Origin: Alistipes sp.
GTDB taxonomy: Bacteria > Bacteroidota > Bacteroidia > Bacteroidales > Rikenellaceae
Length of the DNA stretch: 61,649 bases
Direction of reading: 5' to 3'
NCBI GenBank assembly: GCA_017505725.1
Contig: JAFVOR010000019.1
Span: 1-61,649, forward strand
The first letter of the stretch is position 1. Every line of letters starts with the position of its first letter. Below the pieces are notes generated by a model. It had not been told where the DNA came from and did no database searches. It saw only the letters and a list, made by a program, of their open reading frames with translations. Positions 1-61,649 of this stretch are shown here, piece after piece. A program made the translations under genes and the position numbers.

Positions 1-25
1 ATCCTATCCTATCCTATCCTATCCC
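1..25. repeat. Pentamer tandem repeat (ATCCT x5)
   Basis: Five uninterrupted ATCCT units at the window edge, so the array may continue to the left. It lies just outside the terminator of the OPT gene. The same ATCCTAT wording recurs in the repeats around the four-helix-bundle gene near 36.1-36.9 kb. Confidence 0.9.
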
Positions 26-27
26 AT

Positions 28-55
28 AAAAAAAAGGATATGCCAAAGCATATCC
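28..55 (-). terminator. Rho-independent terminator of the OPT/GH13/murF run
   Basis: On the minus strand an 8-bp perfect stem (GGATATGC / GCATATCC, loop TTTG) is followed directly by eight T residues. It lies 25 bases past the stop codon of the OPT transporter, as expected for the end of that transcript. Confidence 0.9.
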
Positions 56-80
56 CTTTCAGATACTATATTAATTAGGG

Positions 81-2015
81 TTAATCTTTCTTTGCCTTCA
101 GGGTGTGGATAGTGAAGTAGATTGCGAGAGCGATGTACATTGCGAGGGCGAGCCATTCGTCGTTGCTCGAGGCGGCCCACTCGGTCATATAGAGGTCGAC
201 GCCGACAAACTTGAGTACAGCTGCCACAACGCCCATCAATGCGCCACCTGCGATGAAGCCCGAGGCGAGGAGAGTACCACGATCGAAGCGAGCCTTGTTC
301 AAAGCCTCATCCTTCGAGCGCGATGATACGAACCACGCGATAGCACCGCCAGCTACGAGCGGAGCATTCAACGACATCGGGATAAACATACCCAACGAGA
401 ATGCCAATGCCGGTACGCCAATCCAGTTCAATACAAGTGCCAATACTGCGCCCGCAAAGTAGAGTATCCAAGGAGTCTCGCCACCCTCCATCAGAGGTTT
501 GATAACTGCCGCCATAGCGTTAGCCTGTGGAGCGGTGAGGGCGTTCTCGCCCACGAAGCCATAGGTCTTATTCAAGATAATCATCACGCCCGCAACAGTA
601 GCAGCCGAGACGAATGTGCCGAGGAACTTCCACTTCTCCTGTGTGTGCGGGGTAGTGCCGAGCCAATAGCCAATCTTGAGGTCAGTGATGAAGCCGCCTG
701 CCATCGAGAGTGCGGTGCAGACCACACCACCGATAATCAAGGCTGCGGTCATTCCCTTCTCGCCCTCCAAGCCTATCGAAACCAATACCAACGAGCTGAG
801 AATCAAAGTCATCAAGGTCATACCAGATACAGGGTTAGTGCCCACGATAGCGATGGCATTAGCAGCAACGGTGGTGAAGAGGAATGCGATAACAAAGACA
901 ATGAGCAGAGCCACTGCTGTGTGCATCCAATTGCCCAAAACGCCAAATTGGAAGAATACTACGGTGGTGATAAGTACTGCGATAATTACCGAGAGGATAA
1001 CCTTCATCGAGATGTCGCGCTGTGTGCGCTCAACAGTGCCCGACTGCTTCTTGCCGCCAAGCTCCTTGACCGCGAGTCCTACAGCCTGCTTGATAATGCC
1101 CGCCTGCTTGATGATGCCGATGAGTCCCGCCATAGCGATACCTCCGATGCCGATTGGTCTGCCATAGGCCTGAAAGAGCTCCATTGCACTCATCGATGCA
1201 GCCTCGGCAGATGCGTAGCCCACCAATGGCACAATCACAAACCATACGAGGCACGATCCTGCGGTGATGATAACAGCATATTTCAGACCGATGATATATC
1301 CCAAACCGAGGAGTGTGGCACCCGTATTCATCGAGAACTCCACCTTGAACTTCTCGGCTACGGTTGCGCCCCAAGCGGTCATCTTTGTAGAAATGTTCTC
1401 AGCCCAAGCGCCAAATGACGACACTGCAAAGTCGTACAATCCGCCAAGCAATCCAGCCACTGCGAGCAACTTGGTCTGCTTGCCGCCCTTCTCGCCCGAG
1501 ACGAGCACCTCGGTGGTAGCGGTAGCCTCGGGGAATGGGTACTTACCGTGCATATCCTTCACGAAATATTTGCGGAATGGCACAAGCAACACAATGCCCA
1601 ACACACCACCCAACAGCGACGAGAGGAACACCTGATAGAACTGCGCCTCCAAGCCGAGGATGTAGAGTGCAGGGAGTGTGAATATTGCTCCCGCAACGAT
1701 TACACCCGACGAAGCACCGATGGACTGAATGATAACATTCTCGCCAAGCATACTGCGATTCTTGCCTCGCAACGAGCCGAAACCGGCTGCCAAGATTGCG
1801 ATAGGGATTGCAGCCTCAAATACCTGTCCCACCTTGAGTCCGAGGAAGGCTGCTGCTGCCGAGAATATAATAGCCATAATAACACCCATTGTCACCGAGT
1901 ATGGCGTAGCCTCGGCAGGTCTGCTATCAGCCGACATTATCGGCTGATACTCCTCGCCCGCCTTCAACTCACGATAGGCATTCTCGGGCAGGGAAACACT
2001 CTTTTTCTCTTCCAT
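81..2015 (-). CDS. OPT-family oligopeptide transporter
   Basis: A 644-aa integral membrane protein of the OPT (oligopeptide transporter) superfamily. The N-terminus carries a short soluble leader, then repeated hydrophobic helices begin near residue 40 with the family-like stretch ending GLKVGQVFEAAIP, and continue to the C-terminus (well over ten predicted segments). Bacterial OPT members move peptides or metal chelates; the substrate cannot be read from sequence. The start lies 9 bases after the stop of the GH13 gene, so the two are probably co-transcribed with murF further upstream, and a strong terminator follows. The basic tail (KAKKD) and full length suggest an intact gene. Confidence 0.88.
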   Translation of the reverse strand: MEEKKSVSLPENAYRELKAGEEYQPIMSADSRPAEATPYSVTMGVIMAIIFSAAAAFLGLKVGQVFEAAIPIAILAAGFGSLRGKNRSMLGENVIIQSIGASSGVIVAGAIFTLPALYILGLEAQFYQVFLSSLLGGVLGIVLLVPFRKYFVKDMHGKYPFPEATATTEVLVSGEKGGKQTKLLAVAGLLGGLYDFAVSSFGAWAENISTKMTAWGATVAEKFKVEFSMNTGATLLGLGYIIGLKYAVIITAGSCLVWFVIVPLVGYASAEAASMSAMELFQAYGRPIGIGGIAMAGLIGIIKQAGIIKQAVGLAVKELGGKKQSGTVERTQRDISMKVILSVIIAVLITTVVFFQFGVLGNWMHTAVALLIVFVIAFLFTTVAANAIAIVGTNPVSGMTLMTLILSSLVLVSIGLEGEKGMTAALIIGGVVCTALSMAGGFITDLKIGYWLGTTPHTQEKWKFLGTFVSAATVAGVMIILNKTYGFVGENALTAPQANAMAAVIKPLMEGGETPWILYFAGAVLALVLNWIGVPALAFSLGMFIPMSLNAPLVAGGAIAWFVSSRSKDEALNKARFDRGTLLASGFIAGGALMGVVAAVLKFVGVDLYMTEWAASSNDEWLALAMYIALAIYFTIHTLKAKKD

Positions 2016-2024
2016 ATATATCTA

Positions 2025-3704
2025 TTAGTTAATCTTGAAAATTGCTACACTGATTGGCTTCATCTTGAATGTGTGACCATCCTTCGATGTTTTGCATTTG
2101 GCGAGTCTCTTGTTGTTGCCATACACCCACTCCGCCTTCCTACCCATTGGGGCAATCGAGCCTTCCACCTCGCGGTCGGCAGGGTTGAACACCACGACAT
2201 ACTTCTCGTTGCCGAGTGTACGCGCGTATATCATAGGGTATGGGTTGTCGAGGTCGCCCACATACTTCCACTCTCCCTCGACGCCGAGTGCAGGGATTGC
2301 GGCACGCAACTTCAATAGCCCCTTCACATACGAGAGTACCGAATTAGGATCGTTCTCCTGCTCGGCAACATTCGGAAATTGTGGCGCATTGTCCACAGGT
2401 AGGTAGAGTCTCTTTGCACTCTTCACAGCCGAGAAACCGGCATTGCGCTCGGTGCTCCACTGCATAGGGGTGCGACAGGTCGAGCGGTTGCGTGACGAGA
2501 GGCTTCCCTCTTTTGCCGGCGCATACTCGAGGTTACGCATACCAATCTCCTCACCGTAATATACAATAGGTGGGGTGGGCAGAGTGAGGAATAGCGTGAT
2601 AGCCACCTTCTGCTCCTCGGGTGTGTTGCGATTCATTCGTGTCAAACGCCAGATGTCGTGGCTGCAGGTAGGCATCGAGGCGTATCCTCCTATAGCGCGA
2701 TAGTCGTTGTAGATCTGGGTGTAGAGCTCCATAGCCTTGCGAATTTTACCCTTGCCCTGACGGTTGAAGTAACATACCGTAGGTACCATTTTGTCAGTGG
2801 TTTCGCAAACGAGTGGACGATAGACCTTACCGCCAATACCATTGTGAATAAGGAGGTCAATGTTAAATCCTGCCGAGATAGACTGCTTAGGGTACGACCA
2901 CTCCGAGAGCATAATGTTCTCGGGATATTTGGTGTTGTACCACGCAAAAATCTCTTTCCAAAGTCGCATAACGCCATCTTGTGCTTTGTTGTCGCCCTTG
3001 ACAAGCGATTTTGCCATATCGACGCGGAAACCGTCACATCCCATATCACACCAGTAGGCGATAATCTTCTTCAGCTCGTTGCGAACTGCGGTAGGGCCGG
3101 GTGCATCGTATGACTGCTCCCAGCTATGCGCAGGGTTAGGCTTGTAATAACCATAGTTCAACGCAGGTTGAATAGGGAAGAAGTTGCTCAGGTAGATTCC
3201 GTTGCGAGGGTAGCTGTTGTCCACCCAGCGGTAGCTTGGCTGCGGCATAGTGTGTCCTTCGGTCCAGATGTAATAGTCCGAGAACTTGTTGCGCTCCGCC
3301 TTCAACGACTCCTGAAACCAAGGGTGCTTGTCCGAGGTGTGGCCTGCAACGAGATCGAGTAATATTTTGATACCCTTCGAGTGAGCTTCGTCGATAAGAC
3401 GCTTCAAATCATCGTTTGTGCCGAATCGGGGATCTACCTTGTAATAGTCGAGGATGTCGTAGCCGCCATCCTCCCACGCACTCATAAAGCAAGGGGAGAT
3501 CCAGATACAGTTGAAGCCTACACTCTTGATGTAGTCGAGCTTCGATCGAATACCCTCCAGGTCGCCAATGCCATCGCCATTAGAGTCGGCATAGGTGAGG
3601 GGGTAGATGTGGTAGATGTTTGCCTTCTTGAGCCACTCGGGTTGCTCTTTTGCAGACAAAGTCATTGTAGCAAGCAATGCTACTGCAAATAAAAATCTCT
3701 CCAT
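2025..3704 (-). CDS. Secreted GH13 (alpha-amylase family) glycoside hydrolase
   Basis: A 559-aa protein with a signal peptide (about residues 1-18) and a (beta/alpha)8 GH13 domain from about residue 25 to 450, then a beta-sheet C-terminal domain. The nucleophile is Asp229 in GFRVDM, the acid/base Glu268 in LSEW, and the third carboxylate Asp350 in CSHD. Two family positions are changed: region I reads AGH where most members have NH, and region IV reads SHD instead of NHD. The fold resembles oligo-1,6-glucosidase or trehalose-synthase relatives, so the likely role is periplasmic or surface cleavage of alpha-glucosides; the exact substrate is unknown. It sits 2 bases downstream of murF and 9 bases upstream of the OPT transporter, in one direction, which implies co-transcription rather than a shared pathway. 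Confidence 0.87.
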   Translation of the reverse strand: MERFLFAVALLATMTLSAKEQPEWLKKANIYHIYPLTYADSNGDGIGDLEGIRSKLDYIKSVGFNCIWISPCFMSAWEDGGYDILDYYKVDPRFGTNDDLKRLIDEAHSKGIKILLDLVAGHTSDKHPWFQESLKAERNKFSDYYIWTEGHTMPQPSYRWVDNSYPRNGIYLSNFFPIQPALNYGYYKPNPAHSWEQSYDAPGPTAVRNELKKIIAYWCDMGCDGFRVDMAKSLVKGDNKAQDGVMRLWKEIFAWYNTKYPENIMLSEWSYPKQSISAGFNIDLLIHNGIGGKVYRPLVCETTDKMVPTVCYFNRQGKGKIRKAMELYTQIYNDYRAIGGYASMPTCSHDIWRLTRMNRNTPEEQKVAITLFLTLPTPPIVYYGEEIGMRNLEYAPAKEGSLSSRNRSTCRTPMQWSTERNAGFSAVKSAKRLYLPVDNAPQFPNVAEQENDPNSVLSYVKGLLKLRAAIPALGVEGEWKYVGDLDNPYPMIYARTLGNEKYVVVFNPADREVEGSIAPMGRKAEWVYGNNKRLAKCKTSKDGHTFKMKPISVAIFKIN

Positions 3705-3706
3705 CG

Positions 3707-4957
3707 TTATAGTTTGTCAATTAGCACCTCCAATTTGATTCCGCGCGAGCCTTTCAGCAGCACAAGGCATCCATTTATCGGCTCCTTGTCGAGGGCTGCC
3801 AACGCTTCGGCAGTGGTAGGATAGAGGGCATACTCGCTCTCCAACTCCTCGCCTACGATGGTATGAGCTTTGGCAAACTCCTTACCCACCAAGATTATGC
3901 GATTGGCTATGCCATCTGCCTTGCGGAGGATGTTGATGTGAGCCTCCTCGCTCCACTCGCCAAGCTCGAGCATATCGCCCAATATCAGCACCTTATGCTC
4001 TGCCTCCATCGTTGCAATGTTGTCGAGTGCCACCTCCATACTCGAGGGGTTGGCATTGTAGCAATCGACCACAAGCAGGTTGCGCTCGGTCTTTACCGCT
4101 TGTGAGCGGTTGTTGTCGGGCGAGAATGAGAGTATAGCCTCGGCGATGCGCTCATCAGCCACGCCAAAGTAGCGACCTACCTCCACCGCAGCGGCAATGT
4201 TGAAGCGGTTGTAGTCGCCCGTGAGGTTGCTCTTGAAGCCCTCGGCAATGGCGCGAGAGTAGTACTCCACAGCCAGATCCTCGCGCTCGGCAGCCATAGC
4301 GCAGAGCGTGGCATCCTCCTCGGGAATAAAGGCTCTACCTCCAATCTCGTTGAGGTGGTCGAACAACTCGCCTTTGCCCTTGCGGATGCCCTCCACACCT
4401 CCGAAGCCTTCGAGGTGCGAGAGTCCGATATTGGTCAGTATTCCGTAGTTTGGCTCGGCAATCGAGCAGAGCAGAGCAATCTCGCCCTGTGCGCTTGCTC
4501 CCATCTCCACCACGCCAAACTCGGTCTCGTTGCTCATCGCAAGGAGTGTGAGAGGCACGCCAATGTGGTTGTTGAGGTTGCCCTTGGTAGTCGAGACCTC
4601 GAACTTCTCTGCCAACACTCGTGAGACAAGCTCCTTGGTGGTGGTCTTTCCGTTGCTGCCCGCTATGGCTACAATTGGTATCGCCAGGCGGCGACGATGC
4701 TCTCTCGCCAACGCTTGCAACGCCTGCAAGGTGTCCTCCACAAGGAGGAGTTGCTCGGCATAGTCGGGGTTGTTCTCAAGAATATCTTTGCGGTCGATGA
4801 CCGCAGCCGAAGCCCCCTGCTCGAGAGCCGCTATTGCATAGTTGTTGCCATCGAACGATGCTCCGTGCAGTGCAAAAAAGAGCGCACCGACTTCGATCTT
4901 TCGAGAGTCGGTGATTACGCCCGTAGAGTTAGTAAATGCGGTGTATAGTCTTTCCAA
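3707..4957 (-). CDS. murF: UDP-N-acetylmuramoyl-tripeptide--D-alanyl-D-alanine ligase
   Basis: A 416-aa cytoplasmic Mur ligase that adds D-Ala-D-Ala to the UDP-MurNAc-tripeptide in peptidoglycan precursor synthesis. The ATP-binding loop GSNGKTTT is at residues 100-107. The family order is kept: N-terminal UDP-binding domain, central ATPase, and a C-terminal domain with LILGDMLELG and a closing LLKGSRGIKLE motif, which is characteristic of MurF. Length is slightly below the usual 430-460 aa. It is not inside a dcw cluster here; it heads a minus-strand run with GH13 and OPT genes. Confidence 0.95.
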   Translation of the reverse strand: MERLYTAFTNSTGVITDSRKIEVGALFFALHGASFDGNNYAIAALEQGASAAVIDRKDILENNPDYAEQLLLVEDTLQALQALAREHRRRLAIPIVAIAGSNGKTTTKELVSRVLAEKFEVSTTKGNLNNHIGVPLTLLAMSNETEFGVVEMGASAQGEIALLCSIAEPNYGILTNIGLSHLEGFGGVEGIRKGKGELFDHLNEIGGRAFIPEEDATLCAMAAEREDLAVEYYSRAIAEGFKSNLTGDYNRFNIAAAVEVGRYFGVADERIAEAILSFSPDNNRSQAVKTERNLLVVDCYNANPSSMEVALDNIATMEAEHKVLILGDMLELGEWSEEAHINILRKADGIANRIILVGKEFAKAHTIVGEELESEYALYPTTAEALAALDKEPINGCLVLLKGSRGIKLEVLIDKL

Positions 4958-5018
4958 TGTTTGTGGTGTTTGGTTAGGGTTATAGTAAGAGTTTGGCGCG
5001 ATGCTGTTTTATATCGTC

Positions 5019-5163
5019 GGGCTATCGCCCTCTATGGGGTCACACCTTTGGTGTTCTATGGCGTCGGGCTTCGCCCTCTCTGGCGCGCGCCATAAAGCAG
5101 TCGCAGACTGCGCCGTCATAAAGGAGGCTCCGCCTCCGCCGCCAAAGAGCCAACCCTGTTGGC
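5019..5163. repeat. Array of seven small hairpins
   Basis: The 240-bp gap between manC and murF contains seven short inverted repeats in 145 bp, mostly with 3-4-base loops: 5019-5030 (GGGC/GCCC), 5042-5054 (ACACC/GGTGT), 5066-5076 (GGGC/GCCC), 5081-5092 (a perfect 12-bp palindrome), 5097-5111 (GCAGTC/GACTGC), 5123-5137 (GGAGGC/GCCTCC) and 5149-5163 (GCCAAC/GTTGGC). The stems differ in sequence but share the stem-triloop-stem plan. They may shape mRNA stability between manC and murF; no ORF of note overlaps them. Confidence 0.75.
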
Positions 5164-5197
5164 GACGCTATGCTTGCCTCGCGCTTTCGTCTCTCGT

Positions 5198-6277
5198 CTA
5201 AATATGTTTCTCGCCTGTATTGTACTTCACCTCGTCGATATACTTTTTGATATTCTGCTCCTCGCCACGTGGGCAGATTAGTAGAACATCCTCGGTGTCT
5301 ACCACGATGTAGTCGCGCAGGCCGTTGATTACAGCTACCTTGCCCTTCGGAAGCGATACAATAGACGAGCGGGTGTTGTAGGTGTAGCAACCCTCGTTAG
5401 GCTTCACATTGGCATACTTGTCTTTGCGTGAAAGCTGGTACAACGAGCCCCAAGTACCCACATCGCTCCAGCCAAAGTCGCCACAACGAACATATACATT
5501 TTCGGCCTTCTCCATCACACCATAGTCGATAGATATGGAACGACACTCCGAGTAGACTTGTGCGATGGCCTCCTGCTCTGCCGATGTGCCCAAGAGAGGT
5601 GCAACGCCCTCGAAGAGTGCGTAGTGCTCGGGCAGATGCTCTGCCAATGCGTCGATGATATCCTTGATTTTCCACACAAAGATACCCGAGTTCCAGAAGA
5701 ACTCACCCGATTGCACAAAGATTTGTGCAAGCTCGAGGTTTGGCTTCTCGGTGAAGCACTTCACACGCGAGATAGTCGAGTTGTCGCTCTTTTGGATGTA
5801 TCCATAGCCCGTCTCCGGTCGCGAAGGGGTGATGCCAATGGTCATCAGTGCACTCTTCTCGGAGGCGAAGTCGATGGTGTCGTGCAATATGGTGCGGAAC
5901 TCCTCCTCGTTGAGGATAAGGTGGTCGGCAGGTGTCGCTATCATCATAGCATCGGGTGCGATGTTACGCAGGTAGTAGGCGGCATAGCAGATGCAAGGTG
6001 CGGTGTTGCGACCTATCGGCTCGCACAATACCTGCTCGGGCTTGATCTCGGGGATATGCTCGAGTACAAGCTGTTTGTAGCGGGCATTGGTCACCACCAA
6101 GAAGTTCTCGTCGGGCACAACGTGTGCAAATCGCTCGTAGGTCATACGCAGGAACGACTTGCCTGTGTCGCAGATGTCGAGAAACTGCTTTGGCTTGCTC
6201 TGGCGACTCTCAGGCCAGAAACGAGAGCCTACACCACCGGCCATTATCACGCAATAGAGGGGCTTGTTGTTAGTCAT
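5198..6277 (-). CDS. manC: Mannose-1-phosphate guanylyltransferase
   Basis: A 359-aa cytoplasmic nucleotidyltransferase that makes GDP-mannose from mannose-1-phosphate and GTP. The signature MAGGVGSRFWPESR lies at residues 12-25, followed by KPKQFL, and later ENFLVVTN, FFWNSGIFVWK and GDFGWSDVGTW, all typical of the type II guanylyltransferase core. It stops where the core ends, so there is no fused phosphomannose-isomerase domain. It has its own promoter (6305-6336). GDP-mannose feeds glycan and lipoglycan synthesis; no mannose pathway partner is adjacent. Confidence 0.93.
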   Translation of the reverse strand: MTNNKPLYCVIMAGGVGSRFWPESRQSKPKQFLDICDTGKSFLRMTYERFAHVVPDENFLVVTNARYKQLVLEHIPEIKPEQVLCEPIGRNTAPCICYAAYYLRNIAPDAMMIATPADHLILNEEEFRTILHDTIDFASEKSALMTIGITPSRPETGYGYIQKSDNSTISRVKCFTEKPNLELAQIFVQSGEFFWNSGIFVWKIKDIIDALAEHLPEHYALFEGVAPLLGTSAEQEAIAQVYSECRSISIDYGVMEKAENVYVRCGDFGWSDVGTWGSLYQLSRKDKYANVKPNEGCYTYNTRSSIVSLPKGKVAVINGLRDYIVVDTEDVLLICPRGEEQNIKKYIDEVKYNTGEKHI

Positions 6278-6304
6278 AGTGCTATTATCTGTTTTATAGT
6301 GTTA

Positions 6305-6336
6305 CAAAGATAACAAAATTTTTATTACCAAGCAAA
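6305..6336 (-). promoter_or_regulatory. Bacteroidales promoter for manC
   Basis: On the minus strand TTTG (6336-6333), a 20-base spacer, and TATCTTTG (6312-6305) match the Bacteroidetes -33/-7 consensus exactly. The start codon lies 27 bases beyond the -7 box. Confidence 0.8.
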
Positions 6337-6361
6337 CAAAATTTCGTTCTCTTTTGTCGTA

Positions 6362-7408
6362 CTATTGCTCTTTTGTGGCTATAACTTTACGCACAAAGCG
6401 CTGGTAGCGCGAACTCTTGGTCTTGCGACCATAGATTGCGTCGGTCTTGTGGGCTATCACCATATCCAATTCGGGTATGATGGTGATGTATTGTCCCATA
6501 GCTCCGTGAGCTGCGTAAGCACCCTTCAGAGCCGGGTTGCTGTCGTTGTAGAGCCACCACATATAGCCATATCCGAAACGCTTTTTGGGTCCTGTCTCCT
6601 CGGGCTTGGTCGATGTGGCAATCATCTTGCGATGCCAATCTTTTGCAATAATCTGTTTCTCCTCCCACTTTCCTTTTCGCAACATCAGATAGCCTATGCG
6701 TGCCATATCGCGAGTCGAGAGGTGAAGGTGGTAGGCAGGGTGCATCGAGCGAGCCATATTGCCCGTGTGTCGGTGTCGTGCGAGGTTCCAGTCCTGAAAA
6801 CCGAGCGGTTTTGCCAAATCCTCGTCTACCGCCTCGAAAACGCTCTTGCCGGTAAGTTGCTCGAATACGGAGCCTGCGGCGTTGAAGTCCCAATTGTTGT
6901 AGAGGAACTTTGTTCCGGGTTTCACCGAGCCTCGCTCGGGAACGCGCTTCGGATTGTCGAGCGCACTACCCGAATTGGATGCCGGATGGTAGATACCCGA
7001 ACGGGCCTGAATCAGGTGTAACACTTTGGCACTCTGCTCGATGGGGAGTAGGCCTCCGTGGTCGGTAAAGCCCAATTCGCCGAGTGTCTTGTTGAGGTCG
7101 ATAGTGCCATTCTTGACATACTTGCCATAGAGTATCGAGAGTACACTCTTGCGGCACGATGCGATGTAGCTCGTCTTTTCGATGTCGCCATATTTGAATA
7201 TGCACTCGCCACCCACGATAATCATCAATCCCGTGGTCTGCATCGAGTCTATCACATAACGACGCAACTCTTTGACCTTTTTGTCGTTGAATCCATACTT
7301 CGATGGTTTTGCTTGTTGCCAATCTTCGCCGGCCTTGGGGTAGATGTGGCGAGCCTGCAAGGTGATTGCACAAAGTGCAAGGGTCAGTGTGAGAATAATC
7401 TTTTTCAT
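6362..7408 (-). CDS. Secreted serine hydrolase (beta-lactamase class C / PBP4 family)
   Basis: A 348-aa protein with a signal peptide (about 1-19). It carries the three serine-hydrolase motifs: Ser84-x-x-Lys87 in ASCRKS, Tyr170-Asn-Asn in the second motif, and HGAMG at residue 301 in place of KTG. Class C-like hydrolases of this kind act as esterases, peptidases or amidases in the periplasm; true beta-lactamase activity is not implied. The ATG is only 5 bases past a TATCTTTG box, so the mRNA may be leaderless. It is a single gene, transcribed towards manC but separated from it by manC's own promoter. Confidence 0.85.
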   Translation of the reverse strand: MKKIILTLTLALCAITLQARHIYPKAGEDWQQAKPSKYGFNDKKVKELRRYVIDSMQTTGLMIIVGGECIFKYGDIEKTSYIASCRKSVLSILYGKYVKNGTIDLNKTLGELGFTDHGGLLPIEQSAKVLHLIQARSGIYHPASNSGSALDNPKRVPERGSVKPGTKFLYNNWDFNAAGSVFEQLTGKSVFEAVDEDLAKPLGFQDWNLARHRHTGNMARSMHPAYHLHLSTRDMARIGYLMLRKGKWEEKQIIAKDWHRKMIATSTKPEETGPKKRFGYGYMWWLYNDSNPALKGAYAAHGAMGQYITIIPELDMVIAHKTDAIYGRKTKSSRYQRFVRKVIATKEQ

Positions 7409-7413
7409 ATTGA

Positions 7414-7421
7414 CAAAGATA
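7414..7421 (-). promoter_or_regulatory. -7 box for the serine hydrolase
   Basis: TATCTTTG on the minus strand, five bases before the ATG. The spacing leaves almost no 5' leader. Confidence 0.65.
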
Positions 7422-7550
7422 CAAAAAAAATCTATTAAAACATAGCTTTTTGAAAATTTTCCTCTTTAATCTTGCTTCGCAAGCTTTTCACCGCTCCGCC
7501 TCGGCATAGTCTGCAAGCAGTCTCTGCCCTCGGCTCAATCGCGGCGTTCC

Positions 7551-7620
7551 GTTTTCCACTCCAAGCGAAAATCGTAAAAACTTTACAAGTTTTCCGCTTT
7601 CCGCTTTCCGTTTTCCGTTT
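7551..7620 (+). repeat. Promoter-proximal 70-bp repeat, copy 1, with heptamer array
   Basis: Near-copy of 36950-37016. Order in both: TTTTCCACTCCAAGCGAAAATCG, then a small hairpin (AAAACTT-tac-AAGTTTT here), then four heptamers TTTCCGC, TTTCCGC, TTTCCGT, TTTCCGT (7591-7618), then the -7 promoter box of the following gene. The rest of the 7422-7550 gap holds a short hairpin (CTTGC-ttc-GCAAG at 7471-7483) and no gene. Confidence 0.85.
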
Positions 7621-7628
7621 ATTTTTTC

Positions 7629-7636
7629 TATATTTG
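7629..7636 (+). promoter_or_regulatory. -7 box for the aminotransferase
   Basis: TATATTTG, 31 bases before the ATG at 7668. It overlaps the in-frame GTG at 7638 closely enough to rule that GTG out as the start. Confidence 0.65.
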
Positions 7637-7667
7637 CGTGGATAAACTTTTTAGATACCGTAATACT

Positions 7668-8867
7668 ATGCCAAAGATTTCAGAACGAGCTGTGTTGATG
7701 CCATCATCGCCTATCCGCCGTTTGGCTCCACTTGCCGAGGAGGCAAAGAAGAGGGGAACAAAGGTCTACTACCTGAATATCGGTCAGCCCGATATCAAGA
7801 CTCCGCAGGTGGCACTCGATGCCATCCGCAACATCGATCGCGAGATTTTGGAGTATAGTCCGAGCGATGGTTTCCTCTCGCTCCGCGAGAAGCTGGTGGG
7901 CTACTACGACCAATACCAAATCAAGCTTACGCCCGACGATATCATTGTCACTGCGGGCGGCTCGGAGGCGGTGTTGTTCGCCTTTATGTCGTGTCTGAAT
8001 CCGGGAGACGAAATTATCGTTCCCGAGCCTGCCTACGCCAACTATATGGCATTTGCAGTCTCGGCAGGTGCGGTGATTCGCCCAATTACCTCGTCTATCG
8101 ACAATGGATTTGCCTTGCCTTCGATTGAGCAGTTCGAGGAGCTTATCAACGAGCGCACTCGAGGCATCCTCATCTGTAATCCAAACAACCCTACGGGCTA
8201 TCTCTACACCCGCAAGGAGATGAACCGCATCCGCGACTTGGTCAAGAAGTACGATCTATTCCTCTTCTCGGATGAGGTATATCGTGAGTTTATCTACACA
8301 GGCTCGCCATATATCTCGGCTTGCCACTTGGAGGGTATCGAGGATAATGTCGTGCTTATCGATTCGGTGTCGAAACGCTACTCTGAATGTGGTATCCGCA
8401 TCGGAGCGCTCATTACCAAGAATAAGACATTGCGTGCTGCGGTGATGAAGTTCTGTCAGGCACGCCTTTCACCTCCGTTGCTTGGTCAGATTGCGGCCGA
8501 GGCGTCGATTGATGCACCGCGCGAGTATGCCATCCACACCTACGAGGAGTATATCGAGCGTCGCAACTGTCTGGTTGACGAGCTGAATAAGATTGATGGT
8601 GTCTACTCGCCAATCCCTATGGGTGCATTCTATACGATTGCCCGCTTGCCAATCGACGATAGCGACAAGTTCTGCGAGTGGTGTCTGCGTGAGTTTGAGT
8701 ACGAAGGCGCAACTGTGATGCTCGCCCCGGCATCGGGTTTCTACTCCGAGCCAGGTTTAGGTAAGGATGAGGTGCGTATCGCCTACATCCTCGAAAAATC
8801 CGAGCTCAAAAAAGCAATCCGCATACTCGGCAAAGCAATCGAGAAGTATAACGAAATTAATAAATAA
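7668..8867 (+). CDS. Class I/II pyridoxal-phosphate aminotransferase
   Basis: A 399-aa cytoplasmic fold-type I aminotransferase of the AspC/AAT type. Visible motifs are YYLNIGQPDIKTP near the N-terminus, the substrate/PLP contacts NPNNPTGYLY, the SDEVYREF strand, and the PLP Schiff-base lysine in DSVSKRYSECG (Lys236 counted from this ATG), followed by the conserved arginine in GIRIG. Aspartate or a broad amino-acid substrate range is likely; exact specificity cannot be assigned. The ATG at 7668 was chosen because an upstream GTG (7638) falls inside the promoter. The downstream gene rarA is separated by a decamer repeat. Confidence 0.9.
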   Translation: MPKISERAVLMPSSPIRRLAPLAEEAKKRGTKVYYLNIGQPDIKTPQVALDAIRNIDREILEYSPSDGFLSLREKLVGYYDQYQIKLTPDDIIVTAGGSEAVLFAFMSCLNPGDEIIVPEPAYANYMAFAVSAGAVIRPITSSIDNGFALPSIEQFEELINERTRGILICNPNNPTGYLYTRKEMNRIRDLVKKYDLFLFSDEVYREFIYTGSPYISACHLEGIEDNVVLIDSVSKRYSECGIRIGALITKNKTLRAAVMKFCQARLSPPLLGQIAAEASIDAPREYAIHTYEEYIERRNCLVDELNKIDGVYSPIPMGAFYTIARLPIDDSDKFCEWCLREFEYEGATVMLAPASGFYSEPGLGKDEVRIAYILEKSELKKAIRILGKAIEKYNEINK

Positions 8868-8881
8868 AAAATATTGCGCCT

Positions 8882-8931
8882 CCCTTACTGGCCCTTAATA
8901 GCCCTTACTGGCCGTTACTAGCCCTTATAAA
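8882..8931 (+). repeat. Decamer tandem repeat upstream of rarA
   Basis: Five consecutive 10-base units: CCCTTACTGG, CCCTTAATAG, CCCTTACTGG, CCGTTACTAG, CCCTTATAAA. It fills nearly all the space between the aminotransferase and rarA. Very similar units recur at 11641-11710. Confidence 0.92.
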
Positions 8932-8949
8932 TTGGCGCATAAGAAATCT

Positions 8950-10224
8950 ATGTCTACTCCATTAGCAGAAAGATTGAGGCCACAGAGCCTCGAAGATTAT
9001 ATAGGTCAGCAACATCTCGTGGGTGAAGGAGGTGTATTTCGTCGCTTTATCGAGGCGGGGAATGTACCGTCGTTCATCTTGTGGGGCCCTCCGGGGGTGG
9101 GCAAGACCACTCTTGCCAAGATTGTGGCAAATGCCCTTGAGCGCCCATTCTACACCCTTTCGGCCGTCACTTCGGGCGTGAAGGAGGTGCGCGATGTTAT
9201 CGAGTCTGCCAAGAGTCAGAAGTTCTTCTCGTCAAAGACTCCGTTGCTCTTCATCGATGAGATTCACCGCTTCAACAAGTCGCAACAAGACTCGTTGCTC
9301 GGTGCGGTGGAGCAGGGTATCATCACACTCATTGGCGCAACCACCGAGAATCCATCATTCGAGGTTATCTCGCCACTCTTGAGTCGTTGCCAGGTCTACA
9401 CACTCAAACCAATGCAGGATTCAGACCTGGAGCATCTGCTCAATCGTGCTTTGACTGCTGATGAAGAGCTGAAAAAGCGTAAAATCAAGGTAGAGGAGTC
9501 GGCAGCGTTGTTCCGTTTTGCGGGTGGCGACGCTCGTAAGTTGTTGAATATTCTCGATATCATAACCTCATCTCGCGAGGGTGACTTGGTGATTACTGAT
9601 GACCTTGTTACGGAGGTTCTACAACAAAATATCGCACTCTACGACAAGAATGGCGAGCAACACTACGATGTCATATCCGCCTTCATCAAGAGTGTGCGAG
9701 GTAGCGACCCGAATGCGGCAATCTATTACTTGACACGAATGTTGGCGGGTGGCGAGGAACCTCGATTCATCGCACGCCGATTGGTTATCCTTGCATCAGA
9801 GGATATCGGCTTGGCGAATCCGAATGCGTTGCTGCTTGCAAATGCCTGCTTCGACACCGTACACAAAATAGGTATGCCCGAGGCGCGTATAACCCTTGCC
9901 GAGACCACCATCTACCTGGCAACCTCGGCAAAGAGTAACTCGGCCTATGCCGCTATCAACGAGGCCCTTGCATTTGTGCAGAAGGATACCAACCTTCGCC
10001 CTGTTCCGCTCCATCTGCGTAATGCGGTAACCGAGTTGATGCGCGACGAGGGCTATGGCAAGGATTACAAATATGCGCACGACTTCGAGGGTAACTTCGT
10101 AGAGCAGGAGTTTCTACCCGAGAGCCTCAAGGGCAAGCAGTTCTACCACCCGAATATGGGGAATGCAACCGAGCAGCGCATAGCCGAGCGTATACAACAA
10201 CTTTGGAGAGGAAAATACAAATAG
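8950..10224 (+). CDS. rarA: Replication-associated recombination protein A (AAA+ ATPase)
   Basis: A 424-aa MgsA/RarA/WRNIP1-family clamp-loader-like ATPase that acts at stalled replication forks. Walker A is GPPGVGKTT (about residues 46-54), Walker B is LLFIDEIHRF, and sensor 1 is IGATTENPSFEV; the arginine-finger SRCQVY and the C-terminal tetramerisation region with YGKDYKYAHDFEG are all present. The ATG at 8950 is preferred to the in-frame TTG at 8934-side start because family proteins begin just before PLAERLRP. It is followed after 16 bases by a secreted esterase, so the two may share a transcript. Confidence 0.95.
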   Translation: MSTPLAERLRPQSLEDYIGQQHLVGEGGVFRRFIEAGNVPSFILWGPPGVGKTTLAKIVANALERPFYTLSAVTSGVKEVRDVIESAKSQKFFSSKTPLLFIDEIHRFNKSQQDSLLGAVEQGIITLIGATTENPSFEVISPLLSRCQVYTLKPMQDSDLEHLLNRALTADEELKKRKIKVEESAALFRFAGGDARKLLNILDIITSSREGDLVITDDLVTEVLQQNIALYDKNGEQHYDVISAFIKSVRGSDPNAAIYYLTRMLAGGEEPRFIARRLVILASEDIGLANPNALLLANACFDTVHKIGMPEARITLAETTIYLATSAKSNSAYAAINEALAFVQKDTNLRPVPLHLRNAVTELMRDEGYGKDYKYAHDFEGNFVEQEFLPESLKGKQFYHPNMGNATEQRIAERIQQLWRGKYK

Positions 10225-10240
10225 TTTAACAATAGATTTT

Positions 10241-11176
10241 ATGAAGAGATATGTCTTGTTCTTTGTGGCACTAATCTCTCTGGCAACAGCAATGGCACTA
10301 CCAACACCTACAACTTACTGCTATGTGGAGGGCAAATCCCCTCTCTACCTCGACCACTATCGTGCCGAGGGTTCTGGACAACACAAATGTGCCTTGTTTG
10401 CCTTCGGAGGAGGCTTCTCGCACGGTAATCGTGCCAACGAAAAGTATATGCCCTATTTCGAGATGCTCCTCTCGCAGGGCTTCGATGTGGTATCGATAGA
10501 CTACCGACTCGGTATGGCCTACACCAACGAGAAGAGTGCCGATGTCGGCCCTCTCGAGGGTGCGTGGGCTATGTATCGTGCGGTGAGCAATGCCGCTGAG
10601 GATGTGCTCCGTGCAACCAAGTATCTGCTCGACCATAGTGCAGAGCTGGGCATCGACACCTCCTGTATTGTGGCTACGGGCTCGAGTGCGGGTGCCATAT
10701 CTGTGTTGCAGGCCGAGAACTACATCTCCAACCGCTCTGGTTATGCCAAGCAACTCCCTGCCGACTTCAACTTTGCCGGCGTGGTGGCCTTTGCGGGCGC
10801 TATCTATTCGGTGCTTAGCGAGCCCGATTGGGATGCCACCCCTTGCCCTATAATGCTCTTCCACGGTAATGCCGATCGCAATGTGCCGTATCGCAAGGCG
10901 ACCATCCTCGCCACTGGCTTCTATGGCTCCGACTATATTGCCGAGCAACTTCACAGTATAGGTGCAACCTACTATTTCCACTCCGCGCACTATCGTGACC
11001 ACTCCCTCGCAGTATCGCCTATGACCGACAATCATTCCGAGATTATCAACTTCCTCTCCCGTTGTGTCCTCTCTAATGAATTTATGCAGCACACCAACGA
11101 GTTTGTCGACGAGACTCTCGAACCGTGTCAGACCGAATTTACCATTCAGGAGTATCTGAACACCAACTACAGTTAA
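10241..11176 (+). CDS. Secreted alpha/beta-hydrolase (esterase-like)
   Basis: A 311-aa protein with a signal peptide (about 1-19). The alpha/beta-hydrolase triad is visible: Ser149 in TGSSAG, Asp212 in HGNADRNVPY and His254 in YRDHSLA, with an oxyanion-hole GGGF at about 56-59. The layout fits carboxylesterase/lipase-like enzymes of the BD-FAE/acetyl-esterase type; the substrate is unknown. It follows rarA by 16 bases without its own visible promoter. A long-hairpin repeat begins directly at its stop codon, probably forming the transcript's 3' end. Confidence 0.82.
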   Translation: MKRYVLFFVALISLATAMALPTPTTYCYVEGKSPLYLDHYRAEGSGQHKCALFAFGGGFSHGNRANEKYMPYFEMLLSQGFDVVSIDYRLGMAYTNEKSADVGPLEGAWAMYRAVSNAAEDVLRATKYLLDHSAELGIDTSCIVATGSSAGAISVLQAENYISNRSGYAKQLPADFNFAGVVAFAGAIYSVLSEPDWDATPCPIMLFHGNADRNVPYRKATILATGFYGSDYIAEQLHSIGATYYFHSAHYRDHSLAVSPMTDNHSEIINFLSRCVLSNEFMQHTNEFVDETLEPCQTEFTIQEYLNTNYS

Positions 11177-11300
11177 AAATCGTTCTGATGGGTAAATTTT
11201 GCACTGCACTGCGGATGTCGAAATGCTCACATACCTTTTAGTATGCTCCGCTTTCGCCACCTAGCTTAGCACAAAATTTCCACCATCATTTACGATTTTT
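11177..11300 (+). repeat. Long-hairpin repeat, copy A1 (full)
   Basis: Starts on the base after the esterase stop codon. Outer stem AAAATCGT / ACGATTTT, second stem GATG/CATC plus AAATTT/AAATTT, middle stem CGAAA/TTTCG, and apical stem CATAC/GTATG around a 6-base loop. Member of a family of seven full and four partial copies in the window. Confidence 0.92.
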
Positions 11301-11311
11301 TTGTTGTGGAA

Positions 11312-11431
11312 TGTTCTGATGGGTAAATTTTGCACGAGCGCGTCGGACTCCAAATTCCTCACATAGCTTTACTATGCTGCGGATTTGTCGCCTAGCGTCG
11401 CACAAAATTTCCTCCATCATTTACGATTTTT
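11312..11431 (+). repeat. Long-hairpin repeat, copy A2 (full)
   Basis: Same plan as A1; the apical stem is CATAG/CTATG and the middle stem CAAAT/ATTTG. The left outer arm has drifted (AATGT) while the right arm keeps ACGATTTTT. Confidence 0.9.
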
Positions 11432-11441
11432 AGGGCTGTGG

Positions 11442-11490
11442 CAAATTGTTCTGATGGGTAAATTTTGCACTGCACTGCGGTCAAGGCGCA
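11442..11490 (+). repeat. Long-hairpin repeat, copy A3 (5' partial)
   Basis: Begins AAATTGTTCTGATGGG and breaks off after CTGCGG, before the apical stem. Copy D3 breaks at the same point. Confidence 0.85.
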
Positions 11491-11572
11491 GACTTGTTAG
11501 GGTCGTTAGAGGCGTTAGGGGTGCGCGGGAGGCTGAGGGTTGCGAGAACTCCGACGGTGGTCAAGGCGCAAC

Positions 11573-11613
11573 AATATTAAGGGTTATTAAAGGTTATTAA
11601 AGGCTATTAAGGG
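11573..11613 (+). repeat. Decamer tandem repeat (TTATTAA-type)
   Basis: Units GGGTTATTAA, AGGTTATTAA and AGGCTATTAA with a partial unit on each side. It resembles the reverse complement of the CCCTTAnnnn decamers nearby. Confidence 0.85.
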
Positions 11614-11640
11614 AGCGCTACAAGCAAAAGAAAAAAACAT

Positions 11641-11710
11641 TAATCACCCTTAACACTCCTTAACTACCCTTACCAGCCCTTACTGGCCCTTACTAGCCTT
11701 TACTCGCCTT
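11641..11710 (+). repeat. Decamer tandem repeat (TAnnnnCCyT, seven units)
   Basis: Seven exact 10-base periods, including TACCAGCCCT, TACTGGCCCT and TACTAGCCTT. Same family as 8882-8931. Confidence 0.92.
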
Positions 11711-11796
11711 AAAAAAATAATTTTTAATTCCCCAGTAACTCCCAGAGCCGAAGGCAAAGCCTGGCAGGCTTAATAAAGCCCGTCGCCATTACCCAC

Positions 11797-11825
11797 AAAA
11801 AAAAGGTCGATCGCTCGACCTTTTT
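11797..11825 (-). terminator. Terminator of the acyltransferase gene
   Basis: Perfect 7-bp stem AGGTCGA/TCGACCT with a 4-base loop, flanked by A tracts and T tracts on both sides, so it can work in both directions. It is 17 bases past the acyltransferase stop codon. Confidence 0.9.
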
Positions 11826-11841
11826 AGTGTTACTATCAATA

Positions 11842-12993
11842 TTATAACTTTGTGTCAACAGGGTTTGCATATATGCCCAAGTAGACCTTGCGTGCTGCCT
11901 TGACATCGAGGCCATACTCCAGGAAGCGAGCCTCGGCGTATGCCATACGGCCCTTGAACTTCTTCACTGCGGCCGGGGTGTAGAACTCGGCATAACGCTT
12001 CTCGCGGTGGAGAATATCGTGTGCGATATAGTTGGTATCGTGCAGCTTGTAGTTCTTGTAGATGCGCTGGTCAACAATATCCTTCAGTCGCTTGTATGCC
12101 TCCGCCTTTGGTAGTGCACCGCACTCCTCCAGCTCCTCGCGAGTGATAGGCTCGCAGATGGTGATGTCGACATCGCCCTTTGGCATACGGATACCATAGA
12201 GAATGCTGTTTACATCCTCGTTCTTGCCCTTCTGGTAGGTACCACCCATAAGTGTGACGGTGGTCTCGATAGCCTTCTTGATGTCGCAAGGCTCATACTG
12301 ATACGAGATGGCAATTGGTGTAAGGCTCAAGTCGCTGAACTTCTCGACAAATGATCCCTCACCACTGAGGCTCAACATCTTCAATACGCCTTGATCGGTC
12401 GAGTCGATGCCATCCTTGGTGCGGCCATTGCGTTGAGCAATCCACATCGATTTGCCCTGCGAGATATACCAGCGGATATACTCGGCGAGGTGCTGCGAAT
12501 TTTGCAAGAACTCGCGTGGAGTGATCTCGTCGGTCCTGCGGATGACACGCACTGCGCGGTTGATGCGGCAGATATCGATGATAAATTGCGAGCGCAAAAG
12601 ATTGTCGCCCAATGTGGTTGCTGTGGTTGGGAAACCGCTCTTGAAGAGTGTGTACTGCAAGAGGTATGAGTCGAGGGTAATGTCGCGGTGGTTCGAGATG
12701 TAGAGGTAGCCCTTATCCTTCTCGATGTGCTCCACGCCCGAGGATGTGAAGTTGTCGATAGTGGTCTCGATAATGCGCTGAATGATGCTGATCATCACTC
12801 GCTGCTGCAACTGCTCAACCGTAGTGCAGGTGCGTACCACCTCGCGGATGCGCTCCATATCAGCATCAGGGAAGGCGAAGTTTACTGCTGGCACAAATGC
12901 CGGATCGTTTACAATTCGCTCGAGTGCTGCGGGTATTTCGTCGTCGTTGTAGGGACGAATATCGCTATATAAATCTTCCTTTATATTCTCCAT
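11842..12993 (-). CDS. Glycerol-phosphate acyltransferase family protein (PlsC/GPAT-like)
   Basis: A 383-aa protein, probably peripheral at the inner membrane, resembling Bacteroidales 1-acyl-sn-glycerol-3-phosphate acyltransferases. The catalytic block reads SNHRDITLDS: His102 and Asp108 are separated by five residues rather than the classical four (HX4D), with Asp104 as an alternative partner. A second conserved block is QRNGRTKDG at about 187-195, matching the substrate-binding GRT motif. An N-terminal helical region of about 85 residues precedes the domain. The likely role is acyl transfer in phospholipid synthesis; donor and acceptor are unknown. It has its own promoter and terminator. 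Confidence 0.8.
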   Translation of the reverse strand: MENIKEDLYSDIRPYNDDEIPAALERIVNDPAFVPAVNFAFPDADMERIREVVRTCTTVEQLQQRVMISIIQRIIETTIDNFTSSGVEHIEKDKGYLYISNHRDITLDSYLLQYTLFKSGFPTTATTLGDNLLRSQFIIDICRINRAVRVIRRTDEITPREFLQNSQHLAEYIRWYISQGKSMWIAQRNGRTKDGIDSTDQGVLKMLSLSGEGSFVEKFSDLSLTPIAISYQYEPCDIKKAIETTVTLMGGTYQKGKNEDVNSILYGIRMPKGDVDITICEPITREELEECGALPKAEAYKRLKDIVDQRIYKNYKLHDTNYIAHDILHREKRYAEFYTPAAVKKFKGRMAYAEARFLEYGLDVKAARKVYLGIYANPVDTKL

Positions 12994-13012
12994 ATCAAAG
13001 GTATCGTTTTCA

Positions 13013-13020
13013 CAAAGGTA
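13013..13020 (-). promoter_or_regulatory. -7 box for the acyltransferase
   Basis: TACCTTTG on the minus strand, 19 bases before the ATG. A second TACCTTTG at 12996-13003 lies only 2 bases before the ATG and is a less likely promoter. Confidence 0.55.
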
Positions 13021-13049
13021 AGTAAAAAATCTCGAATTGCCAAATTTAG

Positions 13050-14978
13050 CTACTTCGAGGTGTAAGGTCCGTGTATCGATTTAACTCTATATTCGAAGTT
13101 TCCATCGTCGAGCATATATACATAGAACTCTCCGCCACCCGGGGTAACACGCAGTGCAATGTGTCCGCTATGACCGGCCAATTTGGCATAGGTATCACCA
13201 TTTTCGATGAGTGCTTCAGGGTGTGCGTTGGTGGTGAATACCTGATTTGTAACATTGAATACCGTATTGTTCAACAAATCGATGTCGGGCTGTTTTTTGT
13301 AGAAGTTATGATTGAGCACTACGGTTGGGAACATGTAGTTTTGCATCTGTCCGCCCCAACTATTGCTGCTCAAGTGATGACCGCCCTTCAGTGCGTCGAG
13401 CTTGGTGCCATCGGCGCAATCGCGGAAGTAGTATGCCATTCTGTTCTGCGGAGCGCTAGTTATGTCGCCTGCCGAGACATAGTCGAAATTGCCATATTTG
13501 AGGTAGAATCCGCACGATGCAGGGTTGCCCGGGTCGCCCTTCGAACCATTTCTTTTAGGTGTAGTTGCACCCGTCTTGATGTAGTAACCATAGCCATTTC
13601 CGCAGATGTTGAAGGTCTTGAAATTGCTATATCTATCCTTGTTGTAGAGTAATATAATCTGCTCTTTTCCGACTGTGAAGCGTGCTCCCTGCAACTTATT
13701 ATTTTGCTCACCGTGTTTGATAAAGATGCGCCAATCTTGGATAATTAAACTGTCGGCAATCGAAGGGACTTGCGTCTCCTCCACATAGTTTGGATAGGCT
13801 CTGTCGAGAATATTGCGGAACGGTATCTCATCGTAGAGTGCCATAGGGCCGATTTTGCGATAACCGATAGGGCTCATCTCCGCCTCCCAGCGGTGGTCGC
13901 CAAAGTGGTCGATATGGAAGTGCGAAATGTGGAGGTAATCAATCTCGCTCTTGCCCTCAGGTATAAAGTGCCTGATGTAGTTGGCGTAGGTCTTGTATGG
14001 TCGCACCTCGTCGTTCGGACGGTGAGGCACGCGAGTCTCGGCGCTGAACAACGGCGAGAGTTCGCCCACATCCACCACCATAGTCGTGCCATCGGGCAGA
14101 ACATAGAAGGCGCACTCGCCACTACCGCTATTAATCATATGTATATCGAGATAGCCCTCGCTCCACTGTGGCAGAGGTTTGCCAATCTCGACATCGCTTG
14201 TGCTATCGGCCTTATATTGGATTGGTGTCGTAAATTCGCGTATATCGCCCGCAACGAGTGGTCTATCTTCGGTTGCACGCACTCGCTTGGCCATCACGCC
14301 ACCTTCGTTGTCGTAGATGCGGATGTTGAGTAGCGGATAGTCGCCTGCAGGCACTGCAATGTGGATGTAGGTGGGTGTCGAGGCATCGAGCTTCACACCC
14401 TCGCCAAGCGAGTAGTTGATAATGCTTTTGGCATCGGCACTTGGCGTTACTGCGCCACTCTCGAAGTCGATGTCAAACTCACCCGCAATGGGTGTGTAGT
14501 CGGCTGACGATAGGCGCACCTTTGTGATGGTTGCCGAGCCCACAATGCCGAATTTTAGCACCCCTGTCAAGTGGTGCAACTCACTACCCGTGCCATACAT
14601 TGTCGATACACCTTGTCCGAAGGTCGTGTTGCCGGTATAGTGCTGATTCTCTGCGAAAAGCACCTTGTTTGCCGAGGCTGCAGGGTAGGCTATATGACGA
14701 CTCTCGCCCACCTCTCCATTGATGGTGAAGGTTGCGCGAGAGGGGTTCTCGGTGTCGATTACTGCAGCGGCCGACTCCACGCCATTGACCGAGATCTTGT
14801 CGCCCTCGCTCCAATATAGCGGATAGATGCCATCGGCCTTCTCGCCGAGCTGGGTGCGTCTCTGCTCGAGCGACAATGTTATAGAGGTGGCGGTCGCCTC
14901 GATGCTCTCTGTCGGTGCAACACACGATAAGGCAATGAACAATGAAATAATTGCTATGTAAATCTTGCGGAAGATCAA
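13050..14978 (-). CDS. Lipoprotein: fimbrillin-like domain fused to a metallo-beta-lactamase-fold domain
   Basis: A 642-aa predicted lipoprotein (lipobox ending at Cys19). Residues about 25-255 form a fimbrillin-like domain (LGEKADGIYPLYWSEGD, HHLTGVLKF, VAGDI), clearly related to the N-terminus of the 1398-aa protein at 57412-61608. Residues about 265-642 are a metallo-beta-lactamase fold with the metal motif HFHIDH (His353, His355, Asp357, His358) and a later GGHH; it resembles ComEC/Rec2-type MBL hydrolases. The C-terminus GGGEFYVYMLDDGNFEY is shared with the next gene upstream. Likely an outer-membrane-anchored hydrolase of unknown substrate. It starts 4 bases after the stop of its paralogue, so the pair is an operon. 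Confidence 0.85.
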   Translation of the reverse strand: MIFRKIYIAIISLFIALSCVAPTESIEATATSITLSLEQRRTQLGEKADGIYPLYWSEGDKISVNGVESAAAVIDTENPSRATFTINGEVGESRHIAYPAASANKVLFAENQHYTGNTTFGQGVSTMYGTGSELHHLTGVLKFGIVGSATITKVRLSSADYTPIAGEFDIDFESGAVTPSADAKSIINYSLGEGVKLDASTPTYIHIAVPAGDYPLLNIRIYDNEGGVMAKRVRATEDRPLVAGDIREFTTPIQYKADSTSDVEIGKPLPQWSEGYLDIHMINSGSGECAFYVLPDGTTMVVDVGELSPLFSAETRVPHRPNDEVRPYKTYANYIRHFIPEGKSEIDYLHISHFHIDHFGDHRWEAEMSPIGYRKIGPMALYDEIPFRNILDRAYPNYVEETQVPSIADSLIIQDWRIFIKHGEQNNKLQGARFTVGKEQIILLYNKDRYSNFKTFNICGNGYGYYIKTGATTPKRNGSKGDPGNPASCGFYLKYGNFDYVSAGDITSAPQNRMAYYFRDCADGTKLDALKGGHHLSSNSWGGQMQNYMFPTVVLNHNFYKKQPDIDLLNNTVFNVTNQVFTTNAHPEALIENGDTYAKLAGHSGHIALRVTPGGGEFYVYMLDDGNFEYRVKSIHGPYTSK

Positions 14979-14982
14979 CTCT

Positions 14983-16227
14983 TTATCTCGATTTGTATGG
15001 TCCGTGAATCGATTTTACTCTGTACTCGAAGTCGCCATCGTCGAGCATATAGACATAGAACTCTCCACCACCGGGTGCCACTCGCAACACTATGTGTCCG
15101 TTGTAGGCCGTAATCTTCTCTACGAGATTGTTTGCCTTCAGCTCGGGAATATTTACGAAATCTTTGTGGAGGTTTGTAGTGAAGAAACCCTCGATGACGG
15201 GCAATACGTGCATCAACTTCTTGACATCGGGCTTGTTGAGTGTGAAGCTGTGGTTGAGCACTACGCGAGGGTTGAAGTTGAGCTCCTGCATCCTCGATCC
15301 CCACGAATTGCCCGCCAAGTGGTGGTTTGCCTTGAATGCGTCGAGCTTGCCCTCGCCCACAAAGTCGCGGAAGTAGTATGCCAAGCGGTTTTGTGTGCTG
15401 CTGACAAGGTCGCCACAAGCGATATAGTCGAATGCTCCGTAGCGGATGTGAAAGCCGCACGAAGAGGGGTTACCTCCGACCAATGTCTTGCTCTCCACAA
15501 CTCGCTCTACGCCGCTGTTTGTCCTCTGCCAGATAGCGCCATTGGCGCAGATGTTGAATATCGAGAACTCCTTGTGAGCCTTGGGGTTATTGAGCATCTT
15601 GATCTGCTCCTCGCCCGCGAGGAAACGAGCTGCAGTGAATCTCCTCTTCTTGACTCCCCAGGTGACAAACTTTGCCCAATCTTGCGAGAGCTGACCACTT
15701 AGAGCAGGTGTGATCTCATCTTCGGTGTAGTTAGGGTAGGCTCGGTCGAGGATGTGGTTGTAGGGCACCTCGTCGTAGAGTGCCAACAAGCCCGACTTGC
15801 GATAGCCTGCGGGCGATGTGCCAACCACGCAACTCTCACTACCTATGTGGTCGGTGTGGAAGTGCGATGGCGAGCAGTAGTCGATAGCCTCCTTGCCCTC
15901 GGGCAGGAAGTGCTTGATATACTTTGCGTAGGTTATATATGGCTTGGTCTCGGCATTTGGCCGCTGAGGTACGCTGGTCCCGCTGTCGCCCACCTCGCCT
16001 GCATCTACAAGCAGTGTGGTGCCATCGGGCAGGATGTAGAAACAACACTCGCCACGCGCACTATTTATGAAGTGTATGTCGAGGCAACCTTCGCTCCACG
16101 ATGGGAGGGTGGTGCCAACCTCAACCTTTGCAACCTCGGTTTTCGAACCTCTCTTTGCCGGTTTGGCTTGGCAGATGCCGCCGCCCAAAATGGTTGAAAT
16201 AATCAAAACAGTGAGTAATTTTCTCAT
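14983..16227 (-). CDS. Secreted metallo-beta-lactamase-fold hydrolase
   Basis: A 414-aa paralogue of the downstream MBL fusion without the fimbrillin-like part. It has a signal peptide (about 1-21), metal-binding HFHTDH (His122, His124, Asp126, His127), and FKANHHLAGNSWG as the second histidine site. Alignment by eye runs from PSWSEGCLDIHFINS to the last residues GPYKSR, and DNA similarity is still visible in the last 150 bases of both genes, so the tandem pair arose by duplication. The substrate is unknown. A TATTTTTG box at 16268-16275 probably drives the pair. Confidence 0.85.
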   Translation of the reverse strand: MRKLLTVLIISTILGGGICQAKPAKRGSKTEVAKVEVGTTLPSWSEGCLDIHFINSARGECCFYILPDGTTLLVDAGEVGDSGTSVPQRPNAETKPYITYAKYIKHFLPEGKEAIDYCSPSHFHTDHIGSESCVVGTSPAGYRKSGLLALYDEVPYNHILDRAYPNYTEDEITPALSGQLSQDWAKFVTWGVKKRRFTAARFLAGEEQIKMLNNPKAHKEFSIFNICANGAIWQRTNSGVERVVESKTLVGGNPSSCGFHIRYGAFDYIACGDLVSSTQNRLAYYFRDFVGEGKLDAFKANHHLAGNSWGSRMQELNFNPRVVLNHSFTLNKPDVKKLMHVLPVIEGFFTTNLHKDFVNIPELKANNLVEKITAYNGHIVLRVAPGGGEFYVYMLDDGDFEYRVKSIHGPYKSR

Positions 16228-16267
16228 ATTTTCGGATTGTTGTCTACTTATTAGGTGTTTAATATGA

Positions 16268-16275
16268 CAAAAATA
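16268..16275 (-). promoter_or_regulatory. -7 box for the MBL pair
   Basis: TATTTTTG on the minus strand, 40 bases before the ATG of the first MBL gene. Confidence 0.5.
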
Positions 16276-16321
16276 GTTAATTTTTTTTCAATTCACTCCT
16301 ATTAGTTGCAGATTTTTTTAA

Positions 16322-16329
16322 TACCTTTG
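16322..16329 (+). promoter_or_regulatory. -7 box for the M14 peptidase
   Basis: TACCTTTG, 27 bases before the ATG. Confidence 0.6.
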
Positions 16330-16356
16330 TAGCAAACAATCAAAATTGACCTAAAG

Positions 16357-17565
16357 ATGAGAAAACTCTATTTGATTATCGCGGTAACTTTTGTTACATT
16401 ATGCTCATTCTCTTGCTCGCCCAAAACGGTGGTGATCGACGATCAGGTGCCTGCCGGTAATATTGTCTTCGAGCGCATACTCAACGATACAGTTTATGTG
16501 CATCAGAGTCTGCGTGGCTCGAAGAAGGCTTGGTTCTACTGGGCTTTCCGTGTTCGAGGCGCACAAGGCAAGAAGCTAACTTTCGTATTCACAAAGAGTT
16601 TCGCCATTTGCGAGAGAGGCCCTGTTGTCTCGCTCGATAAGGGTAAGAGCTACGAATATCTGGCCGAGGAGGGCTCTACTCCGCACTCCTTCACCTATAC
16701 CTTTCCGGACGATGCAAAGGAGGTGTGGTTCTATGAGTGTCACCCATACACTCCCGAGATGTGGGAGGCATTCTTGAAGGCTCCACACAAAGGCGAATTC
16801 GAGATAGGCGTGTTGTGTAAAACTCGCAAGGGTCGCGATGTACCATTCTTTAGAATGACACCTCGCAATTCGAAGCCAAAGTTCTCTGTTGTGCTCAGTG
16901 CCCGTCACCACTGCTCGGAGGCCCCTGCTATGTATGCTCTTGAGGGTTTGGTGGCAACATTCCTTGAGGATAGCGAGTTGGGCGATTGGTTGCGCGAGAA
17001 TGTCGAGTTGACGGTAGTTCCGTTTGTCGATATGGATGGTGCAGTCGAGGGCGATCAGGGCAAGTGGCGTCTTCCGCACGACCACAATCGTGACTATACC
17101 GAGTTTCTCTATCCCGAGACCGCCGCTCTGGCAAGCTTGATTGCCGAGACCGAGCCGCAGATGTTCCTCGATTTCCACAATCCGAAGCTCTACAAATACA
17201 ACGACAACTACATCTATACTCCTTACAAAGAGTACAATGGCGTCGCAGAGCTCAACTTCTCGGCGCTCATCGAGAAGTATCAGGAGGGCGGTTTGAAGTA
17301 TCAGACCTCCGACAATCTCCCATACGGAACAAGCTGGAATGCCAAACATAACTACACCGATGGAATGAATGTCACCACTTGGGTAGCCACCAATATCAAG
17401 ACTATCGAAATTGTTCGTACCTTCGAGTTCCCGTTTGCATACTCGAATGGCGAGTTTGTCTATCCGAACAAACTTCGCAAGTTTGGACACGGTATGGCTC
17501 GCGCTTTGAGAGCCTATGTCGAGGGAGAGGTGCTTGTCGATAAGATGCCCGAAATAGAAGAGTAG
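16357..17565 (+). CDS. M14-family zinc carboxypeptidase lipoprotein
   Basis: A 402-aa protein with a lipobox ending at Cys20. A beta-rich N-terminal domain (about 25-165) precedes an M14 peptidase domain. Zinc ligands fit HxxE at His185-Glu188 (RHHCSE) and His274 in FLDFHNPK; substrate contacts fit NRD at 244-246 (DHNRDY); a catalytic glutamate probably lies in IEIVRTFEF. The arrangement resembles cytosolic-carboxypeptidase-like (M14D) enzymes, here exported. It would remove C-terminal residues from peptides, which suits its place just upstream of the SusC/SusD and subtilase locus, although a terminator and a new promoter separate them. Confidence 0.85.
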   Translation: MRKLYLIIAVTFVTLCSFSCSPKTVVIDDQVPAGNIVFERILNDTVYVHQSLRGSKKAWFYWAFRVRGAQGKKLTFVFTKSFAICERGPVVSLDKGKSYEYLAEEGSTPHSFTYTFPDDAKEVWFYECHPYTPEMWEAFLKAPHKGEFEIGVLCKTRKGRDVPFFRMTPRNSKPKFSVVLSARHHCSEAPAMYALEGLVATFLEDSELGDWLRENVELTVVPFVDMDGAVEGDQGKWRLPHDHNRDYTEFLYPETAALASLIAETEPQMFLDFHNPKLYKYNDNYIYTPYKEYNGVAELNFSALIEKYQEGGLKYQTSDNLPYGTSWNAKHNYTDGMNVTTWVATNIKTIEIVRTFEFPFAYSNGEFVYPNKLRKFGHGMARALRAYVEGEVLVDKMPEIEE

Positions 17566-17586
17566 CGGCGTGGTTGAGGGTGCTGC

Positions 17587-17616
17587 AAAAAAGAGTCCGA
17601 GTGGGCTCTTTTTTTT
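17587..17616 (+). terminator. Terminator after the M14 peptidase
   Basis: Stem AAAGAGTCC/GGGCTCTTT (one G-T pair), loop GAGT, followed by a run of T. The T tract abuts the putative -33 element of the SusC promoter. Confidence 0.88.
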
Positions 17617-17645
17617 GGATATTACATAGTAATACACTATCTTTG
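17614..17645 (+). promoter_or_regulatory. Promoter of the SusC/SusD locus
   Basis: TTTG (17614-17617), 20-base spacer, TATCTTTG (17638-17645). The ATG follows 8 bases later, so the leader is extremely short. Confidence 0.75.
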
Positions 17646-17653
17646 CCGCCGCT

Positions 17654-20608
17654 ATGTTGAAAAATATTTTAAAATCGTTTCTAACCTGTCTGCTCCTCGC
17701 GTTTGTGATGGTGCCACATCTTGCCTCTGCGCAGGGTGGTGTTGTCACTGTGAGCGGTGTGGTTACCTCTGCCGAGGATAAACTGCCGCTGATAGGAGTA
17801 ACTGTCGTCACCGAGAAGATGCAAGGTGTAACGACTGCGCTTGATGGCTCCTACACCATCAAGGCAGAGGCAGGTACAAAATTATCATTCTCCTATTTGG
17901 GATTCCGTTCGGTGGAGTGGACCATCCCTGCGGGTAGTGCGACTGCAACCTACAACCTCGTTATGCAGAGCGAGAGCGAGTCTATCGAGGATGTGGTGGT
18001 AATCGCCTATGGTGTCCGTAAGAAGGGTACCGTTGCAGGTTCGGTCTCGGCTGTCGAGATGGAGAATATCACCGACACCCCAACTGCGGCCTTCGATCAG
18101 GCTCTGCAGGGACAGGTAGCAGGTCTCTCGGTTATGTCTTCGACAGGAGAGCCTTCCGCATCGGCAAAGATGACTATTCGTGGTGTCAACTCGATCAACT
18201 CGGGAACTGCTCCGCTCTATATCTTGGATGGTGTACCTATCGAGAGTAGTGACTTCAACGCTATCAACCCTGCCGACATCGAGTCGTTGTCGGTGTTGAA
18301 GGATGCCGCTTCGACCTCGATCTATGGTGCGCGTGCTGCCAATGGTGTTATCGTTATCACCACAAAGCGCGGTGCCAAGGCTGAGCGTCCTCGCATCGAC
18401 TACCGTATGCAGCTCGGTTTCTCGGAGGTGGCAGGTAATAATTGGGATTTGATGAACACTGCCGAGCGTATCCAATACGAGAAGGAGGTGGGACTCACCG
18501 AGGGCAAGGATTACGACCTCTTGAGTAAGACCGACATCCGTTGGCTCGATGAGGTCTACAAGAAGGCGGCTCTGTTGCAGAACTACGAGCTTTCGGTTTC
18601 GGGTGCTGACGACAAGACCTCATACTATGTCTCGGGAGGTTACTACAATCAGGAGGGTACGGCCTATGGCTCGGGCTTTGCTCGATTCTCGTTCCGTGCG
18701 AACTTGGAGCGTAAGGCTGCCAAGTGGCTCAAACTCGGCACGAACACTATGCTCAACTACCAGCAGATTCAGCAGGCCGACGAGGGCTCATACACCCTTG
18801 TAACCCCAATCTCGGCTGCTCGATTTATGTTGCCATACTACTCGCCATACAAGGCTGATGGCTCGTTGGCATCTATCAACGATGGCTCGTGGAAGGGTAT
18901 TGGTCAGAATCCGCTCGAGTGGCAGAAGAATAATCCTGTAACCTTCAAAAAGTATAAGTTGCTCTCTACCGTATTCCTCGAGGCAACCCCAATCGAGGGT
19001 CTTTCGTTGCGCTCGCAGTTGGCGGTAGACTACTCGCATACTACGGGTTTCGGCTTCACCTATCCGAGCTATTTGCCAAATCAGGGACAGGGCTCGGCAT
19101 CGCGCTCGTCGACTGATGGTGGCTCGCTCACAGTCACAAATACAGCAAACTATCGCTTCTCGAAGGGATATAAGCACAACTTCAACTTCCTCGTTGGTCA
19201 GGAGGGTATCTCCTACCACTATGAGGCATTCAGCGTCTTGACCGAGGGACAGAACAACGACCTGATGACCAATGTCTCGTCGGGTACTCGTGCCACATCG
19301 TGGAGCGACACTACCGATTCGGACTATGGCTTCCTCTCGTTCTTTGGTCGTGGCGAGTATAACTACGACAATCGCTACTTTGCCGAGTTCTCGGTGCGTG
19401 CCGATGGCTCGTCGCGTTTTGGTCGCAACAACCGCTGGGCAGGCTTCTGGTCGGTGGGCTTTATGTGGAGCCTTCGTGACGAGGCCTTTATGGAGTCGTC
19501 GCGCAGGTGGCTTACCCACGCGCAGATTGCACTCTCGACAGGTACTTCGGGTAACTCCTCGATTCCAAACTACGAGCACCTCGCTCTTGTGGGTGGTGGC
19601 GTAGACTATGGTGGCGACGCAGGTATGACTCTGTTGCAGCCGGGCAACGATTCGCTCAGCTGGGAGAAGCCTTGGACATCGAACCTTGCATTCCACTTCG
19701 GATTCTGGCACCGCCTCACAGTCGATGCCGAGGTCTACTACAAGCGTACCACCGATATGCTTATGCAGGTGCCGCTTCCATACTCCACTTCGGGCTTTGG
19801 TTACAAGTGGGACAATGTCGGCACGATGACCAATGTGGGTGTCGAGCTCAACGTGCAGGGTACACTTGTTCAGGCAGGTAAGTTCCTCTGGACTGCGAAT
19901 GCCAACTTCTCGTACAATCGCAACCGTATCGTTTCGCTCTACAATGGCGTGACCGAGTACGAGATGGCCAATACCAATACCAAACTTGCAGTAGGACACT
20001 CGCTAGGAGAGTTCTTCATCAACCGCTATGCGGGCGTTAACCCTGCAAACGGAGATGCCCTTTGGCTTGATAAGGATGGCAATATCACCAACGAACTTCG
20101 CGATGAGGATAAGGTCTTTATGGGCAAGAGCTACATAGCACCTTGGCAGGGTGGTTTCGGTACAGCCTTGTCGTGGAACGGACTCTCGTTCAGTGCACAG
20201 TTTGCGTGGGTGGCAAATCGTTGGATGCTCAACAATGACCGCTATTTCGACGAGTCGAATGGTCGCTTTATGGACTACAACCAGTCGGCACGCCTGCTCA
20301 ATCGCTGGAAACAGCCGGGCGACATCACCGACATACCTCGTCACGGTGTCTACACCGAGTTCGACAGCCGTCTGCTGGAGGATGCATCGTTCCTTCGCCT
20401 GAAGAATGTGATGCTCTCCTACTCGTTCCCCGAGCAGATGTTGCGCAAGAGCAAGGTGTTCCAGGGGTTGCGTATCTATGCACAGGTACAGAATCCATTC
20501 ACCTTCACCAAGTTCTCGGGATTGGATCCAGAGGGCACTGCCAATGTCTATCAGGCGCAGTATCCTATGGCACGCCAATACACATTCGGTCTTGATATAA
20601 CATTCTAA
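17654..20608 (+). CDS. SusC/RagA-family TonB-dependent outer-membrane transporter
   Basis: A 984-aa outer-membrane barrel. It has a signal peptide (about 1-26), a carboxypeptidase-regulatory-like domain (about 33-110, VSGVVTSAEDKLPLIGVTV), a TonB-contact segment with VVVIAYGVRKKG, a plug domain ending ANGVIVITTKRG, and a 22-strand barrel finishing with RQYTFGLDITF, whose terminal phenylalanine is the usual BAM signal. It forms the pore of a SusC/SusD pair with the next gene. It is at the short end of the family size range. Nearby peptidases, and no glycoside hydrolase in the operon, point to peptides rather than glycans as cargo, as in RagAB; this is an inference. Confidence 0.93.
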   Translation: MLKNILKSFLTCLLLAFVMVPHLASAQGGVVTVSGVVTSAEDKLPLIGVTVVTEKMQGVTTALDGSYTIKAEAGTKLSFSYLGFRSVEWTIPAGSATATYNLVMQSESESIEDVVVIAYGVRKKGTVAGSVSAVEMENITDTPTAAFDQALQGQVAGLSVMSSTGEPSASAKMTIRGVNSINSGTAPLYILDGVPIESSDFNAINPADIESLSVLKDAASTSIYGARAANGVIVITTKRGAKAERPRIDYRMQLGFSEVAGNNWDLMNTAERIQYEKEVGLTEGKDYDLLSKTDIRWLDEVYKKAALLQNYELSVSGADDKTSYYVSGGYYNQEGTAYGSGFARFSFRANLERKAAKWLKLGTNTMLNYQQIQQADEGSYTLVTPISAARFMLPYYSPYKADGSLASINDGSWKGIGQNPLEWQKNNPVTFKKYKLLSTVFLEATPIEGLSLRSQLAVDYSHTTGFGFTYPSYLPNQGQGSASRSSTDGGSLTVTNTANYRFSKGYKHNFNFLVGQEGISYHYEAFSVLTEGQNNDLMTNVSSGTRATSWSDTTDSDYGFLSFFGRGEYNYDNRYFAEFSVRADGSSRFGRNNRWAGFWSVGFMWSLRDEAFMESSRRWLTHAQIALSTGTSGNSSIPNYEHLALVGGGVDYGGDAGMTLLQPGNDSLSWEKPWTSNLAFHFGFWHRLTVDAEVYYKRTTDMLMQVPLPYSTSGFGYKWDNVGTMTNVGVELNVQGTLVQAGKFLWTANANFSYNRNRIVSLYNGVTEYEMANTNTKLAVGHSLGEFFINRYAGVNPANGDALWLDKDGNITNELRDEDKVFMGKSYIAPWQGGFGTALSWNGLSFSAQFAWVANRWMLNNDRYFDESNGRFMDYNQSARLLNRWKQPGDITDIPRHGVYTEFDSRLLEDASFLRLKNVMLSYSFPEQMLRKSKVFQGLRIYAQVQNPFTFTKFSGLDPEGTANVYQAQYPMARQYTFGLDITF

Positions 20609-20616
20609 TTGACACG

Positions 20617-22155
20617 ATGATGAAGAGTATAATATATTATATAAAGGTGTGCGTGGTGGTTGCAGCCCTCTCGGTTGTGACAACCTCGTGTCTCGACAAG
20701 TATCCGGGTTCGGCTATCCCTGTCGAGAATACAATGAAGAGCTACGAAGATGCCGAGCAGATAGTTACGGGCATCTACGCAAAGTTCAAGAGTGGCTCGC
20801 TCTACAATGGCTACCTCACCATCCTGCCCGATGTGCAGACCGATATGGTCTATGCGGTGGATGGCTATAGCAATCAGTATGGCTCGTTCTGGTTGTGGCA
20901 GATTCGCTCCACCACATCCGAGTCGGAGAGTGTCTACGCATCGCTCTATAGTGTGATTTCGAATTGCAACTTCTTCCTCGAGAATGTCGATGAGGTGAAG
21001 GCATCGGTCACCGATGATGGCAAGCTCACAAGTCTCGACTACTACACGGGCGAGGTCTATACCCTCCGTGCTTTGGCCTACTCGGAGCTTCTCAAACTCT
21101 ACTGCAACGCCTACGATCCTGCAACAGCCCGCGATGAGATGGGCGTAGTGTTGCGTCGCCACTATTCGCAGTCGGAGCCTGCGGTGCGAGCTTCGTTGTA
21201 CGATTCGTACCAGTTTGTACTGGATGATTTGGCGAAGGCCGAGGAGTTGCTCAGTAGCGATTACGATATGTACTCGTCGGACTACGCCACCAAGGCTTTG
21301 GCAGAGGCTTTGCACGCACGTGTTGCACTCTATATGCAGGATTGGGATGCGGCAATCGACTACTCGACAAGCGTGATCGAGAATAGGGCATTTTCGCTCT
21401 CGTCGGCAAGCGAGGTCTACACAGGCGGTCAGAGCTTCTTCCAATATATGTGGAACTACGACCTTGCCACCGAGGTTATATGGCGTGTCAAGCTCACTCC
21501 GCAGTCGCCTGGTGCAATGATTGGTTCTCCGTTCTTGAACTTCACCACCGACTATGTCAACTTCTATCCCGACTATGTCCCTGCGCAGTGGGTGTTGAAC
21601 CTCTATGCGCAGAACGACCTCCGCTACGGAGCATACTTCTACGAGGCGCAGACGGGCTATGCACACGGATTGGTGTGGCCATTGTTGGTAAAGTACTACG
21701 GCAATGGCGATTTTATCAACTCCTATCAGCTCTACCACGTCTCGATGCCGAAGCCATTCCGCTTGGCCGAGCAGTATCTGATTCGTGCCGAGGCATATTG
21801 CCGCAAGGAGCAACCGAACTTCTCGGCTGCGTCGGCCGACTTGACCACTTTGCGCGAGAGCCGCTTCTCGTCGGGTGCGGGTACGATGAGTGTTTCGGCT
21901 GGCAACTTTATGCAGAATATTGCCGAGGAGCGTGTTCGCGAGTTGTATATGGAGGGACACCGCCTTCACGATATGAAGCGTTGGGGTAGACTCTACAACG
22001 AGGGTAAGGGTTTCGAGCGAACTCCGCAGAGCAACTCGTTGGCGGAGGGTAGCAGACTCAAGTTTGCCCCCGACCACTATATGTTTGTGTGGCCAATTCC
22101 TCGCCACGAGGTTGAGGCTCCCGGATCGCAGGTGAAGCAGAATGCCGGCTACTAA
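20617..22155 (+). CDS. SusD/RagB-family surface lipoprotein
   Basis: A 512-aa lipoprotein (lipobox VVTTSC, Cys25) that would cap the SusC barrel and capture substrate. SusD-family features are the N-terminal LDKYPGSAIP, the helical TPR-like segments (AEQIVTGIYAKF, YTLRALAYSELLKLYCNAY), and the C-terminal RAEAYCRK, ELYMEGHRLHDMKRWGR block. It starts 8 bases after susC. ATG codons at 20617 and 20620 are both possible starts. Confidence 0.93.
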   Translation: MMKSIIYYIKVCVVVAALSVVTTSCLDKYPGSAIPVENTMKSYEDAEQIVTGIYAKFKSGSLYNGYLTILPDVQTDMVYAVDGYSNQYGSFWLWQIRSTTSESESVYASLYSVISNCNFFLENVDEVKASVTDDGKLTSLDYYTGEVYTLRALAYSELLKLYCNAYDPATARDEMGVVLRRHYSQSEPAVRASLYDSYQFVLDDLAKAEELLSSDYDMYSSDYATKALAEALHARVALYMQDWDAAIDYSTSVIENRAFSLSSASEVYTGGQSFFQYMWNYDLATEVIWRVKLTPQSPGAMIGSPFLNFTTDYVNFYPDYVPAQWVLNLYAQNDLRYGAYFYEAQTGYAHGLVWPLLVKYYGNGDFINSYQLYHVSMPKPFRLAEQYLIRAEAYCRKEQPNFSAASADLTTLRESRFSSGAGTMSVSAGNFMQNIAEERVRELYMEGHRLHDMKRWGRLYNEGKGFERTPQSNSLAEGSRLKFAPDHYMFVWPIPRHEVEAPGSQVKQNAGY

Positions 22156-22165
22156 ACTTTGAGAG

Positions 22166-23107
22166 ATGACTATGAAGAAGATTTTTAATATACTTATGGC
22201 GGTTGTTGCTGCAGTCGGTTTTGTGGGCTGCAACGAGCAATATACCACCTATGAAGGGGCGGAGTATCTGATGTTTGCAGACTCGCTCTCGACAAATGCG
22301 GTTACTGCCGACGGAGCATCGTTCAAGGTAGCGGTGTCGTCGACCGTAGCTCGCAACTACGATCGCACCTATGCAGTGGAGGTTATCGACAAGGGTAGCA
22401 ATGCCATCGAGGGCAAGCACTACCGCCTCAAGTCGAACACCTTTACCATTCCTGCGGGTAAACTTTCGACCGATATCGAGGTCTTTGGCAACTACGACAA
22501 TATCGGGCCTGCCGATTCGCTCGGCTTTACCTTGCAACTGGTTATGCCTGAGGCTCTTAAGTGGAATCTCTATCCCGAGTCGAATCGTACCAAGGTTGTG
22601 ATGTTCAAGTCTTGCCCATTCGATATCAACGAGTGGGGTGGCACCGAGCAGGAGCCACGCTACTGCTTGCTCACATCACTCTTGTTGTACAGCTATCCTG
22701 GTCCGAATAGTTCGTATCAGCGTCTGGTGCGTTGCTACAAGCACGCAACATTGGAGAACACCATCGTGATGGACAATCTCTTCTACGATGGCTACGATTT
22801 GCGCCTTACATTCAACACCGAGAACCCGTCGGAGCCACTTCTCGAGGTTGAGGCCGATCAGGTTATCGGTGATGAGTTTATGGTATTTGGCATCCAGCAC
22901 GGAGATGGCAAGATCTTGGCGCAGACAAGCCCTGCGTCGGGTAGCACCGTTTCGACCTTCAACTCGTGCCAGAAGTATGCACAATTGTGGACTCGTGTCT
23001 ATGTCAAGGATTTCTCGACAATGATTGGCTATGTCGGCGACTTCTACAACATCCTTGAGTGGGTGTCGAAGGATGAGGCCGAGGAGATGATGCGAGAGGG
23101 ATTGTAA
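22166..23107 (+). CDS. DUF4843-like lipoprotein of the SusC/SusD locus
   Basis: A 313-aa lipoprotein (Cys22). The Calx-beta-like pattern KVAVSSTVARNYDRTYAVEV followed by IEGKHYRL and FTIPAGKLSTDIEV matches the DUF4843 type common downstream of SusD genes, where it may serve as an accessory surface-binding protein. The remainder (about 150-313) carries FDINEWGG and is unassigned. It begins 10 bases after SusD; a second in-frame ATG at 22172 is the likelier start because MKK is the usual beginning of these leaders. Confidence 0.7.
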   Translation: MTMKKIFNILMAVVAAVGFVGCNEQYTTYEGAEYLMFADSLSTNAVTADGASFKVAVSSTVARNYDRTYAVEVIDKGSNAIEGKHYRLKSNTFTIPAGKLSTDIEVFGNYDNIGPADSLGFTLQLVMPEALKWNLYPESNRTKVVMFKSCPFDINEWGGTEQEPRYCLLTSLLLYSYPGPNSSYQRLVRCYKHATLENTIVMDNLFYDGYDLRLTFNTENPSEPLLEVEADQVIGDEFMVFGIQHGDGKILAQTSPASGSTVSTFNSCQKYAQLWTRVYVKDFSTMIGYVGDFYNILEWVSKDEAEEMMREGL

Positions 23108-23143
23108 AAGAGAGTATTTGATTAAGAATAAAAATAGGATACA

Positions 23144-24757
23144 ATGAAAAAGATATTAGTAGTATTGAGCGTGGTGGCAATGATGCTCACCTCGTGTGAG
23201 AATGGTGGTGAGAATGCAGCACCCGTAAAACCAAATTTCCCAGAGCCACAGAGCTTCGAGGCAGTAGCAGGAGGCTCGTATGAGTTGACTTTTGTAGCTG
23301 AGAAGGAGTGGACCATCTCACTCTCGGCTGAGTCGCAGAGCGCAGCCTTCCTTATCTACGACGGATTCCCAGAGTCGTCGCACTCGGGTGAGGCCGGTGA
23401 GCATACCGTAACCGTAAAGATGCGTGAGGGTATTATTAGCTATGCCAAGGATATCGTAACCGAGGTGCAACTCTCGATGGTGGGATTTACCGAGACCATT
23501 GCAACCTACACAATTGCGCGTACGGAGTTTCCTGTAAATGTTATGGGATTGGCAAATGCCGGCTCGGAGGAGACCGTTAAGTCGACCTTCAGCAAAGGTG
23601 GTCACCCCGAGGATGGCCCATTTGCATCGGCTCCACACACCTATACACTGCGCCATAATCGTGGCATTGATGCTATGTATGCAGAGTTTTATGTTCAGCA
23701 CGATCTCGATGCGAGTAAGTATAACTATGCAGTTTATGTACGCAATTCTAAGGGCGAATTTATTGCAGTAGATCTTGAAGATGCAAATTCGTGGGTTCAG
23801 TTTGTGAGCTTTGGCGCAAAGGGTGAGAAGTTCCGCTTGTATATGAACTACAACAAAGCCAGAAAGACCAAGGATGTGGGATATGATGCCTATGTCAACC
23901 TCGAGGATGAGAATGGCGACGCTCTTGTCTCTGTATACCACGTATATGATCCGGACAAGGAGGTTATTGTTGAGACCTCGATGAAGTTGGCTGATGCCGC
24001 TTTGGCTGCGGAGAAGGGTGTAGTGATGACTGGTGCTAATATGAATTATACACTTACCCTCCCTTCTGCTGATATCCTTACAACAGATTATTTGGCTGCA
24101 GCACTGAAGTTTAGCGGTTATTCGGAGATATATGGCGGTTTTGGTAGTGGTACTCAGAATCTCGTTTTCGAGCACGCTGCTGAACTCGATGTCTACTATG
24201 TGCGCCTTGCGCCTGAGGCCTCAATAGAGAGCTTGCAGCGCACCGAGGTGCTGAATATCAGCGCAGTAGGTGACACAATGCACAGCTACACCATCAATCT
24301 TGTATTCGACTGGATCGAGGGCACCGAGGGCGACATAACAACCGACTATTCGGCAAGTTTTGTCAATGTGAAGAGTGCCAATTCGTTGGGTGCAACCCTC
24401 GAGAAGATAGAGGCAAACGATGCCGATTTCGATAGTGAGTGGGGCATCTCGTTGCAGTATCGTATGACCTACACCTCTGCCGAGTTGTTCAAGGTGCCGG
24501 CTCAGGTGGCGTTGAATATCCCAGGTTTCGAGTACGGTACCGTATCGAACATCCACTCGGAGAATAGTGCCGATGACTTCTTGTACTCCGATGCTTTGGA
24601 TTTTGCAAAGGATTCGGTTACTTCAGAGGTGCTTCTCACCTTGAAGGAGGGTGTCGAAGCTGAGTCGATTCCAAATGGCAAGTGCGACTTGCTCTGTGCT
24701 GATGCTTCGGGCAAGAAGTTTATCCGCATCTTGTTCGTGGTGAATGTCGAGAAGTAG
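23144..24757 (+). CDS. Lipoprotein of the SusC/SusD locus, function unknown
   Basis: A 537-aa lipoprotein (lipobox ending at Cys18). An N-terminal BACON-like Ig segment (about 35-125: GGSYELTFVAEKEWTISL) is followed by a long beta-rich region with no motif I can name with certainty; it may belong to the DUF5003 type. No catalytic motif is visible. It sits fourth in the operon, 36 bases after the preceding gene, and is probably part of the cell-surface substrate-binding complex. Confidence 0.7.
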   Translation: MKKILVVLSVVAMMLTSCENGGENAAPVKPNFPEPQSFEAVAGGSYELTFVAEKEWTISLSAESQSAAFLIYDGFPESSHSGEAGEHTVTVKMREGIISYAKDIVTEVQLSMVGFTETIATYTIARTEFPVNVMGLANAGSEETVKSTFSKGGHPEDGPFASAPHTYTLRHNRGIDAMYAEFYVQHDLDASKYNYAVYVRNSKGEFIAVDLEDANSWVQFVSFGAKGEKFRLYMNYNKARKTKDVGYDAYVNLEDENGDALVSVYHVYDPDKEVIVETSMKLADAALAAEKGVVMTGANMNYTLTLPSADILTTDYLAAALKFSGYSEIYGGFGSGTQNLVFEHAAELDVYYVRLAPEASIESLQRTEVLNISAVGDTMHSYTINLVFDWIEGTEGDITTDYSASFVNVKSANSLGATLEKIEANDADFDSEWGISLQYRMTYTSAELFKVPAQVALNIPGFEYGTVSNIHSENSADDFLYSDALDFAKDSVTSEVLLTLKEGVEAESIPNGKCDLLCADASGKKFIRILFVVNVEK

Positions 24758-24798
24758 AATGCGAGTGAAGAACGAAAAATAAAACACTATATAGACAA

Positions 24799-27465
24799 AT
24801 GAAATTGTTGAAAATCAACATAGTCGTAGCACTGCTGACGCTTCTCGGACTCCAATCCTGTGTGCAGGATGTAGCCGATTTGCGTGAGCGCGACTACGGA
24901 TATGTTCAATTCAAATTGTACAAGGCAGCCTCTTATACTCCTGCCGAGTCATCGCGTGCGGTGGTCGAGGAGTTGGATTACTTGGCCGAGGCTTGTAAGA
25001 TTGAGGTAAACCTCTACGACAAGAATGGTCGTCAGTTCCGTCAGAGTTTGGTGCTCTCGGCTGCCAACGATGCAGCTGCGGAGTATGGTCTGCGTAGCGA
25101 TAAGTTGAAACTTCTTGTGGGCGACTACAAGTTGGGCGAGGTGGTGCTCTTCGATGCACTCGATGGTGTCAAGTACCGCAAGGTACCCGCTTCGGAGTTG
25201 AGCTTCTCGGTTACCGAGGGCGGACTGACGGTGCACGACATCACCATCGATGTCAAGCCACGAGGATTTGTCAAGTTCAACCTTGTGAAGGAGTTTGTAC
25301 AGACACGAGGCGAGATTACACGCCAATACACCTTCGACGAGATTCAGAGCGTCGATATTTCGGTGCGTCGAGTTGCTGATAATGGCAATCTTATTGGTGC
25401 TCCTATTGTTTTGTCGAACTTGCCAACCAAGTTCTCGCAGCACTTCGACGAGGAGAAGGAGGGTTGGAAGACCTCCTCAATCGAGTGCGACTCGCTCGTC
25501 TCGCTCGAGGCGGCTACCTATCGCGTAGTGTCGTATAGCACCTATGCCGACAAGAGGGGCGACTCGATGCTTGAGGTCAACACAACCCCTAAAGCGGTTG
25601 AGTTTACCATCAAGGACAACGTGCAGACCAACACCGATGTGAAGGTTGCGCTCTATGAGTCCGACGAGTATATCAAGGATAACTACGCTTTGTACGAGAT
25701 TTGGCAAAGCCTCAATGGTGAGCAGTGGTGCTACGATGGAGAGAACTACCCTCGTGGTGTGAATTGGAACTTCGACAAGGATATCGACTTGTGGTGCGCT
25801 CAACCGGGTGTTCAGGTACACTCGAATGGTCGTATTGCAAGCATCGACCTGAGTGGCTTTGGCTTCTCGGGCAATATGTCGCCTGCGATTGGTCAGCTAT
25901 CGGAGTTGATCGAGCTTCATCTCGGTACCCACAACGATACCAATGTGATGTACGACCCATCGCTCGACTTGAAGCGTCCGTTGGCGGAGCGTCAGCGCAA
26001 TCTCATCGACGATCAGCGCAGCTATCTCCGCTCGATTCACCCTGCCATCCAGATGTCGGAGCCTTCTGCTCGCGCATTGATGGAGAAGGGTTTGACCTCG
26101 CCTGCTATCGCGCTCTATGCTGATGGCAAGAAGGAGTCGGACATCATCGACATAAAGAGTGGTCGTCAGACCATCCGCAAGTACGATATGAACCACGGAG
26201 TGATGAAGAATGGCTTGACCTCGCTTCCAAACGAGATTGGTCGCTTGCGCAAACTCGAGACACTCAATATCGCAAATGGTGCTCTGGTGTCGTTGCCCGA
26301 TTCGATTGTTCACTTGGAGTCGCTCTCATCGTTGGAGATCTACAACTGTCCGAAGATGTTGAAGTTCCCGACACAGGTGGGCGAGTTGCCGGCCTTGCGC
26401 TCGGTGAATATCGCCAACAATGCACAGTGGTCGTCTGAGGAGATCGAGAAGGGTTTTGCTGCTCTCGCTACGGGGGCATCGCGCAAGACCATCGAGATTC
26501 TTTACGCTCGTGAGAATAACCTCTCGAAGCTCGATAAGGCGTGGTTTGGTGCAAGTCGTGGCGGTTTCGAGGCTATGGGCCTGCTCGACTTGGCATTCAA
26601 CAAGATTAAGAGGGTTGATGCCCTCGGCAAGGAGGTGCAGTTCATTCAGCTCTACCTCGATAACAACCTTATCGAGGAGATACCTCACGATAGCGAGGGT
26701 TATTTCTGCGGCTATGACGATGTGGAGACCTTCTCGGTGAACTACAATAAACTGAAGAAGGTGCCAAACATATTCAACTCGAATGCGCTCTACACAATGA
26801 CTGGCGTAAGCTTTGCGGCCAACGAGATTACAGGTTGCGAGGGCGAGGAGGATGGCTCGTACAAGGGTATCAAGGTGAAGACCTTGACCTTGTCGATGAA
26901 CCCATTGAAGCGTTATCCGAAGGCCTTTGCAGAGTCGAATTCGGTGTTTGAGTATCTTGTGGCAAGTGCTTGTCAGATTGAGGAGATCGAGAAGGGCTGT
27001 TTCTCGCACAGTAGAGCAGTCAACCATATGTCGTTTGACCTGTCGTACAATCGTTTGAAGAGATTGCCTGACGACTTCCACGCGGGAAATATGCCTTATC
27101 TCTATGGTGTGGATTTGTCGTTCAACCGCTTTGAGGAGTTCCCATTCAACCCACTCGATGCTACGGGCTTGACTGTTCTGGCTGTTCGTAGCCAGCGCAA
27201 CGAGAAGGGCGAGCGTTGCTTGCGTGAGTGGCCACAAGGCATCTATCAGCACGTGGGCTTGCGTGGTTTGTACCTCGGCTCGAACGACCTTCGCAAGGTT
27301 GATGACACAATCTCGACCTTGTGCTACTACCTCGACATCAGCGATAACCCTAACATCATCTTCGATGCCAAGGATATCTGCTACGCTTGGCAGGTGGGTG
27401 CTTACATTCTTATGTACGACAAGACACAGAAGATTCTCAACTGCGAGGCAATGTTGGACAAATAA
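24799..27465 (+). CDS. Leucine-rich-repeat surface lipoprotein (DUF4458-like N-terminus)
   Basis: An 888-aa lipoprotein (Cys21). The first about 290 residues begin DYGYVQFKLYKAASY, a pattern I associate with DUF4458-type domains, and contain two beta-domain repeats. A KDNYALYEIWQSLNGEQW segment then leads into leucine-rich repeats (about 320-880), for example LTSLPNEIGRLRKLETLNIA, LPDSIVHLESLSSLEIYNC and GLRGLYLGSNDLRKV. LRR solenoids of this type bind proteins or peptides. Paralogous in plan to the next gene. Confidence 0.82.
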   Translation: MKLLKINIVVALLTLLGLQSCVQDVADLRERDYGYVQFKLYKAASYTPAESSRAVVEELDYLAEACKIEVNLYDKNGRQFRQSLVLSAANDAAAEYGLRSDKLKLLVGDYKLGEVVLFDALDGVKYRKVPASELSFSVTEGGLTVHDITIDVKPRGFVKFNLVKEFVQTRGEITRQYTFDEIQSVDISVRRVADNGNLIGAPIVLSNLPTKFSQHFDEEKEGWKTSSIECDSLVSLEAATYRVVSYSTYADKRGDSMLEVNTTPKAVEFTIKDNVQTNTDVKVALYESDEYIKDNYALYEIWQSLNGEQWCYDGENYPRGVNWNFDKDIDLWCAQPGVQVHSNGRIASIDLSGFGFSGNMSPAIGQLSELIELHLGTHNDTNVMYDPSLDLKRPLAERQRNLIDDQRSYLRSIHPAIQMSEPSARALMEKGLTSPAIALYADGKKESDIIDIKSGRQTIRKYDMNHGVMKNGLTSLPNEIGRLRKLETLNIANGALVSLPDSIVHLESLSSLEIYNCPKMLKFPTQVGELPALRSVNIANNAQWSSEEIEKGFAALATGASRKTIEILYARENNLSKLDKAWFGASRGGFEAMGLLDLAFNKIKRVDALGKEVQFIQLYLDNNLIEEIPHDSEGYFCGYDDVETFSVNYNKLKKVPNIFNSNALYTMTGVSFAANEITGCEGEEDGSYKGIKVKTLTLSMNPLKRYPKAFAESNSVFEYLVASACQIEEIEKGCFSHSRAVNHMSFDLSYNRLKRLPDDFHAGNMPYLYGVDLSFNRFEEFPFNPLDATGLTVLAVRSQRNEKGERCLREWPQGIYQHVGLRGLYLGSNDLRKVDDTISTLCYYLDISDNPNIIFDAKDICYAWQVGAYILMYDKTQKILNCEAMLDK

Positions 27466-27471
27466 GGAGGG

Positions 27472-29208
27472 ATGACTATGAAGAAGAACTATATATTGCT
27501 TGCAGCGGCACTGCTCATTGAGGCGGTGGGCTGCGTCAACGATAAGGGCGTTGTTGACTTTGGTACCGATGTCGCCTCCATCGAGTTTGATGCTGCGGGA
27601 GGAGTCAAGAAGGTGCGTATCGCATCGGATGACGAGTGGACCGCATCGGTGGGTATGAACGAGAATGGCGAGCCAAACCCTTGGATTACCATCTCGCCAG
27701 CCAATGGTCGTGGCTCGGTGGAGTGCGATTTCCAGATCGACTCGGCACTCACAACAGAGCCTCGCTCGGCAGTGGTGCTTATCACCAATGTGGCGACCAA
27801 CAAGTCGAAGCGTGTAACCATCAGGCAGAAGGGCTACGACTATGCTGTCTCGTTGGATAGAACCGATGTCAAGATTAAGAAGTTTGCCGAGTATGGCAAA
27901 CGCTACTTCGATGTTACGGTCAAGACAAACTTCCCGTTCGAGGTGGAGATTCCGCAGAGTGCCCAGCACTGGATTGAGCGCGAGTCGCCTACAAAGTTGG
28001 GTGATGCCTATCAGTTGCGCCTCAATCGCGGTGTTCGTCCTCGTGAGGTAAAGGTGCGTTTTGCGTGGAAAATCAATAACTCGGCCAATCTGCGCCTGGC
28101 AGATATCAAGTTCGTGCCAAAGGAGGATATCACGGTGGCGTCGGCGCAGAGTTTGAGCGTCGAGCAGGAGGCTGCCGAGCCAATCATCCCCGACACTCGT
28201 GCGGGAGACTCGTTGGCTCTGCTCAACATTGTCAACACTATGCAGTGCTGGACCGTATGGGATTCGTCGACTACGATGGATACCTGGAACGGTGTCACTT
28301 TGTGGGAGGAGCGTATGGAGGGTTGCACTCCTGAGAAGGTGGGTCGTGTGAAGCGAGTGGAGGTATTCCTTTTTAACTCGTACGAGGGACTTCCATACGA
28401 GGTGCGATACCTTACTGCAGCCGAGGAGATATACATCTTCTCGAACGAAAATTCGATGTTGAAGAGCATAAATCTCGGTGAGCATATCCTCGAGTTGCAG
28501 CAGCTCAAGCGATTGACCGTAGGTGCATTCGGTATCTCGGAGTTGCCGGAGAACTTCAAGTTCGAGAATTTGGAGTATCTCGATCTCGGCTCGAACAACT
28601 TCCAGAAGGTGCCTGATGTCATCAACAAGGAGAACTTGCCGAAGTTGCGTGCCCTGGTGCTCAATGCGCAGCAGCGTCACGCCATCTCGGACTTGAGCAA
28701 TACCACACGCGACTTGTCGACTGTCGGTGGTCTCATCGATGATGAGAAGTTCCCTGAGCGTCTTTTGAAGTGGGGTCTGGATACTTTGGTCTTGAGTGTC
28801 AACTACCTTCACGGTGAGTTGCCTTCGTTCGAGGATGATCCCGAGGTGCCAAAGTGGACCAAGGAGGATATCGATGCAGCAAATGCTATTGTGGCCGACT
28901 CGTTGCCTCAGGCACTTATCGGCACTCCGAAGGTTATGCCTCACACCAAGACCTTCCGTATCAACCACAACCGCCTTTCGGGCGAGGTGCCGCGCTGGTT
29001 GTTGATGCACCCGGCACTCGACTGGTGGATTCCGTTTAGCCTTGTATTCCCACAGGAGGGACGCGATGCCGATGGCGTGAAGGCTGGCTTCACAAATGCC
29101 CCTGCAAGCCTTGTCGACTACTACAAGAATTGGTATCCGAACAAGAAGCTGGCCAATAGTATCGAGGAGGAGATTCCCGAGGAGGAGAGCGGAGTAATTA
29201 ACCGATAA
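27472..29208 (+). CDS. BACON-domain leucine-rich-repeat lipoprotein
   Basis: A 578-aa lipoprotein (Cys21). A BACON domain (about 33-125) shows the expected DDEWTASV, NPWITISPANGRGS and VTIRQKG pieces. A second Ig-like domain follows, then leucine-rich repeats (about 340-540), such as LKRLTVGAFGISELPENF and LEYLDLGSNNFQKVP. It starts 6 bases after the preceding LRR gene and shares its ATGACTATGAAGAAG start with 22166, where the second ATG is probably used. Likely binds substrate at the surface. Confidence 0.82.
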   Translation: MTMKKNYILLAAALLIEAVGCVNDKGVVDFGTDVASIEFDAAGGVKKVRIASDDEWTASVGMNENGEPNPWITISPANGRGSVECDFQIDSALTTEPRSAVVLITNVATNKSKRVTIRQKGYDYAVSLDRTDVKIKKFAEYGKRYFDVTVKTNFPFEVEIPQSAQHWIERESPTKLGDAYQLRLNRGVRPREVKVRFAWKINNSANLRLADIKFVPKEDITVASAQSLSVEQEAAEPIIPDTRAGDSLALLNIVNTMQCWTVWDSSTTMDTWNGVTLWEERMEGCTPEKVGRVKRVEVFLFNSYEGLPYEVRYLTAAEEIYIFSNENSMLKSINLGEHILELQQLKRLTVGAFGISELPENFKFENLEYLDLGSNNFQKVPDVINKENLPKLRALVLNAQQRHAISDLSNTTRDLSTVGGLIDDEKFPERLLKWGLDTLVLSVNYLHGELPSFEDDPEVPKWTKEDIDAANAIVADSLPQALIGTPKVMPHTKTFRINHNRLSGEVPRWLLMHPALDWWIPFSLVFPQEGRDADGVKAGFTNAPASLVDYYKNWYPNKKLANSIEEEIPEEESGVINR

Positions 29209-29223
29209 TGAGTAGTGAGAATT

Positions 29224-31242
29224 ATGAGATATAACAAGATAGTATCAATTTTTGCGTGTGCGGTATTGGCCCTTGCCTCGTGTGTGAACGAGAGTGAGGC
29301 TTTGCGTGTGGAGAGTCCATCGCAGGGTGAGGCCTACGCTGCAGGGGAGTTGTTCGTGAAGTTCACCCCCGAGGTTGCCGCTCTGGTCGAGGCTTCGGGC
29401 GTTGTGCGCTCCGATGCTACACGCAGCGGTGTGACGAGTGTCGACGAGCTGCTCAATCTGATTGGTGGCTTCGAGCTCTCGCGAGTATTCCCCGTAGATC
29501 CTCGCCACGAGGAGCGCACTGTGCGTGATGGCTTGAACTGCTGGTACCTGGTGCGATATAGCAATGACTACACCGCCGAGGATGTGGCAAGACGCTTCTC
29601 GGCTTTGGGCGAGGTGCAGAATACCGATATCAACCGCACCATCAAGCGTGCCAACACCCGTAAGGCTACTCCGCTTTCGGAGGAGAGTGTGCAGTCGGCT
29701 ACACGCGCTTTGCAGGGCAAGTTCAACGATCCGCTCTACTCGCTGCAGTGGAATATCGAGAACGATGGCGAGATGGCTGAACTTGGTGGCAAGGCGAAGG
29801 CCGGTGCCGATGTTCAGGTTGTCGAGGCTTGGGAGCGCAGCAAGGGCGATGAGTCTATCATCGTGGCGGTGCTCGACGAGGGTATCTATTGGGAGCATCC
29901 CGATTTGAGGGCAAACATCTGGGTCAACAAGGACGAGGATGGCGGCTGGTTCGACGACAAAGATGGCAATGGCTACGAGGGCGATAAGCACGGCTATAAC
30001 TTTGTCTACGATACGGGCAAGATTACTTGGGATAATTACTACGATTCGGGACACGGAACACACGTAGCAGGAACTATCGCTGCGGTCAATAACAATGGCG
30101 AGGGCGTAAGCTCTATTGCAGGTGGCGATGGCTCGAAAGATAGCGGCGTGAAGATTATGGTGTGCCAGATATTCTCGGGCAACATCTCGACAGGCCTCTA
30201 CAATGTGGTGCGTGCTATGAAGTATGCTGCCGACAACGGTGCGGTAGTGTTGCAGTGTAGCTGGGGTTACACCTCGGGCTCGGCTAACCCATACGATTGG
30301 GGTGAGGCGGGCTTCGCTACCGAGGAGGAGTGGATTGCGGGCTCGCCAATCGAGAAGGAGGCGCTCGACTACTTTATCCACAATGCAGGCTCGCCTAATG
30401 GCGTGATTGATGGCGGTATTGCAGTCTTCGCTGCAGGTAACGAGAATGCCCCTTCGGCGGGCTTCCCGGGTGCTGCCGACTATTGCATCTCGGTGGCGGC
30501 AACATCGGCCGACTTCACCCCAGCAACCTACACAAACTATGGTCCGGGTACAACGCTCTCGGCTCCAGGTGGTGATCAGGACTACCACTTCGACTACTTC
30601 AACCCCGAGAGTGGCAAGTATGGCGAGAGAGGTTGCATCCTCTCGACACTTCCTTACCACGTCAGCAAGACGGGCTATGGCTTCTTTGAGGGCACTTCGA
30701 TGGCTTGTCCTCACGTCTCGGGAGTAGTGGCACTCGGACTCTCCTATGCTACCAAGTTGCGTAAGCACTTCACAGCCGAGGAGTATCGCAAGATGGTTAT
30801 CGAGGCCGTTGAGCCTATCGACAAATATATGACAGGCTATAAACTCTACAACCGCTATGTTGCCGATATCGGTGCATTGCAGCCGATGCAGATGGCTCTT
30901 GCTCCATATCGTGGGGCAATGGGCTCGGGACAGATCAGTGCCAAGAAGTTGCTCGCTGCAATAGATGGCAAGGATGCTGGCACACAGATGCACTTCCCTA
31001 ACCTCTCTATCAAGGTGGGCGATAGCATCGAGGTCGATGCAAGCCGCTACTTCGTGGGTGGTGAGGGGTTGACCTACACCATAACTATCGAGGATAACTT
31101 GGTGGCAACATTCCAGCAGGAGGGTGCAAAGTTTACCTTCTACGGAAAGAAGAGTGGCGTAACCAAGGGCTCAATCAGCGCAAGTAATGGCCAGGTGCAT
31201 AACTTTACTATAACAGTTCGCAAGTCGAGCGGCTGGTTGTAA
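29224..31242 (+). CDS. S8-family (subtilisin-like) serine protease lipoprotein
   Basis: A 672-aa surface or periplasmic protease (lipobox ending at Cys20). An N-terminal prodomain (about 35-145, GELFVKFTPEV) precedes the catalytic domain: Asp218 (AVLDEG), His277 (GHGTHVAGT), Asn406 (FAAGN) and Ser492 (GTSMACPHVSG). A C-terminal Ig-like domain (about 590-672) follows. All catalytic residues are intact. The ATG at 29224 is preferred to the GTG at 29215, giving MRYNKIVSIF as the leader. As the enzyme of the SusC/SusD/LRR operon, it probably cuts proteins before peptide uptake. A long-hairpin repeat starts at its stop codon. Confidence 0.92.
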   Translation: MRYNKIVSIFACAVLALASCVNESEALRVESPSQGEAYAAGELFVKFTPEVAALVEASGVVRSDATRSGVTSVDELLNLIGGFELSRVFPVDPRHEERTVRDGLNCWYLVRYSNDYTAEDVARRFSALGEVQNTDINRTIKRANTRKATPLSEESVQSATRALQGKFNDPLYSLQWNIENDGEMAELGGKAKAGADVQVVEAWERSKGDESIIVAVLDEGIYWEHPDLRANIWVNKDEDGGWFDDKDGNGYEGDKHGYNFVYDTGKITWDNYYDSGHGTHVAGTIAAVNNNGEGVSSIAGGDGSKDSGVKIMVCQIFSGNISTGLYNVVRAMKYAADNGAVVLQCSWGYTSGSANPYDWGEAGFATEEEWIAGSPIEKEALDYFIHNAGSPNGVIDGGIAVFAAGNENAPSAGFPGAADYCISVAATSADFTPATYTNYGPGTTLSAPGGDQDYHFDYFNPESGKYGERGCILSTLPYHVSKTGYGFFEGTSMACPHVSGVVALGLSYATKLRKHFTAEEYRKMVIEAVEPIDKYMTGYKLYNRYVADIGALQPMQMALAPYRGAMGSGQISAKKLLAAIDGKDAGTQMHFPNLSIKVGDSIEVDASRYFVGGEGLTYTITIEDNLVATFQQEGAKFTFYGKKSGVTKGSISASNGQVHNFTITVRKSSGWL

Positions 31243-31363
31243 AATCGTTCTGATTGACTCTTTTTGCACAAGTCGTCGGACGCCGAAATGCCCACATAGC
31301 TCTACTATGCTCCGCATTCGTCGCCTAGCCTTGCACAAAAATAGTTCAATCATTGACGATTTT
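31241..31363 (+). repeat. Long-hairpin repeat, copy B1 (full)
   Basis: Begins within the TAA stop of the subtilase gene. Outer stem AAAATCGT/ACGATTTT, second stem GATTGA/TCAATC, apical stem CATAG/CTATG. Confidence 0.92.
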
Positions 31364-31370
31364 AGTAGTT

Positions 31371-31420
31371 GAATTTGTTCTGATTGACTCTTTTTGCACA
31401 AGTCGTCGGACGCCGAAATG
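31371..31420 (+). repeat. Long-hairpin repeat, copy B2 (5' partial)
   Basis: Identical to B1 for about 45 bases, then breaks off after CCGAAATG, 13 bases before the ATG of the DUF1573 gene. Confidence 0.9.
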
Positions 31421-31432
31421 GTCACGAAAGAT

Positions 31433-32203
31433 ATGAGGAGATTTATTACTGTTGTATTGATGCTGTTTGCGGTGCAGAGGCTCTGTGCGCAGATACGCAT
31501 TATTCCGCACGATAAACTCCTCGAGGCTGCAAATCCTAAGGCGGTCGCTTCGTCGCTTAGCTTTGTGCCCGAGCGTGTGGATTTCGGCACCATCGACGAG
31601 ATGTCGGGCGTATGGCAGGGTAGTGCCCTGCTCACCAATAGTGGCTCGGATACGGTTGTCGTGACTCGCTTGAAGACAACTTGCGGATGCCTGGTTGCAG
31701 ATGCGCAGAAGAGGGTACTTGCCCCCAACGAGCAGAGCCGTGTGTCGTTAAAATACTATCCTCGTGGCCACGCAGGGCGAGTTTTGCAACGAGTGATGCT
31801 CTATACGACCCGCTCCGACGAGAAACCTTCGGCAATACTTGCAGTCGGGGGATTGGTGACTGCGTCGGAGGACCGCAGTGACGACTACCCCTATCAGCGT
31901 GGTGTGTTGCGCTTGCGACAAGAGCGCATCGGCCTAACAGCAACGGAGCGACAGGTGGTACGCATTGCGGTTATGAATGGCGGCTCGACGGTTATACGCC
32001 CCGAGGCTGACAAGATGTTCTTGCCCTCAGGCGTGAGTGTTCGTTTCGAGCCTTCGCAGTTGAGGCCGAAGGAGCAGGGCGATCTCGTTGTAGAGTATGC
32101 GCCACAGGGCGAAATGGCTGCCACCAAGGGCTTCAAAATATTTGTCAAGGGGCTGAATGTGCCACCTCGACAGAGTGCAATAGATGTAACTTTTGAGAAT
32201 TAA
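31433..32203 (+). CDS. DUF1573-domain secreted protein
   Basis: A 256-aa protein with a signal peptide (about 1-19, MRRFITVVLMLFAV). The DUF1573 pattern is clear: VDFGTIDEMSGVW, LTNSGSDTVVVTRLKTTCGC, LAPNEQSRVSLKYYPRG; a second ASPM/SPD-2/Hydin-like Ig segment follows. Such proteins are common in Bacteroidetes and have no settled function. In-frame starts at 31394 (TTG) and 31418 (ATG) fall inside a truncated repeat copy and are unlikely. It is followed by a small lipoprotein and a phosphoesterase. Confidence 0.82.
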   Translation: MRRFITVVLMLFAVQRLCAQIRIIPHDKLLEAANPKAVASSLSFVPERVDFGTIDEMSGVWQGSALLTNSGSDTVVVTRLKTTCGCLVADAQKRVLAPNEQSRVSLKYYPRGHAGRVLQRVMLYTTRSDEKPSAILAVGGLVTASEDRSDDYPYQRGVLRLRQERIGLTATERQVVRIAVMNGGSTVIRPEADKMFLPSGVSVRFEPSQLRPKEQGDLVVEYAPQGEMAATKGFKIFVKGLNVPPRQSAIDVTFEN

Positions 32204-32216
32204 TAGAGTAGAATAT

Positions 32217-32669
32217 ATGAAAAAAATCACTAAATTTGCGATGGCGTTGATTGTGGCGATTGCCGCTTTTGCCTGCTCGAAGGAGGAGAATCGAGGTGCA
32301 GAATACCTCGATGTCACCTACAACAACATTGCCGGAGTATGGAGCTTGCAGAGTTTCGATAACGGAGTTGAGCTCGGCGAGGGCACCTATCGCTACCTCG
32401 TGCTCGATCGCAAGGAGCGTCGCTTTGTGAGCTACGACAACCTCGGCAGTATGGAGCAGGTTAAGCGCACAGGTCGCTTCGACATCTACACCGATGGTGC
32501 CGCCATCATCCGTGGTGCCTACGACTTTGGGCAGGGCGATTGGGAGCATCGCTACTATGTGCGTAACCTGACCAGGGAGCGTATGGAGTGGGTAGCTACC
32601 GACAACGAGAATGTCGTTATGGTCTACACCCGTGCCGAGTTACCCGAGTGGATCGAGAGCGAGGAGTAG
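32217..32669 (+). CDS. Small lipocalin-like lipoprotein
   Basis: A 150-aa lipoprotein (Cys20 in AAFAC). The pattern IAGVWSLQSF near the mature N-terminus, then alternating beta strands with YYVRNLTRERMEW and VMVYTRAE, fits the lipocalin-like/DUF5004-type small beta barrels of Bacteroidales. Function unknown. It starts 13 bases after the DUF1573 gene and precedes the metallophosphoesterase by 31 bases. Confidence 0.7.
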   Translation: MKKITKFAMALIVAIAAFACSKEENRGAEYLDVTYNNIAGVWSLQSFDNGVELGEGTYRYLVLDRKERRFVSYDNLGSMEQVKRTGRFDIYTDGAAIIRGAYDFGQGDWEHRYYVRNLTRERMEWVATDNENVVMVYTRAELPEWIESEE

Positions 32670-32700
32670 AAGAAAAAAATAACTTAAAACTATACATCGT

Positions 32701-33849
32701 ATGAAGAGATTATCAATCATCTGTTTGTTGCTCTGCGCAGTATTCTCTGTGCGAGCGGCCGAGATTCTCTATGGTCCTTATGTTCAGGCTGTTACCGAGG
32801 ATGCCGCTTATGTTGTATGGGTTACCGACAAGGCAACCTATGGCTGGGTGGAACTCAAGGGTGAGGGCGAGAAGAAAGCTGCGACATTTGTGGAGAGCCA
32901 CATCGGTTTGAAGCACTATCGTCGTGTGCACCGTGTGCCTGTCACAGGCTTGAAGCCGGGTACAAAATATACCTACGAGGTATTCTCACAGGAGGATAAC
33001 AACGGCAAACTTTCGAAGCCGATTTCGAAGGCTGTCAATGCACACGGTAATCCATACTCCTTCCGCACAAACGACCGCAACAAGGAGTCGATTTCGTGGT
33101 TGATGGTGACCGATATCCACTACAACAACTACATTAAGAACAACTTCGAGATGCACATTACTCCAGAGCGTCTCGAGGGAAAGGACTTTGTCGCTTTCGA
33201 TGGCGATATGGTGACCACAATGTCGAGCGAGAAGACCCACTTTGACCGACTCTTCAGCAAGATTCACAATATCCTCGATTCGAAGGATGCACAGTTCTAC
33301 TATGTGCGTGGTAACCACGAGTCGCGCGGTAACTTTGCCCAGAAATATATGGACTACTATCCGACTTGGACAGGTATGCCTTACTACGCATTCCGTCACG
33401 GTCCTGTATTCTTCATCGTTATCGATGGCGGTGAGGATAAGCCGGATAGCGACATCGAGTACTATGGCACTGCTGCATTCGATCTTTATCGTGAGGCCGA
33501 GGGCAAGTGGTTGCAGACCGTGCTCGACAGCGATGAGTTCAAGACCGCAACCTATCGTGTGATCCTCTCGCACATCCCGTTGACCGATAACTCGTGGCAC
33601 GGAGGTCGTCACGCTTGGAAGCACCTCTGCCAGCGTTGCGAGGACAAGGGCATCAACCTTATGATTTCGGGCCACATCCACAAGTATCGTTTCTACGACA
33701 AGGGCGTTCACAATCAGACCTTTCCTACCGTTGTGATTGGTGCCGACAAGTTTGTTGATGCAACAGCCGATAAGGAGTGTATGACCATCGCAATCAAGAA
33801 TGCCGATGGCTCGGTACACCGTGAGTTTAAGTTCCCTGCAACGAAATAG
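32701..33849 (+). CDS. Secreted metallophosphoesterase (purple-acid-phosphatase-like)
   Basis: A 382-aa protein with a signal peptide (about 1-19). An N-terminal fibronectin-III-like domain (about 20-118, GPYVQAVTEDAAYVVWVT) precedes a calcineurin-type phosphoesterase with the metal motifs TDIHYNN, FDGDMV, RGNHESRG, LSHIPL and SGHIHKYR, all intact. It would hydrolyse phosphate esters in the periplasm. Its close paralogue is at 54729-55892 and shares the unusual stretch IDGGEDKPDS. It ends the plus-strand run that begins with SusC. Confidence 0.88.
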   Translation: MKRLSIICLLLCAVFSVRAAEILYGPYVQAVTEDAAYVVWVTDKATYGWVELKGEGEKKAATFVESHIGLKHYRRVHRVPVTGLKPGTKYTYEVFSQEDNNGKLSKPISKAVNAHGNPYSFRTNDRNKESISWLMVTDIHYNNYIKNNFEMHITPERLEGKDFVAFDGDMVTTMSSEKTHFDRLFSKIHNILDSKDAQFYYVRGNHESRGNFAQKYMDYYPTWTGMPYYAFRHGPVFFIVIDGGEDKPDSDIEYYGTAAFDLYREAEGKWLQTVLDSDEFKTATYRVILSHIPLTDNSWHGGRHAWKHLCQRCEDKGINLMISGHIHKYRFYDKGVHNQTFPTVVIGADKFVDATADKECMTIAIKNADGSVHREFKFPATK

Positions 33850-33867
33850 TTGTAGCAGGAGATACAA

Positions 33868-33902
33868 TAAGAGGGCGACATCGTATATGCGGTGTCGCTC
33901 TT
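33868..33902 (+). terminator. Hairpin after the metallophosphoesterase
   Basis: AAGAG-GCGACA pairs with TGTCGC-TCTT with one bulge. There is no long T tract, so termination strength is uncertain. Confidence 0.5.
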
Positions 33903-33979
33903 CGCTTTAGCGGTGAGGGTTTTTGTTGTAGAAAAATGGCAATTCGTTGAAAAAATTTTTTTACTCGAAATAGAGGTTA

Positions 33980-33987
33980 TATCTTTG
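33980..33987 (+). promoter_or_regulatory. -7 box for the small-peptide/fimbrillin-like pair
   Basis: TATCTTTG. A small inverted repeat TGTGTA-ttta-TACACA follows at 34001-34016 in the leader; it could be an operator or leader hairpin. Confidence 0.65.
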
Positions 33988-34057
33988 CCACCGATTTATG
34001 TGTGTATTTATACACAGATGAGCAAGAAATGGAAATTTAATCAATTACAAAACAGAT

Positions 34058-34204
34058 ATGATGATGAAAAAAGTTTACAGCAGACCATCTATCGAATTGT
34101 TCGAGGTGGCAAGCGAGAAGGGCTTTGTACAAAGCGGTTTTGATTCGGGCTTTATTGTTCCGGGTGGTGGTAACAACGGTGGTGATGACGATTGGGCATA
34201 CTAA
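34058..34204 (+). CDS. Small peptide of unknown function (48 aa)
   Basis: A 48-codon gene with three consecutive ATG codons (34058, 34061, 34064). The product reads MMMKKVYSRPSIELFEV, then ASEKGFVQSG, and ends GGGNNGGDDDWAY. It has no signal peptide or membrane segment. It shares a plan with the small-peptide gene at 57276-57392: a MKxYxxP start, a hydrophobic/acidic block ending E-K/R-G-aromatic, a glycine-rich middle and an acidic, tyrosine-terminated tail. It follows a promoter and is 38 bases upstream of a fimbrillin-like lipoprotein gene. A competing 41-codon frame from 34018 lacks these features. Function is unknown. Confidence 0.72.
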   Translation: MMMKKVYSRPSIELFEVASEKGFVQSGFDSGFIVPGGGNNGGDDDWAY

Positions 34205-34242
34205 TGTTGTTGAGTGTTAAATTTAATAGGAAGATAAGAGAT

Positions 34243-35994
34243 ATGAAGAAGATATTTGCATCTATTTTGGCACTTGCAGCATTTGCAAGCTGTTCTACCG
34301 CTGTCGACAACGATTTTGTTGCAGCTGGCACAACTTTTACCGCTCCAATGGAGATTTCGGTTGCCGAGAGCCGCGCTTTCGATGCCGATTTGAATTGGTC
34401 GTGGGAGACTACCGATGTTATTGCTGCATACCAGAACGCTGGTGAGAAGAGCGTGAACGCCCTCGCTCTCAATGCATCGGGTAACTTCTACAACGAGGCA
34501 TTCATCTATGCTACCGAGGAGCTTTCGCAGTTCCACTTCGTATATCCTGCATCGCAGCTCGGCGCAGACTACTCGTTGGCCGTTGCTCAGACAGGTGCTT
34601 GGACTCCAGTCCTCTACGGAACTGTCGAGGCTGCTACCGTAGCAAACCTCGGTACTGTCGAGATGAACTACCTCTCCTCAGCTTTCGAGGTGCGCGTTTG
34701 GGAGAATGGTCGTGCTGCTCGCAAGAACATCGTTAAGGCTGTTCTCTCGTCGGCTAACGACTTCGTTCCAACCTGGAATGTAAACAACGACTTGACCTAC
34801 ACCCAGACTTTGTCGGGTAAGGAGCTCTCGCTCGAGCTCAATGGTGATACCGCTATCTTCAACCTCGGTGAGGGTGACTTCGCATTCAACTTGGTGTTGA
34901 CCGACACTGAGGGCGAGACCTTGATTTATGAACTCCCTGCAAAGAACTTCGTAGCGGGCAAGCGCACAATCCTCAATGTTGAGTGGCGTCAGACAACTCC
35001 TGCTGTTGAGGGCTCGATTGACTCGTGGTACGAGGATTATGCTAACAATGGAAACTCGGCTCTCGAGGGCGGTGCAATCTATGTTACTGCAGTTGGTGGT
35101 GAGCCAGTTGTAACTGTAAATGGCGAAACCAAGCAGGTTGTTGATGGCAAGGTTGCAGTTGAGTCTGGTAGCCACAATGTCGTTGTAACTATCAATGGTC
35201 AGGAGGTTGTTAATCGTTCGATTGTTGTAACTTCGATTCCTACCGTAAGCGCAACTATCCGTACTTCGTACTCGAACAATGGTAGCGAGGCAAAGAATAA
35301 TAGCATTGATGGTAAGGCTTTGCAGGTGACAACTTCGTTGAACGATTCTGAACTTGCAAGCTATGTTTCGACTTGCCAGGTTGCTTATGGCTCTACCTTC
35401 GCAAACTGTACTCTCAATGGTCAGTCGAACTTCACTGTTCCGGTAGGCGCATACAACTGCTATGTTAAGGTTGCGTTGAAGAATGGCTATGTTTGCCAGA
35501 GCCAGGCCTATACAACACACGTGACAGGTATTCCTCTTTCGTATGCATTCTATAATAATGGTGCAACCGATTTGACAGCAGCCAAGAACGCTGGTTGGTC
35601 ATTTAGCAAAGACAATACGATGTCGGATCAGTTGGCATTGTGGAATAATAGCGAGGCTATCGTTGTTGGTTCGCCAAAGTTCCACGCCCCTGTCAATATT
35701 AATACAACCACAACACTCGGTCACCGTCTATACAAGGCTGGTTTTACATCGTCGACCTATAACGCCTATGTTGGCGCTTCTTCGAGCCCGACTTCGGCTG
35801 TGAAGACAAATACCTACTCAATTAAGAGTACAAACAACACTGGCGAAACAGCTTCGATTAGCACCCACAAGGGTAATGATACTAATGTAGTGGTATCGTC
35901 TTCGACTCCGTATATCACTATTACAGCCGACACTGAAAGTTCAATGGTAGTGTTCTATCACTATTTGCATACAATCAAGATCGAGTATCGCTAG
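34243..35994 (+). CDS. Fimbrillin-like lipoprotein
   Basis: A 583-aa lipoprotein (lipobox AAFASC, Cys17). The N-terminal about 260 residues follow the fimbrillin-like plan (LNWSWETTDVIAAY, QFHFVYPAS, VEMNYLSSAFEVRV, FVAGKRTILNVEWRQ). A PEGA/Ig-like domain follows (GGEPVVTVNGETKQV), then threonine/serine/asparagine-rich beta domains to the C-terminus. Probably a surface or fimbria-associated adhesin. The ATG at 34243 is chosen because upstream TTG and ATG codons precede the lysine-rich leader MKKIFASILA. It follows the small-peptide gene by 38 bases and ends at a strong terminator. Confidence 0.8.
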   Translation: MKKIFASILALAAFASCSTAVDNDFVAAGTTFTAPMEISVAESRAFDADLNWSWETTDVIAAYQNAGEKSVNALALNASGNFYNEAFIYATEELSQFHFVYPASQLGADYSLAVAQTGAWTPVLYGTVEAATVANLGTVEMNYLSSAFEVRVWENGRAARKNIVKAVLSSANDFVPTWNVNNDLTYTQTLSGKELSLELNGDTAIFNLGEGDFAFNLVLTDTEGETLIYELPAKNFVAGKRTILNVEWRQTTPAVEGSIDSWYEDYANNGNSALEGGAIYVTAVGGEPVVTVNGETKQVVDGKVAVESGSHNVVVTINGQEVVNRSIVVTSIPTVSATIRTSYSNNGSEAKNNSIDGKALQVTTSLNDSELASYVSTCQVAYGSTFANCTLNGQSNFTVPVGAYNCYVKVALKNGYVCQSQAYTTHVTGIPLSYAFYNNGATDLTAAKNAGWSFSKDNTMSDQLALWNNSEAIVVGSPKFHAPVNINTTTTLGHRLYKAGFTSSTYNAYVGASSSPTSAVKTNTYSIKSTNNTGETASISTHKGNDTNVVVSSSTPYITITADTESSMVVFYHYLHTIKIEYR

Positions 35995-36011
35995 TTCGAA
36001 AATTTACTATC

Positions 36012-36049
36012 ATACGCCCTTCCGAGTTGCTCGGGAGGGCGTATTTTTT
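36012..36049 (+). terminator. Terminator after the fimbrillin-like lipoprotein
   Basis: A 15-bp stem (ATACGCCCTTCCGAG with CTCGGGAGGGCGTAT, one G-T pair), a TTG loop and a run of six T. Confidence 0.95.
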
Positions 36050-36067
36050 GGGGGGCTTTAATGTGTG

Positions 36068-36088
36068 AAATGCAAAATGCAAAATGGG
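36068..36088 (+). repeat. Heptamer tandem repeat (AAATGCA)
   Basis: Units AAATGCA, AAATGCA, AAATGGG, directly before a decamer array. Confidence 0.75.
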
Positions 36089-36090
36089 AT

Positions 36091-36155
36091 TAGATAGGAT
36101 TAGATAGGATTAGATGGGATTAGATGGGATTAGATGGGATTAGATGGGATTAGAT
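36091..36155 (+). repeat. Decamer tandem repeat (TAGATGGGAT)
   Basis: Two TAGATAGGAT units followed by TAGATGGGAT units, in exact 10-base register, running into the 60-bp direct repeat. Confidence 0.92.
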
Positions 36156-36212
36156 GCCTTTTCCTATTAAATCCTATCAAGCACCGCAGGTGAGTTTCCT
36201 ATCAAATCCTAT
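36153..36212 (+). repeat. 60-bp direct repeat, left copy
   Basis: Begins GATGCCTTTTCCTATTAAAT and includes a small hairpin CACC-gca-GGTG. It matches 36849-36908 at 57 of 60 positions by eye. The two copies bracket the four-helix-bundle gene and its promoter. Confidence 0.92.
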
Positions 36213-36271
36213 AATTTCCTATCAAGTCCTAAAAACATCGCCAAAAAGTTGCTAAATCACCTTTTTCTTGC

Positions 36272-36279
36272 TACTTTTG
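36272..36279 (+). promoter_or_regulatory. -7 box for the four-helix-bundle gene
   Basis: TACTTTTG with TTG 20 bases upstream (36249-36251). Only five bases separate it from the ATG at 36285, so the transcript may be leaderless. Confidence 0.6.
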
Positions 36280-36284
36280 TAATT

Positions 36285-36833
36285 ATGAAAACCTTCCACT
36301 CAAATAGCGGTAGCTATCGTAAACTGAAGGCCTATTGCAAGGCAGAGGTTATCTACGACCTCACCTATTACTTCTGCGAAAACTATCTTAAGCGAGGCGA
36401 CCGCACTATCGATCAAATGGTGCAAGCGGCGCGCTCAGGCAAGCAGAATATCGTCGAGGGTAATGCCGTGGCAACAACTTCTACCGAAACTTTTTTGAAA
36501 CTTTTGGGCGTGGCAAGAGGAAGCTTACAAGAGTTGTTAAAGGACTACGAAGATTATCTGCGAGTGCGTAATTTGCGATTGTGGGAGCCCAACTCTGTTG
36601 AGGTTGATGCAATGCGAAGGCTCGGCATAGAACACGAGAAGAGTGAATATTTTCTTTCGTTGGCGCAAACTCGTAGCGATGAGGTCGTTGCCAATATGGT
36701 TATAGTGTTGATATATCAAGCCGATACTTTGCTCAATGTCTACATACAAAAGCACTATAATAAATTCCTGCAAGAGGGAGGATTTCGAGAGAAACTAACC
36801 AGGGAACGGTTGTCTTGTCGTGACCATAAATAG
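36285..36833 (+). CDS. Four-helix-bundle protein (23S rRNA intervening-sequence / Avd-like family)
   Basis: A 182-aa helical protein. The pattern KAYCKAEVIYDLTYYFC, DRTIDQMVQAARSGKQNIVEG, LLGVARGSLQELLKDYEDYL and the C-terminal FLQEGGFREKLTRERL are those of the IVS-encoded four-helix-bundle family, which also includes the Avd accessory proteins of diversity-generating retroelements. Here it is not inside an rRNA gene and no reverse transcriptase is present. It is bracketed by a 60-bp direct repeat, with a decamer array outside the left copy, which suggests a cassette-like insertion. A TTG start at 36249 would overlap the promoter, so the ATG at 36285 is used. Its role as a stand-alone gene is unknown. 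Confidence 0.88.
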   Translation: MKTFHSNSGSYRKLKAYCKAEVIYDLTYYFCENYLKRGDRTIDQMVQAARSGKQNIVEGNAVATTSTETFLKLLGVARGSLQELLKDYEDYLRVRNLRLWEPNSVEVDAMRRLGIEHEKSEYFLSLAQTRSDEVVANMVIVLIYQADTLLNVYIQKHYNKFLQEGGFREKLTRERLSCRDHK

Positions 36834-36848
36834 GATTTGATGGGAGAG

Positions 36849-36908
36849 GATGCCTTTTCCTATTAAATCCTATCAAGCACCGCTGGTGCGTTTCCTATCA
36901 AGTCCTAT
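36849..36908 (+). repeat. 60-bp direct repeat, right copy
   Basis: Same sequence as 36153-36212 with three substitutions; the hairpin reads CACC-gct-GGTG. It begins 16 bases after the four-helix-bundle stop codon. CCTATCAA fragments continue to about 36930. Confidence 0.92.
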
Positions 36909-36949
36909 CGCATCCTATCAAATCTCACAAACTTCTATTAAAACTAAAA

Positions 36950-37016
36950 GTTTTCCACTCCAAGCGAAAATCGAAAAACTAAAAGTTTTCCGCTTTCCGC
37001 TTTCCGTTTTCCGTTT
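36950..37016 (+). repeat. Promoter-proximal 70-bp repeat, copy 2, with heptamer array
   Basis: Copy of 7551-7620. The hairpin reads AAAACT-aaa-AGTTTT, and the four heptamers (36987-37014) come in the same order TTTCCGC, TTTCCGC, TTTCCGT, TTTCCGT. It ends at the nusB -7 box. Confidence 0.88.
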
Positions 37017-37023
37017 TATTTCT

Positions 37024-37031
37024 TATCTTTG
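37024..37031 (+). promoter_or_regulatory. -7 box for nusB
   Basis: TATCTTTG, 36 bases before the nusB ATG. Confidence 0.65.
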
Positions 37032-37067
37032 TGCGATTGTAGAAATAAAAATTAGCTCCTTGAAGTT

Positions 37068-38006
37068 ATGTTGAGCAGAAGAATACTCAGAACAAAGGTC
37101 GTAAAGGCGGTCTACGCGCACACGCAGTGCGAGGGTATCACGCCCGTAGCAAGCGAGAAGAATCTCGTCACATCCATCAACAAAGCCTACGACCTATATT
37201 TCCACCTACTCGCTCTCGTTCCCGAGATTGCCGAGTATGCTGCCGAGCGTATCCGCATCGGCGAGAACAAGAAGTTGCCTACATACGATGACCTCCACCC
37301 AAACCGCAAATTTGTCGACAACAAGGTGATTGCACGCCTTGTCGGAGATGAGGGTTTGCAGGCGGAGATTTCTGCACGAAAATTGTCGTGGAAGGATAAT
37401 CGCGACCTTATCGTGGCACTCTACAACGCCTTGGTGCGTCAGCCATTCTATATGAAGTATATGGCATCCGACGACCATTCGTTCCGCGAGGATGCGCAAC
37501 TTGTGTCGGATATCTATATGACTATGCTCGAGGAGTTCGAGCCACTCGAGAGCGCACTCGAGGCGCAGTCGATTCTCTGGAACGACGACCTCGGCTTCAT
37601 CCTCACTATGGTGTCGCGTACCATTCTCTCGATGCGCGAGAGCCACGAGGAGGTCAAGCTGATGGAGCAGTTCAAGAGCGAGGATGACCTCGACTATGCC
37701 AAGACATTGCTCCGCTATGCTATCGCGGGTTACGAGCGCATCTCGCTTCTGCTCGACAACTCATTGCAGAATTGGGATATCGAGCGTGTGGCATTGATGG
37801 ATCAGATTATCCTCATCACCGCTATAGCCGAGGCTGAGAGCTTCCCATCGATACCGGTGCGTGTTACTATGAACGAGTATATCGATATCGCCAAGTGCTA
37901 CTCGACACTATCGAGCGGTGGCTTTATCAATGGTATCCTCGACCGCATTATCTCGCAACTTGTCGACGAGGGTAAGATAGTGAAGTCAGGCAAAGGCCTG
38001 TTATAA
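37068..38006 (+). CDS. nusB: Transcription antitermination factor NusB (long Bacteroidetes form)
   Basis: A 312-aa all-helical protein. The N-terminus MLSRRILRTKVVKAVYAH and the C-terminal NusB core (NWDIERVALMDQIILITAIAE, IPVRVTMNEYIDIAKCYS, GGFINGILDRI) are diagnostic. The length is roughly twice that of E. coli NusB because of an insertion of about 150 residues, as is usual in Bacteroidetes. It acts with NusE/S10 in rRNA antitermination. yajC lies downstream, the conserved gene order in this group, but here three hairpin-repeat copies intervene. Confidence 0.92.
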   Translation: MLSRRILRTKVVKAVYAHTQCEGITPVASEKNLVTSINKAYDLYFHLLALVPEIAEYAAERIRIGENKKLPTYDDLHPNRKFVDNKVIARLVGDEGLQAEISARKLSWKDNRDLIVALYNALVRQPFYMKYMASDDHSFREDAQLVSDIYMTMLEEFEPLESALEAQSILWNDDLGFILTMVSRTILSMRESHEEVKLMEQFKSEDDLDYAKTLLRYAIAGYERISLLLDNSLQNWDIERVALMDQIILITAIAEAESFPSIPVRVTMNEYIDIAKCYSTLSSGGFINGILDRIISQLVDEGKIVKSGKGLL

Positions 38007-38129
38007 ATTGTTCTGATTGGCTCTTTTTGCACGAGCACGGCGGTCGCCAAAATGCTCACATAGCTCTACTATGCTCCGCATTCGTCGCCTAGCCTTGCAC
38101 AAAAATAGCTCAATCATAGACAATTTATA
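38004..38129 (+). repeat. Long-hairpin repeat, copy C1 (full)
   Basis: Begins in the nusB stop codon. Outer stem ATAAATTGT/ACAATTTAT, second stem GATTG/CAATC, TTTTTGCA/TGCAAAAA-type third stem, apical CATAG/CTATG. Confidence 0.93.
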
Positions 38130-38135
38130 GTGTTG

Positions 38136-38261
38136 AAAAATCGTTCTGATAAGTTCTTTTTGCACGAATCTTCGGATAACAAAATGCTCACATACCTCAA
38201 AGTATGCTCCGCTTTTGTTCCCTCGCTTCGCACAAAAATAATCTTATCATTTACGATTTTT
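38136..38261 (+). repeat. Long-hairpin repeat, copy C2 (full)
   Basis: Outer stem AAAAATCGT/ACGATTTTT, second stem GATAAG/CTTATC, middle stem AACAAAA/TTTTGTT, apical CATAC/GTATG. Every stem differs from C1 or D1 but still pairs. Confidence 0.93.
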
Positions 38262-38265
38262 CGGG

Positions 38266-38352
38266 AAAATCGTTCTGATGAGTAAATTTTGCACGAGCAC
38301 TGCGGATGTCGAAATGCTTAGCACAAAAATAGCTCAATCATCTCCGATTTAC
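38266..38352 (+). repeat. Long-hairpin repeat, copy C3 (internal deletion)
   Basis: Keeps both outer arms (AAAATCG and CGATTT) but has lost the apical stem and half of the middle stem after GAAATGCT. The 402-bp nusB-yajC gap contains only these repeats and the heptamer array that follows. Confidence 0.85.
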
Positions 38353-38370
38353 AGGGCTTTATTGAAATGA

Positions 38371-38405
38371 TAATTTTTAATTTTTAACTTTTAATTTTTA
38401 ATTTC
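38371..38405 (+). repeat. Heptamer tandem repeat (TAATTTT) before yajC
   Basis: Five heptamers TAATTTT/TAACTTT ending 3 bases before the yajC ATG. Confidence 0.88.
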
Positions 38406-38408
38406 GTT

Positions 38409-38717
38409 ATGATTACACTTTTGCAAGCAGCTCAGGCTGCACAGAATGGTAGCAACTGGTCGTTCTGGGTAATGATTGTTGCGATGATTGCCATTATGTA
38501 CTTCTTTATGATTCGTCCCGAGCAGAAGCGCCGCAAGGAGATGCAGGCATTCCGCGAAGGTCTCAAGTCGGGCGACAAGGTTATCACCGCAGGCGGTATC
38601 TACGCTGTTGTAAAGAAGGTTGAGGAGACCACTCTCCTTATCGAGGTGGACAGCAATGTCACTCTTCGTGTCGACAAGAATATGGTAGTGGCTGCTCCTG
38701 CTCCTCAGCAGAAATAG
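38409..38717 (+). CDS. yajC: Preprotein translocase subunit YajC
   Basis: A 102-aa inner-membrane protein with a single membrane segment (about 18-37) followed by the family signature FFMIRPEQKRRKEMQAF and GDKVITAGGIYAVV. It works with SecDF in the Sec translocon. The start follows a heptamer array by 3 bases. A GNRA-loop hairpin lies 45 bases downstream. Confidence 0.95.
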   Translation: MITLLQAAQAAQNGSNWSFWVMIVAMIAIMYFFMIRPEQKRRKEMQAFREGLKSGDKVITAGGIYAVVKKVEETTLLIEVDSNVTLRVDKNMVVAAPAPQQK

Positions 38718-38762
38718 TCCTACGACAGACTTTGCAGATAAGCAGAGAATATTCTATACTAC

Positions 38763-38784
38763 AATCGGGGAGCAATCCCCGATT
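38763..38784 (+). terminator. Stable GNRA-tetraloop hairpin after yajC
   Basis: AATCGGGGA-gcaa-TCCCCGATT, a perfect 9-bp stem with a GCAA loop. There is no T tract, so it may be an attenuator or 3'-end stabiliser rather than a terminator. The rest of the gap before the GH3 gene shows only two TAATGGC-like heptamers (38811-38824). Confidence 0.6.
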
Positions 38785-38859
38785 TAGTGCTATAAAAACA
38801 ACTTGAAAACTAATGGCGAATGGCACACTGCCGACTAGCCAAAAAAACAGAACAAAACT

Positions 38860-40974
38860 ATGAAGAGACTTATTCTTGCAATTGTTGCTCTTGCTGTAGC
38901 TACTACGTCGTTCGCTGCAAAGAAGAGCGAGATGATGTCGTGGGATGAGGCTACCCTCAAGGCTAACGAGGTGTTGGCAACACTCTCTCTCGAGGAGAAA
39001 CTCGAGATGACTCACGGTCACAACAAATTCTTCCTTCCGGGTGCTCCTGCAAAGGGCCTTCCACACGTATTTATGGTGGATGCATCGGCAGGTGTGCGTA
39101 TCAACCACTCGTTGCCTGTACCTGAGGAGGTGCGTCATCCGGAGAAGACTACACAGTTCCCTGCAAATATTTCGCTCGCTTCGACCTTCAACCCCGAGTT
39201 GGCAAAGGCCTATGGTGAGGCTGTAGGTTACGAGACCCGTATGGCAGGTGCAGGCGTGTTGCTCGGTCCAGGTATGAACATCTATCGTTCGGCTCAGTGT
39301 GGTCGTAACTTCGAGTACCTCGGCGAGGATCCATACTTGGCTGCTCGTATGGTCGAGAACTATGTTGTAGGTATGCAGGGTACAGGTACAATGGCTTGCT
39401 TGAAGCACTTCCTCTGCAACAACACCGAGTTCTACCGCAAACTATCGAACTCAATCGTTGACGAGCGTGCTATTATGGAGATCTACACCCCTGCTTTCAA
39501 GGCAGGTATCGACGCAGGTGCAGGTTCGGTAATGACTGCCTACAACCAGCTCAATGGCGAGTGGTGTGGTCAGAGCAAGTATGTTATCACCGACCTCTTG
39601 CGTGGTACACTCGGCTTCAAGGGCTTGGTAATGACCGACTGGCGTTCGGTATACGACTGGAAGAAGCTCGTTCTCTCGGGCCAGAATGTCGAGATGCCTG
39701 GTACACCTAACGAGTTCTACCACATCAACAATATTCGCGATTTGATGGCTAAAGGTGAGCTCACCGAGAAGAATATCGACGATATGATTCGCCCGATGAT
39801 TGCCACTTGCATCCGCTTCGGCTTGTACGAGCGTTTCAAGAATGGTCAGCCAAACGAAGAGGCTCTCGAGGAGAAGTTCCCTCGTCACGAGGAGATCTCT
39901 TACCAGACTGCTGCCGAGGGTGCAGTGTTGTTGAAGAACAATGGTATCCTTCCGTTGAAGCAGGGCAAGAATGTCTTGCTCGTAGGTCGTTGGGCAAAGA
40001 CCGCTCCGCAGGGTGGTGGTTCGTCGAAGGTTAAGGGCTTCAACCAGGTTACATCTGAGCAGGCACTCCTCAACTCGCTTCGCGCAAAGGTTACTGCTAT
40101 CGAGAAGCCAAACTTCATTCAGTTGCAGAAGGCTGAGGTTGTGATTGTAGCCACAGGAACATACGATAGCGAGGGTACAGAGCGTCCATTCCAGATGGAA
40201 GAGGAGGATGAGGCTTTGGTGCGTATGGCTTGCGCTGCCAACAAGAATGTCGTCGTGCTTGTTCTCTCGGGTTCGGGTATCGATATGAGCGCTTGGAACG
40301 ACAAGGTTTCGGCTATCATCTACGGATGGTATCCTGGTCAGAGCGGTATGCAGGCTATTGCCGACATTATGGTTGGTAAGGTTAACCCATCGGGTAAGTT
40401 GCCTGCAACAATCGAGAAGAAGTTTAAGGATTCGCCTGCATATGGTATGATTCCAACTGGCGTATCACTCCGCAAGGCAAAGGGCAACCCTAACGAGTTG
40501 TGGTTTGCTCCAAAGACCTACGATGTGCACTACAGCGAGTCGGTGTTGGTGGGCTATCGTTGGTACGAGGCTAAGAATATCGAGCCTCTCTACCCATTTG
40601 GCTTCGGCCTTTCGTACACCACATTCGAGTTTGGTAAGGCAAAGGCTGCAAAGCAGATTTCGGCCGAGAAGCCACTCAAGGTAACTGTTCGCTTGCAGAA
40701 TACAGGTAAGATGGCGGGTGCCGAGGTTGTTCAACTCTATGTTCAGGAGGATAGACCTACCGTGCTCCGTCCGAAGAAGGAGCTCAAGGCCTTCAAGAAG
40801 GTGCACCTCGAGGCTGGTGAAAAGACCACCGTTACCTTCGAGTTGAACCACTCGGATTTGGCCTTTTGGAACGACAAGACACACGCTTGGGATGTGAACA
40901 AGGGTACCTACACAATCCACATCGGTAACTCGTCGGCTAATATTGCGCAGACTCTTACCGTTGAAGCCTTGTAA
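38860..40974 (+). CDS. Secreted GH3 glycoside hydrolase (beta-glucosidase type)
   Basis: A 704-aa enzyme with a signal peptide (about 1-19). The GH3 N-terminal barrel carries LKHF and the nucleophile Asp260 in GLVMTDWRS; the alpha/beta C-terminal domain follows (ILPLKQGKNVLLVGRWA), and a fibronectin-III-like domain closes the protein (VRLQNTGKMAGAEVVQLYV). The usual pattern of three domains is complete. Likely a periplasmic beta-glucosidase or beta-xylosidase; the sugar specificity cannot be fixed. It is not beside any SusC/SusD genes. A long-hairpin repeat starts directly after the stop codon. Confidence 0.9.
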   Translation: MKRLILAIVALAVATTSFAAKKSEMMSWDEATLKANEVLATLSLEEKLEMTHGHNKFFLPGAPAKGLPHVFMVDASAGVRINHSLPVPEEVRHPEKTTQFPANISLASTFNPELAKAYGEAVGYETRMAGAGVLLGPGMNIYRSAQCGRNFEYLGEDPYLAARMVENYVVGMQGTGTMACLKHFLCNNTEFYRKLSNSIVDERAIMEIYTPAFKAGIDAGAGSVMTAYNQLNGEWCGQSKYVITDLLRGTLGFKGLVMTDWRSVYDWKKLVLSGQNVEMPGTPNEFYHINNIRDLMAKGELTEKNIDDMIRPMIATCIRFGLYERFKNGQPNEEALEEKFPRHEEISYQTAAEGAVLLKNNGILPLKQGKNVLLVGRWAKTAPQGGGSSKVKGFNQVTSEQALLNSLRAKVTAIEKPNFIQLQKAEVVIVATGTYDSEGTERPFQMEEEDEALVRMACAANKNVVVLVLSGSGIDMSAWNDKVSAIIYGWYPGQSGMQAIADIMVGKVNPSGKLPATIEKKFKDSPAYGMIPTGVSLRKAKGNPNELWFAPKTYDVHYSESVLVGYRWYEAKNIEPLYPFGFGLSYTTFEFGKAKAAKQISAEKPLKVTVRLQNTGKMAGAEVVQLYVQEDRPTVLRPKKELKAFKKVHLEAGEKTTVTFELNHSDLAFWNDKTHAWDVNKGTYTIHIGNSSANIAQTLTVEAL

Positions 40975-41100
40975 AAAATTGTTCTGATTGGTAAATTTTG
41001 CACTGCTCATCGGATGGCGAAATGCTCACATAGCTCTACTATGCTCCGCTTTCGCCACCTCGTTTAGCACAAAATTTCCTCAATCATTGACAATTTTTAG
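40975..41100 (+). repeat. Long-hairpin repeat, copy D1 (full)
   Basis: Starts on the base after the GH3 stop. Outer stem AAAAATTGT/ACAATTTTT, second GATTG/CAATC, third AAATTTTGC/GC-AAAATTT, middle GGCGAAA/TTTCGCC, apical CATAG/CTATG. Confidence 0.93.
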
Positions 41101-41109
41101 TGCAGAAGA

Positions 41110-41232
41110 TTTGTTCTGATTGGCTCTTTTTGCACAAGTCGTCGGTCGCCAAAATGCTCACATAGCTCTACTATGCTCCGCATTCGTCGCCTAGCCTTGC
41201 ACAAAAATAGCTCAATCATTGACAATTTTTAG
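41110..41232 (+). repeat. Long-hairpin repeat, copy D2 (full)
   Basis: Close to C1 in sequence. The linkers D1-D2 and D2-D3 (GCAGAAGAT) are nearly the same, giving a tandem unit of about 131 bp. Confidence 0.92.
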
Positions 41233-41239
41233 CGCAGAA

Positions 41240-41283
41240 GATCTGTTCTGATTGGCTCTTTTTGCACGAGCGCTGCGGCTTAG
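41240..41283 (+). repeat. Long-hairpin repeat, copy D3 (5' partial)
   Basis: Breaks off after GCTGCGG, as copy A3 does. No gene is visible in the remaining gap to 41398. Confidence 0.88.
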
Positions 41284-41343
41284 GTGCTAATAAAAAGGCT
41301 AAAGGATAAAACAAACAAAATGAGGAGAAGGGAGAGTTGGGAA

Positions 41344-41376
<33 letters not shown>

Positions 41377-41398
41377 CTCTCTCATAACTCCTGTCTCT

Positions 41399-42580
41399 AT
41401 GAAGAAGATAATCTCATTCTCGCTGATGCTAATGGTTGGCCTTGTGCTTTCGCAGCTCCTGCCAATCTTTTTGGGGGAGACCTATGGCGAATTGAAGCAT
41501 ATGGTCGAGGTCGCACTCGGAATATGCTTGGCATTTATTATGATAAATGTGGGCCGAGAGTTCGAGATCGACAAGGCGAATGCGAAGATCTATGTCAAGG
41601 ATTACCTTGTGGCGATGTTGGCTGCAGCATTGCCTTGGATCTTCATCGCTGTCTACTACATCTTTGCAATCCTGCCATCAGATATGTGGGGTGAGGGTGA
41701 TGCCTGGAAGGAGTCTCTGCTATTGAGCCGTTTCGCTGCGCCTACATCGGCAGGAATACTATTCTCGATGTTGGCGGCGATGAAGTTGCAGAATAGTTGG
41801 ATATATCAGAAGGCTCAGACATTGGCTATATTCGACGACCTCGACACCATCATCCTGATGGTGCCGTTGCAGGTGGCAATGATTGGCGAGTTCAATTGGC
41901 AGATGTTGGCTATGCTGACCACCATTTTTGCACTATTCTTCGTGGGATGGCGCTATATGTCACGCCTCGATGTACCTCAAAATTGGTACGCTGTGTTCAC
42001 CTATGCGGTGCTCGTCTATGGCGCTACGCTCCTGATCTACACCGTTACCAAGCACTTCTTCGGAGATAAGGGAGCCATCCATATCGAGGTGCTTCTGCCA
42101 GCCTTTATATTCGGTATGATTATCCGATATCGACATATTGGGGGCAAGACCGAGGAGCGAATAACCTCTATTATATCCATCGTATTTATGTTGCTTGTGG
42201 GTATGAGTATGCCTCTCATCGATTTCAAGCAGTCGGGGGCAGAGTGTGATTCAGCTTCGCTGATATCCTCGATTCCGATGATGTCGGGAGGCGAGATTGC
42301 CCTCCACGTCTTGGTAGTGACACTCCTGTCGAATCTGGGTAAACTCGCACCTATGCTATTCTATCGTGACCACTCGCTTACCGAGCGATTGGCGCTCTCG
42401 GTCGGAATGTTTGCCCGTGGCGAGGTGGGAGCAGGTGTGATATTCATTGCACTTGGCTACAACATCGGAGGCCCGATACTCCTGATATCGGTCTTGACGC
42501 TGGTGCTTAACCTTATACTGACAGTCGGATTTGTCTATATAGTGAAATATCTGGCACTAAAACAAGAAAGAGTAGCATAA
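41399..42580 (+). CDS. Cation/proton antiporter (CPA family)
   Basis: A 393-aa inner-membrane protein with about twelve hydrophobic segments. Features of sodium/proton-exchanger-type antiporters are LAIFDDLDTIILMVPLQ, with the acidic pair expected at the ion site, and LSVGMFARGEVGAGVIFIAL near the C-terminus. There is no C-terminal RCK/TrkA domain, unlike the antiporter at 46525. The ion (Na+ or K+) is not determinable. The last codons lie in a hairpin shared with the converging rfbB gene. Confidence 0.85.
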   Translation: MKKIISFSLMLMVGLVLSQLLPIFLGETYGELKHMVEVALGICLAFIMINVGREFEIDKANAKIYVKDYLVAMLAAALPWIFIAVYYIFAILPSDMWGEGDAWKESLLLSRFAAPTSAGILFSMLAAMKLQNSWIYQKAQTLAIFDDLDTIILMVPLQVAMIGEFNWQMLAMLTTIFALFFVGWRYMSRLDVPQNWYAVFTYAVLVYGATLLIYTVTKHFFGDKGAIHIEVLLPAFIFGMIIRYRHIGGKTEERITSIISIVFMLLVGMSMPLIDFKQSGAECDSASLISSIPMMSGGEIALHVLVVTLLSNLGKLAPMLFYRDHSLTERLALSVGMFARGEVGAGVIFIALGYNIGGPILLISVLTLVLNLILTVGFVYIVKYLALKQERVA

Positions 42581-42597
42581 CGCTACTCTTTCTTGTT
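42561..42597. terminator. Bidirectional terminator formed from coding ends of two convergent genes
   Basis: A perfect 16-bp stem (AACAAGAAAGAGTAGC with its complement, 5-base loop). The antiporter stop (42578-42580) and the rfbB stop (42583-42585) sit in and beside the loop, so the final codons of both genes form the two arms. Confidence 0.9.
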
Positions 42598-43605
42598 TCT
42601 ATTCTCATTGAGATACCAGGCAACCGTTCGTCGTATGCCCTCCTCGAATTGCAACGATGGTCTCCATCCGAGTTCTCGTTGCAACTTCGATGAGTCGATG
42701 GCGTAGCGAAGGTCGTGACCTGCGCGGTCTGTCACATACGATATGAGTGGCAGTGAGTGTCCCTCCTCGTTCCCGAGCTGAAGGTCTACCTCCTTGATTA
42801 GCAGATGTATCAAGTCGATATTGCGCCACTCGTTGTTGCCGCCAATATTGTAGGTCTCGGCAACGCCTCCCTTGTGGAAGATGAGATCGATGGCGCGTGC
42901 GTGATCCTCGACATAGAGCCAGTCGCGTACATTCTCGCCCTTGCCATATACGGGCAGGGGCTTACCCTCGCAGATATTCTGGATGAATAGTGGTATAAGC
43001 TTCTCGGGGTATTGGTTTGGACCATAGTTGTTCGAGCAGTTCGATATGACGGTAGGCATTCCATAGGTGTCGTGGAAGGCGCGTACAAAGTGGTCGCTCG
43101 AGGCCTTCGATGCCGAATAAGGCGAGTGTGGCGCGTAGGGCGTATCCTCGCGGAACATTCCGCTACCTAACTCCAATGCTCCATATACCTCGTCGGTCGA
43201 GATGTGGTAGAAACGCTTGCCCTCGTAACGCTCGGGCAGACTCTCCCAATAGTGGTGTGCCGCCTGTAGTAGCGAGAGTGTACCAATAACATTGGTCTGC
43301 GCAAACTCAAACGGGTTGCTTATCGAGCGGTCAACGTGGCTCTCGGCTGCGAGGTGAATTATACCATCGATGCGATGCCCCTTCATCAGCGCCAGCACCG
43401 CCTCGAAATCGCAGATGTCCCCCTGCACGAAGGTGTAGTTACTGCACGACTCGACATCACGCAGATTGTCGAGATTGCCCGCATAGGTCAATTTGTCGAG
43501 GTTTACGATGTGGTAGTGCGGGTAGTGCGTAACAAAGTGACGCACCACGTGCGAGCCTATGAAGCCCGCTCCGCCCGTAATCAGAATATTGCGCTTTGCA
43601 GCCAT
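42583..43605 (-). CDS. rfbB: dTDP-glucose 4,6-dehydratase
   Basis: A 340-aa short-chain-dehydrogenase-type enzyme, second step of dTDP-L-rhamnose synthesis. The NAD-binding GGAGFIGSHVVRHF is at the N-terminus; the catalytic STDEVYG and YSASKASSDH motifs are present, as is NNYGPNQYPEKLIP. It is the last gene of the minus-strand rfbA-rfbC-rfbD-rfbB run, starting 4 bases after rfbD. Confidence 0.97.
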   Translation of the reverse strand: MAAKRNILITGGAGFIGSHVVRHFVTHYPHYHIVNLDKLTYAGNLDNLRDVESCSNYTFVQGDICDFEAVLALMKGHRIDGIIHLAAESHVDRSISNPFEFAQTNVIGTLSLLQAAHHYWESLPERYEGKRFYHISTDEVYGALELGSGMFREDTPYAPHSPYSASKASSDHFVRAFHDTYGMPTVISNCSNNYGPNQYPEKLIPLFIQNICEGKPLPVYGKGENVRDWLYVEDHARAIDLIFHKGGVAETYNIGGNNEWRNIDLIHLLIKEVDLQLGNEEGHSLPLISYVTDRAGHDLRYAIDSSKLQRELGWRPSLQFEEGIRRTVAWYLNENRNKKE

Positions 43606-43609
43606 ATAC

Positions 43610-44470
43610 TTATTGGTTGTTAAGTCGTTTTATGCACTTTGCGAGCGACTCCCTCCACTCGGGTATTGAGGTGTCGAATGTCGCCATAAACTTGCTCTTG
43701 TCGAGCACCGAGTATTGTGGGCGTGTCGCCTTTGTTGGGTATTCGGCTGTGGTGCAAGGGGCGACTTTACACTTGTCGCATCCACTCACTCTTGCAATTT
43801 CGGCAGCAAAATCGTACCACGAACACTCTCCAAGGTTGGAGTAGTGGTATGTGCCACACTCCTCTATCTTTCCCTCCTCGATTATGGCACAAATTGCTTC
43901 GGCAAGGTCGCCGGCGTATGTTGGCGTACCTATCTGGTCGGCAACTACGCGCACCTCATCTCGCGAGGCAAAGAGCGTGAGCATTGTCTTTAGGAAGTTG
44001 CGACCAAACTCCGAATAGAGCCACTGTGTACGCAGAATGATAGCCCGACACCCCGACTCTGCTACCGCCTGCTCACCCGCCCACTTGGTGCGACCATAGG
44101 CGTTGATTGGTGCGGGGGACGACTCCTCTGCATAGGGTGTTGTGGCTTTGCCATCGAAGATGTAGTCGGTGGAGATGTGGATGAGTGTGGCGTTGTGATG
44201 CTTGCACGCCTCGGCAAGCAGTGCCACAGCCCTGTGGTTTATGTTGTCGGCAATAGACTCCTCATCCTCTGCCAAATTGACCGCAGTGTAGGCCGCACAA
44301 TTGACCACCACATCGACCCCCTCGCGCGAGAAAAACGCCTCGATAGCCTCTGCTGAAACGATATTCAGCTCTTCGATATCAGTAAAGATGTAGCGGTGTC
44401 GGCTCTCGGCACTTGCCAAGCGCATTGCTCTTCCGAGCTGTCCGTTTCCGCCCGTTACCAATATCGTCAT
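43610..44470 (-). CDS. rfbD: dTDP-4-dehydrorhamnose reductase
   Basis: A 286-aa SDR enzyme, last step of dTDP-L-rhamnose synthesis. It has ILVTGGNGQLGRAM at the N-terminus, ISTDYIFDG, and the catalytic YGRTKWAGE. It begins 3 bases after the rfbC stop and ends 4 bases before rfbB. Confidence 0.96.
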   Translation of the reverse strand: MTILVTGGNGQLGRAMRLASAESRHRYIFTDIEELNIVSAEAIEAFFSREGVDVVVNCAAYTAVNLAEDEESIADNINHRAVALLAEACKHHNATLIHISTDYIFDGKATTPYAEESSPAPINAYGRTKWAGEQAVAESGCRAIILRTQWLYSEFGRNFLKTMLTLFASRDEVRVVADQIGTPTYAGDLAEAICAIIEEGKIEECGTYHYSNLGECSWYDFAAEIARVSGCDKCKVAPCTTAEYPTKATRPQYSVLDKSKFMATFDTSIPEWRESLAKCIKRLNNQ

Positions 44471-44473
44471 ATC

Positions 44474-45025
44474 CTACTCAGAAAGATTGTTACACTCGGC
44501 AAGGGTAGGGTAGTGCTTGTCCTTCTCCGAAAGGATAACCTTGTCGGTGGCCACTTGCCAATCGATGGCAAGCTCGGCATCGTTCCAAAGGATGCCACCC
44601 TCGCTATCGGGAGCGTAGTAGTTGTCACATTTGTACTCCATAACCGCCTCGTCGCTCAATACCGAGTAGCCGTGAGCAAACCCGTGCGGAATGAATAGTT
44701 GAAGGTGATTCTCGTCGGAGAGCTCCACCGCAATGTGTTTGCCGAAAGTTGGCGACGAGCGACGGATGTCGACCACGACATCGAGCACTCGTCCCTTGGT
44801 CACGCGCACCAACTTGCTCTGCGCGTGTGGTGGCAACTGAAAATGCAGACCTCGCACTACGCCATACGACGACTTCGCTTCGTTCTGCTGCACGAAGTGG
44901 ATGGGGCATACCTGTTCTGCGAAATCACGCTCGGTGAAGGCCTCGAAGAAGTAGCCTCGGTTGTCGGCGAATATGCGTGGCTCGATAATTACCACACCCT
45001 CGATATCTGTCTTTATGACCCTCAT
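44474..45025 (-). CDS. rfbC: dTDP-4-dehydrorhamnose 3,5-epimerase
   Basis: A 183-aa cupin epimerase. Conserved pieces are VIIEPRIFADNRGYFFEAF, VRGLHFQLPPHAQSKLVRV and FIPHGFAHGYSVLSDEA, with His in the RGLHFQ motif as the catalytic base. Its ATG overlaps the rfbA stop by one base (TAATG), which points to translational coupling. Confidence 0.97.
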   Translation of the reverse strand: MRVIKTDIEGVVIIEPRIFADNRGYFFEAFTERDFAEQVCPIHFVQQNEAKSSYGVVRGLHFQLPPHAQSKLVRVTKGRVLDVVVDIRRSSPTFGKHIAVELSDENHLQLFIPHGFAHGYSVLSDEAVMEYKCDNYYAPDSEGGILWNDAELAIDWQVATDKVILSEKDKHYPTLAECNNLSE

Positions 45026-45906
45026 TATCCCCTCTTTTTTACGAGATTTATCATATACTCTCCGTAGCGGTTGCGCTTCATAGGCTCGGCCAGACGGAGC
45101 AGATCCTCATCCGAAATCCACCCCTTGCGCCACGCAATCTCCTCGAGACACGCCACCTGTACCCCCTGACGCTTCTCGATCACCTCGATGAAGCTCGATG
45201 CGTCGTACAACGATTCGTAGGTGCCTGTGTCGAGCCAAGCAAAGCCTCGGCCCATTATCTGCAGTGCCAACTCGCCACTCTCGAGGAATGCCTCGTTGAC
45301 CGATGTTATCTCCAACTCGCCACGAGCCGATGGCTTCACCCCCTTTGCCACCTCGACCACCTTGTTGGGGTAGAAGTAGAGTCCCACTACGGCATAGTCC
45401 GACTTTGGCTCTGCGGGTTTCTCGACTATGGAGAGGGGCTTGCCCTCGCCATCTATCTCCACTACACCAAAGCGCGAAGGGTCAGGTACAGCGTAACCGA
45501 ATATGGTCGCCTTATGTTCCCTCTCGGCTGTCTCGACAGCCTTCTGAAGCATACCCGAGAAGCCCTGTCCGTAGAAGATGTTGTCGCCCAAAACCATACA
45601 CACCGAGTCGTCGCCTATGAACTCCTCGCCAATGATGAATGCTTGCGCCAAACCATCGGGCGAAGGCTGCTCGGCATACTCGAAGCGCACACCATACTCC
45701 GTGCCATCGCCCAGCAGGCGACGGAATGCAGGCAAGTCGTGAGGTGTCGAGATAATCAAAATCTCACGAATGCCAGCCAACATCAGGACCGAGATAGGGT
45801 AGTATATCATCGGCTTGTCGTATATCGGCAGCAACTGTTTGCTTATCCCTTTGGTGATGGGGTAGAGTCGTGTTCCGCTTCCCCCGGCGAGCACAATTCC
45901 CTTCAT
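45025..45906 (-). CDS. rfbA: Glucose-1-phosphate thymidylyltransferase
   Basis: A 293-aa nucleotidyltransferase, first step of dTDP-L-rhamnose synthesis. The signature [22 protein letters not shown] starts at residue 6; [12 protein letters not shown] and the C-terminal [14 protein letters not shown] also match. It follows the UpxY-like gene across a heptamer tandem repeat of about 55 bases. Confidence 0.97.
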
Positions 45907-45923
45907 ATCTTTTGGTTAATTAA

Positions 45924-45977
45924 ATTCTCAACTCTCAACTCTCAATTCTCAACTCTCAATTCTCAACTCTCAACTCT
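45924..45977 (-). repeat. Heptamer tandem repeat (ACTCTCA/ATTCTCA) between upxY-like gene and rfbA
   Basis: Seven heptamers in the order ATTCTCA, ACTCTCA, ACTCTCA, ATTCTCA, ACTCTCA, ATTCTCA, ACTCTCA, then ACTCT. It overlaps the last codons and stop of the UpxY-like gene. Same unit as 41344-41371. Confidence 0.92.
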
Positions 45978-46505
45978 TTCGATATCTTCGGCCTTGATGC
46001 CCGATACCGAGACTGCAATCAGCCCCTCGATGGCCACCACAAAGCGTTTCGAGCGTTTGCCCTCAATCTTGAGCAGTACACCCTCGCGACCGATTAGCGA
46101 GCCTTTGGTTATGCGTACTCGCTCGCCCACCTCGAAGCGACTCTCCTCGCCCACGAGAAACTCGGCATCCTCCACCTCGTTGCAGATGGCGATAAACTGC
46201 TCCATCTGCTCGGCAGGTACCTCGATAGGCACATTGCGCCCTCCGATTGGTTGAGTTATGTAGTGCAAGTAGGGTATCTTCTCCTTTGCCTCCTGCACAA
46301 CCTCGCGCTCACCGCATACAAAGATGAGGTCGCGCACTACGGGTACCATATCGCTCTTGATGCGTCGCCCAACTCGGGTAGTACGCTTGCACATCGGTAC
46401 GAAGCTCTCGATTTTCTGCACCTCGAGCAGTCGCTGTGCCATAAGGTTGCGCCCGTATGTCGCCCGCATCGCAAACCAATTGCGATCAGTTTTGACAGAT
46501 ACCAT
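45963..46505 (-). CDS. UpxY-like NusG-family transcription antiterminator
   Basis: A 180-aa NusG paralogue. The NGN domain starts RNWFAMRATYGRN, and the KOW motif FEVGERVRITKGSLIGREG lies near residues 120-140. In Bacteroides, UpxY proteins are encoded first in capsule operons and let polymerase read through the leader; its position just upstream of rfbACDB fits that role. No UpxZ partner and no flippase or polymerase gene is present here. The ATG at 46505 is used, since the TTG at 46520 precedes the promoter box. The last codons and stop are written in heptamer-repeat sequence. Confidence 0.85.
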   Translation of the reverse strand: MVSVKTDRNWFAMRATYGRNLMAQRLLEVQKIESFVPMCKRTTRVGRRIKSDMVPVVRDLIFVCGEREVVQEAKEKIPYLHYITQPIGGRNVPIEVPAEQMEQFIAICNEVEDAEFLVGEESRFEVGERVRITKGSLIGREGVLLKIEGKRSKRFVVAIEGLIAVSVSGIKAEDIERVES

Positions 46506-46509
46506 AATG

Positions 46510-46517
46510 CAAATATA
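46510..46517 (-). promoter_or_regulatory. -7 box for the UpxY-like gene
   Basis: TATATTTG on the minus strand, four bases before the ATG; the mRNA may be leaderless or this gene may be read from upstream. Confidence 0.5.
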
Positions 46518-46524
46518 CAAAAAA

Positions 46525-48015
46525 TTATTTGAACGAGATAATATCCTCTACGCCATACTCCTTGTATTGGTCTGCCAACTCGTCGTTGCGGTCGGATAGA
46601 ATGAGCAACTTGTCGCTTATGTGCAACTCTGCACCTCCCTTAGGCACAAAGTAGTCGCCGTCACGGCACACCATCACCACAAGGGTGTTGTCGGGCAGTG
46701 CCACCTTGTTGAGGGTGTTGCCACTCGAGAGCATCTGCTCGGTGACAGCAATCTCTGTGAAGGCGGACTTCATCTTGTCCTGCAGAGCGTCGCCGAACTT
46801 GCTCTCCTTCTCGGCGTATGCCAACCCAAGTACATTCGCCATACTGCTTACGGTAGTGCCCTGTGCTATGAGCGAAATGATGGTCATCACGAATACGACA
46901 TTGAATATCAGCTCGGCATTCTCTATCTCTGCCACCCACGGATATGTGGCAAAGATGATAGGTACAGCACCTCGCAACCCCACCCACGAGATGTAGAGTC
47001 GAGCCTTGGTGGAGAGTTTGCGGAACGGGGCCAGACAGACGAATGTCGCCAATGGTCGTGCTACGAGTGTGAGGAATGTGCCAGCCATAAGGGCTAAAAT
47101 CAACACGCTGGGTCTGATCGCCTTGTCGAGGTTGACCAGCAGACCGAGCATCAAAAACATTACAATCTGGAACAACCAGGTGATTCCGTCGAAGAAGGTG
47201 TTGACGGTGCGCTTGTTGGCCATCTTGTTGTTGCCCACAATCAGACCTGCGATGTAGACCGCCAAGTAGCCATTGCCATTGATGAGCGATGTGAACGAGA
47301 ATGTGAAGAATACGCACGCCAGCAGCAACACCGAGTAGAGTGATGCGTTGTCGATGTTTATCTTGTTCATCACCCACACCGACAAGCGACCAAAGAGGTA
47401 GCCTGCGAATGCACCCACAGCCATCTGCACCACAAACATAAGGATGGTGCTTCCAACGCTGATATCCTCGCCTTCACCTCCGAGCATTCGCACAAGGAGT
47501 ATTACGAGAATATATGCCATAGGGTCGTTCGAGCCGCTCTCCAACTCGAGTAGTGGGCGCAGATTCTCCTTCAGACCCTGTCGGCGGGTACGCAGAATCG
47601 AAAAGACCGATGCCGAGTCTGTCGAGGAGATGGTCGATGCCAGGAGGAGCGACAGAGGAAATGACAACTCCACGCCTATGAGTGGCGATACAAAGTAGAC
47701 GAATGTTCCCAAGAGTAGGGCAGTCATCAAGACTCCAGCTGTGGCGAGTGTGATGCCTTCGGCCATAATGGGGCGAATCTCCGAGAATTTGGTGTCCATA
47801 CCACCCGAGAAGAGGATGATGCAGAGTGCGAGCATTCCGATAAATTGTGTGAGCTCGGGCGAGTTGAACGATAGGATGTCGTATCCGAAGAAGAGTCCGA
47901 CTGCAAGGAATAGCAACAATGCCGGGGCATTGAAACGATATGCCACCTTGCCAGCCATTACAGCCACAAAGAGAAGGATTGCTCCGATGAGTAGGAAATG
48001 TTCTGCATTTATCAT
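46525..48015 (-). CDS. Potassium/proton antiporter (NhaP2/CvrA-like, CPA1 family)
   Basis: A 496-aa inner-membrane antiporter with about twelve helices, including LLLASTISSTDSASVFSILR and LRPLLELESGSNDPMAYIL, the family's ion-binding region. A cytoplasmic C-terminal RCK_C/TrkA-C-like regulatory domain starts at about residue 405 (TEIAVTEQMLSSGNTL through LLILSDRNDELADQY). It would export K+ and help control pH or turgor. It lies 21 bases after pldA in the same direction. Confidence 0.9.
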   Translation of the reverse strand: MINAEHFLLIGAILLFVAVMAGKVAYRFNAPALLLFLAVGLFFGYDILSFNSPELTQFIGMLALCIILFSGGMDTKFSEIRPIMAEGITLATAGVLMTALLLGTFVYFVSPLIGVELSFPLSLLLASTISSTDSASVFSILRTRRQGLKENLRPLLELESGSNDPMAYILVILLVRMLGGEGEDISVGSTILMFVVQMAVGAFAGYLFGRLSVWVMNKINIDNASLYSVLLLACVFFTFSFTSLINGNGYLAVYIAGLIVGNNKMANKRTVNTFFDGITWLFQIVMFLMLGLLVNLDKAIRPSVLILALMAGTFLTLVARPLATFVCLAPFRKLSTKARLYISWVGLRGAVPIIFATYPWVAEIENAELIFNVVFVMTIISLIAQGTTVSSMANVLGLAYAEKESKFGDALQDKMKSAFTEIAVTEQMLSSGNTLNKVALPDNTLVVMVCRDGDYFVPKGGAELHISDKLLILSDRNDELADQYKEYGVEDIISFK

Positions 48016-48036
48016 AGTTGAGGTGACGGTCTCTTG

Positions 48037-48843
48037 TTAATAAAGGTTTATCTTGTTGTTTGTGAGCGAAAAGCCTATTCGGATCTTTGAGGCTCGACGA
48101 TTGTAGTCGATCATTGTCTCTCCATATCCGTAGCAGTACTGCACAAAGAGCGCAGGTAGCCAGTCTCCTCGCTTTGCCATACGCCACGAAGCCTCCATCT
48201 GCACATTGTAGCGTGCGAAGGTGATGGTGGGGTTGACGAGTGCTGTGACCGCAAAACGGTCGTTGCGAGTGCGGAATGTGCCCCACAACTGCATTATGCC
48301 ACGATAGTGGAAATATCGCTCGATATTTTCGCGATCGTAGTAGCCAAACCACGCGCGGGCACCCAAGTGCCAATTCGGATGTGGCTCGTAGAGACACGCT
48401 GCGGTGGCGTAGTTGAACGAACGAGAGACTTCGGCATTGAGTCCGTTCGATTCGTGCTCGATGCCGAAGAGCATCCTCACTTGTGGACTTACTCGCCACG
48501 CGACCCAAAACCCCGGGCTGTAGGCGGTCTCACGGAACGGACACGACTCCTGATAGATATCCCATATACTGCGCTGGGTGTAGGTTGCAAAGATGTCGAC
48601 ATTGTTGCCTATGTGCCATAGTCGCATAGCCAAGCTGAGCTGAAACTTAACATCCGAGGTGTATTGCGATACGGGAGCATTGGTGGCAAATCCTGTAGCC
48701 AAATAGTTCTGCTTCCACATACCGATGACGGGGTATTCGCTCTGTTTTTTCTGGCGATTATTGACGATAATAAGCGAGTCGTTCTGCTTTGCAGATAGAG
48801 CAAAACAGAACAGACAAGCCACTATGGTCAATATTTTTCTCAT
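48037..48843 (-). CDS. pldA: Outer-membrane phospholipase A (OMPLA)
   Basis: A 268-aa outer-membrane beta barrel with a signal peptide (about 1-18). The OMPLA active site is kept with exact spacing: His130 and Ser132 in EHESNG, and Asn144 in SRSFN, matching the His-x-Ser-(11)-Asn spacing of E. coli PldA. The upstream ATYTQRSIWDIY and FRETAYSPGF motifs also match. It would hydrolyse outer-leaflet phospholipids and so help maintain lipid asymmetry. It is 13 bases downstream of the TonB-like gene. Confidence 0.9.
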   Translation of the reverse strand: MRKILTIVACLFCFALSAKQNDSLIIVNNRQKKQSEYPVIGMWKQNYLATGFATNAPVSQYTSDVKFQLSLAMRLWHIGNNVDIFATYTQRSIWDIYQESCPFRETAYSPGFWVAWRVSPQVRMLFGIEHESNGLNAEVSRSFNYATAACLYEPHPNWHLGARAWFGYYDRENIERYFHYRGIMQLWGTFRTRNDRFAVTALVNPTITFARYNVQMEASWRMAKRGDWLPALFVQYCYGYGETMIDYNRRASKIRIGFSLTNNKINLY

Positions 48844-48856
48844 TCTATCCTTGCCG

Positions 48857-49672
48857 TTATTGTGGGATGAAGATGTAGGTTATCGTTCCCTGTTGCTTGG
48901 CTGGTGCATTGGTGTTGATGTCGAAGGTGGAGTTGAGTGCCGATGTGCGAGCAGTCTCTCGCATACACTCGTCGCCTCCGCTGGTCACAACTGCCGAAAT
49001 CACCTTGCCGCTTTGGTTTATTACTGCCGATACAATAACCTCGCCACCACCCTCACAACGATAGGCAGGTTTTACCAAGTGGCGGCTATATCTTACCGGA
49101 TTTTTGAAAGAGAAGCTCACTGTGACACTCCCCTTGCGCTTGCTATCCTTCTTCTCCTTGCCTCCGCTGGTTGTTGGCTTGTTCTTGCCTATGGCGTTTG
49201 CTTCGCGCAGCCCTCGCTCGTAGGCCTCACGATTGGCCTGTATCTCACGCTCGGTAGCCTCGGCCGAGGAGTTTAGTTCGGCAGTGTTGGTGTTTTTGTC
49301 ATCTTCGAGATTCTCGTTCAGTGCATTCTCGTTTGACGAGAGGTTACGTATGGAGTTCCAGTCGATGTCGCTCTGCTTGCGTCGAATCTCCTCTTCGAGG
49401 CGGTCACGCTCCTTTTCGAGCAGCTCTACGGTGCTCATATCGATGTAGATGGTGTCGGGAGCAACTCGCTTTGAAGGACCAATCTTGGCTAACACAAAGA
49501 TGATAGCAATTGTCAAAAAGGCTATGATTGTCACGCACAGTCCAATGCGGTTGTCGTAGACCCAGTTGATGGGGTCTTCGCGACGGTCGTCGAAAGGTAA
49601 TCGCAACCTCGGTTGACGGGGCTTTCGAGGTTGTGTCGGACGATTTTGTGGGCTCTTTGGTGGCTGTTCCAT
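48857..49672 (-). CDS. TonB-like energy-transducer protein
   Basis: A 271-aa protein: proline/arginine-rich cytoplasmic tail (1-35), one membrane helix (about 43-62), a charged coiled-coil periplasmic linker (about 80-165), and a C-terminal TonB-like domain (about 190-271, [22 protein letters not shown]). This matches the architecture of Bacteroidetes TonB-family proteins, which link the proton gradient to outer-membrane receptors; no ExbB/ExbD gene is adjacent. The ATG at 49672 is used; the 58 codons upstream in frame overlap the divergent promoters. First gene of the minus-strand run with pldA and the antiporter. Confidence 0.82.
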
Positions 49673-49693
49673 TGTGTTGTGTAAATTCAGTCG

Positions 49694-49701
49694 CAAATTT
49701 A
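49694..49701 (-). promoter_or_regulatory. -7 box for the TonB-like gene
   Basis: TAAATTTG on the minus strand, 21 bases before the ATG. Confidence 0.55.
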
Positions 49702-49723
49702 ATAAATTTAACGAAAAAAATAC

Positions 49724-49731
49724 TATCTTTG
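49724..49731 (+). promoter_or_regulatory. -7 box for lpxC-fabZ
   Basis: TATCTTTG, 38 bases before the ATG. It diverges from the promoter of the TonB-like gene. Confidence 0.65.
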
Positions 49732-49769
49732 TGGTGATTATACTTACACTTTTGCGGAAAACCAATATT

Positions 49770-51155
49770 ATGTCGGCAAAACAGAATACACTTGGTGGCT
49801 CAATCACCTTTTCGGGTAAGGGACTCCATACGGGCAAGCAGGTCACAATGACCGCGAATCCTGCGCCCGAGAATCACGGAATAGTCTTTCGTCGTGTAGA
49901 TATCGAGGGCGCACCTATGGTGCCGGCCTTGTGCGATTATGTGGTGGACACCTCGCGTGGTACAACCATTGCCAAGGGCGAGGCGCGTGTCAGCACTATC
50001 GAGCACATTATGTCCGCCTTGTGGACTCTTGGTGTCGATAACGCCTTGATCGATATTGATGCCCCCGAAACTCCAATTATGGATGGCTCGGCCCGCGAGT
50101 ACGCTGCCGAGATTTTGCGCGTGGGCGTGGTTGAGCAGTCGGCTCAGCGTCGCTATTACGAAGTTACCGAGAAACAGGTCTATGCCATCACCGAGAAGGG
50201 TGTGATGCTCGCTATCTATCCGAGCGAGGAGTACACCGCCTCGGTACATATCGACTTCAACTCGAAGATTATCGGCAACCAATACGCCACATTTACCCCC
50301 GAGGACAACTACTCCGAGAAGATTGCTCCAAACCGCACCTTCGTCTTCTTGCACGAGATTGAGGCTTTGGCAGCAATGGGATTGGTCAAGGGTGGTGATG
50401 TCGACAATGCTATTGTGATTGTCGAAAATCCTGTCACCGACGAGCAACTCGAGCGTCTTTCGTTGCTCTTCAACAAAAAGGATATCCGTGTTACGGGTGG
50501 CTATCTGAACAATCTCGAGTTGCGAGCTTCGAACGAGATGGCACGCCACAAGTTGCTCGACTTGCTCGGCGACTTTGCTCTGCTTGGTGTGCGTATCAAG
50601 GGCAGCGTTATGGCAACCCGACCTGGTCACTATGCCAATACCGAGTTTATGAAGCAGCTCCGTGCGTCGATTCGTCGCGAGGGTGTCAAGCCTCGCTTCA
50701 AGTACGATGCCCGCAAGGCTCCGCTCTACGATATCAACGATATCAAACGAATGTTGCCACATCGTGCGCCATTCTTGCTGGTCGACAGAGTCTACCATCT
50801 GGACGAGAACTCGGTGGCGGGTATCAAGCAGGTTACCTTCAACGAGCCATTCTTCCAGGGCCACTTCCCGAACGAGCCTATTATGCCGGGTGTGCTGATT
50901 GTGGAGGCTATGGCGCAGTGTAGCGGCATCTATGTGATGAGCAAGGTCGATAACCCTGAGGAGTACTCGACCTACTTCCTTCGCATCGACAATGTCCGTT
51001 TCCGCCAAAAGGTTGTGCCGGGCGACACTATGCAGATCGAGTGCGAGATTGTATCGCCTTCGTCGCGCAAGATTTCGCAGGTTGAGTGTAAGGTCTTTGT
51101 GGGTGATACCCTCGCTTGCGAGGCTACGCTCCTGCTCCAGATTGCAAAGAAATAG
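49770..51155 (+). CDS. lpxC: Bifunctional LpxC-FabZ: UDP-acyl-GlcNAc deacetylase / hydroxyacyl-ACP dehydratase
   Basis: A 461-aa fusion typical of Bacteroidetes. Residues about 1-310 are LpxC, the first committed step of lipid A synthesis, with zinc ligands in [10 protein letters not shown] and [12 protein letters not shown]. Residues about 320-461 are FabZ, a fatty-acid dehydratase, with [33 protein letters not shown] and LIVEAMAQ. The ATG at 49770 fits the family start [10 protein letters not shown]; upstream codons overlap the promoter. lpxA follows after 99 bases. Confidence 0.96.
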
Positions 51156-51193
51156 GGTGCTGATTTCGATTTTATAGATTATAAAAGCCAAAA

Positions 51194-51250
51194 GCTAATG
51201 GCTAATGGCCAAAAATAATTTTTAATTTTGAATTTTTAATTTTGAATTTT
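51194..51250 (+). repeat. Heptamer tandem repeats before lpxA
   Basis: Two GCTAATG units (51194-51207), then five heptamers TAATTTT, TAATTTT, GAATTTT, TAATTTT, GAATTTT (from about 51216) ending 4 bases before the lpxA ATG. Confidence 0.88.
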
Positions 51251-51254
51251 AGAT

Positions 51255-52031
51255 ATGATAAGTCCTTTAGCTTATGTTCACCCCGATGCAAAGTTGGGTA
51301 AGAATGTTACGGTAGAGCCTTTTGCCTACATCGCCGGCGATGTTGAGATTGGCGACGATTGTTGGATCGGTCCGGGTGCCATCATCAACGATGGCGCACG
51401 CATCGGCAAGCGCAACAAAATTCACACAGGTGCCTCCATTTCGTGCCTTCCGCAGGATTTGAAGTTTGTGGGCGAGACGACCACCGCTGTCATTGGTGAC
51501 GACAACGATATCCGCGAGTGTGTAACCATCAGTCGTGGTACCGCATCGCGTGGCACAACCATCGTAGGCAATGGCAATCTGCTTATGGCATACGTTCACG
51601 TGGCGCACGACGATGTTGTGGGTAGCCATTGCGTCATCGCAAACCGTGTTTCGCTTGCCGGTGAGGTAGAGGTTGGCGACTGGGTAGTTATCGGCGGTCA
51701 CTCGGCTGTGCATCAGTGGTGCAAGATTGGCGACCACTGTATGATTCAGGGAGGCTCGTTGGTATGTCAGGATGTGCCACCTTTCGTAACAATGCGCGCG
51801 AGTGGCTCCTACGCCGGCATCAACAAGATCGGTTTGCAGCGTCGAGGCTTCAGCGATGAGCAGATTGCCAATATCTACGCCACTTGCAAGACCATATTCC
51901 AGACCGACTTGAACTTCTCGCAGGCTTGCAACGAGGCCGAGCAGACCGTGGCGCAGACACCTGAGCGTGATGCCATCATCAAGTTTGTGCGTGATTCGAA
52001 GCGTGGTGTAATCAAGAAATTCAACCGTTAG
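51255..52031 (+). CDS. lpxA: UDP-N-acetylglucosamine acyltransferase
   Basis: A 258-aa left-handed beta-helix enzyme that starts lipid A synthesis by acylating UDP-GlcNAc. The hexapeptide-repeat N-terminus (ISPLAYVHPDAKLGKNVTVEPFAYI) and IHTGASISCLPQDLKF are diagnostic; the catalytic histidine lies in MAYVHVAHDD. It lies in the expected order behind lpxC-fabZ, and 1 base before lutA. Confidence 0.96.
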   Translation: MISPLAYVHPDAKLGKNVTVEPFAYIAGDVEIGDDCWIGPGAIINDGARIGKRNKIHTGASISCLPQDLKFVGETTTAVIGDDNDIRECVTISRGTASRGTTIVGNGNLLMAYVHVAHDDVVGSHCVIANRVSLAGEVEVGDWVVIGGHSAVHQWCKIGDHCMIQGGSLVCQDVPPFVTMRASGSYAGINKIGLQRRGFSDEQIANIYATCKTIFQTDLNFSQACNEAEQTVAQTPERDAIIKFVRDSKRGVIKKFNR

Positions 52032-52032
52032 T

Positions 52033-52773
52033 ATGCGTGTTGCTCTATTTGTGCCTTGCTATGTCAACGCCCTCTATCCCGAGGTCGGTGAGGCGGCGTA
52101 TCGTCTGCTGACATCACTCGGTCTGGATGTCGACTATCCGTTGGAGCAGACCTGCTGTGGTCAGCCAATGGGTAATGCCGGCTACGAGAAGGATGCAGAG
52201 CCATTGGCAGAGCGTATGGAGGCTCTCTTTGCCAACTACGACTATGTCGTAGGTCCATCGGCAAGTTGCGTGTCGTTTGTGCGCGAGGCATATCCTCGCC
52301 TTACCCATCACGATGATAAACATCAATGTCTTTCGAGTCGAATCTACGATATTTGCGAGTTCTTGCACGATGTGGTCAAGCCCACCTCGCTCAAGGCTCG
52401 TTTCCCGCATAAGGTCTCGATTCATAACTCTTGTCACGGAGTCCGCCTTATGAGGTTGAGCTCTCCGAGCGAGGAGAATGTGCCATACTACTCGAAGTTA
52501 CGCAACCTCTTGGAGTTGGTCGAGGGTATCGAGATTGTAGAGCCCGAGCGCAGAGATGAGTGTTGCGGCTTCGGAGGCCTCTTTTCGATCGAGGAGAGCG
52601 CAGTGTCGGCGCGTATGGGACACGACAAGGTGCAACGCCATATTGCTACGGGGGCTGAGTTTATCACAGGTGCCGACTCGTCGTGCCTGATGCATATGGG
52701 TGGCGTTATTGAGCGTGAGAAACTCCCTATCCGCACAAAACATATTGTCGAAATTCTAACGGCTGAGGAATGA
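52033..52773 (+). CDS. lutA: L-lactate utilisation protein LutA (CCG-domain Fe-S protein)
   Basis: A 246-aa cytoplasmic protein with two cysteine-rich CCG motifs: QTCCGQPMGNAGY and DECCGFGGLFS, each preceded by a further conserved cysteine (FVPCYVNALYP, NSCHGVR). It is a subunit of the LutABC/YkgEFG complex that oxidises L-lactate to pyruvate. It begins 1 base after the lpxA stop and overlaps lutB by 4 bases. Confidence 0.93.
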   Translation: MRVALFVPCYVNALYPEVGEAAYRLLTSLGLDVDYPLEQTCCGQPMGNAGYEKDAEPLAERMEALFANYDYVVGPSASCVSFVREAYPRLTHHDDKHQCLSSRIYDICEFLHDVVKPTSLKARFPHKVSIHNSCHGVRLMRLSSPSEENVPYYSKLRNLLELVEGIEIVEPERRDECCGFGGLFSIEESAVSARMGHDKVQRHIATGAEFITGADSSCLMHMGGVIEREKLPIRTKHIVEILTAEE

Positions 52774-54137
52774 GTTATCACGCAGTAAAGGCTAAAGCCT
52801 TCTTAAAGAATGAGGCGCGTGCTTCGTGGCACGACAGGGCTCTATACGCAGTGCGCGAGAAGCGCGACCGTCAGGCCTGCTCGTTGCCCGAGTGGGAGGA
52901 GTTGCGTAGTGTCGCTTCGGCTATCAAGGAGCATACATTGTCACATTTGGTAACCTATCTCGAGGAGTTCGAGCGCAACGCCTTGGCAAATGGCATAAAG
53001 GTCCATTGGGCAGAGTCGGGCGAGGAGATGAATGCCATCGTGGCGAAGATTATCGAGGAGCGGGGAGCAAAACACCTTATCAAGTCGAAGTCGATGCTGG
53101 CCGAGGAGTGCTACCTTGCGCCATATCTTGAGGAGCGAGGTGTCGAGGTTGTAGAGAGCGACTTGGGCGAGCGTATCGTTCAGCTGATGCACTGCCCACC
53201 AAGCCATATTGTCTTGCCCGCAATCCACATCAAACGCGAGGAGGTGGGCGAGTTGTTCGAGCGCGAACTCTCGACCGAAAAGGGTAACTCCGATCCCACA
53301 TACCTCACGCACGAGGCTCGCAAACATCTGCGCGAAAAGTTTCTCTCGGCGGATGTCTCGATGACGGGTGTCAACTTCGCCATAGCCTCCGAGGGCGCTT
53401 TTGCTGTCTGCACCAACGAGGGCAATGCCGATATGGGTACTTCGTTTACCGATACGCATATCGCCATTATGGGACTCGAGAAGGTTATCCCCGATATGGC
53501 TTCTTTGGGTGTTTTTACCCGTCTTTTGGCACGCTCGGCTACGGGACAACCCATCACAACCTACACCTCCATCTATCGCAAGCCCGAGCCTGGTAAGGAG
53601 ATTCACCTTGTGATAGTGGACAATGGCCGTACACAGTCGTTGGCCGATGAGGAGCACCGCAATATGCTCAAGTGTATGCGTTGCGGAGCGTGTATGAACA
53701 CCTGCCCTGTCTATCGTCGCACAGGCGGCTACTCCTACTACTATTTTATTCCGGGACCTCTCGGCATCAATCTCGGAATGTTGCGCTCACCGGAGGCGTA
53801 TGGAGGCAATGTGTCGGGGTGTTCGTTGTGCTATTCGTGCTCGGGTGTATGCCCTGCCAAGGTCGATTTGGCAGAGCAGATATACAAGTGGCGTCAGCAG
53901 ATGGCACCACTTGGAGTGGCAGATACGAAGAAGAAGTTGATGGTGAAGATGATGAATATGTTGATGCGTCGTCCGCGTCTATTCAATGCAGCATTGGCGG
54001 CTGTGCCATTTGTTCCTCGCTTCATATATAACAATAGTATAAATCCCTGGTACGCCTCGGGACGCGAGATGCCGCACTTTGCATCGAAGAGTTTCCGTGT
54101 GTTGTGGCGCGAGGGCAAAATTACAAAGAAGGAGTAG
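52770..54137 (+). CDS. lutB: L-lactate utilisation iron-sulfur protein LutB
   Basis: A 455-aa protein with an N-terminal LUD domain and two 4Fe-4S motifs: CMRCGACMNTCPV and CSLCYSCSGVCPAKV (about residues 300-370). It is the electron-transfer subunit of the LutABC lactate oxidase. It overlaps lutA (ATGA) and ends 2 bases before lutC. No lactate permease gene accompanies the set. Confidence 0.94.
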   Translation: MSYHAVKAKAFLKNEARASWHDRALYAVREKRDRQACSLPEWEELRSVASAIKEHTLSHLVTYLEEFERNALANGIKVHWAESGEEMNAIVAKIIEERGAKHLIKSKSMLAEECYLAPYLEERGVEVVESDLGERIVQLMHCPPSHIVLPAIHIKREEVGELFERELSTEKGNSDPTYLTHEARKHLREKFLSADVSMTGVNFAIASEGAFAVCTNEGNADMGTSFTDTHIAIMGLEKVIPDMASLGVFTRLLARSATGQPITTYTSIYRKPEPGKEIHLVIVDNGRTQSLADEEHRNMLKCMRCGACMNTCPVYRRTGGYSYYYFIPGPLGINLGMLRSPEAYGGNVSGCSLCYSCSGVCPAKVDLAEQIYKWRQQMAPLGVADTKKKLMVKMMNMLMRRPRLFNAALAAVPFVPRFIYNNSINPWYASGREMPHFASKSFRVLWREGKITKKE

Positions 54138-54139
54138 CG

Positions 54140-54712
54140 ATGAGTGCAAGAGATAATATCTTAAATAGACTTCGTGCAGTCGAACTTGCCGAGGTTGCAA
54201 AACCACAACTCGACATTGCCCCCATCCGTTTTGACGATAGGGTAGCCCACTTTGCCGAGATGGTAAAGGCAGTTGGTGGCGAGGTTGCAGAGCTACAAGG
54301 CTCTCTTCTCGAAACTCTTGTTGCGTTGGGCATTGATACCGATAAAGTTGTCTCTTCGTTGGAGGAGTTGAGCGAGAAGGCTCTCAATCCCGACAATGTT
54401 GCCGATCTCCACGAACTTGGTGGCGACTACACAACGGTTGTTGCGGGTAAGATTGGCGTAGCCGAGAATGGTGCAGTGTGGGTGCCCGTTGAGGGCCGAC
54501 GCAAGGCGCATCTCTTTGCGTGTCAGCATATTGTGATTCTGCTCGACAAGAGTTGCGTAGTTGATACTATGCACGACGCGGTGCAACAACTCTCGCTCGA
54601 GGATATCGGCTACGGAGTATTTCTCTCGGGCCCATCCAAGACTGCCGACATCGAGCAGGCTTTGGTGATGGGTGCTCACGGAGCAATGAAGGCGACAATT
54701 GTTTTTTACTAA
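54140..54712 (+). CDS. lutC: L-lactate utilisation protein LutC (LUD domain)
   Basis: A 190-aa LUD-domain protein (MSARDNILNRLRAVE at the start; AENGAVWVPV, HIVILLDKSCVVD, GPSKTADIEQALVMGAHG further on). It is the third subunit of LutABC. The ATG at 54140 lies 2 bases after lutB; the in-frame TTG at 54104 would overlap lutB and is not used. Confidence 0.92.
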   Translation: MSARDNILNRLRAVELAEVAKPQLDIAPIRFDDRVAHFAEMVKAVGGEVAELQGSLLETLVALGIDTDKVVSSLEELSEKALNPDNVADLHELGGDYTTVVAGKIGVAENGAVWVPVEGRRKAHLFACQHIVILLDKSCVVDTMHDAVQQLSLEDIGYGVFLSGPSKTADIEQALVMGAHGAMKATIVFY

Positions 54713-54728
54713 CCAAATATTACTATCT

Positions 54729-55892
54729 ATGAAAAAGTTTCTATTCGTAGCAATGCTGCTTTGTGGCATCTATTCGGCGCAGGCAATCAAAATCATTCAC
54801 GGACCATATCTGCAGGCGGTATCCGACACCGAGGCAACCATTATGTGGGTGACCGATACGAAGGCCCTCTCGTGGGTTGAGCTTGCCCCGAACGATGGCA
54901 CTAACTTCTACCACGTGGAGCGTCCGCAATACTACCAGACCTATCTTGGCAAGCGTGTCTATGGCACTGTTCACCAGATCCGTATCACAGGCCTCGAGCC
55001 GGGCAAGAGCTATCGCTACTCGACATCGTCGAAGGAGGTTGTCGATATGAAGGGCCATCGCGTAACCTATGGTCACGTGGCAACAACCAAGGTCTATGGC
55101 AAGAACTTCAACAATGTATTCACTACGCTGCAGCCAGGCAAGGAGAAGATTCAGTTCATTATGCTTAATGACATCCACGCCAAGCAGGAGAAGATGGCGG
55201 CATTGCTCAACACCTTCGAGAAGGGCAAGACCGATATGGTCTTCTATACAGGCGATATGGTGAGTATGGTGCCAACCGAGGATATCCTCTTCCAGGGTTT
55301 TGTCGATTTGTCGGTAGCGCATTTTGCAAAGCAGGTTCCGTTCTATCTCGCTCGTGGTAACCACGAGACTCGCGGACTCTTCGCTACAAGTTTTATGACC
55401 TACTTCCCATCGCTTACGGGCAAACCTTACTACACGCTCAAGCACGGTGATGTATTCTTCATCATCCTGGACGGAGGCGAGGATAAGCCGGATAGCTGCC
55501 TCGAGTACTACGAGACTGCGCAGTACGACAACTACCGCAAGGAGGAGGCCGAGTGGCTCAAGGGCGTAGTGGAGAGTGAGGATTGCAAGAACGCAAAGTA
55601 TCGTGTGGTGCTGATGCATATGCCTCCGATTGGCGGCAAGAATATGTGGCACGGACCAAAGCACGCAGGTGAGTGCTTCTTCCCTGTCCTGAACAAGGCG
55701 AACATCACCGTTATGCTCTCGGGACACACCCACAAATATTCGTACAACACACCTGAGACTACCGATGCCGAGTTCCCAATCCTAGTCAATGCTCACAATA
55801 CCGCGCTCAAGGCTAATGTGAACAAGAGCGGCATCACCATCGATGTAATCGACACCAACGGATCGATTAAGCATACTCATACCTTCAAATAG
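54729..55892 (+). CDS. Secreted metallophosphoesterase (paralogue of 32701-33849)
   Basis: A 387-aa protein with a signal peptide (about 1-19), an N-terminal fibronectin-III-like domain (GPYLQAVSDTEATIMWVTD) and a calcineurin-like phosphoesterase with NDIHAKQEK, TGDMV, RGNHETRG, LMHMPP and SGHTHKYS. Shares IDGG/LDGGEDKPDS and overall order with its paralogue 21 kb upstream. It follows lutC by 16 bases, so it may be part of the lpxC-to-lutC transcript. Substrate unknown. Confidence 0.88.
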   Translation: MKKFLFVAMLLCGIYSAQAIKIIHGPYLQAVSDTEATIMWVTDTKALSWVELAPNDGTNFYHVERPQYYQTYLGKRVYGTVHQIRITGLEPGKSYRYSTSSKEVVDMKGHRVTYGHVATTKVYGKNFNNVFTTLQPGKEKIQFIMLNDIHAKQEKMAALLNTFEKGKTDMVFYTGDMVSMVPTEDILFQGFVDLSVAHFAKQVPFYLARGNHETRGLFATSFMTYFPSLTGKPYYTLKHGDVFFIILDGGEDKPDSCLEYYETAQYDNYRKEEAEWLKGVVESEDCKNAKYRVVLMHMPPIGGKNMWHGPKHAGECFFPVLNKANITVMLSGHTHKYSYNTPETTDAEFPILVNAHNTALKANVNKSGITIDVIDTNGSIKHTHTFK

Positions 55893-55918
55893 ACCACCTC
55901 ATAGAGGGGAGATACAGT

Positions 55919-55950
55919 GCAGAGAGGACTCGAAATCGAGTCCTCTCTGC
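55919..55950 (+). terminator. Perfect 15-bp hairpin after the metallophosphoesterase
   Basis: GCAGAGAGGACTCGA and its exact complement, with AA between. No T tract follows, so it is either a 3'-end stabiliser or a non-classical terminator. Confidence 0.7.
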
Positions 55951-56010
55951 GTCTGATATGTGGCTTCGATGTTTTGGCGATAAAAGTTTTATCTTTTCGA
56001 CTCTTTTTCG

Positions 56011-56018
56011 TATCTTTG
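56011..56018 (+). promoter_or_regulatory. -7 box for the glycosyltransferase
   Basis: TATCTTTG, 26 bases before the ATG at 56045. Confidence 0.65.
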
Positions 56019-56044
56019 CTCCAGTAAGAAAAAGTCCTAGAAGT

Positions 56045-57220
56045 ATGGCTAATATATCATTTATGATACAATCCTTTCCGGGTGGAGGTGTCGAGCGAGT
56101 TATTATGAATCTGGCCAAGCCTTTGACCGAGGCGGGACATCGTGTGTTTCTCTTCGTCAACCAGCTGCTTGAGGATAAACTGCCTCAGGAGGATTTGGCT
56201 ATTACATATATCAAGCTCCCCTATAGGGTGCGAAAGAGCAAGAACTACCCCGTAATCGTCGAGGCGGTAAAAAAGTATGATATAAAGGTGTTCTTCTCGC
56301 TTCTCTACTTCCCGAGCTACTTGAAGGAGCTTCGAGCTACAGGTTTGTGTCGCATTGTTTACGTACTGCACGGTGAGCCTTTCTACGAGAAGAAGATGAA
56401 GGTCGCCAATATAACAAGGCCCGGAGAGTTGACTATGGGTAAATGGCTCGAAAAATACCTTGTCAACATCCCGAAACTCAAGTTGGGGTACTACGATAGG
56501 CGAATGTTGAAATACTACAAGAAGGCCTATTACAACACCGATGCCTTTGGTGTGTTGTTCGATGGCTATGGCGAGCAGATTGCCAAGGCTTTGGGTATTG
56601 ACTACAAGGAATCGCACCTCTGCACCTTGCAGAATCCGACTGCCGAGTTCGATGGCGACTCCGCTCCACTTCCGCGCGAAAAGAGGGTTGTCTATGTGGG
56701 TCGATTGACCTATTGGGATAAACGATTGGATCGTCTCTTGGTGGTGTGGGAGAGGATCTATCAGCGATTCCCCGAGTGGCGTCTATGCTTTGTGGGAGAT
56801 GGCGAGGATAGTGTCAACCTGCGAAAGATTGCGGCTGACAAGGGACTGCAACGAGTGGAGTTTATGGGGTGGCACAACAACCCAACTCAATTCTATCGCA
56901 CATCCGAGATTGTGTGTATGACATCGGCATCGGAGGGGTGTCCGATGGCCCTGCTTGAGGCGCAACAGTGCGGTTGTGCTGCGGTGGCGTTCGACTGTTG
57001 TGCGGGCATTCACGAGATACTCTCGCCTACGGGTGTGAATGGCGTGTTGGTGCCAAATGACGATATCGGGGCCTATGCCGAGGCACTTGCCGAGCTAATG
57101 AGCGACGATAATCTGCGCCACAAGATACAGGCAAATGGGCCAAGCAGTACCCAACGATTCTCAATCGAGAATAGCATCAAGCAGTATGATGCACTGATTC
57201 GGAAACTTTGTGCCGAGTAG
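56045..57220 (+). CDS. GT4-family glycosyltransferase
   Basis: A 391-aa cytoplasmic or membrane-associated GT-B glycosyltransferase. The N-terminus FPGGGVERVIMNLAKPL is the acceptor-domain glycine loop; the donor half has VVYVGRLTYWDKRLDRLL and the EX7E-like SEGCPMALLEAQQCGCAAVAF. Such enzymes transfer a nucleotide-sugar residue in glycan synthesis; neither sugar can be named. It is a single-gene unit with its own promoter and terminator, apart from the rfb genes. Confidence 0.9.
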   Translation: MANISFMIQSFPGGGVERVIMNLAKPLTEAGHRVFLFVNQLLEDKLPQEDLAITYIKLPYRVRKSKNYPVIVEAVKKYDIKVFFSLLYFPSYLKELRATGLCRIVYVLHGEPFYEKKMKVANITRPGELTMGKWLEKYLVNIPKLKLGYYDRRMLKYYKKAYYNTDAFGVLFDGYGEQIAKALGIDYKESHLCTLQNPTAEFDGDSAPLPREKRVVYVGRLTYWDKRLDRLLVVWERIYQRFPEWRLCFVGDGEDSVNLRKIAADKGLQRVEFMGWHNNPTQFYRTSEIVCMTSASEGCPMALLEAQQCGCAAVAFDCCAGIHEILSPTGVNGVLVPNDDIGAYAEALAELMSDDNLRHKIQANGPSSTQRFSIENSIKQYDALIRKLCAE

Positions 57221-57240
57221 CTCCAAATAGGTAGCACACC

Positions 57241-57283
57241 TTTACTAAGAAAGGGGGCTCAACTGCCCCCTTTTCTTAGTAAA
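57241..57283. terminator. Bidirectional terminator between the glycosyltransferase and the small-peptide gene
   Basis: A long near-perfect stem: TTTACTAAGAAAGGGGGC pairs with GCCCCCTTTTCTTAGTAAA (one extra base), loop TCAACT. The small-peptide stop codon (57276-57278) lies inside the right arm. Confidence 0.93.
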
Positions 57284-57392
57284 TAAGTTCGTCTTGTTCT
57301 GTGCCAAAGCCTGGCAAGCCGACGCTATCGCCGTAACCTCTCTCGGCTACGATGTCGAAAATCTGAAATTCTGGTTTTAGGTAATTTTTCAT
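57276..57392 (-). CDS. Small peptide of unknown function (38 aa)
   Basis: A 38-aa product starting MKNYLKPEFQIFDIV, with AERGYGDSVGLPGFG in the middle and ending GTEQDELIY. No signal peptide or membrane helix. It starts 19 bases downstream of the 1398-aa lipoprotein gene and its stop codon lies in the terminator stem. Its last nine codons match the frame just upstream of that lipoprotein gene (61620-61649, ending GTENDELIY), so two copies flank it. It shares its plan with the peptide at 34058-34204. Function unknown; no processing enzyme or exporter is nearby. Confidence 0.8.
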   Translation of the reverse strand: MKNYLKPEFQIFDIVAERGYGDSVGLPGFGTEQDELIY

Positions 57393-57411
57393 AGTCGTAA
57401 CTTTTTAGAGG

Positions 57412-60400
57412 TTATTCGAATGTTGGCTTCTCGGCAAGGAAGGTGCAACCGTCGTACTCGACAACGCCACTCCAGTCGGTTGTGCCACCATAGATATACT
57501 TGTGGAAGTTCGATGCGGTGATATTCTCCTCTTCGTAACTTTCATCCTCGGTATCGTATGCTGTCGCAATACCGCCCACCTTGCAGTTTGTTGCAATGAC
57601 CGTTTCCGAACGCGATGATCCTGTGATATGACCCGAACCGGCAACACCCTGGGCATCGACCTTGCAGTGCGATGTGGCGTTTGCCACGCCCACAATTGTT
57701 CTACCAAAGATACCTCCGGCGTAGCTGTCGCTCTTGCTGCTTCCGGTGAAGATGATGTCTCCCGTATTTACGATATCGCCAGTCCAAGACGAAGTAGGTC
57801 TTGCCATATCGCCTACTATACCACCGATAAATACCGGACCGGTAGGGTTGCTACCCGTAAACTCAATCTTACCGCTATTTCTGAATCCGTCGGTTATGTT
57901 CAGATTCTTCGTTCCGTCATTTCGTACCTGACCTGCAAAACCACCCAAGCAGATGGTATTCTCTTTGTTGTAGTTTGTGTCAGCCACTGCCTCTGTTGAG
58001 ACGCCTGCCTTGCCCTTGAATGAGATGTTTCCGCTATTGTAACAGTTTTTGTAGGCGTAGGTTGCGTATGTCGCATTAAAGTAACCAATCATACCTCCAA
58101 TATATGTACCATTGCCGACCTCTGTATTCTCAGATACGGTGTAGTTTCCGGTGTTGAAGCAATCGGTGAATGTGCCACCATACTTTCCGTAGCAGTACAT
58201 TCCTCCTACAATGAGCGTGCCTCCAATTTTTGCGTCAATGAGGAAATCACCTGTGTTGCCGTGTCTTTCTCTTACATAGTTGTTCGTAGCATAGCAGAAT
58301 CCGGTGATATATACAGACGCACCGTAGTCACCCTTGACGGTGATATCTCCGTGGTTTACCACATCGTACGATTTGTCTTGGAATTTATTGGTGATACCGG
58401 CAACAGTCACATTAGAATTTTTGTGTGTGAGGTTCAAGAGGATGTCGCCCTTCTCGGTGTTGTAGATGTTGTTGTGTGGGCCTTTACCGTTCACGGAGAG
58501 AGATACGCCAGCTACATAGAGTGCAGTTGTCGAGTTCGACTCTCCGAGCACGGTGATAGGTGCGTTGTTGGTACAATTCTTCAAGGTGAGCAACTCCTTG
58601 TCGTGAAATCCGAAGCAACCGGCAACCTTCACTGCACCATCATAAATTCCGTTGAGCGATATTGCGCCGTTGTTGGTCATATTCTGCATTGTTGCGCAGT
58701 ATGGGTCGGATGTGATACCGCCGAGGTGTAATGCACCCTTGTTATGAGCGTTGTAGATAATCTCTCCATTATTAGTATAGGTATCGTATACAGTATCGGT
58801 CGCCTTGTTGTAGATATCGCCCACAACACCACCAATCTGAGGGCTACCCTCGATGAGGCAGTCCGATGTAACCTCAAACTTACCGTTATTCACAAGGTTT
58901 GAGTGTGCAGCGGTAATATATCCCGATACGCCACCTGCTCTGAAGTTACCTCCAGATTTCGACTCGGTCACTTCACCGGTCTCGGCATTGGTCGAGGTAG
59001 TTGTCCATTGGAGGACATCTCCCTTGAAGACAATGTCTCCGTTGTTGGTCATTCCGTCAACAGCGGTTGCCTCGGTGATACCTACACAACCTCCGAGGAA
59101 TATGTCGGCCGAGAGGGTGAGTTGAGCGTCCTCGGTAAAGGTGATGTTACCATTATTTACAGCACCGGTACCCGGACGAACATTGTTGCTGATACCATTG
59201 CCGAGGATACCTCCGACTGTAGCGCGATAACCTGCAAACGAACCCGAGAAGGTGATGTTACCGTGGTTGTCCGACTCGGTAGTCGAGTACGAAGAGTCTG
59301 ATACCACACCTCCGATATTGAGAATCTGTGCGTTGATAACATCTGATGAGGTGCTGTTGATGGTGATGTCGGTGTCGATATTGATGTCACCATAGTTGTC
59401 GCAGTTGGCGATAGCACCCTTTGTCTTGTAGCCGATTACACCGGCAATGTTGATTGAACGCTCGGTCGACGACATATGAATCCACTTACCCGAGAGGGTG
59501 ATGTCGCCATTCTGCAAGTTGTGGCAGTTCTTTGTCAATTGGCGACCGAAGGCGGTAAATCCACCAACACGGTAATAGTATGAACCATTCTTTATATTCT
59601 CCTCGTCGGTCGAGCAGAGAACATTCACCGGACCATTGTTCGAGCAGTCGTGGCAAGAACCTACAGCACCGTCGTTAGGGTTGTAGATTGTAGCGGCAAA
59701 ACCTCCGGCCATAAGACCAAGTGTGCGCATTGTGCTCTTAACCTCCACCTTGCCGGTATTGTGGCAATTTGTAGTAACGCTGTTGAAGCAATATCCGAAC
59801 AGACCGCCAATGCCGAGCATATAGGTGCGTCCATCCATAGTGATATCTCCACTATTGTCGCAACCGTCGATAGTACCTGTACAGAAAACACCTGCAACTC
59901 CTGCAACGCTCACCGGTGTATTTGCACCCGCTGCGCCTGTGCCAATTGCATTGAAGGATACATTGGCAAAGTTGTCGCAATTGGTCATAACGGTGGCTGC
60001 TGTTGTGGAGGTATAGCCGAGGATACCAGCAACTACCGGACGATAGATGAACGACTTGGCGTTGTCCTCGTACTTGACCTCACCGCGATTCTCGAGATTG
60101 GTAAGTTTAGTTGTGATAACTGTAGCCGCTGTGGTCTCGGTTGCATCATCGAGTGTGTTACTCAAAGCACATCCAATAACACCTCCAAATGAAGGGTACA
60201 ATGCTATGGTGTTGCCCAACGAAGCCACCTGCTTTACGGTAAACGATGCATTGTTGACGCAATCGATAACCTCACCGCCAGTGAGTACGCCAATAAGTGA
60301 TCCTGCGGTAACATAGCCATAGTTGTTCTTATTGGCCTCAGGTACTATAGTGTTAGGATTCTCGATTATGATAGTTCCCGCCACCGAGCAGTTCTGCATT

Positions 60401-61608
60401 GCAACAGTCTCGGCCTTTGTGCAGTTCAACTCGCAGACGATAGCACCAAAGCGTTTGCGGTCCGAAGAGTTCATATTGACATCGGTCAACTTTACATTCT
60501 TGATCTGTGCCTCGGTGGCCAAGAACAACGGAGCCTTCAAGCCTTTAATCTCGAAGCCCTTGTCACTACCGCCATCGAATGGGATTGCAGGGAAGCGGTC
60601 GATACCGTGCCAATCCTCCACATTCGACATATCGAGCGATGCCGCTACGCGAACCGAAGTCACCGAGCCGAGCAAACCAACCTCCGACATCTTCGCCAAG
60701 CGTACCAGGTCAGCCTCGTTCTCGATTACCAACTCTCCGCTAACAGGCGATGCAGTGGCGTTAGGTACGAATATAACCTCGCCAAACTCCTTCACAACGC
60801 CCGCCTTTACAGGGTGGTTGTCGCTGTTGAAGCGAACGACCATTGCGTTATTCTCGGCCTCGTCGGTGAAGAGGGTGATGGTGTATATGCCGTGCTCACC
60901 GGCAGGCACTGCTACATAGATTGGAGTTGCGGTGTCGCTGAGAGTCAAACCCTCACCAAACGACATTGTGATGGTGTTCGATGCATCCTCGTGAGCGGTC
61001 AAAGCACCACTCTCGCAATTCACATCGAAGTTACCTGCGATAGCACCCGTCTCGGCAACCACAGTCATCGAGGTCAAGGTCTTGTCGCCCTTGACCGCCA
61101 GACGGAGAATACCCGTGAGGTGGTGAATCTCCACTGCAGGGAGCACCTCCTCACCCTCGGCAGCAGCAGCTGCATAACCATACATCGGAGCTGTGCCGCT
61201 CTCGAATGTGCCGACGGTGTAGCTCTGCGTTGCAGGGAATGTTACGGGGTAGAGTCCCGAAGTTGCTGCCACAACGCCCTCTGCAGGTGCAGGGTAGACG
61301 ATGTGGAATGGTCGCTCGATGTTGCCATCAAGCGAGAATACTGCGGCCGACTTACCATCGTACTCTGCACTGAGCGGAGCTGAAGCCACGCCATTGATGG
61401 CAATCTGATCGCCCTCGCTCCAGTAGAGAGGGTAGACCTCGCCCGCCTTCTCGCCGAGCTGAGTACGCGACTCCTCGAGCGAGAGGGTGATTTCTGTCAA
61501 CGCCTCGTTGTTGCCCAAGTCAACACCGAGGTCCTGTGTTGCATCGGTGGTACACGAAAGGGCCACCAACGCAACAACAGCCATCAAGAATCTTGTTATT
61601 GCTTTCAT
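57412..61608 (-). CDS. Giant repeat lipoprotein with fimbrillin-like N-terminus
   Basis: A 1398-aa predicted surface lipoprotein (lipobox LVALSC, Cys19). Residues about 35-270 are a fimbrillin-like domain (LGEKAGEVYPLYWSEGDQIAI, HHLTGILRLAVKG, IYVAVPAGEHG) closely similar to that of the MBL fusion at 13050-14978. From about residue 290 to 1330 I count about 22 units of 40-50 aa, each starting N-x-G-x-I/V (NSGDITMDG, NHGNITFSG, NTGDIIFTG) and ending near GGIxG. This GLUG-like pattern suggests a long beta-solenoid. The C-terminal about 60 residues are unique and contain WSGVVEYDGCTF. Probably an adhesin or binding scaffold; ligand unknown. Confidence 0.85.
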   Translation of the reverse strand: MKAITRFLMAVVALVALSCTTDATQDLGVDLGNNEALTEITLSLEESRTQLGEKAGEVYPLYWSEGDQIAINGVASAPLSAEYDGKSAAVFSLDGNIERPFHIVYPAPAEGVVAATSGLYPVTFPATQSYTVGTFESGTAPMYGYAAAAAEGEEVLPAVEIHHLTGILRLAVKGDKTLTSMTVVAETGAIAGNFDVNCESGALTAHEDASNTITMSFGEGLTLSDTATPIYVAVPAGEHGIYTITLFTDEAENNAMVVRFNSDNHPVKAGVVKEFGEVIFVPNATASPVSGELVIENEADLVRLAKMSEVGLLGSVTSVRVAASLDMSNVEDWHGIDRFPAIPFDGGSDKGFEIKGLKAPLFLATEAQIKNVKLTDVNMNSSDRKRFGAIVCELNCTKAETVAMQNCSVAGTIIIENPNTIVPEANKNNYGYVTAGSLIGVLTGGEVIDCVNNASFTVKQVASLGNTIALYPSFGGVIGCALSNTLDDATETTAATVITTKLTNLENRGEVKYEDNAKSFIYRPVVAGILGYTSTTAATVMTNCDNFANVSFNAIGTGAAGANTPVSVAGVAGVFCTGTIDGCDNSGDITMDGRTYMLGIGGLFGYCFNSVTTNCHNTGKVEVKSTMRTLGLMAGGFAATIYNPNDGAVGSCHDCSNNGPVNVLCSTDEENIKNGSYYYRVGGFTAFGRQLTKNCHNLQNGDITLSGKWIHMSSTERSINIAGVIGYKTKGAIANCDNYGDINIDTDITINSTSSDVINAQILNIGGVVSDSSYSTTESDNHGNITFSGSFAGYRATVGGILGNGISNNVRPGTGAVNNGNITFTEDAQLTLSADIFLGGCVGITEATAVDGMTNNGDIVFKGDVLQWTTTSTNAETGEVTESKSGGNFRAGGVSGYITAAHSNLVNNGKFEVTSDCLIEGSPQIGGVVGDIYNKATDTVYDTYTNNGEIIYNAHNKGALHLGGITSDPYCATMQNMTNNGAISLNGIYDGAVKVAGCFGFHDKELLTLKNCTNNAPITVLGESNSTTALYVAGVSLSVNGKGPHNNIYNTEKGDILLNLTHKNSNVTVAGITNKFQDKSYDVVNHGDITVKGDYGASVYITGFCYATNNYVRERHGNTGDFLIDAKIGGTLIVGGMYCYGKYGGTFTDCFNTGNYTVSENTEVGNGTYIGGMIGYFNATYATYAYKNCYNSGNISFKGKAGVSTEAVADTNYNKENTICLGGFAGQVRNDGTKNLNITDGFRNSGKIEFTGSNPTGPVFIGGIVGDMARPTSSWTGDIVNTGDIIFTGSSKSDSYAGGIFGRTIVGVANATSHCKVDAQGVAGSGHITGSSRSETVIATNCKVGGIATAYDTEDESYEEENITASNFHKYIYGGTTDWSGVVEYDGCTFLAEKPTFE

Positions 61609-61619
61609 TTTAGTATAGT

Positions 61620-61649
61620 TTAGTAGATTAGTTCATCATTCTCTGTGCC
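61620..61649 (-). CDS. Small peptide gene, 3' end only (cut by window edge)
   Basis: The last nine codons and TAA of a gene that begins beyond the window, encoding GTENDELIY. They match the end of the 57276-57392 peptide (GTEQDELIY) with one substitution. The stop is 11 bases before the start of the giant lipoprotein gene. Confidence 0.7.
   Translation of the reverse strand, partial: GTENDELIY

Follow-up and report, generated by a model that had tools for sequence, protein, structure and literature searches.

A structured family of ERIC-like palindromic repeats abutting stop codons in an Alistipes genome

Several genes of Alistipes sp. contig JAFVOR010000019.1 (assembly GCA_017505725.1) are followed directly by long hairpin repeats, and the question is what these repeats are and how they came to lie there. 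The window analysed here is the whole stretch of 61,649 nt. A sequence-only reading of it had singled out the interval 38004-38261 and proposed a family of long-hairpin repeats with seven full copies, a proposal that is confirmed: four arrays in the window contain seven full imperfect hairpins of about 127 nt (A1, A2, B1, C1, C2, D1 and D2), together with four incomplete copies, namely three left parts (A3, B2 and D3) and C3, which has no apex. The interval originally quoted corresponds to the full copies C1 and C2.

All eleven copies lie on the plus strand, and all four arrays begin at a stop codon, the genes concerned encoding an alpha/beta hydrolase, a subtilase, a NusB-domain protein and a GH3 enzyme. 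In array A the left end of A1 (11175..11302; 132.4 bits against the covariance model R1, which has 127 positions and was built from 39 copies) overlaps the TAA at 11174-11176 of the gene at 10241-11176, and is followed by A2 (11306..11433; 125.7 bits), a full hairpin whose left outer arm is unpaired in the alignment, and by the left part A3 (11443..11482; nhmmer 1.1e-6, model positions 3-42). B1 (31240..31366; 142.7 bits) begins at the TAA at 31240-31242 of the subtilase gene (assigned by Pfam), with the left part B2 (31372..31425; nhmmer 1.6e-11, positions 3-56) behind it. C1 (38003..38130; 127.3 bits) overlaps the TAA at 38004-38006 of the nusB-like gene (Pfam) and is followed by C2 (38136..38263; 145.2 bits) and by C3 (38265..38354; 44 bits), in which a left part is joined to a right part (nhmmer pieces 2-53 and 89-126). 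D1 (40974..41100; 137.8 bits) begins at the last base of the TAA at 40972-40974 of the GH3 gene (Pfam), followed by D2 (41106..41232; 134.5 bits) and the left part D3 (41239..41280; nhmmer 1.3e-5, positions 2-42). Neighbouring arrays are separated by 3 to 20 kb, and most of these intervals contain several ordinary genes.

The window also holds other repeated sequence. A 10-bp tandem unit (CCTTACTGGC-like) forms two tracts, at 8863-8937 and 11578-11722, partly inverted, one of them beside array A; a second 10-bp tandem repeat, ATGGGATTAG, occupies 36074-36166, with a diverged stretch 696 bases further on at 36827-36935; and a TTTTCCGCTTTCCGTTTTCCG tract occurs twice, at 7584-7625 and 36980-37021, with 93% identity, ACGGAAA tracts resembling it being present at two sites (L157 and L170) of the sister species G005. 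The adjacent minus-strand genes at 13050-14978 and 14983-16227 have repeats in common at a spacing of about 1.93 kb and with 71-82% identity, and are likely to be a tandem duplication.

The variants quoted by the sequence-only reading for the outer, second, middle and apical stems are all present in the sequence, and its claim that differences between copies keep pairing holds generally; an exception that it left unmentioned is A2, in which the left outer arm (GGAATGTTC) and the right arm fail to pair. Sense-strand folding of the seven full copies gives z-scores of -2.7 to -6.8 against dinucleotide shuffles, and among 200 shuffles none folded as well for five of the copies, one for D2 and three for A2. 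When 39 copies from the host genome were fitted to a consensus of 33 pairs, 94.4% of pairs were standard (83.3% after shuffling, 37-45% when the alignment was slid), and two-sided changes were found in 23 of the 33 pairs, against 11.6 after shuffling. The covariation score was 0.333, compared with 0.139 for shuffled alignments and at most 0.098 for slid ones; it was reached in none of 500 shuffles, a count that is not a p-value, since the copies are related and the alignment itself supplied the structure. Covariation extends, as that reading had anticipated, to three helices, which contribute 12, 8 and 3 covarying pairs. Covariation of this strength, on a structure taken from the same alignment, indicates that the pairing constraint is real, and selection on structure rather than on sequence is supported both within the genome (39 copies) and across phyla (40 copies; see below). 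In 82 of 87 copies folding is better for the antisense than for the sense strand, which gives no hint of a sense RNA; counts of G-U against A-C lean to the sense strand (about 34 and 18, respectively). The element is A-rich at its left end and T-rich at its right, and in the folded full copies of the window the T run forms the paired right arm rather than an unpaired tail. No terminator-like site was found in 37900-38450, the stretch scanned.

A search of the host genome with R1 gave 121 matches at E up to 0.01, which bear out the prediction of many genomic matches and represent a lower bound, 150 of 919 first-look candidates having been scored. When the fetched loci and the window were searched, 136 matches were returned, of which 15 were opposite-strand shadows; the remaining 121 form 98 dispersed arrays (78 single, 17 double and 3 triple), so that 20 of the 98 are tandem. 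Rfam gave no match at gathering score anywhere in the 61,649 bases, and none that was credible at E up to 10 in 37960-38420. The earlier statement that the element belongs to no named RNA or REP class therefore stands for Rfam, and also for the GTAG/CGTC REPs, but it needs qualification in that the apical module is common to ERIC-type repeats. No plasmid copies of the window's type were found.

Placement at stop codons is a property of the whole genomic family. With genes called at the arrays by a simple codon-usage gene caller, the gene upstream lies on the same strand in 71 of the 98 arrays and on the opposite strand in 26, one being undetermined. Of the 71 arrays with a co-directional upstream gene, 45 start between -1 and +3 relative to its stop codon and 60 between -9 and +13. 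Out of 67, a 5-nt window would be expected to receive 4.5 if placement were uniform, and 17.1 if a TAA trinucleotide were picked at random. The stop codons of arrays starting at -9 to +3 comprise 46 TAA and 8 TAG. In the relative G015, whose copies are divergent, the fetched stretches contain 26 copies, and 20 of these are found between -4 and +4 relative to the stop codon that ends an open frame of 100 codons or more. The A run is usually preceded, in this genus, by the T of TAA or TAG; the left flank is usually TA(A) and the right often T(A), and no clean target duplication can be read. Such abutment on the sense strand is what would be expected of a cis-acting RNA element of mRNA 3' ends, multiplied by duplication and retained for the sake of the upstream gene, whether as a terminator or as a hairpin acting in processing or stability. 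The compensatory changes and the A-rich left and T-rich right ends are in keeping with this, as are the clustering of stem-loops at 3' ends and the RNA roles of ERIC described in PMC1590033 and PMC2267715. Against it stand the better folding of the antisense strand and the lack of terminator-like sites in the stretch scanned, both noted above.

The orientation of the arrays bears further on this point. On each of the 24 host contigs with at least two arrays, 73 arrays in all, every copy points the same way (log10 P -14.8 if strands were random), and the 26 arrays behind an opposite-strand gene keep the orientation of their contig, which makes replication a likelier cause than transcription and is difficult to reconcile with an element kept for the gene upstream. 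Likewise, 36 of 37 R1 copies in G015 lie on the prevailing strand of their contig; the odd one out is among the five copies on contig C3, and one contig has a single copy. The sign of third-position GC skew marks the leading strand. In G015 the contrast in this skew agrees with the strand of the element in all 20 of the 20-kb stretches sampled, three of them weakly, the stretches being on five contigs and chosen around copies; in the same stretches the cross-phylum core model R2 finds 28 copies, two of them new, with one strand per stretch. For the host the pooled GC3 difference is +0.079, in the same sense as in G015; the per-locus values are noisy (27 of 44 agree), and raw GC skew in the short loci agrees in 43 of 74. 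Mixed orientations were found on five contigs of the relative G001 (C58, C53, C33, C2 and C25) and on at least one of G005 (C81), and in Salinicola and Listeria orientation is mixed along contigs. Taking these data together, we infer that orientation in the host follows the replication fork.

Comparison with G005 bears on the gain and loss of copies. Arrays C and D are missing there at the orthologous sites, where the C-terminal residues and the TAA stop codon are kept; among further orthologous array sites some are empty while others are occupied by different copies, so that copies evidently come and go. At the orthologue of a12/L158, a second-subfamily copy stands at the G005 stop codon with an apparent remnant of a host-type copy downstream of it, and new copies appear to enter at the stop-codon side. 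Site a9/L163 retains an apparent left-end remnant. That several G005 orthologues do without a hairpin also tells against an RNA element kept for its upstream gene, and in view of this and of the strand data that explanation seems to us unlikely. Two routes of entry were set aside. Insertion into existing terminator hairpins was considered, but at seven empty G005 sites inspected by eye (C, D, a11, a13, a15, a17 and a18) the outer stem is absent, which argues that the stem arrives with the element; short A/T complementarities do exist at the empty C and D sites. Target-primed retro-insertion was suspected because three of the four window arrays end in a left part; other arrays also contain right parts and apex deletions, so decay is a sufficient explanation and retro-insertion is unneeded.

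The most conserved part of the element is not confined to Alistipes. The apical module consists of TCA, a 5-bp stem and a CTSC internal loop, and in C2 it (GCTCACATAC..GTATGCTCCGC) lies in a cross-phylum core at 38165..38233 on the plus strand (R2 match, E 3.4e-12), a core that is present in all seven full window copies (E 7.2e-14 to 5.5e-8). The same module is present in Pseudomonas, Halomonas, Listeria and further members of the Bacteroidota, and the exact apex pattern is found in at least 117 stretches from many groups. A looser pattern has 70, 11 and 24 occurrences in three Pseudomonas genomes, 47 in a Salinicola and 62 in a Listeria newyorkensis genome, while its reversed form gave no match in the genomes of these three groups; within the order of the host the looser pattern is found in 29 of 198 genomes, the host included, and the reversed pattern once in each of four. 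Such copies form extended palindromes that share the internal loop, and in 213 of 221 a mismatch position is occupied by T. R1 matches several of them along its entire length, among them one in Pseudomonas (L226, 4e-6) and one in a Tannerellaceae genome (L180, 5e-9); of two Listeria loci one matches weakly (L304, 6e-3) and the other not significantly (L309, 0.3). Among 40 diverse copies the apical pairs are kept in 98.5% of cells while their letters change freely, and the covariation score is 0.484 against 0.186, part of the apex being fixed by the search pattern itself; two-sided changes occur in 15 pairs, a number that 45 of 500 shuffles reach. Many hairpins of other phyla start at stop codons, in both orientations. 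One Pseudomonas copy was found in fifteen plasmid records, with no annotated feature under the match, and in no phage record. An extra insert, GCGGGGCCGCCATCGGTATTGTC, in the right arm distinguishes the Pseudomonas copies L298, L308 and L313 from L318 and L323, and is perhaps a sublineage marker. No description of the module was found in the literature searched, which was judged partly by title and in which subscription papers were mostly outside coverage.

Among known repeats the closest parallel is ERIC (also IRU), of Enterobacteriaceae and Vibrio. ERIC inserts at TA, and its repeats are in wide use for typing; we know of no settled account of its origin or of how it moves. A 44-mer that we take to be the ERIC centre has 32,836 occurrences among 5,404 E. 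coli records. ERIC resembles the Alistipes element in being dispersed and about 127 nt long with one long imperfect hairpin, in carrying the same apical module in one orientation (TCA-CTTAC-TTAT-GTAAG-CTCC), and in the better fold of its opposite strand, seen in both ERIC copies that were folded as it is in Alistipes copies. R2, which was built without ERIC, matches the ERIC apex in all three loci tested (E 2.9e-4, 4.6e-4 and 5.1e-3, the next match being at 0.99); these E-values are rough, the match in L407 covers the apex only, and the three loci are drawn from seven fetched, the remaining four being the same pgk-fbaA place. R1, at E up to 10, found no match in the ERIC loci L406, L407 and L410, and so no similarity beyond the apex. 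Because the apex is common to both and wider similarity to R1 is lacking, the element is best called ERIC-like, and not an ERIC. The differences are that the stem sequences outside the apex are unrelated, that in E. coli the copy at pgk-fbaA begins elsewhere than at the stop codon of pgk, and that 20 of 98 arrays in Alistipes are tandem, with a contig-wide orientation. The size of about 127 bp and the fold as a single long hairpin are given for ERIC in PMC2267715, which also describes regulation of neighbouring genes by Yersinia ERIC as RNA hairpins.

Other families can be compared by their published descriptions. YPAL, Efa-1, Ppu-9 and Bru-RS1/2 are likewise repeated, mostly intergenic and about 100-170 bp long, YPAL and Bru-RS being palindromic (PMC2267715, PMC3163539 and PMC10800456). 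HMP2_4205, a 132-bp palindromic candidate RNA of Bacteroidetes (PMC8040213), is similar in length and in phylum, and differs in being described near TPR genes and as a predicted terminator.

As a mobile element, it might be a MITE moved by a DDE transposase of the IS5 or IS630 type, with a short YTAR/TA target that happens to include stop codons. Short targets of this kind, YTAR or TA, are typical of both types. The T of TAA or TAG that usually precedes the A run in this genus would suit such a target, as would the hairpins of Pseudomonas and Salinicola at stop codons in both orientations. Several copies in these two genera lie between matching 4-base flanks such as CTAG/CTAG, which, judged by eye, may be direct or inverted repeats alike, and two gamma-proteobacterial copies lie between true direct repeats, again by eye: TTAG/TTAG at L301 and TTGA/TTGA at L323. 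For IS711 at Bru-RS1, PMC3163539 reports a YTAR target and duplication of TA. On the other hand, an element with symmetric ends should enter both ways, and each multi-array host contig has one orientation; nor is there a clear target duplication in this genus. We consider this route improbable here. A REP or REPIN mobilised by a RAYT (Y1 HUH) transposase is a much poorer candidate. Repeated intergenic palindromes lying mostly downstream of genes are a feature of GTAG/CGTC REPs too, and single-strand transposition would be expected to leave a replication-like polarity. According to PMC3733652, however, these REPs have stems of 5-13 bp with a tagged foot in palindromes of 20-40 bp, the GTAG types occurring with RAYT, while alignments of the Alistipes element reveal no GTAG/CGTC-tagged short stem in a hairpin of about 127 nt with internal loops. 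A search for Y1_Tnp, the RAYT-type domain, gave no match in 31 genomes of the genus, many of them incomplete, and was positive in 5 of 14 control genomes, and a RAYT origin is accordingly very improbable. Still less credible are integron attC sites or a chromosomal cassette array: attC sites are also asymmetric folded hairpins at gene 3' ends in one orientation, abutment to stop codons and a hairpin maintained by its structure would suit them, and the left end of the second subfamily is GTCTAAC-like, presumably resembling the attC box, but attC has a conserved base and a variable apex, the reverse of what is seen here, and the window arrays are separated by kilobases and mostly by several ordinary genes.

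The combination of stop-codon abutment with a contig-wide, replication-like orientation points to insertion as a mobile DNA hairpin, and the repeats are probably non-autonomous mobile palindromes, MITE-like in character, that form a Bacteroidales branch of an ERIC-like superfamily and insert at TA or stop codons. An enzyme supplied in trans might recognise the hairpin on one strand, exposed as the single-stranded lagging-strand template, and insertion would then occur at TA-containing sites, probably by way of single-stranded DNA at the fork. TAA and TAG stop codons would be the best tolerated and probably the preferred of such sites. Newer copies arriving at the stop-codon side would push older ones downstream to decay, giving the broken distal copies; and once in a 3' untranslated region, the hairpin may tune mRNA stability, by analogy with Yersinia ERIC.

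More tentatively, and with rather more doubt than belief on our part, ERIC itself may be one branch of a single hairpin superfamily that spans Proteobacteria, Bacteroidota and at least one Firmicute and in which a conserved apical internal-loop module is carried on freely changing stems, the insertion in this genus being replication-polar, at stop codons, via the single-stranded lagging-strand template and by an enzyme other than a RAYT. A module common to several phyla gives ERIC relatives, and with relatives to compare, a co-occurring enzyme becomes searchable; one-way orientation and abutment to stop codons place sharp constraints on any mechanism. We regard the family as genuine, a structured mobile repeat family of ERIC-type palindromes, and no enzyme that we found explains its abutment or its orientation: clustering of the neighbours of the host arrays, judged by first residues, revealed no large recurrent protein family, the biggest being beside 6 of the 98. 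Larger recurrent families stand beside the copies of other phyla and of viral contigs. A variant of the core (CTCACGTAC..GTACGCTSCG) is present in 82 viral-contig stretches (L324-L403), with gene families in their neighbourhood shared by up to 23 loci.
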